From NCBI GenBank assembly GCA_032252755.1, contig JAVUPY010000091.1:1-39417 (forward strand): a stretch of 39,417 nucleotides of DNA, in the 5' to 3' direction. A program made the translations under genes and the position numbers. Numbering within the stretch: position 1 is the first letter of the stretch; each line of letters starts with the position of its first letter. The notes beneath the pieces are model-generated. The model did no database searches, was not told where the DNA came from, and worked only from the letters and a program-made list of their open reading frames with translations. The DNA is from Terriglobia bacterium. Its GTDB lineage: Bacteria > Acidobacteriota > Terriglobia > Terriglobales > Acidobacteriaceae. This document shows positions 1-39,417 of the stretch, one piece after another.

Positions 1-97
1 GGTCCGGCGGCCCTCACCGTGACTGAATCAGGACAAAGCTATACTTGGGACGCGGCGCTGAACTATCAATAAGGTCACGCAGAGGACGGTGGTTTGA

Positions 98-301
98 CAG
101 GAATTTTGTGAGTGGACAGGTTCTGACATTGTGGCGTGAGCTGGCAATCTGAAGTTGGTTATGAACACAATGGGGCACACCGACGTGCCCACTGCCATGA
201 AGTATCAACACCCGGAGTTCGAGATTGTGCGTGAAGTTTTAAATTCACGGCACATTCCACGGCACACCGGGGTAACAGGCAACTTGGAAAACAACCGGTA
301 A
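98..301 (+). pseudogene. Decayed C-terminal fragment of a tyrosine integrase
   Basis: Reading the + strand in the frame that ends at TAA 299-301 gives a tail containing GNLKLVMNTMGHTDVPTAMK followed by YQHPEFEIVREVLNSR. This is the last part of a tyrosine-recombinase catalytic domain: an (M)GH(T/S) box, then a Tyr (in the KYQHP stretch) where the nucleophile is expected. Upstream the same frame hits TGA at 137 and at 95, and no HxLR box can be read, so only a broken remnant survives. It ends 15 bp before the left attachment repeat. It differs in sequence from the intact integrase to its right (LLGHTQPQTTARYAHL), so it belongs to another, older element. The start is arbitrary. Confidence 0.6.
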
Positions 302-396
302 GTCGTTGAAAAGAATTTGGCTGCCCCCCAGGGATTCGAACCCCGATATGCTGATCCAGAGTGTTCTGTTCGCCACAAGTGCTATCAACGACTTAC
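298..396. repeat. 12-bp inverted repeat flanking the left attachment core
   Basis: GTAAGTCGTTGA at 298-309 is repeated in inverted form as TCAACGACTTAC at 385-396. The arms enclose the 46-bp att repeat: one arm lies in the flank outside the element, the other inside. The right attachment site has no such arms. The pairing is exact, but its function (recombinase or host-factor binding, or remnant structure) is unknown. Confidence 0.6.
317..362. repeat. Left attachment repeat (tRNA-Gln 3' fragment)
   Basis: This 46-bp sequence is identical to 9119-9164 and corresponds to the tRNA-Gln 3' part from the anticodon loop to the CCA end. To the right of 362 the sequence departs from the tRNA, so this is the displaced copy made by integration. 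The integrase gene begins 139 bp away. Confidence 0.93.
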
Positions 397-449
397 GAAT
401 GCTATATTGATAACAAAGGATTTATCTTGACTAAGCCTGCCACGAAAAG

Positions 450-479
450 CACAATATGGACACCATTGGACATATTGTG
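450..479. promoter_or_regulatory. Palindromic operator-like site upstream of the integrase
   Basis: CACAATATG (450-458) and CATATTGTG (471-479) form a perfect 9-bp inverted repeat with a 12-bp spacer, so the half-site centres lie 21 bp apart, about two helical turns. It ends 21 bp before the integrase ATG. A dimeric repressor or excisionase binding here could control int; this role is inferred. Confidence 0.45.
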
Positions 480-497
480 GTGACAAGGTGGTGACAA
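478..497 (+). repeat. 20-bp repeat, copy 1 (candidate integrase arm site)
   Basis: TGGTGACAAGGTGGTGACAA occurs exactly three times in the window: here, at 8983-9002 and at 9054-9073, all in the same orientation and all near element ends. Each copy is itself a double TGGTGACAA with an 11-bp period. This copy lies immediately upstream of the integrase ATG at 501. Confidence 0.7.
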
Positions 498-500
498 GAA

Positions 501-1805
501 ATGCCTAGATTCGAAATCACCGATAAGCTGATAAAGGTCTTACAACCGCCTCCAAGCGGCAACCGCATTCATTTTGGTGACCTCCCTGGATTCGGAGTCC
601 GCATCTCCAGCGGCGGCGCAATCGCCTTCGTTTACACATACCGGAATGCGCACGGGCAAAAGCGGCTGATGAAAATTGGCCGATACCCGTCAACATCCTG
701 CACCCAGGCCCGCACAAAGGCTCTCAAGTATCAGAACCTTGTGGAAAACGGTCGAGATCCGCTCGCAGAAAAACAGGCGAACTGCGACTCGCCTACCTTT
801 GCGGACCTCTCCCGCGAATACCTCGCCGATCCCGAGACATCGAAAAAGCGCGCGTCAACGATGCGCAATGAACGGCAGATGCTCGCAACGATCATCAATA
901 AAAACCTGGGCACGCTGCTAGTGCAGAACATCACTCGCAACGATATCGCGCGATTGCACGCATCGTTGAAGGCGACGCCATACCGCGCGAATCGAGTACT
1001 CGCCCTACTCTCGACAATGTTCTCGTTCGCAATGGAGCGAACGTTGCGCACAGACAATCCAGCAAAGGGTGTTAAGAGATACCCCGAACACAAACGCGAA
1101 GCGATGTTGACCGAAGAGCAGCTCGAGCGCCTCTCGACAGCGCTGGCATCTTACCCGGACTTGGCGCGTGACGAATCGGACCGCCTCGCGAGAGAGAGCG
1201 CGGCGAACGCTATTCGACTCCTATTACTGACCGGCGCACGTGAAAATGAAGTGCTGCAGGCCGCCTGGGCCGAGTTTGACCTGGGCCGCGCGGTATGGAC
1301 TAAGCCAAGCCATCACACAAAACAGAAGAAAACGGAGCACGTTGCTCTCAGCGATGCGGCGCTCGAATTGCTGCAGAGCATGGAAAAGAAGAAATCCGGC
1401 GAACATCTCTTCCCTGGAAACAAAACTGAGAAGGACAAAACGGAAAAAGCGCGCGCTACCATTCGGCGGCCTTGGGTCCAAGTGCTGAAAGCTGCAGGCC
1501 TCGCGGAGAGAATCGAAAAAGAGGGTAAGCGCCTGGTGCGCGATGCATCTGGCAAGCTGGTTCGGCGAAAGATCATTCAGTACAAACCCGTGTTCCGCAT
1601 CCATGACCTCAGGCACAATTTCGCATCGCATCTTGTCTCGCGCGGCGTGTCTCTTCACATTGTTGGCAAGCTGCTGGGGCACACGCAACCCCAAACCACC
1701 GCTCGCTATGCTCACCTGTCGGACAGTCCGTTGCGCGACGCTGCGAATCAGTTTGGGCTAATTGTCACAAGAGGCGGCAAGATTTCTGCCCAAAGCACTC
1801 GATAG
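501..1805 (+). CDS. int: P4-type site-specific tyrosine recombinase (integrase)
   Basis: The protein has 434 aa and should catalyse integration and excision of the element at tRNA-Gln. Residues about 1-95 form the DUF4102-type arm-binding domain typical of P4-like integrases (FGDLPGFGVRISSGG and a KRLMKIGRYP motif). Residues about 98-190 are the core-binding SAM-like domain. The catalytic domain follows: Arg247 in TGARENE, Lys274 as the likely beta-hairpin lysine, His368 and Arg371 in HDLRH, His394 in LLGH, and nucleophile Tyr403 in TTARYAHL. All catalytic residues are present. The ATG at 501 follows the 20-bp repeat directly with no strong Shine-Dalgarno, though it matches the family N-terminus. 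The gene lies beside the displaced att copy, at the end opposite the intact tRNA, and is followed by a terminator at 1829. Confidence 0.95.
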   Translation: MPRFEITDKLIKVLQPPPSGNRIHFGDLPGFGVRISSGGAIAFVYTYRNAHGQKRLMKIGRYPSTSCTQARTKALKYQNLVENGRDPLAEKQANCDSPTFADLSREYLADPETSKKRASTMRNERQMLATIINKNLGTLLVQNITRNDIARLHASLKATPYRANRVLALLSTMFSFAMERTLRTDNPAKGVKRYPEHKREAMLTEEQLERLSTALASYPDLARDESDRLARESAANAIRLLLLTGARENEVLQAAWAEFDLGRAVWTKPSHHTKQKKTEHVALSDAALELLQSMEKKKSGEHLFPGNKTEKDKTEKARATIRRPWVQVLKAAGLAERIEKEGKRLVRDASGKLVRRKIIQYKPVFRIHDLRHNFASHLVSRGVSLHIVGKLLGHTQPQTTARYAHLSDSPLRDAANQFGLIVTRGGKISAQSTR

Positions 1806-1828
1806 ATAAACTCTGAAACCCACGCTAA

Positions 1829-1853
1829 GAAAGGGTCCAATGTGGACCCTTTC
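1829..1853. terminator. Bidirectional terminator between int and the CGNR gene
   Basis: GAAAGGGTCC (1829-1838) pairs perfectly with GGACCCTTTC (1844-1853) around the loop AATGT, followed by pyrimidine-rich CTCTTTC. It sits between the convergent genes ending at 1805 (+) and 1892 (-), so it probably ends both transcripts. Confidence 0.75.
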
Positions 1854-1873
1854 CTCTTTCCCCCTTGTTTTCT

Positions 1874-1889
1874 TTGCAGACGTTTGCAC
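1874..1889 (-). repeat. Element palindrome, copy 1
   Basis: On the minus strand this reads GTGCAAACGTCTGCAA, identical over 16 bp to 8516-8531 on the plus strand. The core is one base off the perfect palindrome TGCAGACGTCTGCA. It lies just downstream of the int terminator and touches the 3' end of the CGNR gene (stop at 1892). Confidence 0.6.
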
Positions 1890-1891
1890 AA

Positions 1892-2563
1892 CTACTCACC
1901 TTTGCGATTCTTACCGTATTTCTTTCGCCAATGGTTCCTCTTCTGTTCTCTGAGCGCCTCCTGGGCGCACTTCTCGTCACAGTACTTCTGACCTTTACGA
2001 GCAAAAAAGTAAGGCTGTTGGCACTCGGGATTAACACAGACCCGCGCTCTGTCGGCAATTCCTTGGAAGTGATACACGGCTTGTTCGAAGGGCGTCAGGG
2101 GTGGCGGCTCATCCCTTTGTTGCTGAAAATGTTCCATGCTATCGCGAGTTTCTCGTTTCAAACTCGTCTCGAAAATCTGCTTATATTCTTCTCTGACCCT
2201 GAAAATCTGCCATTCCCTCCGTCGCAGATCCTCTGCTTGCCATGCGCGACGAAGGTATCGAGCGACCTCCGAAATGTAAGCGTGTGGCAGGCCGTGAAAT
2301 TCAACCGGGAACGATTCTGGGTACCGTTTCATCAGTCGCACCATGCCATCCCAAACTCGCCGAGCTTGCGTTTCTTCTGTTGGTGTCAGGGGCGACAAAC
2401 CCGCGCTGAGTGGCTCACCTTGCATCGTCTGAGTAATTGCTAGCCAAGACACTGTGGCGGGCCAGTCGGGAAGGTTTGCCCAATCTGTCAGCAGCGCCTC
2501 CGCTCGGGCAGGCCGAAGTTTCTTTCCTAGAAATAAATCGGGCGATTTCTTACTAGTACTCAT
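1892..2563 (-). CDS. CGNR-type zinc-finger protein
   Basis: The protein has 223 aa. The C-terminal part carries a four-cysteine motif, Cys176, Cys181, Cys195 and Cys199 (CVNPEC, then QKYCDEKC), followed by a strongly basic tail (REQKRNHWRKKYGKNRKG). This matches the CGNR zinc-finger module found in putative transcription factors. The N-terminal 170 residues are helical-looking and rich in Arg and Trp; I recognise no other domain. The gene is transcribed divergently from the early gene block starting at 2672, across a spacer with two inverted repeats. That position suits a lysogeny-type regulator, but this is inference. It converges on int. The start ATG at 2563 has only a weak ribosome-binding site. 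Confidence 0.8.
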   Translation of the reverse strand: MSTSKKSPDLFLGKKLRPARAEALLTDWANLPDWPATVSWLAITQTMQGEPLSAGLSPLTPTEETQARRVWDGMVRLMKRYPESFPVEFHGLPHAYISEVARYLRRAWQAEDLRRREWQIFRVREEYKQIFETSLKRETRDSMEHFQQQRDEPPPLTPFEQAVYHFQGIADRARVCVNPECQQPYFFARKGQKYCDEKCAQEALREQKRNHWRKKYGKNRKGE

Positions 2564-2580
2564 GGACTACTCGCTTTCCT

Positions 2581-2640
2581 CTTGCGCTCGATTTGCAGAA
2601 AGCGCAAGTATAGCACGAAACAAATTGTAGATTGTTTTCG
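2581..2640. promoter_or_regulatory. Divergent control region with two inverted repeats
   Basis: The spacer between the CGNR gene (start 2563, -) and the early block (start 2672, +) contains a perfect inverted repeat, CTTGCGCT (2581-2588) and AGCGCAAG (2601-2608), with half-site centres 20 bp apart. A second, imperfect one follows: CGAAACAA (from 2616) and TTGTTTTCG (to 2640). A TATAGC sequence at 2609-2614 could be a -10 box for the rightward genes, without a clear -35. This arrangement resembles a genetic-switch operator; no binding protein can be named. Confidence 0.5.
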
Positions 2641-2671
2641 CGGTTCACGTTCGCAATGTGCTGGAGGGAAG

Positions 2672-3130
2672 ATGCGATTCACTGAGCAAAAGCTGACGAT
2701 GGCTGAAGCAGCGAGCGTCGCGGGCTACCCCGACAAACTGCTTCAAGATGCCCTAGCAAAGAACACCCTGCAGGGCTGCGGCGTGAAAGATGCGCGCCTG
2801 GGCCGGTGGTTCTTCTCCCCTTCCGATGCTCTGGGCCTGACGGTCGCGGCGCTGCTGGCACCTCAGTTGAAGCTCTCCGAGCGCTTCCACGTGGCAGGGA
2901 TCGTTGCCGAACACGTTGAGACGCACATTGACGAAAGCGGCGAACTCAACGGGCCTGCTGAGATGACGATGGTATTTGGCGGCGTCTGGCCCGAATTACT
3001 TCCAGAGGTGAGCACACCGCCGGAAGTTGACGAATTGCGTCAGCAGTATCGGCCCTTTGTCGTTGTCCCAGTGAAGATGATCTTGAAGCGAGTACTTGCT
3101 CGAATCGCCAAGCTTTCCCAGGAGGGCTGA
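2672..3130 (+). CDS. Small putative DNA-binding protein of the element
   Basis: The protein has 152 aa from ATG 2672, chosen because GGAGGG lies 5-6 bases upstream; an earlier in-frame start at 2582 lacks such a site and would run through the operator repeats. The N-terminus (KLTMAEAASVAGYPDKLLQD, then GRWFFSPSDALGLTVAALL) resembles a MerR-like helix-turn-helix with a wing. The rest is unrecognised. Its stop overlaps the next ATG (TGATG), so the two are probably translationally coupled. It is the first gene of the rightward block. A regulatory or replication-accessory role is possible but not shown. Confidence 0.65.
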   Translation: MRFTEQKLTMAEAASVAGYPDKLLQDALAKNTLQGCGVKDARLGRWFFSPSDALGLTVAALLAPQLKLSERFHVAGIVAEHVETHIDESGELNGPAEMTMVFGGVWPELLPEVSTPPEVDELRQQYRPFVVVPVKMILKRVLARIAKLSQEG

Positions 3131-3375
3131 TGAACGTCGAAAGCGAAATCGTCGGCCAAACAACAAACGTACTCGCAGGCTATCTGACGCGCCCGCAGCT
3201 TGCGGTGCAGCTCGGTAAATCAACGCGGTGCTTGCATCGCTGGGAGACGGATGGTAGCGGGCCGCCGGTCACGCGCCTGGGCAAGCTGGTTCTGTACAAG
3301 GTCGAATCGGTACGCGAGTGGCTTGCAGCCCTGGAAGCGCGCACTGAGCGATGTGGACGCGGGAGGCGGCGATAG
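3130..3375 (+). CDS. AlpA/excisionase-like helix-turn-helix protein
   Basis: The protein has 81 aa. The centre reads YLTRPQLAVQLGKSTRCLHR, then WETDGSGPPVTRLGKLVLYK and VESVREWL. This is the usual layout of the HTH_17/AlpA-type winged helix: helix-turn-helix, a tryptophan before a basic loop, a GK.LY strand, and a final helix ending in WL. Such proteins act as excisionases or transcription activators in P4-like elements and phages. It overlaps the preceding gene by 1 bp, and the next gene starts on the following base, so the three form one operon. AGGAGG lies just upstream of the ATG. Confidence 0.8.
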   Translation: MNVESEIVGQTTNVLAGYLTRPQLAVQLGKSTRCLHRWETDGSGPPVTRLGKLVLYKVESVREWLAALEARTERCGRGRRR

Positions 3376-4014
3376 ATGAGCTGGAAGTGCTCAGGCTGGG
3401 TCAAAGAGCAAACGGTCACGCCAAGCGGGGAGCGGCTGCTTATCAGCGAGAAGTTTGTGTGGTTGGTCCTCGCCGACTACCACAACACAGCGAAGGCAGC
3501 GGCGTGGCCCTCTGTACCGAACTTGGCGCGTGAATGCCTGATGGAAGAACGGACCTGTTATCGCGTAATCAGTGAGTTGGAACGCAAGTTGTGTATCGTG
3601 CGCCGTCGCAACGGTACCGGTCGCGGCGCAAAGAATGAATATCTGTTTGTGGGCTTCGACGTGACCATCGAACAGGCGCGGGAGTTGCAGAAACCCTCTG
3701 ACAAAGGGTGTCAGATTGTCACCCTTCGTGAGGCTAAGAACCCTGACACGCGACTCACCCTTCCCACTTCTGAAAGGGTGACAGAAACGCGCGGTATACC
3801 TGACAGGATACCTGACAAGAATACTGACACGAATACTGACACGATTTCCGGCGATGCGATTGAAAACAAAGAAAACCAGACGACAACCGGTTTTAGAACC
3901 GGTTTTAGAACCGGTCTTAGAACCGGTAACAGCGAGCCGGAAGGAAGCGCGGACGAAGCGATCATTCGAGAAACGCTGAGGAACGGATTCGAGTATGACA
4001 GTTACAAACATTGA
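3376..4014 (+). CDS. Replication initiator-like protein (lambda O-like layout)
   Basis: The protein has 212 aa. Residues about 20-95 look like a winged helix-turn-helix of the kind in replisome-organiser proteins (WLVLADYHN, then WPSVPNLARECLMEERTCYR and VISELERK). From about residue 115 the sequence becomes low-complexity and repeats short units (DRIPDKNTDTNTDT, then FRTGFRTGLRTG). Those units are encoded by nearly identical 12-bp DNA repeats. The following gene is a DnaC-like loader overlapping by 20 bp. An initiator with internal repeats followed by a helicase loader is the arrangement of lambda O-ori-P and related phages. The initiator function is inferred from layout and HTH; sequence identity to a known family is not proven. 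Confidence 0.7.
   Translation: MSWKCSGWVKEQTVTPSGERLLISEKFVWLVLADYHNTAKAAAWPSVPNLARECLMEERTCYRVISELERKLCIVRRRNGTGRGAKNEYLFVGFDVTIEQARELQKPSDKGCQIVTLREAKNPDTRLTLPTSERVTETRGIPDRIPDKNTDTNTDTISGDAIENKENQTTTGFRTGFRTGLRTGNSEPEGSADEAIIRETLRNGFEYDSYKH
3796..3842 (+). repeat. Iteron-like 12-bp repeats, set A
   Basis: ATACCTGACA occurs at 3796-3805 and 3808-3817, then GAATACTGACAC at 3819-3830 and 3831-3842; both pairs have a 12-bp period. CTGACA/TGTCAG motifs also occur just upstream (about 3696-3715 and 3741-3748). They lie in the initiator-like gene. Confidence 0.6.
3885..3927 (+). repeat. Iteron-like 12-bp repeats, set B (candidate origin)
   Basis: AACCGGTTTTAG is repeated at 3885-3896 and 3897-3908, then with one change at 3909-3920 (AACCGGTCTTAG), and partly at 3921-3927. 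Each unit carries the palindrome ACCGGT. Identity at the DNA level, including third codon positions, is more than the repeated peptide (FRTG) would need. Together with set A this is a candidate replication origin. Confidence 0.6.
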
Positions 4015-4678
4015 CTGCGCAGTGTGCAGTGGCACTGGGTTTCGATACATTGGCGAACCGCATCACGAACGCGCGGTGCGCTGCGAATGCCTCAAGCAAG
4101 CCGTGATCGATTCCACATTGCCTCCCCGGTATCGCGGAGCGAGCCTGGAGCAATTCGAAGAGCGTGCTGCGAACTTCGTGCGGTTGTGGCTCACGATGCC
4201 GACCGATGGCCTGTTCGTAACTGGGCCGGTTGGCACTGGCAAGACGCATCTCGCATGTGCGCTGGCGCGCACTGCGATTGACCTGGGAAAGCGCGTTTCG
4301 TTCGTGCGTTGCTGCGACCTGTACGCAGAGATTCGCAGGACGTTCAACGATGAGACAGGCAGCACCGAAGGCGACATCCTGGACCGATATGCGAGCGCGC
4401 CAATCCTTGTGCTCGATGACTTTGGAGCAGGCAGCCTGAGTGATTTCGAAAGGCGCACAGCGCTCGACATCATCGATTCGAGACTGAACCACAGGCGGCC
4501 AACAGTCGTAACTACGAACCTCGCATTGACTCGCATTCGAGAGGTAATGGACGAACGCATCGCATCGAGACTCAGCAGCTTCACACCGTTCCGTCTGATT
4601 GGACCAGATCGAAGGGCGCAAGGTACTCCCCCAGGGGTGCGGCCTGCGGGTAACGCGCGAGCCGCGACTTGTCTCTAG
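3995..4678 (+). CDS. DnaC/IstB-like AAA+ helicase loader
   Basis: The protein has 227 aa. An N-terminal metal-binding pattern (Cys8, Cys11, Cys30, Cys32) is followed by an AAA+ core: Walker A GPVGTGKT at 77-84, Walker B ILVLDDFG with Asp141-Asp142, a sensor-1 strand ending in VVTTN near residue 175, and an arginine-containing IASRL motif. This is the DnaC-type helicase loader family, which would load the host replicative helicase at the element origin. The ATG lies 20 bp inside the upstream initiator-like gene, so translation is probably coupled. The C-terminal ~25 residues are Gly/Pro/Arg-rich and unlike the family. After the stop, 237 bp contain no convincing gene before the capsid gene. 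Confidence 0.88.
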   Translation: MTVTNIDCAVCSGTGFRYIGEPHHERAVRCECLKQAVIDSTLPPRYRGASLEQFEERAANFVRLWLTMPTDGLFVTGPVGTGKTHLACALARTAIDLGKRVSFVRCCDLYAEIRRTFNDETGSTEGDILDRYASAPILVLDDFGAGSLSDFERRTALDIIDSRLNHRRPTVVTTNLALTRIREVMDERIASRLSSFTPFRLIGPDRRAQGTPPGVRPAGNARAATCL

Positions 4679-4859
4679 CAAAGTCGCAAAAATGTAGGTT
4701 GATTTCGGGTTATCGAGGTTGATTTTGGATTCCGAAAAGGACAACACGGAGCAAGCGCAAAACGACGGGCAATCCCCCATTGCGGAAGTTCCCGTCCTTC
4801 GTGATCCCAAGCACTTCGGTCGGATTCGCAACGGCATATCCGACCTGGGGAGATCTAAG

Positions 4860-4873
4860 TGCAGGCGTCTGCA
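4860..4873 (+). repeat. Element palindrome, copy 2, upstream of the capsid gene
   Basis: TGCAGGCGTCTGCA differs by one base from the palindrome TGCAGACGTCTGCA; flanking G and C extend the dyad to 16 bp. It lies 43 bp before the capsid ATG at 4916, in the 237-bp gap after the helicase-loader gene. That is a suitable place for an operator of the capsid/portal genes. Confidence 0.6.
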
Positions 4874-4915
4874 CAAAGCGGGCGGGGAGTTTCAAACCGG
4901 CCTGGGAGGGAAAAC

Positions 4916-6742
4916 ATGCAATCGGTAACACCAACAAAATTGCCGGTTCTGCATCGCTCGATGTCACTAGAACGCGCGGCTTCCGGCGACGTCAGTCTGA
5001 GCCTTACGAGTGATGCGCCAGTCGAGCGTTGGTTCGGAATCGAAATTCTGGACCACACGCCCGACGCTATTGTCACCACTCGGGCAAAGGACGGACTGCC
5101 ACTGCTCTTCAATCACGATGAAGCGCAACTCATCGGGCGACTGGAAAACATGCGCGTCGCAAAAGGTCGCACTCGTTTCTCCGTCCGGTTTGCGGCAAAT
5201 GACGCGCTCGCCCAGGAGAAGCGCTCGCTAGTCGAGGATGGAATTTTGCGCGACGCGAGTGCGGGTTACATCGTTCACGCAATGGAAGAGCGCGGGCAGG
5301 ATGCCCAGGGCCGCAAGATTTTTCACGTCACAAAATGGGAACCCTACGAAGGTTCGCTGGTTGCGGTGCCCGCCGATCCCGGCGTCGGCGTTGGTCGCAG
5401 CGCAGCGCGCGAAGAATACCCCGTAGCAATACGGGCGAATCAAAATCCGGCTTCGGCCGCAAAGAGGAATCACAACATGAATCAGAACATCACCGTTAAC
5501 GCCGATCCCGCCGCGGCCGAGTTTGAACGGCAAACCGCAATTCGCGCGCTCGGCAAGATGCACAACATGGACCTCGAAGCTCTACTCAACGACCAGAACG
5601 TCACGGTTGACCGCGCGCGTGAGGTCGTTCTCAACTCGCTATCTCGCGGTGCGAGATCCGTTTCGCAGCCTGCGGGTGACGATGGCGGCTCAACGCTGAT
5701 CGAGTTGAACCAGCGCGAGAGAGAGCGCTATTCCGTCCGTTCCGCCATTCTCTCGGCGATGACGGGCGAGAACAGCTTCGAACGCGAAATATCGCACGAT
5801 TTCTGCAAGCGCACGGGCCGCCGAACTGGGGACAAGTTCTCTCTTTGGGTGCCCTATCGCACAGGGCAGCGAGCTGCGCACACGCTCAACATCACCACCG
5901 CTACCCAGGGGCAGGAATTAGCGCCGACGTTGCTGCCAGACGTAATCGAATACCTGTACAAACAGGTTGTCTGCGTCGCGGCGGGCGCTCGCGTACTGAG
6001 TGGCCTCGTGGGGAAAGTCGCTTTCCCGCGAATGACCGGCAACACGGCAGCTTCAATGAAGGCGGAAAGCATCGCGGCGGCGCAGTCCGACGTGACGTTC
6101 GATCAAGTCCCGATGGAACCGCGCCGGGGCACGCTGTACACGAGCTACACTGTTGACCTGCTGCGGCAATCCTCGTTCGATGTCGAGAACCTGGTGCGCG
6201 CTGATCTCGGCAAACAAATCGCGATACTGGTTGATGCGATGGCCTTGACAGGCGACGGGAACGCGCCCAATCCGACGGGCGTGATGAACACGGCAAACAT
6301 CGGCAGCGCGACATGGACCGCCACAAGCGAACTGACGAAAACCAAGTCGATCATTGCCCTGGAATCCGCGCTGGCGGCAAAGGAAGCACTCAATGGCGCG
6401 CCCGCCTACATCACCACGCCCGAAGCCAAGGGAATGCTCAAAGGCACCGCAAAGCTCGCCAACACGTCTGGAATTGGCATCTGGGAGGGCGACCGCATGA
6501 ACGGATATGCCGCGTTCGCCTCCAACCTGATGCCGAAGGATCTGGGTGCTGGTTCTGACCACGGCATCCTGTTCGGGGATTTTTCTAACCTAATCCTGGG
6601 CGACTGGGGCGGCCTGGAATTGGTAGTAGACCCCTACACTCGAGCAAAGGAAGCTGAGGTCGCACTCATCGTGCGTCACTACTTCGATATCGCTGTGAGG
6701 CACCCGGAGTCGTTCGCGAAAATGTCCTTCGCGATTGCGTAG
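4916..6742 (+). CDS. HK97-type prohead protease fused to major capsid protein
   Basis: The protein has 608 aa from ATG 4916, which has GGGAGG 6-8 bases upstream; an in-frame GTG at 4859 is less likely. Residues about 15-165 match the Caudoviricetes prohead protease (peptidase U35-like): His67 in LLFNHDEA and Ser115 in DASAGYIV are the expected catalytic pair. A linker of about 180-250 is followed by an HK97-fold capsid domain, with phage_capsid signatures such as VRADLGKQIAILVDAMALTG, DGNAPNPTG and, near the end, GILFGDFSNLILGDWGGLEL. Such fusions are known in lambda/HK97-like phages: the protease cleaves the shell during maturation. It precedes the portal gene, the reverse of the usual portal-protease-capsid order. 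An internal ATG with a good ribosome-binding site lies at 5477. Confidence 0.92.
   Translation: MQSVTPTKLPVLHRSMSLERAASGDVSLSLTSDAPVERWFGIEILDHTPDAIVTTRAKDGLPLLFNHDEAQLIGRLENMRVAKGRTRFSVRFAANDALAQEKRSLVEDGILRDASAGYIVHAMEERGQDAQGRKIFHVTKWEPYEGSLVAVPADPGVGVGRSAAREEYPVAIRANQNPASAAKRNHNMNQNITVNADPAAAEFERQTAIRALGKMHNMDLEALLNDQNVTVDRAREVVLNSLSRGARSVSQPAGDDGGSTLIELNQRERERYSVRSAILSAMTGENSFEREISHDFCKRTGRRTGDKFSLWVPYRTGQRAAHTLNITTATQGQELAPTLLPDVIEYLYKQVVCVAAGARVLSGLVGKVAFPRMTGNTAASMKAESIAAAQSDVTFDQVPMEPRRGTLYTSYTVDLLRQSSFDVENLVRADLGKQIAILVDAMALTGDGNAPNPTGVMNTANIGSATWTATSELTKTKSIIALESALAAKEALNGAPAYITTPEAKGMLKGTAKLANTSGIGIWEGDRMNGYAAFASNLMPKDLGAGSDHGILFGDFSNLILGDWGGLELVVDPYTRAKEAEVALIVRHYFDIAVRHPESFAKMSFAIA
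5463..5479 (+). promoter_or_regulatory. Possible internal ribosome-binding site and start in the capsid fusion
   Basis: AGAGGA at 5463-5468 lies 8 bases before an in-frame ATG at 5477, at the junction between the protease and the scaffold/capsid part. Initiation there would give a separate capsid protein of about 421 aa beginning MNQNITVNAD. It is a sequence match only. Confidence 0.4.
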
Positions 6743-6753
6743 TTTCACCAGAC

Positions 6754-6782
6754 GGCGCTGTCTGTCAGCCGCAGACAGCGCC
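6754..6782 (+). terminator. Strong hairpin between capsid and portal genes
   Basis: GGCGCTGTCTG (6754-6764) and CAGACAGCGCC (6772-6782) form a perfect 11-bp stem with a 7-base loop, 12 bp after the capsid stop. No T-run follows, so it may be a partial terminator or an RNA stability/processing structure that lowers portal expression relative to capsid. A second weaker inverted repeat (GGGGAGA near 6785, TCTCCCC near 6826) follows in the same 150-bp gap. Confidence 0.55.
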
Positions 6783-6892
6783 CTGGGGAGATGACGCGCT
6801 CCTCTGCACCTCCTTAGCCGCGCGTCTCCCCTGGGGAGCGGATTCGAACTTCCGCCGAACACCGCTCCCCCACTTTTCGCTTCACAGGGCGG

Positions 6893-8458
6893 ATGGAGAA
6901 GCAACTTATGACCTGGAAAGCTGCGATGTATCGTTTACTGTCGCGCGTCGGCCTGTCTCCGCGTGCCACGCGCTACCAAGCGCCCTTTGAGGGTGCGAGC
7001 TTCTCCCGCCTCAATATGGATTGGGCGACTTCTCTTCTATCGTCAGATCAAAAGCTGCGTTTCTCGCAACGCGTCATGCGGATGCGCTCGCGCGAGCTGG
7101 CGCAGAACAACGATTACGTCATCCGCTTCCTGAATCTCGCGCGGCAGAACGTTATTGGACGCCACGGAATCGGCATGGAAATCGCGTTCGATCAGGAGCA
7201 ATTCAACGGCGCCGATGCTCTCGCAGAGAAGATCGAAACCGCATGGCAGCGATGGAGTGAACGCGTTTCGACCTGTGGCCAAATGTCCTGGGTCGATTTC
7301 CAGCAAGCATGGATTGCGTGGTTTCTCGCCGATGGCGAAACCTTCGTAAAGCGCGTCAAAGGGTACCCGCACAACATCACCCGCTTCGCGCTGCAGCCGA
7401 TCGACCCCGATGTCGTCGACGTCAGCTTCAATCGCGATCGAATTGAGAGCGGCGGCGGCGGCGCAAACGAAGTGCGGATGGGAGTCGAGTTGGACAGTTG
7501 GCGGCGGCCCGTGGCCTACTGGGCGCTGCGACGCCACCCAGGCGAAGGCGCAACTGTCGCGCGCGACCGCATTCCCGCTGAAGAGATGGACCACTCGTTT
7601 GTGTTCAAAATGATTGCTCAGACGCGCGGCGTGCCCTGGCTTCACACTGCAATGACTCGCATGAAGATGTTAGGCGGATACGAAGAGGCGGAGCTGGTAG
7701 CGTCGCGCCTGGCCGCGTGCAAGATGGGCTTTTTCTCCAGCGAAACTGGCGAGAGCTACGAAGGCGGAGAGCGGGCCGCAAGCGGCGAACTCGAAGTAAC
7801 CGTTGAACCGGGCTCATGGGAGGAACTACCGGCAGGGCTTGACGTGAAAACTGTTGACTGGCAGCACCCGAACCAACAATTCGCGGAGTTCAGCAAAGCG
7901 ATGCTGCGCGGCGCGGCAATGGGAATCAACGTCAGTTATTCATCTCTGACTGGGGATCTGCGCGATGTCAACTTCTCTTCGATCCGTCAAGGCATCCTCG
8001 ATGAACGCGACGGCTGGGCATTGCTGCAGGCATTCGCAGTAGACCATCTCTGTAAGCCTGTGTTTTCCGATTGGCTGCGCATGGCCGTGACGACTGGACA
8101 AGTCGAGTTGCCCAGGCAATTACCGGTGGAAGCCGTGATCGAAGCAACGACCTGGACGCCACGTGGCTGGGACTGGGTTGATCCTCGAAGGGATGTGGAT
8201 GCTGATATTGCAGCCGTGCGCGCGGGTATGACTTCCCTTAAACAGGTCTGCGCGAAGCGCGGCTTCGACTGGCGAGAAGTTCTGGAGCAGCGTGCAAAGG
8301 AAAACACATTCGCAGAAGGCCTCGGGCTATCACTCGACTTCACCACATCGGGAGCAGGCGGCGTAGAGGGAGACGCTCAAAGCGAAGGCTCTCAGCCGGC
8401 AACGCCGGCAACGCCGGCGAGAACGAAGCCGAATGGGCAGGCCCCCAAGGTGCATTAA
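6893..8458 (+). CDS. Lambda-family phage portal protein
   Basis: The protein has 521 aa. It matches the lambda GpB-type portal family (Phage_portal_2), which forms the dodecameric DNA entry ring at one capsid vertex. Recognisable segments are the N-terminal RSRELAQNNDYVIRFLNLA and NVIGRHGIGM, the core YSSLTGDLRDVNFSSIRQGI near residue 350, and the C-terminal RGWDWVDPRRDVDAD followed by a VRAGMTSLKQVCAKRG-type tail. Length fits the family. The last ~40 residues are a Pro/Ala/Thr-rich extension. Starts at 6893 (AGGGCGG upstream) and 6908 (GGAG upstream) are both possible. Normally a large terminase lies upstream of this gene and connectors downstream; neither is seen here. Confidence 0.92.
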   Translation: MEKQLMTWKAAMYRLLSRVGLSPRATRYQAPFEGASFSRLNMDWATSLLSSDQKLRFSQRVMRMRSRELAQNNDYVIRFLNLARQNVIGRHGIGMEIAFDQEQFNGADALAEKIETAWQRWSERVSTCGQMSWVDFQQAWIAWFLADGETFVKRVKGYPHNITRFALQPIDPDVVDVSFNRDRIESGGGGANEVRMGVELDSWRRPVAYWALRRHPGEGATVARDRIPAEEMDHSFVFKMIAQTRGVPWLHTAMTRMKMLGGYEEAELVASRLAACKMGFFSSETGESYEGGERAASGELEVTVEPGSWEELPAGLDVKTVDWQHPNQQFAEFSKAMLRGAAMGINVSYSSLTGDLRDVNFSSIRQGILDERDGWALLQAFAVDHLCKPVFSDWLRMAVTTGQVELPRQLPVEAVIEATTWTPRGWDWVDPRRDVDADIAAVRAGMTSLKQVCAKRGFDWREVLEQRAKENTFAEGLGLSLDFTTSGAGGVEGDAQSEGSQPATPATPARTKPNGQAPKVH

Positions 8459-8489
8459 GGGAGATTTGGAACCCGCTGCGCCAAAAGGG

Positions 8490-8564
8490 GAGACGCGAGA
8501 AAGGGAAAGCCCCGCGTGCAAACGTCTGCAATAAATCTCGTAAACTTTTCCCTGCTTGCGTCTC
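8490..8564 (+). terminator. Imperfect inverted repeat after the portal gene
   Basis: Segments 8490-8509 and 8545-8564 are complementary at about 16 of 20 positions and enclose the third palindrome copy. No U-tract follows. It may be a weak terminator for the capsid/portal transcript. Nothing else is seen in 8459-8654 except GGGAGC/GCTCCC arms near 8588-8623. Confidence 0.3.
8516..8531 (+). repeat. Element palindrome, copy 3, downstream of portal
   Basis: GTGCAAACGTCTGCAA is identical over 16 bp to the minus strand of 1874-1889. The core is one base off TGCAGACGTCTGCA. It sits 57 bp after the portal stop. Confidence 0.6.
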
Positions 8565-8654
8565 GCGCGCATCTGGGAAGCTGGTTAGGGAGCGGCATGT
8601 CTCGAACCTGGGCCGCTGCTCCCAAAGCCTGAATACCTGAGATGGATTCTTCAG

Positions 8655-8879
8655 CTATATACTCGCGGGATCGTGTGCGACTGTCGTCTCGACTTCCAGA
8701 CCTGCATCCTTCGCCCCGTCAACGATGGCTTCCACGGAGCGCCGCTCGACTGCAAGCGACTCGCCTTGCCACTGCCACGGCTCAGCCTGGGTGTTCTCCG
8801 TGATCCACGCTTTACCCGTAATGGAGACCGGTATCAGCAAAGCGATGCCGCTGTCGTAGACAACTCTAATGTCCGTCAC
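8655..8879 (-). CDS. Small phage-type hypothetical protein
   Basis: The protein has 74 aa from GTG 8879, with a GAGG-rich stretch just upstream. It reads like small proteins seen in many phages and islands: an N-terminal hydrophobic strand (IALLIPVSITGKAWI), a tryptophan pair (EPWQWQG), an SLAVERRSVEAIVDGAKDAG segment and an acidic tail. Family recognition is by pattern only, and the function is unknown. It is the only gene on the minus strand near the right end, facing the portal gene. A further upstream frame (8876-9073) overlaps its start but looks spurious. Confidence 0.6.
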   Translation of the reverse strand: MTDIRVVYDSGIALLIPVSITGKAWITENTQAEPWQWQGESLAVERRSVEAIVDGAKDAGLEVETTVAHDPASI

Positions 8880-8982
8880 CCTCGCCTCCCTCTCTTCTCG
8901 TCTGCCGCTACGATACCTTTCTGACGCCTTAGAAGGCGAAAAAATACTTCAGCGGGCATCACAAAGCCAGCGTTGCGGTTGT

Positions 8983-9002
8983 TGGTGACAAGGTGGTGAC
9001 AA
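8983..9002 (+). repeat. 20-bp repeat, copy 2 (candidate integrase arm site)
   Basis: This is an exact copy of 478-497, located 117 bp inside the right attachment repeat. It lies in the 240-bp right-end region (8880-9119), which holds no convincing gene. Confidence 0.7.
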
Positions 9003-9053
9003 AGGGCGTCCCGGTGCGCCTGCTGACGCTCTCTGGTGTGCTCGGCTTGCGAT

Positions 9054-9073
9054 TGGTGACAAGGTGGTGACAA
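9054..9073 (+). repeat. 20-bp repeat, copy 3 (candidate integrase arm site)
   Basis: This is an exact copy of 478-497, 71 bp after copy 2 and 45 bp before the right attachment repeat. Paired direct arm sites beside one att core are typical of DUF4102-type integrase systems. Confidence 0.7.
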
Positions 9074-9118
9074 ATTAGAGGCATGAAAATCTTGATATTG
9101 AGGAAACCCGCATTTTTA

Positions 9119-9164
9119 TTGGCTGCCCCCCAGGGATTCGAACCCCGATATGCTGATCCAGAGT
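9119..9164. repeat. Right attachment repeat, inside tRNA-Gln
   Basis: Identical over 46 bp to 317-362. It runs from the 3' end of tRNA-Gln to the first bases of the anticodon loop, so strand exchange probably occurs in the anticodon region and the intact tRNA is restored after integration. Confidence 0.93.
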
Positions 9165-9193
9165 CAGCTGTCCTGCCGTTGAACGAGGGGGCA
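9120..9193 (-). tRNA. tRNA-Gln (anticodon CUG)
   Basis: The minus strand folds as a 74-nt tRNA. Acceptor TGCCCCC pairs with GGGGGCA, G73 is followed by an encoded CCA, the anticodon stem GCTGA/TCAGC encloses CTCTGGA (anticodon CTG, complement at 9159-9161), and the T arm is CGGGG-TTCGAAT-CCCTG. The U1-A72 pair and G73 are known glutamine identity features. It is the integration target, rebuilt by the element's att sequence. Confidence 0.95.
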
Positions 9194-9288
9194 GCAAGTA
9201 ATGTTGGAAGAGCGGTCGCAAGTGCGTTCGGCTAAGGGCGCACTGCGCTTACAACCAATTTCGATTCTAAGGGGTACGATCATACGCG

Positions 9289-9433
9289 TCAACTTTCGTC
9301 CGGATCGACTTTCGTTCCATCGGCTTTCGCTCCATCAACTTCGCTCCCCTCTCCACCGATTTTAATTCCCACCATCAACTTCCGTCACCGTTCAGGTTCC
9401 CGCGTCACTTCGTTCCGTTCAACTTTCGTCCGT
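9289..9433 (+). repeat. Degenerate 15-16-bp repeats in a gene-free region
   Basis: The gap 9194-9652 has no gene. It contains tandem variants of TCAACTTTCGTCC: 9289-9304, 9305-9319, 9320-9334 and 9335-9349, then scattered copies at 9375, 9405 and 9419. TCAACTTTCGTCCG is exact at 9289-9302 and 9419-9432. The role is unknown. Confidence 0.5.
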
Positions 9434-9496
9434 AACGATTTCCTGCCATCCATCTCTCCGTCTTTCGTCCGTGCTGTTGTCAGGTTTCGCCTGAGG

Positions 9497-9540
9497 GTGC
9501 CACGTCTCGGCCTATTGCCTAGTTGGCTGCAGCGTGGCAC
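9497..9540. other. Inverted repeat upstream of the isochorismatase-family gene
   Basis: GTGCCACG (9497-9504) and CGTGGCAC (9533-9540) are perfect complements separated by 28 bases; CAGG/CCTG arms lie just before (9481-9493). No U-tract follows. It may be an RNA structure or a binding site. Confidence 0.35.
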
Positions 9541-9652
9541 TGCCTTCTCTGTCCGGATTGCCCGCGCAGAGTAATCAGGGCGCCATAGAACTCAGAATGC
9601 TTGGCCCACGCGGGGCGAGTTAGAATGATAATTCGTTAATAGAGGAGCAGTG

Positions 9653-10252
9653 ATGGCGACGACTTTCGGACGCATTGAAACTCTCTCAATGAATGAAATT
9701 GCGCGGCAGCCGCTTCAGGTAGAGACTTGCGCGCTGGTTGTAATCGACATTCAACAGAAGCTGCTTCCGCCGATTTTCAATAAGGAGCAGTTGATTCGGA
9801 ACTCTTCCCTGCTCATCCGTCTCGCCAAGATTCTGGGCATTCCGATTCTCCTGACCACTCAATACGCAAAGGGCCTGGGTGAGACCGTGCCTGAAATTGC
9901 GGCGTTGGCCGAGGTCGCTTCCATCGACAAACTTGAATTCAGTTGCTTTGGCAAAGAGGATTTCTGTTCTGCCGTCAAGACTTTGCCCGGCAATAGGACA
10001 ACGATGCTTCTCTGCGGGATGGAAACTCACATCTGTGTTATGCAGACTGCGCTGGGCGCTCTTGACCAGGGATACATCGTCCACGTTGCTTCTGACGCGG
10101 TTGGCTCACGCGCGGAGTGGAACTGGCGGATCGGTCTCGAACGAATGCGCGATGCCGGATGCGTGATCTCCTCAACCGAGATGATGATGTACGAACTGTT
10201 ACGACAGAGCGGCACGCCCGCTTTCAAAGAACTCCTTCCCTACCTCAAGTAG
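9653..10252 (+). CDS. Isochorismatase-family cysteine hydrolase
   Basis: The protein has 199 aa from ATG 9653, preceded by AGAGGAG; a GTG one codon upstream is possible. The family triad is visible: Asp32 in VVIDIQ, Lys93 in SIDKLEF and Cys128 in GMETHICVMQT, the last with the usual cis-peptide-adjacent glycine context. The family hydrolyses amides or vinyl ethers such as nicotinamide, isochorismate or N-carbamoyl compounds. Overall it looks closest to the YcaC-like cytosolic hydrolases of unknown substrate rather than true nicotinamidases, since I see no clear zinc-site motif. The first ~20 residues are an extra N-terminal stretch. It stands alone. Confidence 0.85.
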   Translation: MATTFGRIETLSMNEIARQPLQVETCALVVIDIQQKLLPPIFNKEQLIRNSSLLIRLAKILGIPILLTTQYAKGLGETVPEIAALAEVASIDKLEFSCFGKEDFCSAVKTLPGNRTTMLLCGMETHICVMQTALGALDQGYIVHVASDAVGSRAEWNWRIGLERMRDAGCVISSTEMMMYELLRQSGTPAFKELLPYLK

Positions 10253-10442
10253 CCGAGCCGCCGCGCTGTCCAAAAGACTCGTCGTCGATCTGCGCGATGA
10301 GCTCACGTGCGTTCTGTCCAGCCCTCGACGGCGCACGATTCTGCACAACCTCTTTCCTTTCGTATGTCATCCCTAACCCCAGGGCTCCAAATACCACTCC
10401 GCTTCGCTCTCTGAAGTGACTCGCAAGAAGGGGGGAAATCTT

Positions 10443-12266
10443 ATGGTGCAGAAATCCCTGTTCGCAGTCGTATTGTCTGCAGCAATGGGCATTACGGCTA
10501 CGGTCGCGGCTCAGACCGACTCATCCGCTGAAAGCAGCACTCCACAACAAGATCAACAAATTCAGGTCACGCCGATGGACCAAACGCCGGTATACCGCGT
10601 GCAGGTCGTCGAGCGCACCACGGATGCCATTGACTATCGCCACCGTGCAAGATCGACGATCAACATTCACGGAACGTCTCTGGATCCGAACATTACCGGG
10701 AAGGCGAAAATAAACAGCAAGAACGGACGCATCGCCGTCGAAGCCAAACTCAACCACATGAATAAGCCCGAGAGCTATGGGCCGCAATACCTGACGTACG
10801 TTCTCTGGGCGATCACTCCGGAAGGACGCCCCAGCAACCTTGGCGAGGTCCTGCCGAACGATGACGGGAACGCTGAACTGCACGTTACGACTAATCTGCA
10901 GGCATTTGGTTTGATCGTCACCGCCGAGCCGTACTTTGCGGTAACCGCACCCAGCAACCTGGTTGTTGCCGATAACATCATCACGCAAAAGACTCAGGGG
11001 TGGGCGCAACCGATTCATGCAAGATTTGAGGCTGTTAACCGCAGCGAATACACGGTCGACATTCCGGCCTCTGAACTGCCGGCCACTGCCGCTGACCGCA
11101 AGAAAGTGCCGCTAGAACTGCTCGAGGCTCGCAATGCAGTCGCGATCGCGAAGGCGACCGGGGCCCGGCAGTACGCCTCCGACGCACTGGATAAGGCCGA
11201 AGATTTCCTGAGCAAGGGAGAGGACTATCTGAACCGTAAACAGCCGAAATCGGCCATTGCGACTGTCGCGCGTTATGCGACACAGCAGGCCGAAGATGCG
11301 CGGTTGCTGACAATCCGCGACAAACGACAAGAACAGGCTGAGAAAGAACGTGAACAGATCCGGCAACGCGCTGAAAACGCCGAGCAACAGGCGGACGAGG
11401 CTCAACAACGTGCGCAAGAGGCGCGTCAGCAGGCGGAAGATGAAGCCGCGAGAGCCCGGGCAGCGCAGGATCAACTCCAGCAAACGCAGCAGCAGACTCA
11501 GGAAACACAGCAGCAGTTGACCCAGGCGCAGCAGGAGTTGGCACAAGCTCAGGCTGCACAGCAGACTGCCCAGCAGGCAGCACAGCAAGCCGCGCAGGAG
11601 CGCGCTGCCGCCGAACAGGCGCGACAACAGGCTCTGATGGAACAGCAGAACCTTCGCCAGCAGGCACAACAGGCGCAGATGCAGGCTCAGCAGGCAGAAA
11701 TGCAGCGCGAACAAACGCGCCAAAGACTGCTCTCTCAACTCAACCAGGTCCTGCAAACGAGGGACACTGCACGAGGGCTGATCGTCAATATGTCTGACGT
11801 CCTGTTCGATTTCAACAGAGCAAGCCTGAAGCCCGGCGCGAAGGTGCGGCTCGCGAAGGTCGCAGGCATTTTGCTTGCTTATCCGGACCTCCACTTGAAG
11901 ATTGAGGGTTATACCGACAATATAGGCACCCCCTCGTACAACGTGCAGTTGTCGAATCGTCGCGCGGCCTCGGTCCGCGATTACCTGGTCAGCCAGGGCG
12001 TACCTGCCTCAAACGTAACGGCGGAAGGGCTCGGCGAATCCAATCCTGTGGCGTCCAATGCGACGGCTGCAGGGCGCCAAATGAACCGCCGCGTCGATCT
12101 GGTCGTCTCCGGTCAATCGATCGAAGCCACCCGGGGAAACTCCTGGTGGCCCGGGCGGTACCCCAGGTACCAGCGCCAGCGGAACTGTTACGGGTACCCG
12201 GACCACCGAGGTCGATCGGAGCTATCAGTCATCGAGCACCTCGGATACGGCTCAGCCCGCGAATAA
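10443..12266 (+). CDS. OmpA-family outer-membrane protein with coiled coil (C-terminus frameshifted)
   Basis: The ORF has 607 aa from ATG 10443, chosen for AAGGGGGGAA upstream and because a signal peptide starts there (MVQKSLFAVVLSAAMG, cleavage near VAA-Q24). The middle carries a DUF4398-like helical segment (KATGARQYASDALDKAEDF), then about 130 residues of Gln/Ala/Glu coiled coil. Residues about 450-565 form the OmpA peptidoglycan-binding domain (DVLFDFNRASLKPGAKVRLA, GYTDNIG, LSNRRAASVRDYL). After RGN the ORF turns into unlike sequence and stops at 12266. The +1 frame continues from the same point as a Pro/Gln/Asn-rich tail (GGPGGTPGTSASG...) to TGA 12508-12510. One extra G in 12133-12136 explains this, so the real product probably has about 688 aa. 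Confidence 0.88.
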   Translation: MVQKSLFAVVLSAAMGITATVAAQTDSSAESSTPQQDQQIQVTPMDQTPVYRVQVVERTTDAIDYRHRARSTINIHGTSLDPNITGKAKINSKNGRIAVEAKLNHMNKPESYGPQYLTYVLWAITPEGRPSNLGEVLPNDDGNAELHVTTNLQAFGLIVTAEPYFAVTAPSNLVVADNIITQKTQGWAQPIHARFEAVNRSEYTVDIPASELPATAADRKKVPLELLEARNAVAIAKATGARQYASDALDKAEDFLSKGEDYLNRKQPKSAIATVARYATQQAEDARLLTIRDKRQEQAEKEREQIRQRAENAEQQADEAQQRAQEARQQAEDEAARARAAQDQLQQTQQQTQETQQQLTQAQQELAQAQAAQQTAQQAAQQAAQERAAAEQARQQALMEQQNLRQQAQQAQMQAQQAEMQREQTRQRLLSQLNQVLQTRDTARGLIVNMSDVLFDFNRASLKPGAKVRLAKVAGILLAYPDLHLKIEGYTDNIGTPSYNVQLSNRRAASVRDYLVSQGVPASNVTAEGLGESNPVASNATAAGRQMNRRVDLVVSGQSIEATRGNSWWPGRYPRYQRQRNCYGYPDHRGRSELSVIEHLGYGSARE

Positions 12267-12524
12267 CCCCCAGCCGGCCGGCAATATCAACAACGCACAA
12301 CCAGCAGACGTCCAGACGGGCAACACGAACGCTCAACCTGCAACTGCTGTGCCGAATGGCGGGCAGCCCGTAAACTCGCAACCGGCAGTGCAGCCAAACC
12401 TGCCCTCGTCTCAGCCGGCCAATTCTTCGCCGCCGAGCCCACAGTCAATGCAGCAGCAGGTTCCTGGCACCCCTGCTTCCACTCCCCCCTCCACCCCTCC
12501 GCGCCAGTGAGCGCAACAGCAAAC

Positions 12525-12547
12525 GGGCGCGGCTTGTAACCGCGCCC
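12525..12547. terminator. Terminator between the OmpA-family gene and the P-loop gene
   Basis: GGGCGCGG (12525-12532) pairs with CCGCGCCC (12540-12547) around CTTGTAA, followed by TTCGTT. It lies 15 bp after the frame-2 stop of the OmpA-family gene, which supports that reading frame as the true end. It also faces the convergent gene ending at 12570. Confidence 0.65.
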
Positions 12548-12569
12548 TTCGTTGAGCCTGGATGTTTAA

Positions 12570-13535
12570 TTAGAAGAGTTCGTCGCTGGGATCCACCGCA
12601 TCCTGATCAGATTCCGGGGCGGCTGGTGGCTGCTTCTTCAGGCGCACGATGGTGATCTTCGCGAATCCCTCTTCGAACTTGGGTGGCCGCAGCTTCTGTC
12701 CCATGCGCTGCATGATCTCGTCCGGCACGTTGCGTGAGCGCATTCGGTTGCGCTCCATGCAGACCTCCGTCGGAACATCAAAGAAGACCGCATGCGCTTC
12801 GTAGCCGAAATCGCGCGCCATCTTGATCCAGCTATGGCGCTCCTTCGGCGAGAGATTTGTTGCGTCAATGTAGTTCCACGGACGCCCAGCGATCATCCGG
12901 GCGCGCAGCATCGCTCGAAGCGTCGAGAAGACAAGATCCTGGTATCGCTGCTCGGTTGGATCATCGAATAAAAGCCCACGCACAAGGTCGCTGGAGAGCG
13001 GAATGATGTTGTGACGCTTGAACCATGACGATTTGCCCGAACCTGGCAACCCGATCGCAAGCACCACCGCGCCTTTCGTCTTTTTGCCTTTGGGTTTCTG
13101 TGGGGATGGAGGTGCGGGTGCCGGGGTCTCCGGAACCACTCCGTCGAGTTCCGCCTCCGCAGCCTCGCCCGTGGCCAGACCGGGTGCGATCGGCAGTACT
13201 GGCGACTGTCCCTGTTCTCGGCCGCGATTGCCGCGTCCGCGACGCCCCCGCCGGCGCCCACGGCGCCCGCGTTCCCCGCCAGCCGCGGGAACTTCTGCGG
13301 CCGGAACAGGCGCGTCGGTTTCGGCTTCAATAGGCTCTGGATCTGTTTCGGGCTGCGATTCGTATTCGGGCTCGGGGTGAGACACCGGGGGAGCCGAAGT
13401 CAATGCCGAATCGTCACGATCCAAGAAAGTAGGTTGTAGAGGCGCCGGCTTTTGTTCCCCGGAGTTCTGCCCTTCCTGGGACCCTGCGCCGGGCTTCTTG
13501 CGCCGCTTCGCGCGGTCGCGTATCCACTTACGCAT
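12570..13535 (-). CDS. P-loop kinase-like (AAA_33) protein with RG-rich N-terminal region
   Basis: The protein has 321 aa. Residues 1-150 are disordered: basic MRKWIRDRAKRRKK, an acidic Pro/Glu stretch, and a Gly/Arg block at 87-107 (GERGRRGRRRGRRGRGNRGR) of the type that binds RNA. Residues about 155-315 form a P-loop kinase domain: Walker A GLPGSGKSS at 162-170, a conserved SSDLVRGLLF strand, and a lid with repeated arginines (ERNRMRSRNVPDEIMQRM), as in polynucleotide-kinase-like AAA_33 proteins. Phosphorylation of an RNA end is plausible but unproven. The gene converges on the OmpA-family gene and stands alone; ATG 13535. Confidence 0.75.
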   Translation of the reverse strand: MRKWIRDRAKRRKKPGAGSQEGQNSGEQKPAPLQPTFLDRDDSALTSAPPVSHPEPEYESQPETDPEPIEAETDAPVPAAEVPAAGGERGRRGRRRGRRGRGNRGREQGQSPVLPIAPGLATGEAAEAELDGVVPETPAPAPPSPQKPKGKKTKGAVVLAIGLPGSGKSSWFKRHNIIPLSSDLVRGLLFDDPTEQRYQDLVFSTLRAMLRARMIAGRPWNYIDATNLSPKERHSWIKMARDFGYEAHAVFFDVPTEVCMERNRMRSRNVPDEIMQRMGQKLRPPKFEEGFAKITIVRLKKQPPAAPESDQDAVDPSDELF

Positions 13536-13599
13536 ACGGGAGTTTTTATAACACGTTTGCAGACTGAGGGCGAGTCACAGGTACCGAGAAAAGCAGCAA

Positions 13600-13687
13600 T
13601 TGGCCATTAACAATTACCAACAGCTCCCTATTCGCAGAGTTTCTCTTGATCCAAATGCCATTGTGGTTGCTAATTGCTGATGGCTAA
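13600..13687. repeat. Imperfect 22-bp inverted repeat at a gene end
   Basis: 13600-13621 and 13666-13687 are inverted complements at 18 of 22 positions, built of TTAGC/AATTG units. The right arm encodes the last residues (QLAISN) of the membrane-protein gene. It may belong to a dispersed repeat family in the genome or serve as a terminator stem. Confidence 0.4.
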
Positions 13688-14380
13688 TTGCTTATCTTTC
13701 ATCACTTCTTCCGGGTCGTATTGATGCAGCCCCCGCACGACTTTTTGCAACGGTGCCAGGCGCAACAGATATATATGCTTCCGCGGTTCATCGCCTTCAA
13801 TGTATTCCGCAACTTCGTAGAGTTTGTCATTGTATGAAATCGTCATCAGGTGATCCCAACCCGGCCTGCTGCGGCAACTCGCAATTGCCAAGTCGTACCC
13901 GCTACCGTTCATGGGCGGCTCACTGACCAGATCTGGCACGCGCGGCCCCTGCTTCTTCTCCGCGTAGTATTCGCTCCACTTCTGCGAGGCTATGTCGAGC
14001 AGAGCCAGAGGCAGCGTCCCGACCACTTCCCGGGTAGAGATTGCCGCTATCAATCGCACCGCACCTTCAAATGCAAAATAGATCAGCAGCAGTGACGTCG
14101 GTAGAAGCACGTACGCGACGAGCAGGATGATGCCGGCTGCTCTCACGGCGGTGTCTCCACCCTTCTCTGCCAACCCGGCAACCACTCGAGCATCAATCTG
14201 CGCGACCTGCTCCTGGATGAATCGCGGATAGCGGACGGCGAGAATTCCCAACGCCGATAGCATCTGCGCGATTCCTGACGCGACGGCACTAGTCAGCAGG
14301 TTCCCGTGCCACTGCGGAAGCCATTGCCGCCTAAAACGTTCCGGCAGTAGAACAACCGCGAATCCGAGGAGGAAATTCAT
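13670..14380 (-). CDS. Hypothetical membrane protein
   Basis: The protein has 236 aa. It has an N-terminal hydrophobic segment (MNFLLGFAVVLLPERF), a second moderately hydrophobic segment near 28-50 and a strong one at about 82-108 (AAGIILLVAYVLLPTSLLLI). A soluble C-terminal half of about 120 residues ends in LHQYDPEEVMKDKQLAISN. I recognise no family with certainty. The gene is divergent from gap, with 197 bp between the two starts. The 3' end lies inside an inverted repeat. Confidence 0.7.
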   Translation of the reverse strand: MNFLLGFAVVLLPERFRRQWLPQWHGNLLTSAVASGIAQMLSALGILAVRYPRFIQEQVAQIDARVVAGLAEKGGDTAVRAAGIILLVAYVLLPTSLLLIYFAFEGAVRLIAAISTREVVGTLPLALLDIASQKWSEYYAEKKQGPRVPDLVSEPPMNGSGYDLAIASCRSRPGWDHLMTISYNDKLYEVAEYIEGDEPRKHIYLLRLAPLQKVVRGLHQYDPEEVMKDKQLAISN

Positions 14381-14448
14381 TTAGCTAATTCTGCAATCAG
14401 CATCTGCAACGCAGCAAGTCTCTTCCGTCACTGTCCCATTGTGAATAA

Positions 14449-15588
<1,140 letters not shown>

Positions 15589-15595
15589 ATCAGTG

Positions 15596-15637
15596 CCCCA
15601 CCCTTCCGCGCGCGTCTTGAGCGAAGGGTGGGGTTTT
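15596..15637 (+). terminator. Rho-independent terminator after gap
   Basis: CCCCACCCTT (15596-15605) pairs with AAGGGTGGGG (15624-15633), followed by TTTT. It starts 8 bp after the gap stop and should end or attenuate transcription before pgk. Confidence 0.85.
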
Positions 15638-15695
15638 ACGCAGTTTCAACCCGCAACGGGCTCTCGCCCGCCGCTTGCATTACGCAAGGTGCGCC

Positions 15696-16907
15696 ATGGC
15701 CAAACTTTCGATTCGCGATCTTTCCCTGAATAATCACCGGATTTTCATGCGGGTGGATTTCAATGTCCCGCTCGATAACGGACGCGTCACTGACGATACG
15801 CGCATCCGCGAAACCCTTCCCACCATCGAGTACGCGCTGCGTCACGGCGCCAAGCTCATCCTCGCTTCGCACCTGGGGCGCCCCAAGGGCAAGCCCAAGC
15901 CGGAATTCAGTCTTCGACCGGTCGCCGAACGGCTTCGCATCCTGCTCGATGAGCGCATCGGACGCGGCCAGAACGTGGGATTCTCTCCCGATTGTGTCGG
16001 TATGCAAGCCGAAGAACTGGCAGGCAGGCTTGAGCGCGGCCAGACATTGCTGCTCGAAAATGTCCGCTTCCACGCCGAAGAAGAAGCCAACGACGAGACT
16101 TTCTCCAAGCAGTTGGCGAAACTCGCCGACTTCTATGTCAACGATGCCTTCGGCTCCGCACATCGTGCCCACGCTTCAACTGTCGGTATCACTAAGTTCG
16201 TTTCCAAGTCCGCCGCCGGCCTGCTGATGGAAAAGGAACTCGAGTATCTCGGCAAGGCGATGTCGAATCCGCAAAAGCCATTCGTCGCGATCCTCGGTGG
16301 CGCCAAGGTCAGCGACAAAATCGGGGTGATCAAAAACCTCATCGGCAAAGTCGACGCCCTGATCATCGGCGGCGGCATGGCCTACACTTTCCTGAAAGCG
16401 CAAGGCCATGAAATCGGAAAATCTCTGCTCGAAGCCGACAAGATCGACCTCGCGAAAGAACTGCTCGCCGAAGCGAAGCACAAGAACGTTCGCCTGCTGC
16501 TCCCCGTCGACCACGTTGTCTCCGACAAGCTCGACGCCACCGCGCGCCCGCAGATGATCGCGAAAGGCCAGCCAATTCCGGCCGACAAGATGGCGCTCGA
16601 CATCGGTCCCGAAACGATTCAGCTCTTCGCGGACGAGATTTCGCGCGCCCGCACCATCGTCTGGAACGGGCCCATGGGCGTCTTTGAACTCGATCCGTTC
16701 GCGGTCGGCACAACCAGGATCGCGCGAGCGGTCGCCGACAATGCTGGTGCAACATCTATCGTCGGCGGCGGTGACAGCGTCGCAGCCGTGCACAAGGCCG
16801 GGGTTGCTGACAAGATTACGCATATTTCCACCGGTGGCGGGGCTTCACTCGAATTCCTCGAGGGCAAAAAACTCCCCGGCGTGGAAGCGCTCACGGACAA
16901 GCACTGA
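15696..16907 (+). CDS. pgk: Phosphoglycerate kinase
   Basis: The protein has 403 aa and transfers phosphate from 1,3-bisphosphoglycerate to ADP. ATG 15696 fits the family N-terminus ([20 protein letters not shown]). Signatures are [11 protein letters not shown] near 19-29, HLGRPKG near 57-63, the [15 protein letters not shown] box near 150, the hinge region [11 protein letters not shown], and the C-terminal nucleotide loop GGGDSVAAV. Nothing is missing. It follows the gap terminator by 59 bp and precedes a hairpin and the macro-domain gene. Confidence 0.97.
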
Positions 16908-16924
16908 CTGCATACTCTCGGTGC

Positions 16925-16954
16925 CCCACATCTGCCGCAGTTGGCGGATGTGGG
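16925..16954 (+). terminator. Hairpin after pgk
   Basis: CCCACATCTGCC (16925-16936) pairs with GGCGGATGTGGG (16943-16954), with one G-U pair. No U-tract follows, so it may only attenuate or stabilise the mRNA between pgk and the macro-domain gene. Confidence 0.5.
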
Positions 16955-16981
16955 TGCAACCTCAATTTCGGCAGGTAGAAA

Positions 16982-17608
16982 TTGACTGAAACCGTGCGCC
17001 TCTCGCTGGGTGAAGGTTCGACCATCGAACTGGTGGAAGGCGACATCACGCGCCAGCAGGTCGACGCCATCGTGAACGCCGCCAACTCATCGCTGATGGG
17101 CGGCGGCGGAGTCGATGGCGCGATCCATCGCGCCGGCGGCCTTGAGATTCTCGAAGAGTGCCGTAAGATCGTGGCTGCGCAAGGCTCTCTTCTACCCGGC
17201 CGCGCAGTACACACCACCGCCGGACTGCTTCCCGCCGGATTCGTCATCCACACCGTCGGCCCCGTCTGGCACGGCGGCGAGCACGGCGAACCGGAAACGC
17301 TTGCCAGTTGCTATCGAGAATCGCTGATGCTCGCCGACAGGCTTCAACTCCAGCACATTGCATTTCCGTCCATCTCAACGGGCGCTTACGGCTACCCCGT
17401 AGCGGAAGCTGCCGAAGTTGCGCTTGGAACCGTTGCTGCTGTTCTTCCTGATCTTCGCTACGTCCGCGAAGTCCGTTTTGTCCTTTTCGCTAACCGAGAT
17501 TTCAACACCTATCGTCGGGCACTCGAGTCGCTAATAGCCCAAAACCCTGACCGCTATCAACTCATAGTTCGTTCCGAGAACCACCGGGCCGAGCCCGGAC
17601 CGTCATAA
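16982..17608 (+). CDS. Macro-domain protein (ADP-ribose-type hydrolase)
   Basis: The protein has 208 aa. It carries the macro-domain signatures: GDITRQQVDAIVNAANSSLM near 21-40 with the conserved Asn, GGGGVDGAIHRAGG near 41-54 forming the phosphate loop, and the second loop PSISTGAYGYP near 136-146. Family members bind ADP-ribose and remove it from proteins or hydrolyse O-acetyl-ADP-ribose. The start is uncertain: TTG 16982 (weak AGGT upstream) or GTG 16994. It lies between pgk and tpiA on the same strand, 12 bp before tpiA, so it is probably co-transcribed with tpiA. Confidence 0.9.
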   Translation: MTETVRLSLGEGSTIELVEGDITRQQVDAIVNAANSSLMGGGGVDGAIHRAGGLEILEECRKIVAAQGSLLPGRAVHTTAGLLPAGFVIHTVGPVWHGGEHGEPETLASCYRESLMLADRLQLQHIAFPSISTGAYGYPVAEAAEVALGTVAAVLPDLRYVREVRFVLFANRDFNTYRRALESLIAQNPDRYQLIVRSENHRAEPGPS

Positions 17609-17620
17609 TCGAGAGAACCC

Positions 17621-18370
17621 ATGCGAAAGAAAATCATTGCCGCCAATTGGAAGATGTACAAAACTCCCGCCGAATCGCGCGCCTTCATGGACGCCTTCAT
17701 TCCGCTCGTAAAAGATCACAAGCGTGATGAGATCGTTATTTGTCCGCCATTCGTCGACATCGCCGCCGTGGTCGACGCCGCCAAGGGCACGAACATCAAG
17801 GTCGGCGGACAAAATCTTTATTGGGAGAAAGAAGGCGCCTATACCGGCGAAATCAGCGGAGCCATGCTCATCGGCGCCGGATGCGAATACGTCATCATCG
17901 GCCACTCCGAACGGCGCCAGTACTTTGGTGAAACCGACGACACCGTCAATCGCCGACTCGAAGTCGCACTCGAAGCGGGACTCTCTGTTATTCTCTGCGT
18001 CGGCGAAGTCATCGAAGAACGCGAAGCTGGCCTGACAGAAGATGTCCTGCGCCGCCAGTGCAACCGAGCCTTCCGCGGCATCGGCACCAAGAAGGCCGCT
18101 AAAATGAGCATCGCCTACGAACCAGTCTGGGCGATAGGCACCGGCAGAACCGCCACTCCGGAGCTTGCCGAACAGGCTCACCTCGTCATCCGTGGCGAAG
18201 CCGAGAGCATGTTCGGAAACGAATACGCTAACCAGCTTCGTATTCTCTACGGTGGCAGCGTGAAACCCGACAACGCGACCGCCCTCATGAGCCAGCCCGA
18301 CATCGACGGCGCCCTGGTAGGCGGCGCGAGCCTGAAACCGGACAGCTTCGCGAAAATCGTCAGATATTAA
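17621..18370 (+). CDS. tpiA: Triosephosphate isomerase
   Basis: The protein has 249 aa and interconverts dihydroxyacetone phosphate and glyceraldehyde-3-phosphate. Active-site residues are Asn9 and Lys11 (AANWKMYK), His95 (IIGHSERR) and Glu167 (AYEPVWAIGTG). The phosphate-gripping loop (AIGTGRTATPE) and the C-terminal YGGSVKPDN and GGASLKPDSF motifs are present. The length is normal. ATG 17621 follows GAGAGAA. It is last in the cluster and ends before a strong terminator. Confidence 0.97.
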   Translation: MRKKIIAANWKMYKTPAESRAFMDAFIPLVKDHKRDEIVICPPFVDIAAVVDAAKGTNIKVGGQNLYWEKEGAYTGEISGAMLIGAGCEYVIIGHSERRQYFGETDDTVNRRLEVALEAGLSVILCVGEVIEEREAGLTEDVLRRQCNRAFRGIGTKKAAKMSIAYEPVWAIGTGRTATPELAEQAHLVIRGEAESMFGNEYANQLRILYGGSVKPDNATALMSQPDIDGALVGGASLKPDSFAKIVRY

Positions 18371-18410
18371 GACCCCTGGGTACTCACAGAAGCCTTGAAA
18401 CTCAAAAGCA

Positions 18411-18447
18411 AAAGGGCAAGACGGATTACATGACCGTCTTGCCCTTT
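18411..18447. terminator. Bidirectional terminator between tpiA and the M13 peptidase gene
   Basis: AAAGGGCAAGACGG (18411-18424) pairs perfectly over 14 bp with CCGTCTTGCCCTTT (18434-18447). T-rich sequence follows on + (GCCTTCTTCCC) and AGCAAAAGGG-type A-rich sequence precedes it, so it can serve both convergent genes. Confidence 0.85.
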
Positions 18448-18469
18448 GCCTTCTTCCCTTTGACTTGCC

Positions 18470-20581
18470 TTACCAGATCTTCACTCTCTGATCCGGCGCG
18501 AGGTACAGTGTTTCTCCTGGCTTCACATTGAACGCCGGATACCAGGCATCAATGTTCCTCACCGTATCGGCACGGTACTGCGCTGGGGAGTGTGGATCGG
18601 TTGCAACCTGCCGGCGAAGGGCAGCGTCCCTTGTCTTCTGTCCCCATGCCTGTCCAAACGCGATGAAGAACTGCTGGTCGCCGGTGAACCCATCTTGCAC
18701 GGGTGCAGGCTTTCCTTTCAGAGACGCATGGTAGCCGTCATACGCTGCGTCCAAACCGGCGACATCGGCGATGTTTTCCGCCTCCGTCTGCTTGCCATTC
18801 AGCGACAGGTCCGGGAAAGGCTTGTACTGGTTATATTGCTCCACGAGCTTCTGCGTAGAGGCCTCGAACCGCTCCAGGTCCGCCGGTGTCCACCAGTTTC
18901 GCAGCCGTCCCTTGTCGTCGAACGTGCTTCCCTCGGTGTCGAAGGTGTGGCTGATCTCGTGTCCGATCACGGCGCCAATCGCGCCGTAATTGGTCGCTGC
19001 CGGAGCCTTCGGGTCGAAGAATGGGGGCTGCAGGATCGCGGCCGGGAAGTTCAGCGCAATCTGCAGTGGCAGGTTCACGGCATTCACGGTCTGCGGCGTC
19101 ATTGACCACTCCTGACGGTTCACGATCGAACCCAATCGGTCCACCTGAAAGTGATATTCATACAACCGCGCCCGCTCGACGTTTCTGAAAGCGTCATCAG
19201 GGTTCACCTCATATTTTGAATAATCCCGCCACGTTTCGGGATACCCGATGCCGACGTAGAGAGCGCTCAGCTTCGCCTCGGCTTCCTGCTTGGTCTTCGG
19301 ATTCATCCATGTGAGCGCCTGTATCCTTTTCCGAAAGGCATTGATGATGTTGGTGACCATCTCCTGTCCCATGGCCTTTGCCTCCGGCGAAAAATACCGC
19401 TTCGCATAAACTTTGCCGACGGCATCGCCCAGGTACTGATTCACCAGGTCCACAGCCCGACGCCACCGCGGCATCTGCTCGGGCGTCCCCAGGAGCGTCT
19501 TGCCGAAAAAGTCGAACTGCTCATCTTCAAATGCCTTGGGCAGCACGTTGGCGTACGCCTCGATCTGGTGAAATGCCAGCCAATCCTTCCATGTATCCAG
19601 CGGCTCGGAAGCCACCAGGCCCGATTCGCCCGTGAACGCTTCCGGTTGCCAAACGTCGAAGTTCTTTACCTGGGTTAGACCGGCACCCTGGAAGAATTCC
19701 GCCCAGTCGAGTCCCGGAGCGTTTTTGGTGAAATCTTCCTGAGTCCAGTTATTGTCCGCTTTGTGAATGTTCTCATTGTCTGCCAGCGAGCGCTGCTTCT
19801 CGGCAATTGCGTGCTCCAATTCGTAAACCTTCGCTGCGCGCGCTTCCGGGTCGCTGAATCCAGCCAGCTTGAACATTGCCGCAACATGCGCCTTGTACTT
19901 CTCCTGAATCTCCTTCATGTGCGCCGTGTTGGAGATGTAGTACTCGCGGTCCGGCATCACCAGTCCGCCCTGCAGCAAGTACGCGTTGTAGTGCTGGTAG
20001 TCGGTGAACCCGGGACCCACCCACAACCCGAAAAGGTTCTGCGTGTGGTAGTTGGTATTGTTCATCGGATCGACGTCGGCGCGCAGGCTTTCGCCCAGCG
20101 CCCGCGATAGACCCTTCTTATCTTTGATCGCGTTGATGGCATCGAGCATTGGCTTGAGCGGCGCAATCCCGCGCTTCTCGATCGCGGCCTCGTCCATGTA
20201 GGAGTTGTAGAGGTCGGCCATCTTCTGCGCTTCCGAACCCGCAGGAGCCTTCGACTTCGCCGCATCCTGGATGATGTCTGCCACGTTCTTGTCGGCTATA
20301 TTCAGCAGCGCCGTGAAACCGGAAACACTACTACGATCCGGAGGAATAACTGTCCGCTTGATCCAGTCGCCATTTGCGTACAGAAAGAAATTGTCGCCCG
20401 GCTTGACGCCCGTATCCATGTTGGCCGGAACAAAGCCGCGAATCTCGGCTGCACCTGCACCTGTCTCTGGGCCCTTTTGGGATCCTTGTGCCAAAGCCAA
20501 GGAACATGTCAGGGCGAAGCTGATAGAAAGAATTGAAATTCGCGTGATCAAGGCACGCACGGATCTTTCAGGCATTTTCAT
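18470..20581 (-). CDS. Secreted M13-family zinc metallopeptidase (neprilysin/PepO-like)
   Basis: The protein has 703 aa from the ATG at 20581 (GGAG upstream; 21 extra codons in the longer frame look untranslated). A signal peptide of about 30 residues (RALITRISILSISFALTCSLALA-Q) is followed by the M13 N-terminal domain (TGVKPGDNFFLYANGDWIKR). The catalytic core has HEISH at 541-545 (zinc ligands and Glu542) and the third ligand Glu602 in ENIADVAGLDAAYDGY. The C-terminal end has DPHSPAQYRADTVRNIDAWY, FNVKPGETLYL and VKIW. These enzymes cleave short peptides in the periplasm or outside. Acidobacteria often carry many copies. Single gene, convergent with tpiA. Confidence 0.95.
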   Translation of the reverse strand: MKMPERSVRALITRISILSISFALTCSLALAQGSQKGPETGAGAAEIRGFVPANMDTGVKPGDNFFLYANGDWIKRTVIPPDRSSVSGFTALLNIADKNVADIIQDAAKSKAPAGSEAQKMADLYNSYMDEAAIEKRGIAPLKPMLDAINAIKDKKGLSRALGESLRADVDPMNNTNYHTQNLFGLWVGPGFTDYQHYNAYLLQGGLVMPDREYYISNTAHMKEIQEKYKAHVAAMFKLAGFSDPEARAAKVYELEHAIAEKQRSLADNENIHKADNNWTQEDFTKNAPGLDWAEFFQGAGLTQVKNFDVWQPEAFTGESGLVASEPLDTWKDWLAFHQIEAYANVLPKAFEDEQFDFFGKTLLGTPEQMPRWRRAVDLVNQYLGDAVGKVYAKRYFSPEAKAMGQEMVTNIINAFRKRIQALTWMNPKTKQEAEAKLSALYVGIGYPETWRDYSKYEVNPDDAFRNVERARLYEYHFQVDRLGSIVNRQEWSMTPQTVNAVNLPLQIALNFPAAILQPPFFDPKAPAATNYGAIGAVIGHEISHTFDTEGSTFDDKGRLRNWWTPADLERFEASTQKLVEQYNQYKPFPDLSLNGKQTEAENIADVAGLDAAYDGYHASLKGKPAPVQDGFTGDQQFFIAFGQAWGQKTRDAALRRQVATDPHSPAQYRADTVRNIDAWYPAFNVKPGETLYLAPDQRVKIW

Positions 20582-20707
20582 TTTCGGAGCTCCACGTTTA
20601 TGAGTACTGTACGGGTGAATATGGTTGGACGGCTCAGGAAGCAAGGAGATAGCGCCTCAGTGCTGGCCTGCCGCTTCAAGGGTCTCCGCTACGCCCAGCG
20701 CGGAGTT

Positions 20708-20716
20708 TGCTATAAT
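20708..20716 (+). promoter_or_regulatory. Extended -10 promoter of tRNA-Leu
   Basis: TGCTATAAT is a consensus extended -10 element (TATAAT 20711-20716), 46 bp before the tRNA. No clear -35 box is visible, as expected for extended -10 promoters. Confidence 0.6.
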
Positions 20717-20762
20717 CGAAATGCCTCAATTGTGTTCTTTGGAAATGGTTACCCCGAGATGT

Positions 20763-20848
20763 GCGGAAGTGGTGGAATTGGCAGACACACCATCTTGAGG
20801 GGGTGGCGCCCAAAAGGCGTGCGGGTTCAAGTCCCGCCTTCCGCACCA
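20763..20848 (+). tRNA. tRNA-Leu (anticodon GAG)
   Basis: An 86-nt class II tRNA: acceptor GCGGAAG/CTTCCGC, A73 and encoded CCA; D arm with GGTGGAATTGGCAGACAC typical of leucine; anticodon stem CCATC/GGTGG around TTGAGGG (anticodon GAG); long variable arm; T arm GCGGG-TTCAAGT-CCCGC. Confidence 0.95.
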
Positions 20849-20923
20849 TGCTGCTCCTTTCCAAGTTCCTCAAGGCAAAAGTTTTGAAGGGCGATGCCGT
20901 GAGTTAACCGGCAAACATTGTAA

Positions 20924-21232
20924 ATGTTTATCCTCATCACGATTATTCACATTATCGTTTCGTTGTTCCTGATCGGCGTGGTCCTGCTGCAGAGCGGTCA
21001 GAGTGGCGACATCGCTGCTGCGTTCGGAGGCATGGGCAGCCAGACGGCTTTCGGTCCTCGCTCGGCCGCTAACACCCTGACCAGGGCGACGACCGTCGCT
21101 GCAGTCATCTTCATGCTCACCTCGTTCACGCTGGCCATCATGTCCACCCGCGAGGGCAGCACCGTCGGCGGCAGTTCGGTCCTTGGCAACACACCGACGC
21201 AGCAGCAACAGGCTCCGGCTCCGAAGAAGTAA
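20924..21232 (+). CDS. secG: Preprotein translocase subunit SecG
   Basis: The protein has 102 aa. Two transmembrane segments (about 1-22, ILITIIHIIVSLFLIGVVLL, and about 52-74, TTVAAVIFMLTSFTLAIM) flank the conserved cytosolic loop QSGQSGDIAAAFGGMGSQTAFG. A Gln/Pro/Lys-rich tail follows. SecG assists SecYE-mediated export. It lies just after tRNA-Leu and is followed by a terminator; placement beside tRNA-Leu is common for secG. Confidence 0.95.
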   Translation: MFILITIIHIIVSLFLIGVVLLQSGQSGDIAAAFGGMGSQTAFGPRSAANTLTRATTVAAVIFMLTSFTLAIMSTREGSTVGGSSVLGNTPTQQQQAPAPKK

Positions 21233-21246
21233 GTTTCAACAACAAC

Positions 21247-21270
21247 AAAGCCTCCGGTTACGGAGGCTTT
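21247..21270 (+). terminator. Rho-independent terminator after secG
   Basis: AAAGCCTCCG (21247-21256) pairs with CGGAGGCTTT (21261-21270) around GTTA, followed by T-rich TGCATTTTTG. Confidence 0.9.
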
Positions 21271-21334
21271 TGCATTTTTGGGGTCGAAAGTCTAAAGTCG
21301 CAAGCGAGAAGTTTCGCTTTCGACTTTAGACCGC

Positions 21335-21964
21335 ATGATCCACGAAATCCTTCCTGTCGGCCCGCTCCAGTGCAATTGCTCCATCGTGGGCGACGAAAAG
21401 TCCCACGAAGCCATCGTCATCGATCCTGGCGACGAAATCGAGTCCATCCTCGGAATTCTTCGTTCTCACAATCTCGCCCTCAAACAGATCGTCATCACCC
21501 ATGCACACATCGATCACGTTGGGGGCGCCGCGAAGTTGAAGCGCGCGACCGGCGCTCCCATCCTCCTCAACGAGAACGATACCGCGCTTCTGAAGATGCT
21601 CGACGTACAGGCTGCATGGCTCGGAATGCGTCCGCCCGGCGAGGTCACCGTGGATCGCAACCTTCGCGAGGGCGATTCCATAAATGCAGGCTCTCATCAG
21701 GGGCAGGTGATCCATACCCCGGGACACACCGAAGGGTCCCTCTGTCTCTTGTTTGCTCCGGAGAAAACTCTGATTGCGGGAGACACTCTCTTCGCGGGGA
21801 GCATCGGACGCACCGATCTGCCCGGGGGAAACTACAAGAAAATCATTGATTCCCTACACGGGAAACTACTCACTCTGCCGGACGAAACTCTCGTGATCCC
21901 CGGCCACGGTCCCACAACGACGATAGGCGAAGAGCGCGAGAGCAATCCATTCCTGCAAAAGTAA
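21335..21964 (+). CDS. Metallo-beta-lactamase-fold hydrolase (glyoxalase II-like)
   Basis: The protein has 209 aa with the metal-binding motif THAHIDH at 55-61 (His56, His58, Asp60, His61), then HTPGHTEGS, AGDTLFAGSIGRTD and the final histidine in IPGHGPTT. This is the hydroxyacylglutathione-hydrolase-like subgroup of the MBL fold, hydrolysing thioesters such as S-lactoylglutathione or unknown esters. It lacks the C-terminal substrate-binding domain of true GloB, so glyoxalase activity is uncertain. Single gene between a terminator and a convergent gene. Confidence 0.9.
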   Translation: MIHEILPVGPLQCNCSIVGDEKSHEAIVIDPGDEIESILGILRSHNLALKQIVITHAHIDHVGGAAKLKRATGAPILLNENDTALLKMLDVQAAWLGMRPPGEVTVDRNLREGDSINAGSHQGQVIHTPGHTEGSLCLLFAPEKTLIAGDTLFAGSIGRTDLPGGNYKKIIDSLHGKLLTLPDETLVIPGHGPTTTIGEERESNPFLQK

Positions 21965-21989
21965 AAGGCAGTCAGACCTGCAACCGCGA

Positions 21990-22454
21990 TCAGGATGCCA
22001 CTGCAGTCCTCTTCCTCGCCGCCTCGGCGGTCAACTCCTCGTACTCCAGGGACAGGTAGTAAACCGCGGTCTCGAAGAACTGTTCCATCATGCGAATGAG
22101 TTCGAACCCTGCCTGCAACTCGAGCGGGTTCTCGGTCACTCCCTCGTGAACCAGGTAGTCCCACAAGTTTTCCTTGCTGGTCATGATGGCCCAATAAACA
22201 GTGCTCAGCGGAACTCCCTGCTCGAACCGTCGTCGCGCGACTTGCCGGTACATGTGTTCGATATCGCGTTCAGTCTTGTTGACCAGCCAGTCGCTGAGTT
22301 GCCTGTAGATTTCACGAACGCGTTCTTCGATCTCCGCTCGCGGAACCTTTCGCAGTTCGCGACACTTGTCGCAAATCTCCAGTTTCCGCATCATTTCTTC
22401 TGCAAGTTGGTCTGAGTGGTGTTCTATAAGTCGCACCAGCCTGAGAGCAATCAT
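21990..22454 (-). CDS. RsbRD-like helical domain protein
   Basis: The protein has 154 aa and is entirely helical in appearance. It begins MIALRLVRLIEHHSDQLAEE, continues with REIYRQLSDWLVNKTERDIE and YRQVARRRFEQGVPLSTVYW, and ends MMEQFFETAVYYLSLEYEEL. The pattern resembles the N-terminal regulatory domain of RsbR-type stressosome proteins (RsbRD_N), which is sometimes a stand-alone protein. Family assignment is by pattern and is not certain. The role may be in stress signalling. The start lies 75 bp downstream (in its own direction) of the CoA-binding gene's stop. Confidence 0.6.
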   Translation of the reverse strand: MIALRLVRLIEHHSDQLAEEMMRKLEICDKCRELRKVPRAEIEERVREIYRQLSDWLVNKTERDIEHMYRQVARRRFEQGVPLSTVYWAIMTSKENLWDYLVHEGVTENPLELQAGFELIRMMEQFFETAVYYLSLEYEELTAEAARKRTAVAS

Positions 22455-22529
22455 GATCGCCTCCCGTGGTGGACAGCCCTCACGCGGATTGTAATCCCAA
22501 AACCCCTCCGCGGGCGCATTGGAAAATGG

Positions 22530-22994
22530 TTATCTCGGATAGCTGTGAAACACTTTTCGCACAAAACCATGAAACCTGTGAATGCCGCCACTGTTATTCA
22601 AGAACATGAACGGACACTCACCATTTATGACGTTCACCCCTGCGTTCCTCAGACGCGAGAGTGAAAGCGGCGATACCTTGCTCCGCCCGTTATACCCATA
22701 AATCCACACGTGACGAACTCCAGCTTTGGCGCAGTCCTGCATGAGATCTTCCGTTATCGCCTGAGGCGTCATCAGTAATACGGCGTCAGGCGCAGGCCTC
22801 ACATCCGCCAGTCGCGGACAGAATTGCGATCCATCGACTTCTGTTGCGTTCGGGTTAACAGCAACCGTCTCATAACCTCGCGCAACGAATTCCTTGAACA
22901 ACGAGCGACTGAAATCTTTTGGATTCCGCGAAACGCCAATCACCGCAATCCGCTTCTGCCCCAGAAATTCTCGAATTTCGTCCAGAGAATTCAT
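22530..22994 (-). CDS. CoA-binding domain protein (CoA_binding_2)
   Basis: The protein has 154 aa: a Rossmann fold starting with KRIAVIGVSRNPKDFSRSLF, then GYETVAVNPNATEVDGSQFC near 41-60, PDAVLLMTPQAITEDLMQDC and GVRHVWIYGY. The spacing fits YccU/CoA_binding_2 proteins, small cytosolic proteins binding CoA or a nucleotide with unknown physiological role. The C-terminus keeps the INGECPFMFLNNSGGIHRFH box. No partner gene makes the function clearer. Confidence 0.85.
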   Translation of the reverse strand: MNSLDEIREFLGQKRIAVIGVSRNPKDFSRSLFKEFVARGYETVAVNPNATEVDGSQFCPRLADVRPAPDAVLLMTPQAITEDLMQDCAKAGVRHVWIYGYNGRSKVSPLSLSRLRNAGVNVINGECPFMFLNNSGGIHRFHGFVRKVFHSYPR

Positions 22995-23119
22995 ATTGAT
23001 CCTGAGGTTATCCTAAGGTGGTCGAATAACTATTTCAGTGACTGCCGTACTAGCGGGATGTGCGAGCGGGGACGCGATTCAGGTTCAGCCGTAGTGCGGC
23101 TTCTCCTATAACCAACCCG

Positions 23120-24283
23120 TCACTCTGCAAGGAAGCTCAGAATTCTTGCGATGCCTTCCCTGCAGACGTCCTCTCGAGTAATCAGGCTCAGTACCAGGTA
23201 CCCCTCCGATACGAAGTCGAAGAAATGTCCCGGCTGCACCAGCACGTTTTCCTGCTCCAGCAATTGAATGGCAAGTTCTTCATCCGATCGGATAGCCGGC
23301 ACACGCAGCACGGCGTACCAGCCTCCCTCAACCTGCAAACGTTGGCACAGGCTCTGCTTGCGCAGTTGCCCATCCAGCGTGGCAAGATTCTCCTTCACTC
23401 TCGCCTTCAACTGCTGCTGAATCCCCTCGCGCATCGCCAGCATCTCCGGTAAGGCCCACTGCACTGGCGCATTAGGCGAGAGGTAAGTATCCGCAATCAC
23501 CTCCAGCCGCGCTGACGCCTCCTGCGCGACCGATTCCGGCCCGCTCAGCGCCATCCACGCCGACTTCATCTGCGGCAACCCGCTGATCTTCGACAACCCG
23601 CTCAAGGTGAGCGTCAAAGCCCCCCAACTTCCCGCAAACGAGAGTGGAGCGTCCCCACCAACTGAATAGTCCAGGAACACCTCATCCACAATGATGGCTA
23701 GGCCGCGCTCGTCGCAAATGCGATCCAACAGCCGCTTCTCTTCTTTCTTCACATATGATCCGGTCGGGTTATTCGGATGGACGACCAGGACTGCCCGCGT
23801 GTTCGAAGCCATCGCGCACTCGAGCGAATGGAAATCAATCTGCCATCCGTGATCGTAAATCAACTCATACGGAACCAGTTTCACGTCCTGCAAATCGGCG
23901 AGAAACTCGAATAACGGGTAGCTGGGTTGCGGAACGAGGACCTCGTCGCCGGGATCGCAGAGCAGGCGAAACACATATGTGTACGCCTCACTCGTGCTCA
24001 CGGTTAAAAAGATCTGCTCGGCCGAAACTTCGATTCCCTTCTCGGCGTAGTACCCGGCAACCGCCTTTCGCGCCGGCAGCAATCCTTTTGACGCCGGCTC
24101 ATAATCCAGCCCCCGCGGCGAGGCCAACGCCTTCAGCAGTCGTTCCGACTCATATTGCAACCCAACTTCGGTCGGATTAGACGCCGTCAGGTCCAGCAGT
24201 TCGCGCCCACTGGCGCGAAAGCGTTCGAGTGCTTCCGTATATTTGTTTTTCGTCAGCTTCCAATTCGTTCGGCGCGAGAACAT
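23120..24283 (-). CDS. PLP-dependent aminotransferase, class I/II
   Basis: The protein has 387 aa from ATG 24283 (AAGG upstream; an earlier TTG at 24319 is less likely). Fold-type I aminotransferase features: LTASNPTEVGL at 32-42 for substrate carboxylate binding, NNPTG at 171-175, a PLP-phosphate region TLSGLSKISGLPQMK with Schiff-base Lys232, and a C-terminal LRVPAIRSDEELAIQLLEQENVLVQPG. It resembles the aspartate/alanine transaminase-like family rather than a named enzyme. Substrate is not predictable. It is divergent from the formate dehydrogenase operon, with 125 bp between starts. Confidence 0.9.
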   Translation of the reverse strand: MFSRRTNWKLTKNKYTEALERFRASGRELLDLTASNPTEVGLQYESERLLKALASPRGLDYEPASKGLLPARKAVAGYYAEKGIEVSAEQIFLTVSTSEAYTYVFRLLCDPGDEVLVPQPSYPLFEFLADLQDVKLVPYELIYDHGWQIDFHSLECAMASNTRAVLVVHPNNPTGSYVKKEEKRLLDRICDERGLAIIVDEVFLDYSVGGDAPLSFAGSWGALTLTLSGLSKISGLPQMKSAWMALSGPESVAQEASARLEVIADTYLSPNAPVQWALPEMLAMREGIQQQLKARVKENLATLDGQLRKQSLCQRLQVEGGWYAVLRVPAIRSDEELAIQLLEQENVLVQPGHFFDFVSEGYLVLSLITREDVCREGIARILSFLAE

Positions 24284-24408
24284 GGCCTTGAATCTACAAG
24301 CTGCCGTTCGTCCGCGCAAACTTCAACCAGCAGCTCACGCATGGCAACCTAGCCGTCACTCCGCGTGTCTCAACCCCAGAGAGCGATCGCCCGAATCTTG
24401 GAGGCCCA

Positions 24409-27400
24409 ATGATTGGGGACCTGCTGAACCGCTGGCCTGTCGTCAAGCAGATCAAATCAGGCTCATGGCGCGGAACCGGAGAAGAAGCCATGAGCGATCA
24501 CACCAAGCAGCTTCTCCCCAAGCACTTCGACGCCGATGTCGCCCGGTCGATCTGTCCTTATTGCGGCGTTGGCTGCGGCCAGCTCGCGTTCCACAAAGAT
24601 GGCCAGCTCATCTCCATCGAAGGCGATCCGGCCTCGCCCATCTCCCGTGGCCGGCTTTGCCCCAAGGGCGCGGATACATTTGAACTGCACACGCATCCGC
24701 ACCGCCTGAAGAAAGTGCGCTATCGCCGCCCATATGCGACCGAGTGGGAGGAGATTCCACTCGAGCAGGCGATGGACATGGTTGCCGACCGCCTTTGGGA
24801 ATCCCGCGAGCGTACTTTCCAGGAAAAAGAAGATGGCGACTGGGTAATGCAGACCAAGAAGATCGCGCATCTCGGCGGCGCAACCCTCGACAACGAAGAG
24901 AACTACCTAATAAAGAAGTTATTTTCGGGTGGCCTCGGTATGGTGTGCATCTCCAACCAGGCCCGTATATGACACAGCTCTACCGTGCCCGGTCTGGGCA
25001 CATCGTTCGGACGCGGCGGCGCCACCACCGCGCAAACTGATCTCGCCAACGCCGACGCCATCCTCATCATGGGCTCCAACATGGCGGAGAACCACCCTGT
25101 CGGGTTCCAGTGGGTTATGGAGGCGCGTGAGAAGAACAACGCCACTATCATCCACGTCGACCCGCGATTCACTCGCACCTCGGCTATGGCCGATATGTGG
25201 GTGCCTCTGCGCGCCGGAACCGACATCCTTTTCCTCGGCGGCCTGATCAATTACGCCATTACGCACAACAAAATCTTCCGCGACTACGTTGTTCCCTACA
25301 CCAATGCTGGCGTCATCCTCCGGGATGATTTCAAGGACACTGAAGACCTCGGCGGCGTTTTTTCGGGCTGGAGCGGTAAAACCAAGAAATACAGTCCAGA
25401 AACCTGGCTCTATAAGGGTGAGCCGCGCAAGGAAGGCACACCTGCAATTCCCGGCCACTCTGAGTCAGGCGGAGGTCACGGCAAGGACCGCGGAGGTGAA
25501 GCCGGTAAGGTCAGTGAGTACGAGTTCGATGCCACGCTTCAGAATCCCCGCTGCGTTTTCCAGGTGTTGAAGCGCCATTTCTCCCGTTACACGCCGGAGA
25601 TGATCGAGCGCCATGCCGGTCTTCCCAAGGACAAGTTCTTGAAGGTTGCCGAGGCCTTTACCTCTGCATCCGGCCCAGACAAGACCGCCGCCATCTGCTA
25701 CGCCGTTGGCTGGACGCAACACTCCAAGGGCGTTCAAATCATTAGGACAGCGGCAATTCTTCAACTATTACTTGGGAACATCGGGCGTCCTGGCGGCGGC
25801 ATACTTGCCCTCCGCGGACACGCGTCCATCCAGGGTTCCACCGATATTCCGACCCTCTATGACATCCTCCCCGGCTATCTGCCCATGCCGTTCTTCGAGG
25901 CAGATTCGAAAACGTTCGAGAACTACATTAACAAGCACCGCGCAAACAAGGGCCTGTGGTGGCACTTTGAAGACTACTTCGTCAGCCTCATGAAGGCCTG
26001 GTATGGCGAGCACGCGCAGAAGGAGAACAACTGGTGCTTCGATCTCCTGCCCCGTGTCACCGGTGACCATTCGCACTTCGGCTATTGGCTCGACATGCAG
26101 GACGGCAAGATGGAAGGCCTCTTCGTCATGGGCCAGAACCCGGCCGTCGGGGCTTCCAACGGGCGACTCGAACGTACAGCGTTGTCCAAGCTCAAATGGC
26201 TGGTTGTCCGAGACATGGTGGAAACCGAGACCGCCTCATTCTGGTACAACTCACCGGAAGTCGAGCGCGGCGAACTGAATTCCAAGGACATCGCCACAGA
26301 GGTTTTCCTTTTCCCAGCCGCCGGCAGCGCGGAGAAAGAAGGCACTTTCACCAACACGCAGCGGCTATTGCAATATCGCGAAAAGGCCGTGAATCCACCA
26401 GGCGACGCCCGCAGCGAAACTTGGTTCATGTATCACCTTGGAAAGCGCCTCAAGAAGAAAGCCGTTGGAAAAATCGGCGTCCGCTACGAACCCATCCAAA
26501 AGCTTCAGTGGAATTACACGACGCATGGTCTTCACGAGGAGCCCAGCGTTTCTCAAATCCTTCAGGAGATCAATGGCCGCGATCTGAACACTGGCGAGTT
26601 GCTCCCGAGCTACAAAAAGCTGGAAGCCGACGGCAGCACTGCCTGCGGATGTTGGATCTACTCCGGCGTCTTTCCTAAGGACTTGGAGAACAAGGCGCAC
26701 AAGCGCGAACCCGTTGGCTACCTTGGCCACGGCTGGGGCTTCAGCTGGCCAAACGACGTTCGCATCCTATATAACCGCGCCTCCGCCCGTCCTGACGGGA
26801 AGCCCTGGAGCGAGCGCAAAAAGCTCGTCTGGTGGGATGAAGAAAAATCAGAGTGGACCGGGCTCGACACACCCGATTTCGAGAAGAAGATCCGCCCGGA
26901 TTACAAGCCCAGCAAAGAAGCTACAGGGTCGGAAGCAATCCCCGGCGATAAGCCGTTCATCTTGCATCCTGACGGCATGGGCTGGCTTTTTGTTACCAGT
27001 GGTCTCAAGGACGGACCGCTCCCCGTTCACTACGAGCCGCTCGAATCGTTGTTCCCTAATGTGCTCTACCCGGAGTACGACAATAATCCTGCCGCGAAAA
27101 AGAAAGAGCGGCCTGACAATCCGTACTCGCAACCTTCCGACGCCCGCTTCCCTTACGTCCTCACGACCTATCGCCTGACCGAGCATCACACCGCCGGCGG
27201 AATGTCACGCTCGCTGGGGCATCTTTCCGAACTGCAGCCTGAGCTTTTCTGCGAGGTCTCGCCCGAACTCGCCGGCACTCTCGGCCTCGAGCACGGCGGT
27301 TGGGCCTGTATCTACACTCCTCGATCCATCATTGAAGCGCGCGTAATGGTGACCGCACGCATGCGGCCACTCTGGGTAGAAGGCCGCACGGTTCACCAGG

Positions 27401-27597
27401 TCGGACTTCCCTATCACTGGGGATACAACGGCCTTGCTCTCGGCGATGTCGTGAACGATCTGCTCGTCATCTCGGAGGAGCCCAACGTGCGCATTATGGA
27501 AACCAAGGCCCTCGTCTGCGATATCGTCCCTGGCCGGCGTGAAGCTGGTGCCAAAGCACTGGAGCAATGGAAATCACACATGAGAGAGGCCGTATGA
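24409..27597 (+). CDS. fdhA: Selenocysteine-containing formate dehydrogenase, catalytic subunit
   Basis: The product has 1062 aa, read through an in-frame UGA at 24970-24972 as Sec188. Upstream residues end VCISNQARI and downstream begin HSSTVPGLGTSFGRG, matching the E. coli FdnG context (NQARV-U-HGPTVASLAPTFGRG). A SECIS hairpin follows. The N-terminal 4Fe-4S motif is Cys49, Cys52, Cys56 and Cys84 (CPYCGVGC, LCPKG). The rest matches FdnG closely: GWTQHSKGVQIIRTAAILQL, ENNWCFDLLP, and LPYHWGYNG at the end, all parts of the bis-MGD molybdopterin oxidoreductase. ATG 24409 has GGAGG upstream; ATG 24490 is possible. No twin-arginine signal is visible, unlike FdnG. It oxidises formate to CO2. It overlaps fdhB by 4 bp. 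Confidence 0.93.
24970..25008 (+). promoter_or_regulatory. Bacterial SECIS element
   Basis: GTGCCC (24985-24990), loop GGTCT (24991-24995) and GGGCAC (24996-25001) form a hairpin whose loop lies 18 bases after the UGA. Loop sequence and distance equal those of the E. coli fdhF SECIS, so SelB can bind here and direct selenocysteine insertion. Confidence 0.92.
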
Positions 27598-28376
27598 CCA
27601 CGACCGCATTTCTCACCGACTCGACTCTCTGCATCGGCTGTAAAGCCTGCGAGGTCGCCTGCAAGGAATGGAATGGCATCTCCGACGACGGCCTGAACTT
27701 CACCGGTTTTAGCTACGACAACACAGGCGCCGTCGGCCACTCCACATGGCGACACGTTAAGTTCATCGAAGCCATGCCCATTCCGGGCGAAGGCGGCAAT
27801 GCTCCCGACGTCGCATCCTGGGCGTTCTCGTCCGACGTCTGCAAGCACTGCGAAGTCGCCGGATGCCTCGAGGCCTGCCCCACCGGCGCGATCGTGCGCA
27901 CCGAATTCGGCGGAGTCTTCGTTCAGCCGGACGTTTGCAACGGCTGCGCCTACTGTGTCGTCTCCTGCCCATTCGGCGTTGTTCAGAAAAATAAGGATGA
28001 CGGTCGTGCATTCAAATGCACCTTCTGCTACGACCGCCAGAAGATTGGGCTTCCGCCTGCATGCGCAAAAGCCTGCCCAACAGAATCGATCAAGTTCGGC
28101 GAAATTAACGAACTTCGACTCGCCGGGCAGGAGCGTGTCCGTGAACTGCGCTCGCGCGGAATGGAAGACGCCGAGTTTTACGATCCCACGGAAACCAGCG
28201 TCAAGGGCACGCACGCATTCTTCATCACGCGCGGCGATCCCAAGCAGTACAACCTGCCGCCGCAACCGGAAGTCCCCACAACTTATCTACGTTCCGGGTG
28301 GATGTCCTCGGCACTCGCAGCCGGGGTACTCGCCGTAGGAAGCCTGATCGCATTCCTGGGGAGTGGCCGGCCATGA
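27594..28376 (+). CDS. fdhB: Formate dehydrogenase iron-sulfur subunit
   Basis: The protein has 260 aa from ATG 27594, which overlaps the fdhA stop as ATGA; AGAGAGG is upstream. It carries four 4Fe-4S cysteine clusters in ferredoxin-like order: CIGCKACEVACKEW (about 17-30), CKHCEVAGCLEACP, CNGCAYCVVSCPFG and CTFCYDRQKIGLPPACAKAC. A single C-terminal hydrophobic segment (SSALAAGVLAVGSLIAFLG) anchors it to the membrane, as in FdnH. It passes electrons from FdhA to the membrane subunit encoded next, which starts 4 bp before its stop. Confidence 0.93.
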   Translation: MTTTAFLTDSTLCIGCKACEVACKEWNGISDDGLNFTGFSYDNTGAVGHSTWRHVKFIEAMPIPGEGGNAPDVASWAFSSDVCKHCEVAGCLEACPTGAIVRTEFGGVFVQPDVCNGCAYCVVSCPFGVVQKNKDDGRAFKCTFCYDRQKIGLPPACAKACPTESIKFGEINELRLAGQERVRELRSRGMEDAEFYDPTETSVKGTHAFFITRGDPKQYNLPPQPEVPTTYLRSGWMSSALAAGVLAVGSLIAFLGSGRP

Positions 28377-29491
28377 GCGATCCCCTCCTCAATCTCCCAA
28401 ACGAGTACGCGCAGCAGGGCTGGCACGCCGATCGGGAAGCACGGCTCCTCGAAATTCGCAAGCGCGCGGAAGAGTTCGGCGAAGTCACTGAGAAGGGCGT
28501 CATTCCCGCTGGCGCTCCTTTTCCGATTGCGTCACCGAGTACCGGATACTACGGCATCCCTCTTCTGAAGCAGCCGCAATGGAATCCGGGAATTCCCGTC
28601 TACTTTTTCGTTGGCGGAGCCGCTGGCGCGTCAGCCGTGATCGGCGCGATGGCCCACTTGACTGGTCGTGACGACAAAGTTGCTCGCGATGCTCGCCTCG
28701 TCGCGGCCGCCGGTGCTGCCGTATCCGGCGCACTGCTCGTAGCCGATCTTGGCCGGCCTTCGCGCTTCCTTAACATGCTGCGAATGTTCAAGCCGCAGAG
28801 TCCTATGTCCATGGGCGCCTGGATACTCGCGGGCTTCGGAACTTTCTCCGGTGCCGCCGCCGTCGCGCAAATCCTCGCGGATCGTTTCGCCTTCGGACCA
28901 TTCCGCATCATTGGTAATGTCGCCGAAGGATTCTCGGCGCTCTTCGGCCTACCCTTCTCCAACTACACCGGCGTGCTCATCGGCGCTACCGTCATTCCCG
29001 TGTGGAATCACAACGTCCGGACCCTGCCATTTCACTTTGGGATGTCCGGCATGAACGCCGGCGTCTCGGTGCTCGAGCTTCTCGGCAATGACACCTCGCC
29101 CGCGCTGAACCGTATCGGAATTATCTCCGCCGCCGCGGAAATCTATGAAGGCGTTGAACTCGAACGCAAGCGCGACCCGATCGTCAACGAACCGTTGAAG
29201 CACGGCGTCAGCGGTTGGATCACGCGTGCCGGCGGAATTCTCTCCGGCCCCGTGCCTCTCGTCCTCCGCGTCGCCGCCGAAGCCATGGGCGTTCGCCGCT
29301 CCCGCCAGCTTCGCCGCGCCGCCGCCGTCTCCAGCATCGCCGGATCGCTGCTCACGCGAATCGGTTGGCTCCGCGCCGGCCACGCGTCCGCAAAAGATTG
29401 GCGGCTGCCACTCCAGGTGAAAGCTCAGCCGCGCTTGCGCGAAATGCAATCTAAACCCGAATACCCGCATCTCCGCAAAACCGGCTCGTAG
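28373..29491 (+). CDS. nrfD: NrfD-type integral membrane subunit of formate dehydrogenase
   Basis: The protein has 372 aa from ATG 28373, overlapping the fdhB stop (ATGA). It contains YGIPLLKQPQWNPGIPVYFF, then several transmembrane helices, GADLGRPSRFLNMLRMF-type and MSMGAWILAGFG motifs typical of the NrfD/PsrC/DmsC family. Such subunits contact the quinone pool without heme, replacing the cytochrome b of FdnI. The N-terminal ~60 residues are soluble. The complex thus probably couples formate oxidation to menaquinone or ubiquinone reduction. The C-terminus is Arg-rich and cytosolic. Confidence 0.9.
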   Translation: MSDPLLNLPNEYAQQGWHADREARLLEIRKRAEEFGEVTEKGVIPAGAPFPIASPSTGYYGIPLLKQPQWNPGIPVYFFVGGAAGASAVIGAMAHLTGRDDKVARDARLVAAAGAAVSGALLVADLGRPSRFLNMLRMFKPQSPMSMGAWILAGFGTFSGAAAVAQILADRFAFGPFRIIGNVAEGFSALFGLPFSNYTGVLIGATVIPVWNHNVRTLPFHFGMSGMNAGVSVLELLGNDTSPALNRIGIISAAAEIYEGVELERKRDPIVNEPLKHGVSGWITRAGGILSGPVPLVLRVAAEAMGVRRSRQLRRAAAVSSIAGSLLTRIGWLRAGHASAKDWRLPLQVKAQPRLREMQSKPEYPHLRKTGS

Positions 29492-29508
29492 CTCGTCACT
29501 GTCTGGAG

Positions 29509-29530
29509 GGGCAGGTGACCTCGCCTGCCC
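29509..29530 (+). terminator. Hairpin after the formate dehydrogenase operon
   Basis: GGGCAGG (29509-29515) pairs with CCTGCCC (29524-29530) around TGACCTCG. It is followed by GAGCTTTACTTT rather than a clean T-run, so termination would be partial. Confidence 0.55.
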
Positions 29531-29599
29531 GAGCTTTACTTTCGACGAAAGAGTTTTAGTGGCGCTGGCAACGGCTGTCCCATCCGCTAAAATCTCTGA

Positions 29600-30109
29600 A
29601 TGCCGTTCTCCATCCGCCCCGCCGTAACCCCCGAGGACTTCGATATCGCCCGCACAATGTTCAGGGAGTACCAGGCCTCGATCGACACCGATCTTTGCTT
29701 CCAAAGCTTCGAGCAGGAACTCGCGGGACTACCCGGCAAGTACGCGCCCCCGCGTGGCACCCTTCTTATCGCGTGGATGGATAGCGAGGACCAAACGCAA
29801 ATTCCCGCAGGCGTGATCGCCATGCGCCCACTCGCCGACGACATCTGCGAGATGAAGCGCCTTTACGTCCGCCCCATCGCCCGCGGACACAATCTGGGAC
29901 GCCGCCTCATCGAGCATCTGATCAAAACCGCTCGCTCGGCCGGCTACCGCAAAATGCGCCTCGATACCCTGACCGACAAAATGGCCCGCGCTATTACCCT
30001 TTACCGCGCCTTCGGCTTCTACGACATCGCACCTTACTTCGATAGTCCATTGCCCAACGAACTCTTTCTCGAACTCGACCTTGAATCGGCTGCCACCGCC
30101 CAACCATAA
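29600..30109 (+). CDS. GNAT-family N-acetyltransferase
   Basis: The protein has 169 aa with a GNAT fold: N-terminal IRPAVTPEDFDIARTMFREY, core strand MKRLYVRPIARGHNLGRRLI containing the acetyl-CoA loop (R-x-x-G-x-x-L variant ARGHNLG), then YRKMRLDTLTDKMARAITLY and RAFGFYDIAPYF. The acceptor amine cannot be told. It lies 108 bp after nrfD, separated by a hairpin, and convergent with the threonine dehydratase gene. Confidence 0.85.
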   Translation: MPFSIRPAVTPEDFDIARTMFREYQASIDTDLCFQSFEQELAGLPGKYAPPRGTLLIAWMDSEDQTQIPAGVIAMRPLADDICEMKRLYVRPIARGHNLGRRLIEHLIKTARSAGYRKMRLDTLTDKMARAITLYRAFGFYDIAPYFDSPLPNELFLELDLESAATAQP

Positions 30110-30158
30110 TCGTTTTTCGTCTTTTACCTTTGCGGTTTTTCCCTTCCCGTTTGCGTTT

Positions 30159-31367
30159 TTACTCGATCCGCTCGAACTGATACCGCTTCTCTTTTAACGC
30201 CGTAACTAACTCATGTACATGCTCCGCCCCACGCGTTTCCATGGTGAGATCGATCGCGGTATTTCCTAAATCCACTCCGAAGTAAGTCCGATCGTAAGCA
30301 GTCTGGACGATATTCGCCCGATGCTCCGCCAGCACGCCCGTCAAGTTGTGAAGCGCACCAGGATAATCCGGCAGATGGATTCTCAGCCGCACCATCCGAC
30401 CGTCTTCTGCCAAGCCGCGCTCGATGATCCGCGACAGAATCGAAACGTCGAGATTCCCGCCGCTGATCACCACTCCGACATTCTTTCCCATCACCGCTAA
30501 CTTTCTGTGCAGCAGTGCCGCGACCGGAGCCGCTCCCGCACCCTCGACCAGCGTCTTTTCCCGTTCGAGTAACAGCAGAATCGCCGCTGCGATCTCGTCC
30601 TCGTCGACGGTCACGATGTCGTCCACGTACCGCTGCACCATCTCGAACGTACGTTCGCCCGCGCGCCGCACCGCAATTCCATCAGCGAGCGTCGACGAAA
30701 CGGGCAGCGTCACTGGTCCACCTTTCCGTACGGCTTCCCGCATCGAAGGCAGCCTGGCCGTCTGCACGCCGATTACACGCACCTTCGGATTCGCCTCTTT
30801 GATCGCGCACGCCACTCCGCTGATCATCCCGCCGCCACCGATTGAGGCGATCAGGACATCAATTTCTGGTACCTGCTCCATCAATTCGAACCCGAGCGTT
30901 CCCTGTCCCGCCATGACCGCATCGTCATCGAACGGATGCACGAACGTACGCCCAGACTCCGTGCACCGGCGCAGCGCCTCTTCGCAGGCTTCATCGTAAT
31001 TCGCGCCATGAAGGATCACCTCTCCGCCGAACCGCCGCGTCGCCATGACCTTGATCAGTGGCGTCGCCATCGGCATCACGATCTGTGCTGAGATCCCGCG
31101 CTGCGTCGCGTGGTAAGAAATGGCCTGCGCATGATTTCCTGCCGAGGCCGCTATCAGGCCACACAAACGCTCGTCCGCCGAGAGCGTCAGAATCTTGTTC
31201 AGCGCCCCGCGCTCCTTGTACGACCCGGTCATCTGCAGGTTCTCGTACTTGAGCCATACGCGGCTCTCCGTCATTTGTGACAACGCGCTCGACTTCGCGC
31301 ACCGCGACACCAGCACCGAACTCCCGATTCGTTCCCGCGCCGCTTTTACATCACCGACTGTGATCAT
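30159..31367 (-). CDS. ilvA: Threonine dehydratase (threonine ammonia-lyase) with ACT domain
   Basis: The protein has 402 aa and deaminates threonine to 2-oxobutyrate, the first step of isoleucine synthesis. PLP Lys51 is in MTGSYKERGA, the phosphate region is SAGNHAQ at 75-81, and the glycine-rich IASIGGGGMISGVAC loop lies near 171. Residues about 325-402 form one ACT regulatory domain (RLRIHLPDYPGALHNLTGV, then RGAEHVHELVTALKEK). The single ACT domain resembles the TdcB-like branch with a regulatory tail, and could also serve threonine catabolism. Upstream lies a leader with a terminator-like hairpin at 31441-31474. Confidence 0.92.
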   Translation of the reverse strand: MITVGDVKAARERIGSSVLVSRCAKSSALSQMTESRVWLKYENLQMTGSYKERGALNKILTLSADERLCGLIAASAGNHAQAISYHATQRGISAQIVMPMATPLIKVMATRRFGGEVILHGANYDEACEEALRRCTESGRTFVHPFDDDAVMAGQGTLGFELMEQVPEIDVLIASIGGGGMISGVACAIKEANPKVRVIGVQTARLPSMREAVRKGGPVTLPVSSTLADGIAVRRAGERTFEMVQRYVDDIVTVDEDEIAAAILLLLEREKTLVEGAGAAPVAALLHRKLAVMGKNVGVVISGGNLDVSILSRIIERGLAEDGRMVRLRIHLPDYPGALHNLTGVLAEHRANIVQTAYDRTYFGVDLGNTAIDLTMETRGAEHVHELVTALKEKRYQFERIE

Positions 31368-31440
31368 CCGTTCTTTGACCTCGGTGGACCAGGTTCACAC
31401 TCTGCTGCTGACGGTTAACCAGGGTCCTTTCCCCAATTGA

Positions 31441-31474
31441 AAAGCCACCACTCGTCTCGGCGGGTGGTGGCTTT
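31441..31474. promoter_or_regulatory. Terminator-like hairpin in the ilvA leader
   Basis: AAAGCCACCAC (31441-31451) pairs with GTGGTGGCTTT (31464-31474). On the minus strand TTTTCAATT follows. It lies 74 bp before the ilvA start, with no gene ending nearby, so it may attenuate ilvA. The rest of the gap 31475-31781 contains no gene I can support. Confidence 0.5.
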
Positions 31475-31781
31475 CTTACGTAGATCTTTCGCCCGGCCCG
31501 CCTATGGAGCGATGGCAATAATCCGAATAATCGCGAGGGCGGATTTCCGGATGAACACACGACCGTAACTCGCCGCTGGTTCCAGCGAAATTGCCGGCCT
31601 TGAGAACATGTTCATCATGGCGTTCGTCATTCATACAGGGAAGCAGACCTGATGGTCAAGTTACTAGTACTAATGCGCTATTAGCCGCCTCACAACGGTG
31701 TCCGCGCGTTTGGAAGAATCGGCCCGTTGACTCCCCGGCCCAACGGCAGTACGCTTCCCCTGTCGTGGGGAGGCGACTGCC

Positions 31782-32267
31782 ATGATTCCACGTGTCTTCT
31801 TTGGATTGGTTCTGCTGGTTCTTCTTCTCTCGTCCCAAGCCTTCTCGCAAGCCACTGTCGAATCGGGACTCGCCAATTCTGCCGCCGGCAATGCGGCTGC
31901 AAAAACCGGCTCCGCGCTCGGCAATGCTCTCAGCAACGCTTTCGACAAGAGCACACAGAAATTATCTAATGCCACAGAGGCTCCCGCGCAACCGAACCCA
32001 ACACCCGTGACGACAACAGTTCCGCCCGCAGGCACGAACACTGCAACTGCGACGAACACGCCCCACGCACCGCTGCCGGCCCGTGACGCCGCTGTTGTCC
32101 AGTTCTCCGTTCAAGACGTCGGAACCAGTTGTCCTCCCGCAAAAGACTGGACCCAGGCTGACAACCAGCCTTCAGCAGACAACAAGCTCACGGTTTGCTC
32201 GCTTCATGCTTCCTCTGGGCCGTTCCCAAAAACCAAGTACAAACCGGTGGTAGATATAAAGTTCTAA
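31782..32267 (+). CDS. Small secreted protein of unknown function
   Basis: The protein has 161 aa with a signal peptide (IPRVFFGLVLLVLLLSSQAF, cleavage near AFSQA). The mature part is Ala/Asn/Ser/Thr-rich and low-complexity (ANSAAGNAAAKTGSALGNAL, then TPVTTTVPPAGTNTATATN), followed by a more ordered end, DVGTSCPPAKDWTQADN with two cysteines (a second in LTVCSLH) and VVDIKF at the C-terminus. No family is recognised. It is probably exported. It is not obviously linked to the following operon. Confidence 0.7.
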   Translation: MIPRVFFGLVLLVLLLSSQAFSQATVESGLANSAAGNAAAKTGSALGNALSNAFDKSTQKLSNATEAPAQPNPTPVTTTVPPAGTNTATATNTPHAPLPARDAAVVQFSVQDVGTSCPPAKDWTQADNQPSADNKLTVCSLHASSGPFPKTKYKPVVDIKF

Positions 32268-32374
32268 CTGCGTGATAGTGCCGTTGAATCACATCCCCCT
32301 GCTTCCCCCGTCACTGACGCCGATTTCTGTGCCTGCTTAACTATTCGCAAACTGTTTACTTTCAGGAGGTCATT

Positions 32375-33514
32375 GTGCACCCACCAAGGGCGTTGCACAT
32401 CGTCCTCAGTCTCGTTGCCATTGCGGGCTTCTTCCTTTTCATCACCGCCTGCATGCCATCATGGAGTCCCGATGGCTCTCAACTCGTCTTCGACTATGTC
32501 AGGGCTGGCACGAAAGAATGCGGGATCGCGCTGTACGACACCGCGACCGGCAAAGCGACCTCCATCTACACTTATCGTCCGAAGGGCTCGAGCCAGCCAG
32601 TCATTTCTGCACAGTGGCGCGAGGATGGCCGCACCGTTCTTGCCTTCGTGTACGACGATGCCGCCCCCAGCGAAGAACGCTCATTCCTTGCCGAGGTTGC
32701 TCCCAACGGCGACGTAGTTCGAATCATCAAACTCAATCAGAGCGAGGGCTACTTCGCTCCCGCCGCTGAAGTTCGCCGTGTGCTCTATTTATGGGGCGAT
32801 CATCCCATCAAAGTCGACCTCGGTAGCGGAGAATACAAAGACATAGAGGATCTGGGTACTGCCTATTTCTTCCGCGCCAACGACCAGGTTGCATTCATCG
32901 CCAAGTCGGAAAGCATGGAAAACAAGGACCTGTTCCTGATCGGCAGCCTGGAATCTGATTCCTCACAACCCCACAATTCCACGGAGTTTCGCGTCCCCAA
33001 CCCAAGCGAAAGCGACTACAACGGTTTCGTTCCACCGCCCGCCACAGACCGCACCGGCCGCATTGCTTTGCCGGTGGCACGGGAAGATAAGACTGCCGTC
33101 ATCGTGATCTGCGACCAACAAGGATTGCAACGCATCATCGAGCCGAAACTCGACCCGCACTCCCAAATCGGCAACCTCCAATGGTCTCCCGATGGCAACT
33201 CGCTTTATGCCGGGGTGCTCGGTGCTGTTAAAAAGAACACGTCCGTATGGTCAATCGCCGAAATCAATGCGGAGACCGGCGATATTGTGCGGATCGTCCC
33301 CGTCTCACAAATGAACGCTTCCGAGGGAGATGTTGATTCCAGCTTCTTCCATCACTTCCCAATTGCGCTTTCGCCCGATGGCCGCACCATTGCCACGAAC
33401 CTGGCCGGGGCACCGGATAAGAGTGTTTCTGAAACTGATCGAGCCCTGTATCTTCTCGATCTCAACGGCGACTCAGCCAAGGTGACTAAGGTTCCCTACC
33501 CGGCAGCGAAGTGA
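32375..33514 (+). CDS. Beta-propeller (TolB/PD40-like) lipoprotein
   Basis: The protein has 379 aa with a GTG start at 32375; AGGAGG lies 8-13 bases before it. The N-terminus has a hydrophobic signal ending in FFLFITAC-M, a reasonable lipobox with Cys26. WD40-like/PD40 blades are visible: SWSPDGSQLVFDYV at about 29, AQWREDGRTVLAF at about 81, QWSPDGNSLYAG at about 269 and ALSPDGRTIATN at about 330. Such proteins lie on a membrane and bind partner molecules; the partner is unknown. It is followed after 1 bp by the DUF2085 gene, so they form an operon with the radical SAM gene. Confidence 0.8.
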   Translation: MHPPRALHIVLSLVAIAGFFLFITACMPSWSPDGSQLVFDYVRAGTKECGIALYDTATGKATSIYTYRPKGSSQPVISAQWREDGRTVLAFVYDDAAPSEERSFLAEVAPNGDVVRIIKLNQSEGYFAPAAEVRRVLYLWGDHPIKVDLGSGEYKDIEDLGTAYFFRANDQVAFIAKSESMENKDLFLIGSLESDSSQPHNSTEFRVPNPSESDYNGFVPPPATDRTGRIALPVAREDKTAVIVICDQQGLQRIIEPKLDPHSQIGNLQWSPDGNSLYAGVLGAVKKNTSVWSIAEINAETGDIVRIVPVSQMNASEGDVDSSFFHHFPIALSPDGRTIATNLAGAPDKSVSETDRALYLLDLNGDSAKVTKVPYPAAK

Positions 33515-33515
33515 T

Positions 33516-34070
33516 ATGGACTTTCTCCGCCACCTCTTCTCGCATATCTGCGGTCAGGTCAACTGCTGGCACGCTGGCGGTGTCGTCAGCGCTGCCTGTC
33601 AGCGCTGCACCGGACTCTACATCGGAGCGCTCGTCGCAGCTATCGCGTTCGTCACCTTCCGTCCGCGCCCGACTTCCCGCTCGCTCTGGTTACACGGCAT
33701 CGCAATGCTTCTGATGCTTCCCTTCGGCTATCACCTGGTCCCTCAGAGCACTGTCGTTCGCGCAATCACCGGCCAGTTGTTCGGTTATGGGATGAGTTTT
33801 TACCTGCTGCTCCTGCCCGCCGATCGTTTTGATTTTTGGTGCACAGGAATACCGACTATTTCCAGCGTCTGGTATCTCATCAGCCTCATTACCGCGATTC
33901 CGGTCATCCTGCTGGGCGCAACTTCTGGCTCGCCGCTGGCGGTTACCGCCCTCAGCTATCTCGCTTTCGCCGGACTCATGTCGGTCACATATCTCATCTC
34001 GTGGAACGCGCTCATTCTGCTCGCAACGGCTTGGGGTGCCGTCAGCACGCGCATGTCTGGAACTGCATGA
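33516..34070 (+). CDS. DUF2085 membrane protein
   Basis: The protein has 184 aa. It begins MDFLRHLFSHICGQVNCWH and has the conserved CQRCTGLYIGALV motif of DUF2085 (cysteine pair before the first helix). Several transmembrane segments follow (about 41-62, 62-85, 115-137, 142-175). The family is unknown in function; the cysteines may bind metal. It lies 1 bp after the lipoprotein stop and its stop overlaps the next ATG (ATGA), so it is translationally coupled to the radical SAM gene. Confidence 0.8.
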   Translation: MDFLRHLFSHICGQVNCWHAGGVVSAACQRCTGLYIGALVAAIAFVTFRPRPTSRSLWLHGIAMLLMLPFGYHLVPQSTVVRAITGQLFGYGMSFYLLLLPADRFDFWCTGIPTISSVWYLISLITAIPVILLGATSGSPLAVTALSYLAFAGLMSVTYLISWNALILLATAWGAVSTRMSGTA

Positions 34071-35569
34071 GCGACCTCCTCCTCTTCGTCCGGCCGCCCC
34101 GGCCCATCTGGCCGTTCAACGGACCTGACAGTGCGTTCTGGCCGCCGCTCGCCTTCGCCTCGCTTGCTGCCGCCGTCCGCGAACAGCTTCCAAACGTTAA
34201 AGTCTCCATCCTTGATGCACCTGCTCTGCGCATGGGCTGGCGCACGCTTGAGCAGCATCTGGGCGCCCTGAAGCCGAGTTACGTCGCGATCGGCGAAGAA
34301 GCCGTCAGTTGCGCCGATGATCTTCGCCTCGCCGCCCTGGCGAAATCCATGGGCGCGCAAGTGCTCGCCGGGGGATGCTGTTTCGGAAATCTGGCCGCCG
34401 AAGTGCTTTCCACAGGCCTCGTCGACTTCGTCGTCCACGGAGAGGGCGAACAGACACTCATCGAGCTCATGCAAGCCCTCGTGTCGCATGAGACACACTC
34501 TCTTCGTGACATCAAAGGTATCTCCTTCCGGGAAGAGGACACCCTCGTCAGAACGCCATGGCGTGACCCAATCGAAGATCTCGATCGTCTTCCGTTCCCC
34601 GCCTACGATCTTCTCCCAATGCACCGCTACGGCGCCGAAAGCCGCAACCATCGCGATTTCGTCGCCCTCGAACTCAGCCGCGGCTGCTGCCACCGTTGTT
34701 CCTTCTGCGTGCTCTGGCGTCAGATGGGGCGCCCTTCACCAGCTGTCGTGGCGCCGGGCGCGGCCCAGCAAATCGTCGAACCGTGCCTTCGCACTAAGTC
34801 CCCCGAGCGCGTCGTTGCCGAAGTCGAGTACGTGACTAAGAATTTCGGTCGCAAATACATCGGCTGGGTGGACCCGTGCTTCAATGCCAACCCGACCGTT
34901 CCTCGCCGAGTCGCTGAGATGCTTCTCTCGCGCGGACTGAAAATCGGCCAGAGCGCCTGGGTCCGTGCTGACTACCTCTGCCGCGACGCTGCCTCCGGTG
35001 CACTCGAACTGTGCGTTCGCGCCGGATTGAACGAAATCTATATCGGAATCGAGCGTTGCTCGAACAATGAATTGGGGAGTCTTGCGAAGGGTTCGCAATA
35101 TGAGGAGGTACGCAGTGCCCTTCAGCACATTACGACGCGCTACCCCGCCGTCTGTACTATCGGGTCTTTTATCTATGGCATCGAAGGTGATACTCGCGAC
35201 ACTATTCGCGAACTGTTCCGCGGCGCCTATGACCTCCCACTGGATGTGGTGATCTTTATCCCGCTCACTCCCCTGCCCGGTACGCCTTTCTGGGATCGCT
35301 CGCTCTGGGACGGCACCGGAACCTCCCTACGCCAGTGCAGCTTTCTTCCAAACCCGATCGGTTCTGCCGCGGAACACCACAAGGCCCTGCTCCACGATAT
35401 GACCTGGTACTGGCCCCCAGGTCGCCTTCGCTGCCTGGTGCATTCTCTCGCAGCGCCCGACGCCCGACGCCGCAGCATCGCACGGCGCATCTTCAGCCGC
35501 GGCTTCCGCTTCATCCTCAGCCCGCGTCATCGCGATCCCATGCCAATTCCGGCATGGTACGAAAGCTAG
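34067..35569 (+). CDS. B12-binding-domain radical SAM enzyme
   Basis: The protein has 500 aa from ATG 34067, chosen because it overlaps the DUF2085 stop and starts the homologous frame. Residues about 1-150 look like a cobalamin-binding domain (PLAFASLAAAVREQLPNVKV, then VAIGEEAVSCADDLRLAAL, and GLVDFVVHGEGEQTLIEL). The radical SAM motif CX3CX2C lies at Cys207, Cys211 and Cys214 (SRGCCHRCSFC). The C-terminal part has typical barrel strands (IYIGIERCSNNELGSLAKG, FIYGIEGDTRDTIRELF). Members build or modify secondary metabolites, methylate or process peptides; the substrate here is unknown. It is last in an operon with a DUF2085 protein and a beta-propeller lipoprotein. Confidence 0.9.
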   Translation: MSDLLLFVRPPRPIWPFNGPDSAFWPPLAFASLAAAVREQLPNVKVSILDAPALRMGWRTLEQHLGALKPSYVAIGEEAVSCADDLRLAALAKSMGAQVLAGGCCFGNLAAEVLSTGLVDFVVHGEGEQTLIELMQALVSHETHSLRDIKGISFREEDTLVRTPWRDPIEDLDRLPFPAYDLLPMHRYGAESRNHRDFVALELSRGCCHRCSFCVLWRQMGRPSPAVVAPGAAQQIVEPCLRTKSPERVVAEVEYVTKNFGRKYIGWVDPCFNANPTVPRRVAEMLLSRGLKIGQSAWVRADYLCRDAASGALELCVRAGLNEIYIGIERCSNNELGSLAKGSQYEEVRSALQHITTRYPAVCTIGSFIYGIEGDTRDTIRELFRGAYDLPLDVVIFIPLTPLPGTPFWDRSLWDGTGTSLRQCSFLPNPIGSAAEHHKALLHDMTWYWPPGRLRCLVHSLAAPDARRRSIARRIFSRGFRFILSPRHRDPMPIPAWYES

Positions 35570-35581
35570 CCCGTTCTCTGT

Positions 35582-35912
35582 TTAATCCACAATGAACAGC
35601 TTTGCTCCGCTTGCGGTTGAGGACCTATGTGCTTCCATCCCATCCGCCACCTGGTAGCTCATTCCCGGCCGCAAAGTTATCCTGCGTCCGTCCTGCAATT
35701 CCGTTTCGAGCTGCCCTTCAACACACAACAAGATGTGCCCTTTGCTGCACCAGTGGTCCGCCTTGTACCCCGCCGTGTACTCCACCATGCGAACACGAAT
35801 GTTCCCGACATTCTGTGTGCGCCAGTACGCGACGCCTGTTTCGCCCTTTATGCTCCGTCGGTTCAATCGCGGACCAATCCGTCGTGCTGAATGCAAAACC
35901 AGACATTTCCAT
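35582..35912 (-). pseudogene. DHCW-motif cupin gene, broken by a frameshift
   Basis: The first part reads from ATG 35912 (MEMSGFAFSTTDWSAIEPTEHKG), then homology jumps to another frame as ETGVAYWRTQNVGNIRVRMV and continues through DHWCSKGHILLCVEG and GMSYQVADGMEAHR to the stop at 35582. Together these give about 109 residues of a small single-domain cupin with the DHWC motif. One extra base in the C-run 35844-35846 explains the shift: removing it restores a continuous protein. It may be a mutation or a read error. Function is unknown; this cupin family is usually metal-binding and stands alone. Confidence 0.75.
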
Positions 35913-36072
35913 GAGTGCGTCCTTATGTGAGACCTGGGGAAACGTAACATAAACAACGAACGGTCTCCAGCCCGCGGACTCGGTAAATCGACCCGCAGAA
36001 AAAGGCACGACTCACGAAGCTTGTTGCCCCTCCGCTTCGTGTCTTCGTGCCTTCGTGGTGAACGGTTTTTTC

Positions 36073-37311
36073 CTATCCGAGATATCTCAAGAACTTCGAC
36101 GGACTGTTCTCGTATCCGGGAAACACTTCGTTCAGGTGTCGATTGCCAAGGTGCCGGTAAACTGCCTCCCCGACGACTTGCCGGAAGTCCGTTGTCAGCG
36201 CCAGGTCGCGCTGCTCGTGCAGTTGCTCATTCTCCAGTCCGGGCCACTTTCCATAGACTTTGCCGCCGCGCACGCGACCACCCATGACGAGCATCACGTT
36301 CGCATGACCGTGATCCGTCCCGCGATTGCCATTCTCGCGCGCGGTGCGTCCGAACTCGCTCATGGTCACAACCACGGTGTCTTCCGCAAGGTCGCCCAGA
36401 TCGATGTAGAACGCCGACAGCGACTGCGAGAACTCCCGCAGCACGTTCGCGAGTTGTCCCTGCGTGTTGCCCTCGTTCACGTGATGGTCCCAGCCGCTGA
36501 TGTCCGTAAACGCGACCTGCACGCCGAGGTTGGCCTTGATCAATTGCGCTGTCTGGCGCAGCGCGTCGCCAAATCTCCCGCGCGGATAATTAGCCCCCGG
36601 CGCTGGACGATACTGGTTCGGATCGGCCGACTTCAGCATCTTCACCGCCTCGAAGGTCTCCTGGCCTGTTCCATGCAGCACCGAATCCACGGTTCCGGCA
36701 TACATCGCCTCGAACGTGTTCGCCAGCGGCTGCGCCGCGGGATTCCGTCCACCAACGCCGAAATCATTCACGTTGCTGACGGCGACCGCAGGCGCGGGGC
36801 CTTGCAGTATGCGCGGCAAACTCGTGCCGAGCGCAATCGCCTGGAATGGTTCCTTCTCATCGGCGTTCTCCGATTGCAGCGTCCGATTTAACCATCCGTC
36901 TTCCGTGCTCTTCACCCCCGGAGTTCCGCTCTCCATGTAATCCTGTGCGTCGAAGTGCGAGCGCGTTGGATCCGGCGAACCGGCCCCGTGCACGATCGCC
37001 AGATGTCCCTGGTCCCAGAGCGGCTTCAGGGACTGCATCGACGGATGCAGGCCGAAGAACCCGTCGAGATCGACGACGGACTGTTGCGGGATGGCAATCG
37101 AGGGACGCATCGCGTAATAGGCGCGCTCGCCGTGAGGAATCACGATATTCAGTCCATCGGCTGCGCCGCGCTGGAAAACAACGACCAGGCGCTTGTTGCC
37201 ACCGTTAGTCTCTGCGCCGAACGCCGCTCGCGTCAGGAAGCTCGGCAGAGCCGCGGTTCCAACAACCGCCATCGCTCCACCACGCATGAATGCACGTCGT
37301 GTAATCGCCAT
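36073..37311 (-). CDS. DUF1501 Tat-exported protein
   Basis: The protein has 412 aa starting MAITRRAFMRGGAMAVVG, a clear twin-arginine signal. DUF1501 (sulfatase/alkaline-phosphatase-like fold) signatures follow: LVVVFQRGAADGLNIVIPHG, GSPDPTRSHFDAQDYMESGT, GWDHHVNEGNTQGQLANVLR and TMSEFGRTARENGNRGTDHG, all with potential metal ligands. Function is unknown. It lies 33 bp downstream of the DUF1800 gene on the same strand, a pairing very common in Acidobacteria and Planctomycetes, so they are probably co-transcribed and work together. Confidence 0.92.
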   Translation of the reverse strand: MAITRRAFMRGGAMAVVGTAALPSFLTRAAFGAETNGGNKRLVVVFQRGAADGLNIVIPHGERAYYAMRPSIAIPQQSVVDLDGFFGLHPSMQSLKPLWDQGHLAIVHGAGSPDPTRSHFDAQDYMESGTPGVKSTEDGWLNRTLQSENADEKEPFQAIALGTSLPRILQGPAPAVAVSNVNDFGVGGRNPAAQPLANTFEAMYAGTVDSVLHGTGQETFEAVKMLKSADPNQYRPAPGANYPRGRFGDALRQTAQLIKANLGVQVAFTDISGWDHHVNEGNTQGQLANVLREFSQSLSAFYIDLGDLAEDTVVVTMSEFGRTARENGNRGTDHGHANVMLVMGGRVRGGKVYGKWPGLENEQLHEQRDLALTTDFRQVVGEAVYRHLGNRHLNEVFPGYENSPSKFLRYLG

Positions 37312-37344
37312 AACTTCAGCTACTCAGCTCTATCGCTGAGACGC

Positions 37345-39393
37345 TTACCTCCTCTGAAACTCAGGACTTCCCAGGATCAATCCCGCAACTGCGCCGACGA
37401 TGACTGGCCTTGGCGCATCGTCGAGTTTCCGTCCGCTGACCATTGGGTCCTTTAACCTCTTCTCGATCGTGTCATGTGTCTGTTCGGAAACATCGCCGTT
37501 GAGGAGGGAGTTCTCCAATGCCGCCAGAACCTGCTCTCCGTCAGCGTTTCCAGTGGCCACTCGGGAGAGATTGGGATCGCTCTGGAGGTTCAGCTTCACT
37601 CCCGGCAAACGTCCAACTCCGAGCGCGAGAGCGAAGTTCATGCGGTCCAACAGCGCAGCGGAATTCACCCAGGTCGACGCCTTCATCGAGTAGCCAGTTG
37701 GCGGTTGAGCTCCGTAAAGCGGCATTCCCATCTTGTTCAGTTGCTGGATGAGCGGAAGACCATTCTCGACGTCGGCGTTCGTGGCGCGCAGGGCGGAAGC
37801 GACGAACTCCAGCGGCGTCTTGACCTTGGCTCGATACGCTTCTGGAGACCAGAATTCGGGCGACTTGAACATCGTTCGCAGGACTTCGCGAATGTCGCCG
37901 TCGCTCTTCCGGAAGGTTTCGGCCATACGATCGACCAGCGAATCCGGAGGATTGTCGCTGACGAAGCGCATCGCCAGCTCGCGCGAGATGAACCTCGCTG
38001 TTGCGGGACTCGAGGCGAGCATTCCTAGAGCTTTCTCGCCTTCCTTCTCGCCGTCCTCCTTGAACTTGTGGCCGAGGAAGTACTTCGTTCCGGGTTCGTG
38101 CAGACGCTCGTTGAACTCGAATCCACCGCCGCGACGAGGCCGCTGGATCGTCCAACCTGTCAGTATCTTGGCGAGTTCGGTTACGTCCTTCTGCGTGTAA
38201 CCTCCGTTGACGCCGAGCGTATGCAGTTCCATCACTTCACGCGCGTAGTTCTCGTTCAGGCCTTTCGGGGCCTTCTGGGCAAACTGCTTGAGTCGCCCCT
38301 GCTGCTGCGGAGTGAGCGGGCGAGCGAAGCGTCCGCGGCGACCAAGGCGCTGGGGCATTTCGCCATTGGCCATGCGGTCGCGGTTCAGCGCGGCCTGCGA
38401 GTTCGGTCCAACGCTCTGCCAATTGTCGAGGTAGAACAGCATCGCTGGACTTTGCGCAGTTGCCATCAGCAGGTCCTTGAACTTGCCGAGAGCGTGAGGT
38501 CGAATCACATCGCGCTCGTAGGAGGTGATGAGGTAACGATCTGGTCCCTTGCCGATGAATACGTTGAAGTGGTTGAACCAGAAGTCGGTCATGACTTCCT
38601 GGAGCTGGCGTTCGCTGTAGACTGCGCGCTCGAGCTTCGCCTGCATGAGTTCCGCGGGAATGACCGCTTGCGGATTCGCCAGCGCGAGCAAGGTTTCCTT
38701 CTGCTTCGGAGACATTCCGTCGAGAAGCTGCATTCGTTCCTGCGGCGCGAGGACGCGAACCAGCCGTGAACGCTCATCTGGCTGCATATTCAGGATCGCC
38801 TTCATGCGATCGTCAGGAGACATCGAGAGCAAGCGACCTGCGTCTGCGCGCGCCTGACGTTGAGCTTCGCGCTTCGCGGCCTGCTCTTGTGGAGTCATCT
38901 CGTTGGAAGAGTTGTCTTGCGATTGCGCGTTGTCGGCGCTAGTCGCCTGCTTCTTCTGCTGCTTGTTCTCGTACTTCGCGATCGCGGCCTCGTAGACTGC
39001 TCGTTCCTCGGGATCCCGAGGCATCGACAGTTTGCCATCGGCGACTTGCTTTATCACTTGTGGTGGAGGAAATTCGGCGAGCATTTCTCGCGGCTGCATT
39101 TGCAGAGTACGGAATTGCTCGAGTCGAGCCTGCAAAGCTGAATCGTCGATCTTTTCGGGATGGAACTGGAGATCGATCCAGTTATCGACGCCCCTAGCCA
39201 GCACCCGGTCGACGTCGCCGGGACGAGGACCGAAGGTCAAGCGGTTGAGGGCGTGGATTGCGCGCTGGCGCTCGTCCATGCGGGTCGTGCTCTTGCGCTT
39301 GTCACCGGCGAGAAGCCAGGTGGCAGATAACGTCAACAGCAAGGCTGTGAGCGCGATCGCCGCGCTCGGTCGCATCCATCTCCGTCGCATCAA
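37345..39393 (-). CDS. DUF1800 secreted protein
   Basis: The protein has 682 aa. The N-terminus is basic (MMRRRWMRPS) with a hydrophobic segment (AAIALTALLLTLSATWLLAG), a Sec-type signal. DUF1800 motifs follow: RAIHALNRLTFGPRPGDVDR at the start, LEQFRTLQMQP, then DFWFNHFNVFIGKGPDRYLI and YERDVIRPHALGKFKDLL, ENYAREVMELHTLGVNGGYT near the middle, and YRAKVKTPLEFVASALRATN towards the end. A Gln/Ala-rich low-complexity insert (about 155-190) is unusual. The product is probably outside the cytoplasm and partners the DUF1501 protein. The start is close to the window edge and the gene is complete. Confidence 0.92.
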   Translation of the reverse strand: MMRRRWMRPSAAIALTALLLTLSATWLLAGDKRKSTTRMDERQRAIHALNRLTFGPRPGDVDRVLARGVDNWIDLQFHPEKIDDSALQARLEQFRTLQMQPREMLAEFPPPQVIKQVADGKLSMPRDPEERAVYEAAIAKYENKQQKKQATSADNAQSQDNSSNEMTPQEQAAKREAQRQARADAGRLLSMSPDDRMKAILNMQPDERSRLVRVLAPQERMQLLDGMSPKQKETLLALANPQAVIPAELMQAKLERAVYSERQLQEVMTDFWFNHFNVFIGKGPDRYLITSYERDVIRPHALGKFKDLLMATAQSPAMLFYLDNWQSVGPNSQAALNRDRMANGEMPQRLGRRGRFARPLTPQQQGRLKQFAQKAPKGLNENYAREVMELHTLGVNGGYTQKDVTELAKILTGWTIQRPRRGGGFEFNERLHEPGTKYFLGHKFKEDGEKEGEKALGMLASSPATARFISRELAMRFVSDNPPDSLVDRMAETFRKSDGDIREVLRTMFKSPEFWSPEAYRAKVKTPLEFVASALRATNADVENGLPLIQQLNKMGMPLYGAQPPTGYSMKASTWVNSAALLDRMNFALALGVGRLPGVKLNLQSDPNLSRVATGNADGEQVLAALENSLLNGDVSEQTHDTIEKRLKDPMVSGRKLDDAPRPVIVGAVAGLILGSPEFQRR

Positions 39394-39417
39394 TCCCCCA
39401 CTTCAGGGCAGAACTTT

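Follow-up and report, generated by a model that had tools for sequence, protein, structure and literature searches.

In lambda and Stx phages the replication origin, built from repeated initiator sites and an AT-rich tract, lies midway along the initiator gene, which the P gene adjoins; two more iterons mean 13 more amino acids (PMC7466680). The RepA_N initiator of pSK41 has an N-terminal binding domain, four Rep boxes lie centrally in rep, and the linker of the protein is encoded by the origin; the protein stretch encoded by ori is described as dispensable (PMC5703833). An origin inside an initiator gene is also described for repABC plasmids (PMC3155836), whereas the PICI origin, in which an AT-rich region stands between two repeat sets, is located 3′ of the replication gene (PMC6092414). 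An intragenic position of the origin is thus already known; what appears to be new here is a putative palindrome-based class with HTH_36-type initiators. We found no description of such a class in the iteron and initiator, satellite or half-site-letter literature, within a partial coverage of journals. To our knowledge, the origin is unmapped for many temperate phages and satellites. A short DNA signature would give candidate origins in dozens of initiator genes at once, in which binding, unwinding and loading are testable.

We propose, with a probability of roughly 0.87, that positions 3703-3927 of the window analysed here (the whole stretch of DNA, 39,417 nucleotides) are the replication origin of a small integrated element and lie within the part of its initiator gene that codes for the linker. 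The locus would resemble the lambda O-ori-P plan in having sites within the initiator gene that are conserved as DNA (at the level of the family), an unstable tract beside them and a loader gene downstream. It differs from lambda in its HTH_36 initiator, without the lambda O Pfam family, in its boxes, a 21-bp palindrome plus half-sites that in the family stand about two helix turns apart, and in its DnaC/IstB-like loader. With pSK41 it shares an N-terminal domain, boxes central in the gene, an apparently origin-encoded linker and weak fold matches (4pql, 5kbj, 4pt7); unlike pSK41, it lacks a RepA_N match (Pfam, E ≤0.1), is an integrated element rather than a plasmid and has a separate loader. 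As in PICIs, two repeat sets flank an AT-rich region and an integrase and AlpA-like gene are present, but the boxes lie inside the initiator gene and the nine ORFs scanned contain no primase match. Capsid-forming PICIs, too, are small integrated elements with their own capsid and portal genes, but they average 14 kb against 8.8 kb here, no large terminase was found in the element, and its host group probably lies outside those named for them (PMC10803314).

Results

The att copies of the integrated, phage-like element (Table 1) are identical over 46 bp and enclose a unit of 8,802 bp. The preliminary description had called an HTH protein gene followed by a DnaC-like gene, and both calls are borne out by profile matches. 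The small gene preceding the initiator, which a reading of its sequence suggests to be AlpA-like, also matches a small terminase weakly (E 0.011). Scanning of nine element ORFs against Pfam and PHROG gave no match to a large terminase or tail gene. A terminase of their own is typical of capsid-forming PICIs. Relatives of the capsid protein at E ≤1e-30 occur in 2 other genomes of 200 (loci L014 and L015); both loci also have a portal relative and, by ORF reading, a terminase and more phage genes.

Table 1. Features of the element, in window coordinates.
Feature	Position	Strand	Evidence or sequence
attL	317..362		46-bp perfect direct repeat; partner, attR
Tyrosine integrase	501..1805	+	PF00589, E 6e-24; phrog_1, E 1e-59
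Small HTH_17/excisionase-regulator gene	3130..3375	+	phrog_66, E 1.5e-7; HTH_17, E 4e-5 (under the Pfam cut-off)
Replication initiator	3376..4014	+	PF13730 (HTH_36), E 2e-9; phrog_270, E 4e-10, and phrog_678, E 6e-9 (replication initiation)
Candidate origin core	3703..3726		inverted half-site pair AAAGGGTGTCA-GAT-TGTCACCCTT; holds the 21-bp palindrome
21-bp exact palindrome	3705..3725		AGGGTGTCA-GAT-TGTCACCCT
Weak half-site	3754..3762	−	CTCACCCTT; sequence reading
Direct half-site	3773..3785	+	AAAGGGTGACAGA; frame differs from that of the half-site at 3703
Helically unstable stretch, candidate unwinding element	3795..3918		helix-stability calculation
Array 1	3796..3844	+	unit CTGACANGAATA; zone where relatives have direct half-sites; putative role
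Array 2	3885..3927	+	unit AACCGGTTTTAG
DnaC/IstB-like helicase loader	3995..4678	+	PF01695, E 3e-20; phrog_50, E 1e-45
Prohead protease-major capsid protein fusion	4916..6742	+	PF04586, PF05065, phrog_617; element context
Portal protein	6893..8458	+	PF05136, E 5e-89; element context
attR	9119..9164		overlaps 3′ end of tRNA-Gln(CTG), 9120-9193, − strand

The initiator, with 212 residues shorter than 39 of the 44 relatives in the set, consists of a winged-helix HTH_36 domain (about residues 23-91), a linker encoded by the candidate origin and a short C-terminal tail. Up to E 0.1 it matches no Pfam family besides HTH_36, neither lambda O nor RepA_N; phrog_678, a remote match, is annotated 'replication initiation O-like'. 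It is the sole HTH_36 match in the element's own genome (5.39 Mb). Its relatives are distant (24-42% identity): protein searches of viral contigs found no close relative of initiator, capsid or loader, one protein scan of genome contigs found a single distant locus (L020), and a protein search with the initiator itself returned 1 phage and 10 plasmid records at a query coverage of at most 44%. With the initiator of L029 as query no phage was returned, and that of L123 returned 237 phage records; 14 regions taken from the 60 of these records that were listed form our named-phage set.

A structure model of the initiator (A2, six sequences, mean pLDDT 45) is usable in its winged-helix part alone: residues 23-91 are winged-helix-like, and pLDDT is below 50 at residues 1-12, 81-85 and 107-212. 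The Foldseek matches are weak and do not reach E 0.001, the best having E 0.0066; 4pql, 5kbj and 4pt7, titled as DNA binding protein, Rep-DNA complex and initiator, and which we take to be staphylococcal plasmid RepA domains, rank within the top seven together with LexA and MarR-type regulators. Solved structures searched by sequence yielded 25 matches, all weak (best E 0.0022) and named mostly as transcription regulators. The fold comparison is thus a weak lead only.

The 21-bp palindrome and the direct half-site lie just upstream of the interval 3796-3927, to which the preliminary description had assigned its iteron-like repeats. None of 100 shuffles of the whole window contains such a palindrome, and in the element's own genome it occurs once, within the initiator gene. 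The element follows the plan of its relatives, with the palindrome at 3705, the direct half-site at 3773, the zone of array 1 and an AACC chain in array 2, the chain (+169 to +216) lying further downstream than in most relatives. An intragenic origin is upheld by this comparison, but the conserved core would be 3703-3785, not the two 12-bp arrays. Between 3780 and 3929, 60-bp windows have a GC content of 43-47%, which a few other windows equal or undercut (e.g. 4680-4739, 38%). Within the module, the 100-bp window of lowest stability begins at 3795; it ranks fourth in instability within the element, 1.6% of whose 100-bp windows are less stable. The stretch 3795-3918 belongs to the least stable tracts of the element, with several others less stable still.

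The two 12-bp repeat sets reported in the HTH gene were recovered by Tandem Repeats Finder (array 1: 3800-3844, period 12, 3.8 copies, 88% match; array 2: 3885-3927, period 12, 3.6 copies, 96% match) and are the strongest lag-12 repeats, the 12 best 31-base windows of the whole 39.4-kb stretch all falling within them. When codons were sampled according to the usage of six element genes and the peptide was left unchanged, the lag-12 identity of array 1 (33/39) exceeded the simulated mean of 25.3 (p = 5e-5), and that of array 2 (31/33; simulated mean 22.4) was reached in none of 20,000 simulations. Identical residues four codons apart use the same codon in 8/8 cases in array 1 and 9/9 in array 2. 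Independent codon choice is excluded for the arrays. The codon identity that had suggested selection on DNA is real and beyond chance, in 17/17 pairs, but it does not by itself prove such selection, since recent tandem duplication predicts the same. A separate test, in which synonymous codons were permuted with peptides fixed and repeated 8-mers counted, gave 32 in-frame repeats against 1.7 expected for the initiator and 1 out-of-frame repeat against 0.45 (p = 0.27); with many in-frame repeats and no out-of-frame excess, the element's own gene does not settle the question of DNA versus peptide.

Array 1 perhaps consists of degenerate half-sites with TGACA retained. By eye, 6-7 of 10 bases agree with the half-site, and the period is 12, not 11 or 21-23; diverged as it is, the array may or may not bind protein. 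Array 2, together with AACC at 3874, forms a chain of five AACC at steps of 11-12 bp. The exact sequences of arrays 1 and 2 were seen in none of the relatives examined, all of them distant.

A scan of IMG/VR by DNA alone with the pattern AGGGTGNCA-N3-TGNCACCCT returned 94 stretches with 97 occurrences, of which 69 lie inside HTH_36-type initiator genes (54, 14 and 1 by frame). The 96 occurrences in 93 of the stretches divide into 68 within HTH initiator genes (54, 13 and 1 in frames 1, 2 and 0), 24 in loci without an HTH match and 4 in loci whose HTH gene does not contain the palindrome; in the 94th, L116, the palindrome is inside the initiator too, in frame 2. When the half-sites were rearranged as a control, the pattern occurred 30 times, including 3 distinct occurrences in initiators (68/96 versus 3/30, Fisher p = 4e-9). 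Outside initiators the palindrome count of 28 matches the control background of 27, so that the surplus sits in initiators. A search of 398 host-family genomes found the palindrome at 9 sites, spread over 8 genomes; 8 of these sites are within HTH initiator genes, and the reversed control pattern is absent. Two genes carry two palindromes each, 25 bp apart and in different frames in L225 and in two frames in L286. The three control palindromes in HTH initiators (L261, L274, L281) are perhaps a sister box class. A looser pattern (two direct half-sites with a variable gap) had retrieved 96 stretches, only 5 of them with an HTH initiator (L029, L042, L059, L076, L116), and the palindrome was used instead.

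The exact palindrome marks a subclass of initiators, being present in 9 of the 45 that make up our domain profile and in 0 of the 14 named-phage loci. In these nine it begins at residue 101-120 in eight cases and at residue 96 in L127; the profile, made from the first 100 residues, therefore hardly sees the box.

Relatives have DNA arrays in the corresponding position, after the HTH-coding part, and several of these arrays are based on AAGGGTGNCA with a period of 11, 12 or about 22. In L029, four copies at exact 11-bp steps are translated as KGD, RVT, EGCH and KGD, one unit in three frames, and the palindrome box of relatives reads as KGDNLSPF, KGCQDVTL or RVTPCHP. With peptides fixed, 40 initiators (the element's and the near-identical L029, L076 and L116 included) hold 627 out-of-frame repeated 8-mers against 42.7 expected. 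A significant out-of-frame excess is found in 30/40 initiators versus 7/69 other ORFs of the same loci (Fisher p = 6e-12), the latter being mechanical ORFs, not checked genes, and themselves above expectation (91 out-of-frame pairs versus 49.8); an in-frame excess is found in 28/40 versus 7/69, and neither kind in 6/40 versus 55/69. Out-of-frame arrays are likewise present in 11 of the 14 named-phage initiator genes. Other array cores occur in the HTH_36-type initiators of L124, L132 and L129 (ACCGGCCA and ACCGGACAT, about 22 bp apart; AGCACCCTGAACAATCG, 21 bp apart), which suggests several site specificities in the family.

Removal of near-identical modules reduced 67 genes to 53 for the analysis of layout (and to 61 in another comparison; L116 is outside both). 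Counted with up to one mismatch, two or more direct half-sites stand 21-150 bp downstream of the palindrome in 46 of the 53 genes, which include the element's own with its one canonical site, and the mean per gene is 2.8 versus 1.0 in synonymous shuffles. Of 100 half-site intervals, 85 measure 21-23 bp; taken modulo 3, the 100 intervals favour no frame (41/33/26, p = 0.18), and as judged from them the spacing follows helix turns, not codons. AACC chains at 9-13 bp (e.g. ATAGAACCATCAATAGAACC) occur in 20/53 genes against 5.9 expected, leaving 33/53 without one, and chains of three or more in 13/53 against 0.95, although the motif was picked after the arrays had been seen and its p-value is post hoc.

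Synonymous differences between the near-identical loci are few in the module (2/32, 1/31 and 1/29 same-residue codons for the L029, L076 and L116 pairs) compared with the HTH part (12/99, 19/100 and 22/98); the p-values are 0.52, 0.043 and 0.025, two of three significant, for pairs that are not independent. Comparisons with L158 add nothing, since this locus and L116 are one contig. The three reading frames, the helix-turn spacing regardless of frame and the recurring AACC chains argue that DNA, not peptide, is conserved across the family. The preliminary description had named as contrary to its claim a family in which the peptide is kept and the DNA repeat lost. The opposite was seen: the DNA box is kept, and peptides and frames differ.

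The adjoining DnaC-like gene was part of the plan originally put forward. It holds for the element, but among the ORFs downstream of initiators a DnaC-like protein was matched in at least 4 of 41 (the element, L197, L177 and L238) and a DnaB-like helicase in at least 1 of 41 (L193), each among the 25 of 52 families listed. As downstream ORF we took the longest one on the same strand, of at least 100 aa and within 900 bp. Such an ORF was present in 40 of 47 relatives and absent from 7, the sample covering all but 5 of the 53 genes. An adjacent loader gene would thus be one option among several and not a rule of the family. The initiator C-termini of L117 and L119 are DnaA_N-like (E 0.0083 and 0.0017, under the Pfam cut-off), and a fused helicase-recruiting part is possible there.

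Discussion

The lambda-like placement of the origin within the initiator gene, as first proposed, is well supported by the comparison of relatives, in which the DNA box is conserved whatever its reading frame and located in initiator genes. Protein binding, unwinding, helicase loading and replication of the excised circle are predicted from this arrangement. The N-terminal winged-helix domain would bind the inverted pair at 3705-3725, and the same domain would bind the downstream direct half-sites on one helix face. The assembled initiator would then open the unstable, A-rich stretch before and at array 2, and the neighbouring DnaC-like protein would load the host helicase. The sequence of the initiator's linker would be for the most part a by-product of the origin DNA that encodes it.

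The alternative that survives best, although we consider it unlikely, is a decayed origin whose half-sites were eroded and filled by tandem slippage, giving the 12-bp arrays, in an 8.8-kb defective prophage remnant. Decay would account for the single canonical direct half-site, for in-frame arrays of period 12 whose sequence was seen in no relative, for the short initiator and for the lack of a large terminase or tail match among the nine ORFs. It sits less well with a palindrome kept exact, with att repeats identical over their full length, with open frames for integrase, initiator and loader, and with the AACC chain.

Much less probable is selection of a low-complexity linker for its function in the protein, with the DNA repeats as a consequence. 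Such selection would explain why both arrays are in frame and why the element's gene has no out-of-frame excess. Against it stand the identical codons of the repeats, the relatives that read the same boxes in three frames and the 11-bp arrays that give several peptides from one unit; at the level of the family it is rejected, the same box giving different peptides by frame.

Repressor boxes are typically palindromic and autorepression is common among plasmid initiators, yet we find it highly improbable that the boxes, instead of forming an origin, serve as operators for self-repression of the operon or as a packaging site, as the palindrome lies 329 bp into the gene and the spaced direct sites, unstable stretch and second array have the layout of known origins, with the loader gene following.

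Returning to the origin as the preferred reading, we think it somewhat probable that the element represents a class of phage and satellite origins. Such origins would comprise a 21-bp palindrome, half-sites at two helix turns and often a second array of AACC, all in the linker-coding part of an HTH_36-type initiator gene, and related initiators would use the same plan with other boxes. The frame of the linker would be free and the origin DNA fixed, and the helicase-recruiting part would be swappable (a DnaC-like gene, a weakly DnaA_N-like fused domain or another C-terminal domain). Our confidence in this class was lowered slightly because the exact palindrome is absent from the named-phage loci. 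The wider plan is testable in bench phages, given the out-of-frame arrays of 11/14 named-phage initiators. One DNA stretch would serve as both binding array and coding sequence, and the same box in three frames suggests that the array wins.

Additional observations on the element

The order of genes within 4916-8458 is capsid then portal, the reverse of that in the prophage-like locus L015. An ORF fragment left of attL (window 150-300, MNTMGHTDVPTAMKYQHPEFEIVREV...) appears by eye to be the C-terminus of another tyrosine integrase, which suggests an older or neighbouring element at the same site. Direct repeats of GGTGACAAGGTGGTGACAA lie at both ends of the element (478-497, 8982-9003 and 9053-9074) and are perhaps candidate arm-type sites of the integrase. 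A 15-bp tandem repeat, ATCGACTTTCGCTCC, occupies 9304-9347, immediately outside attR.
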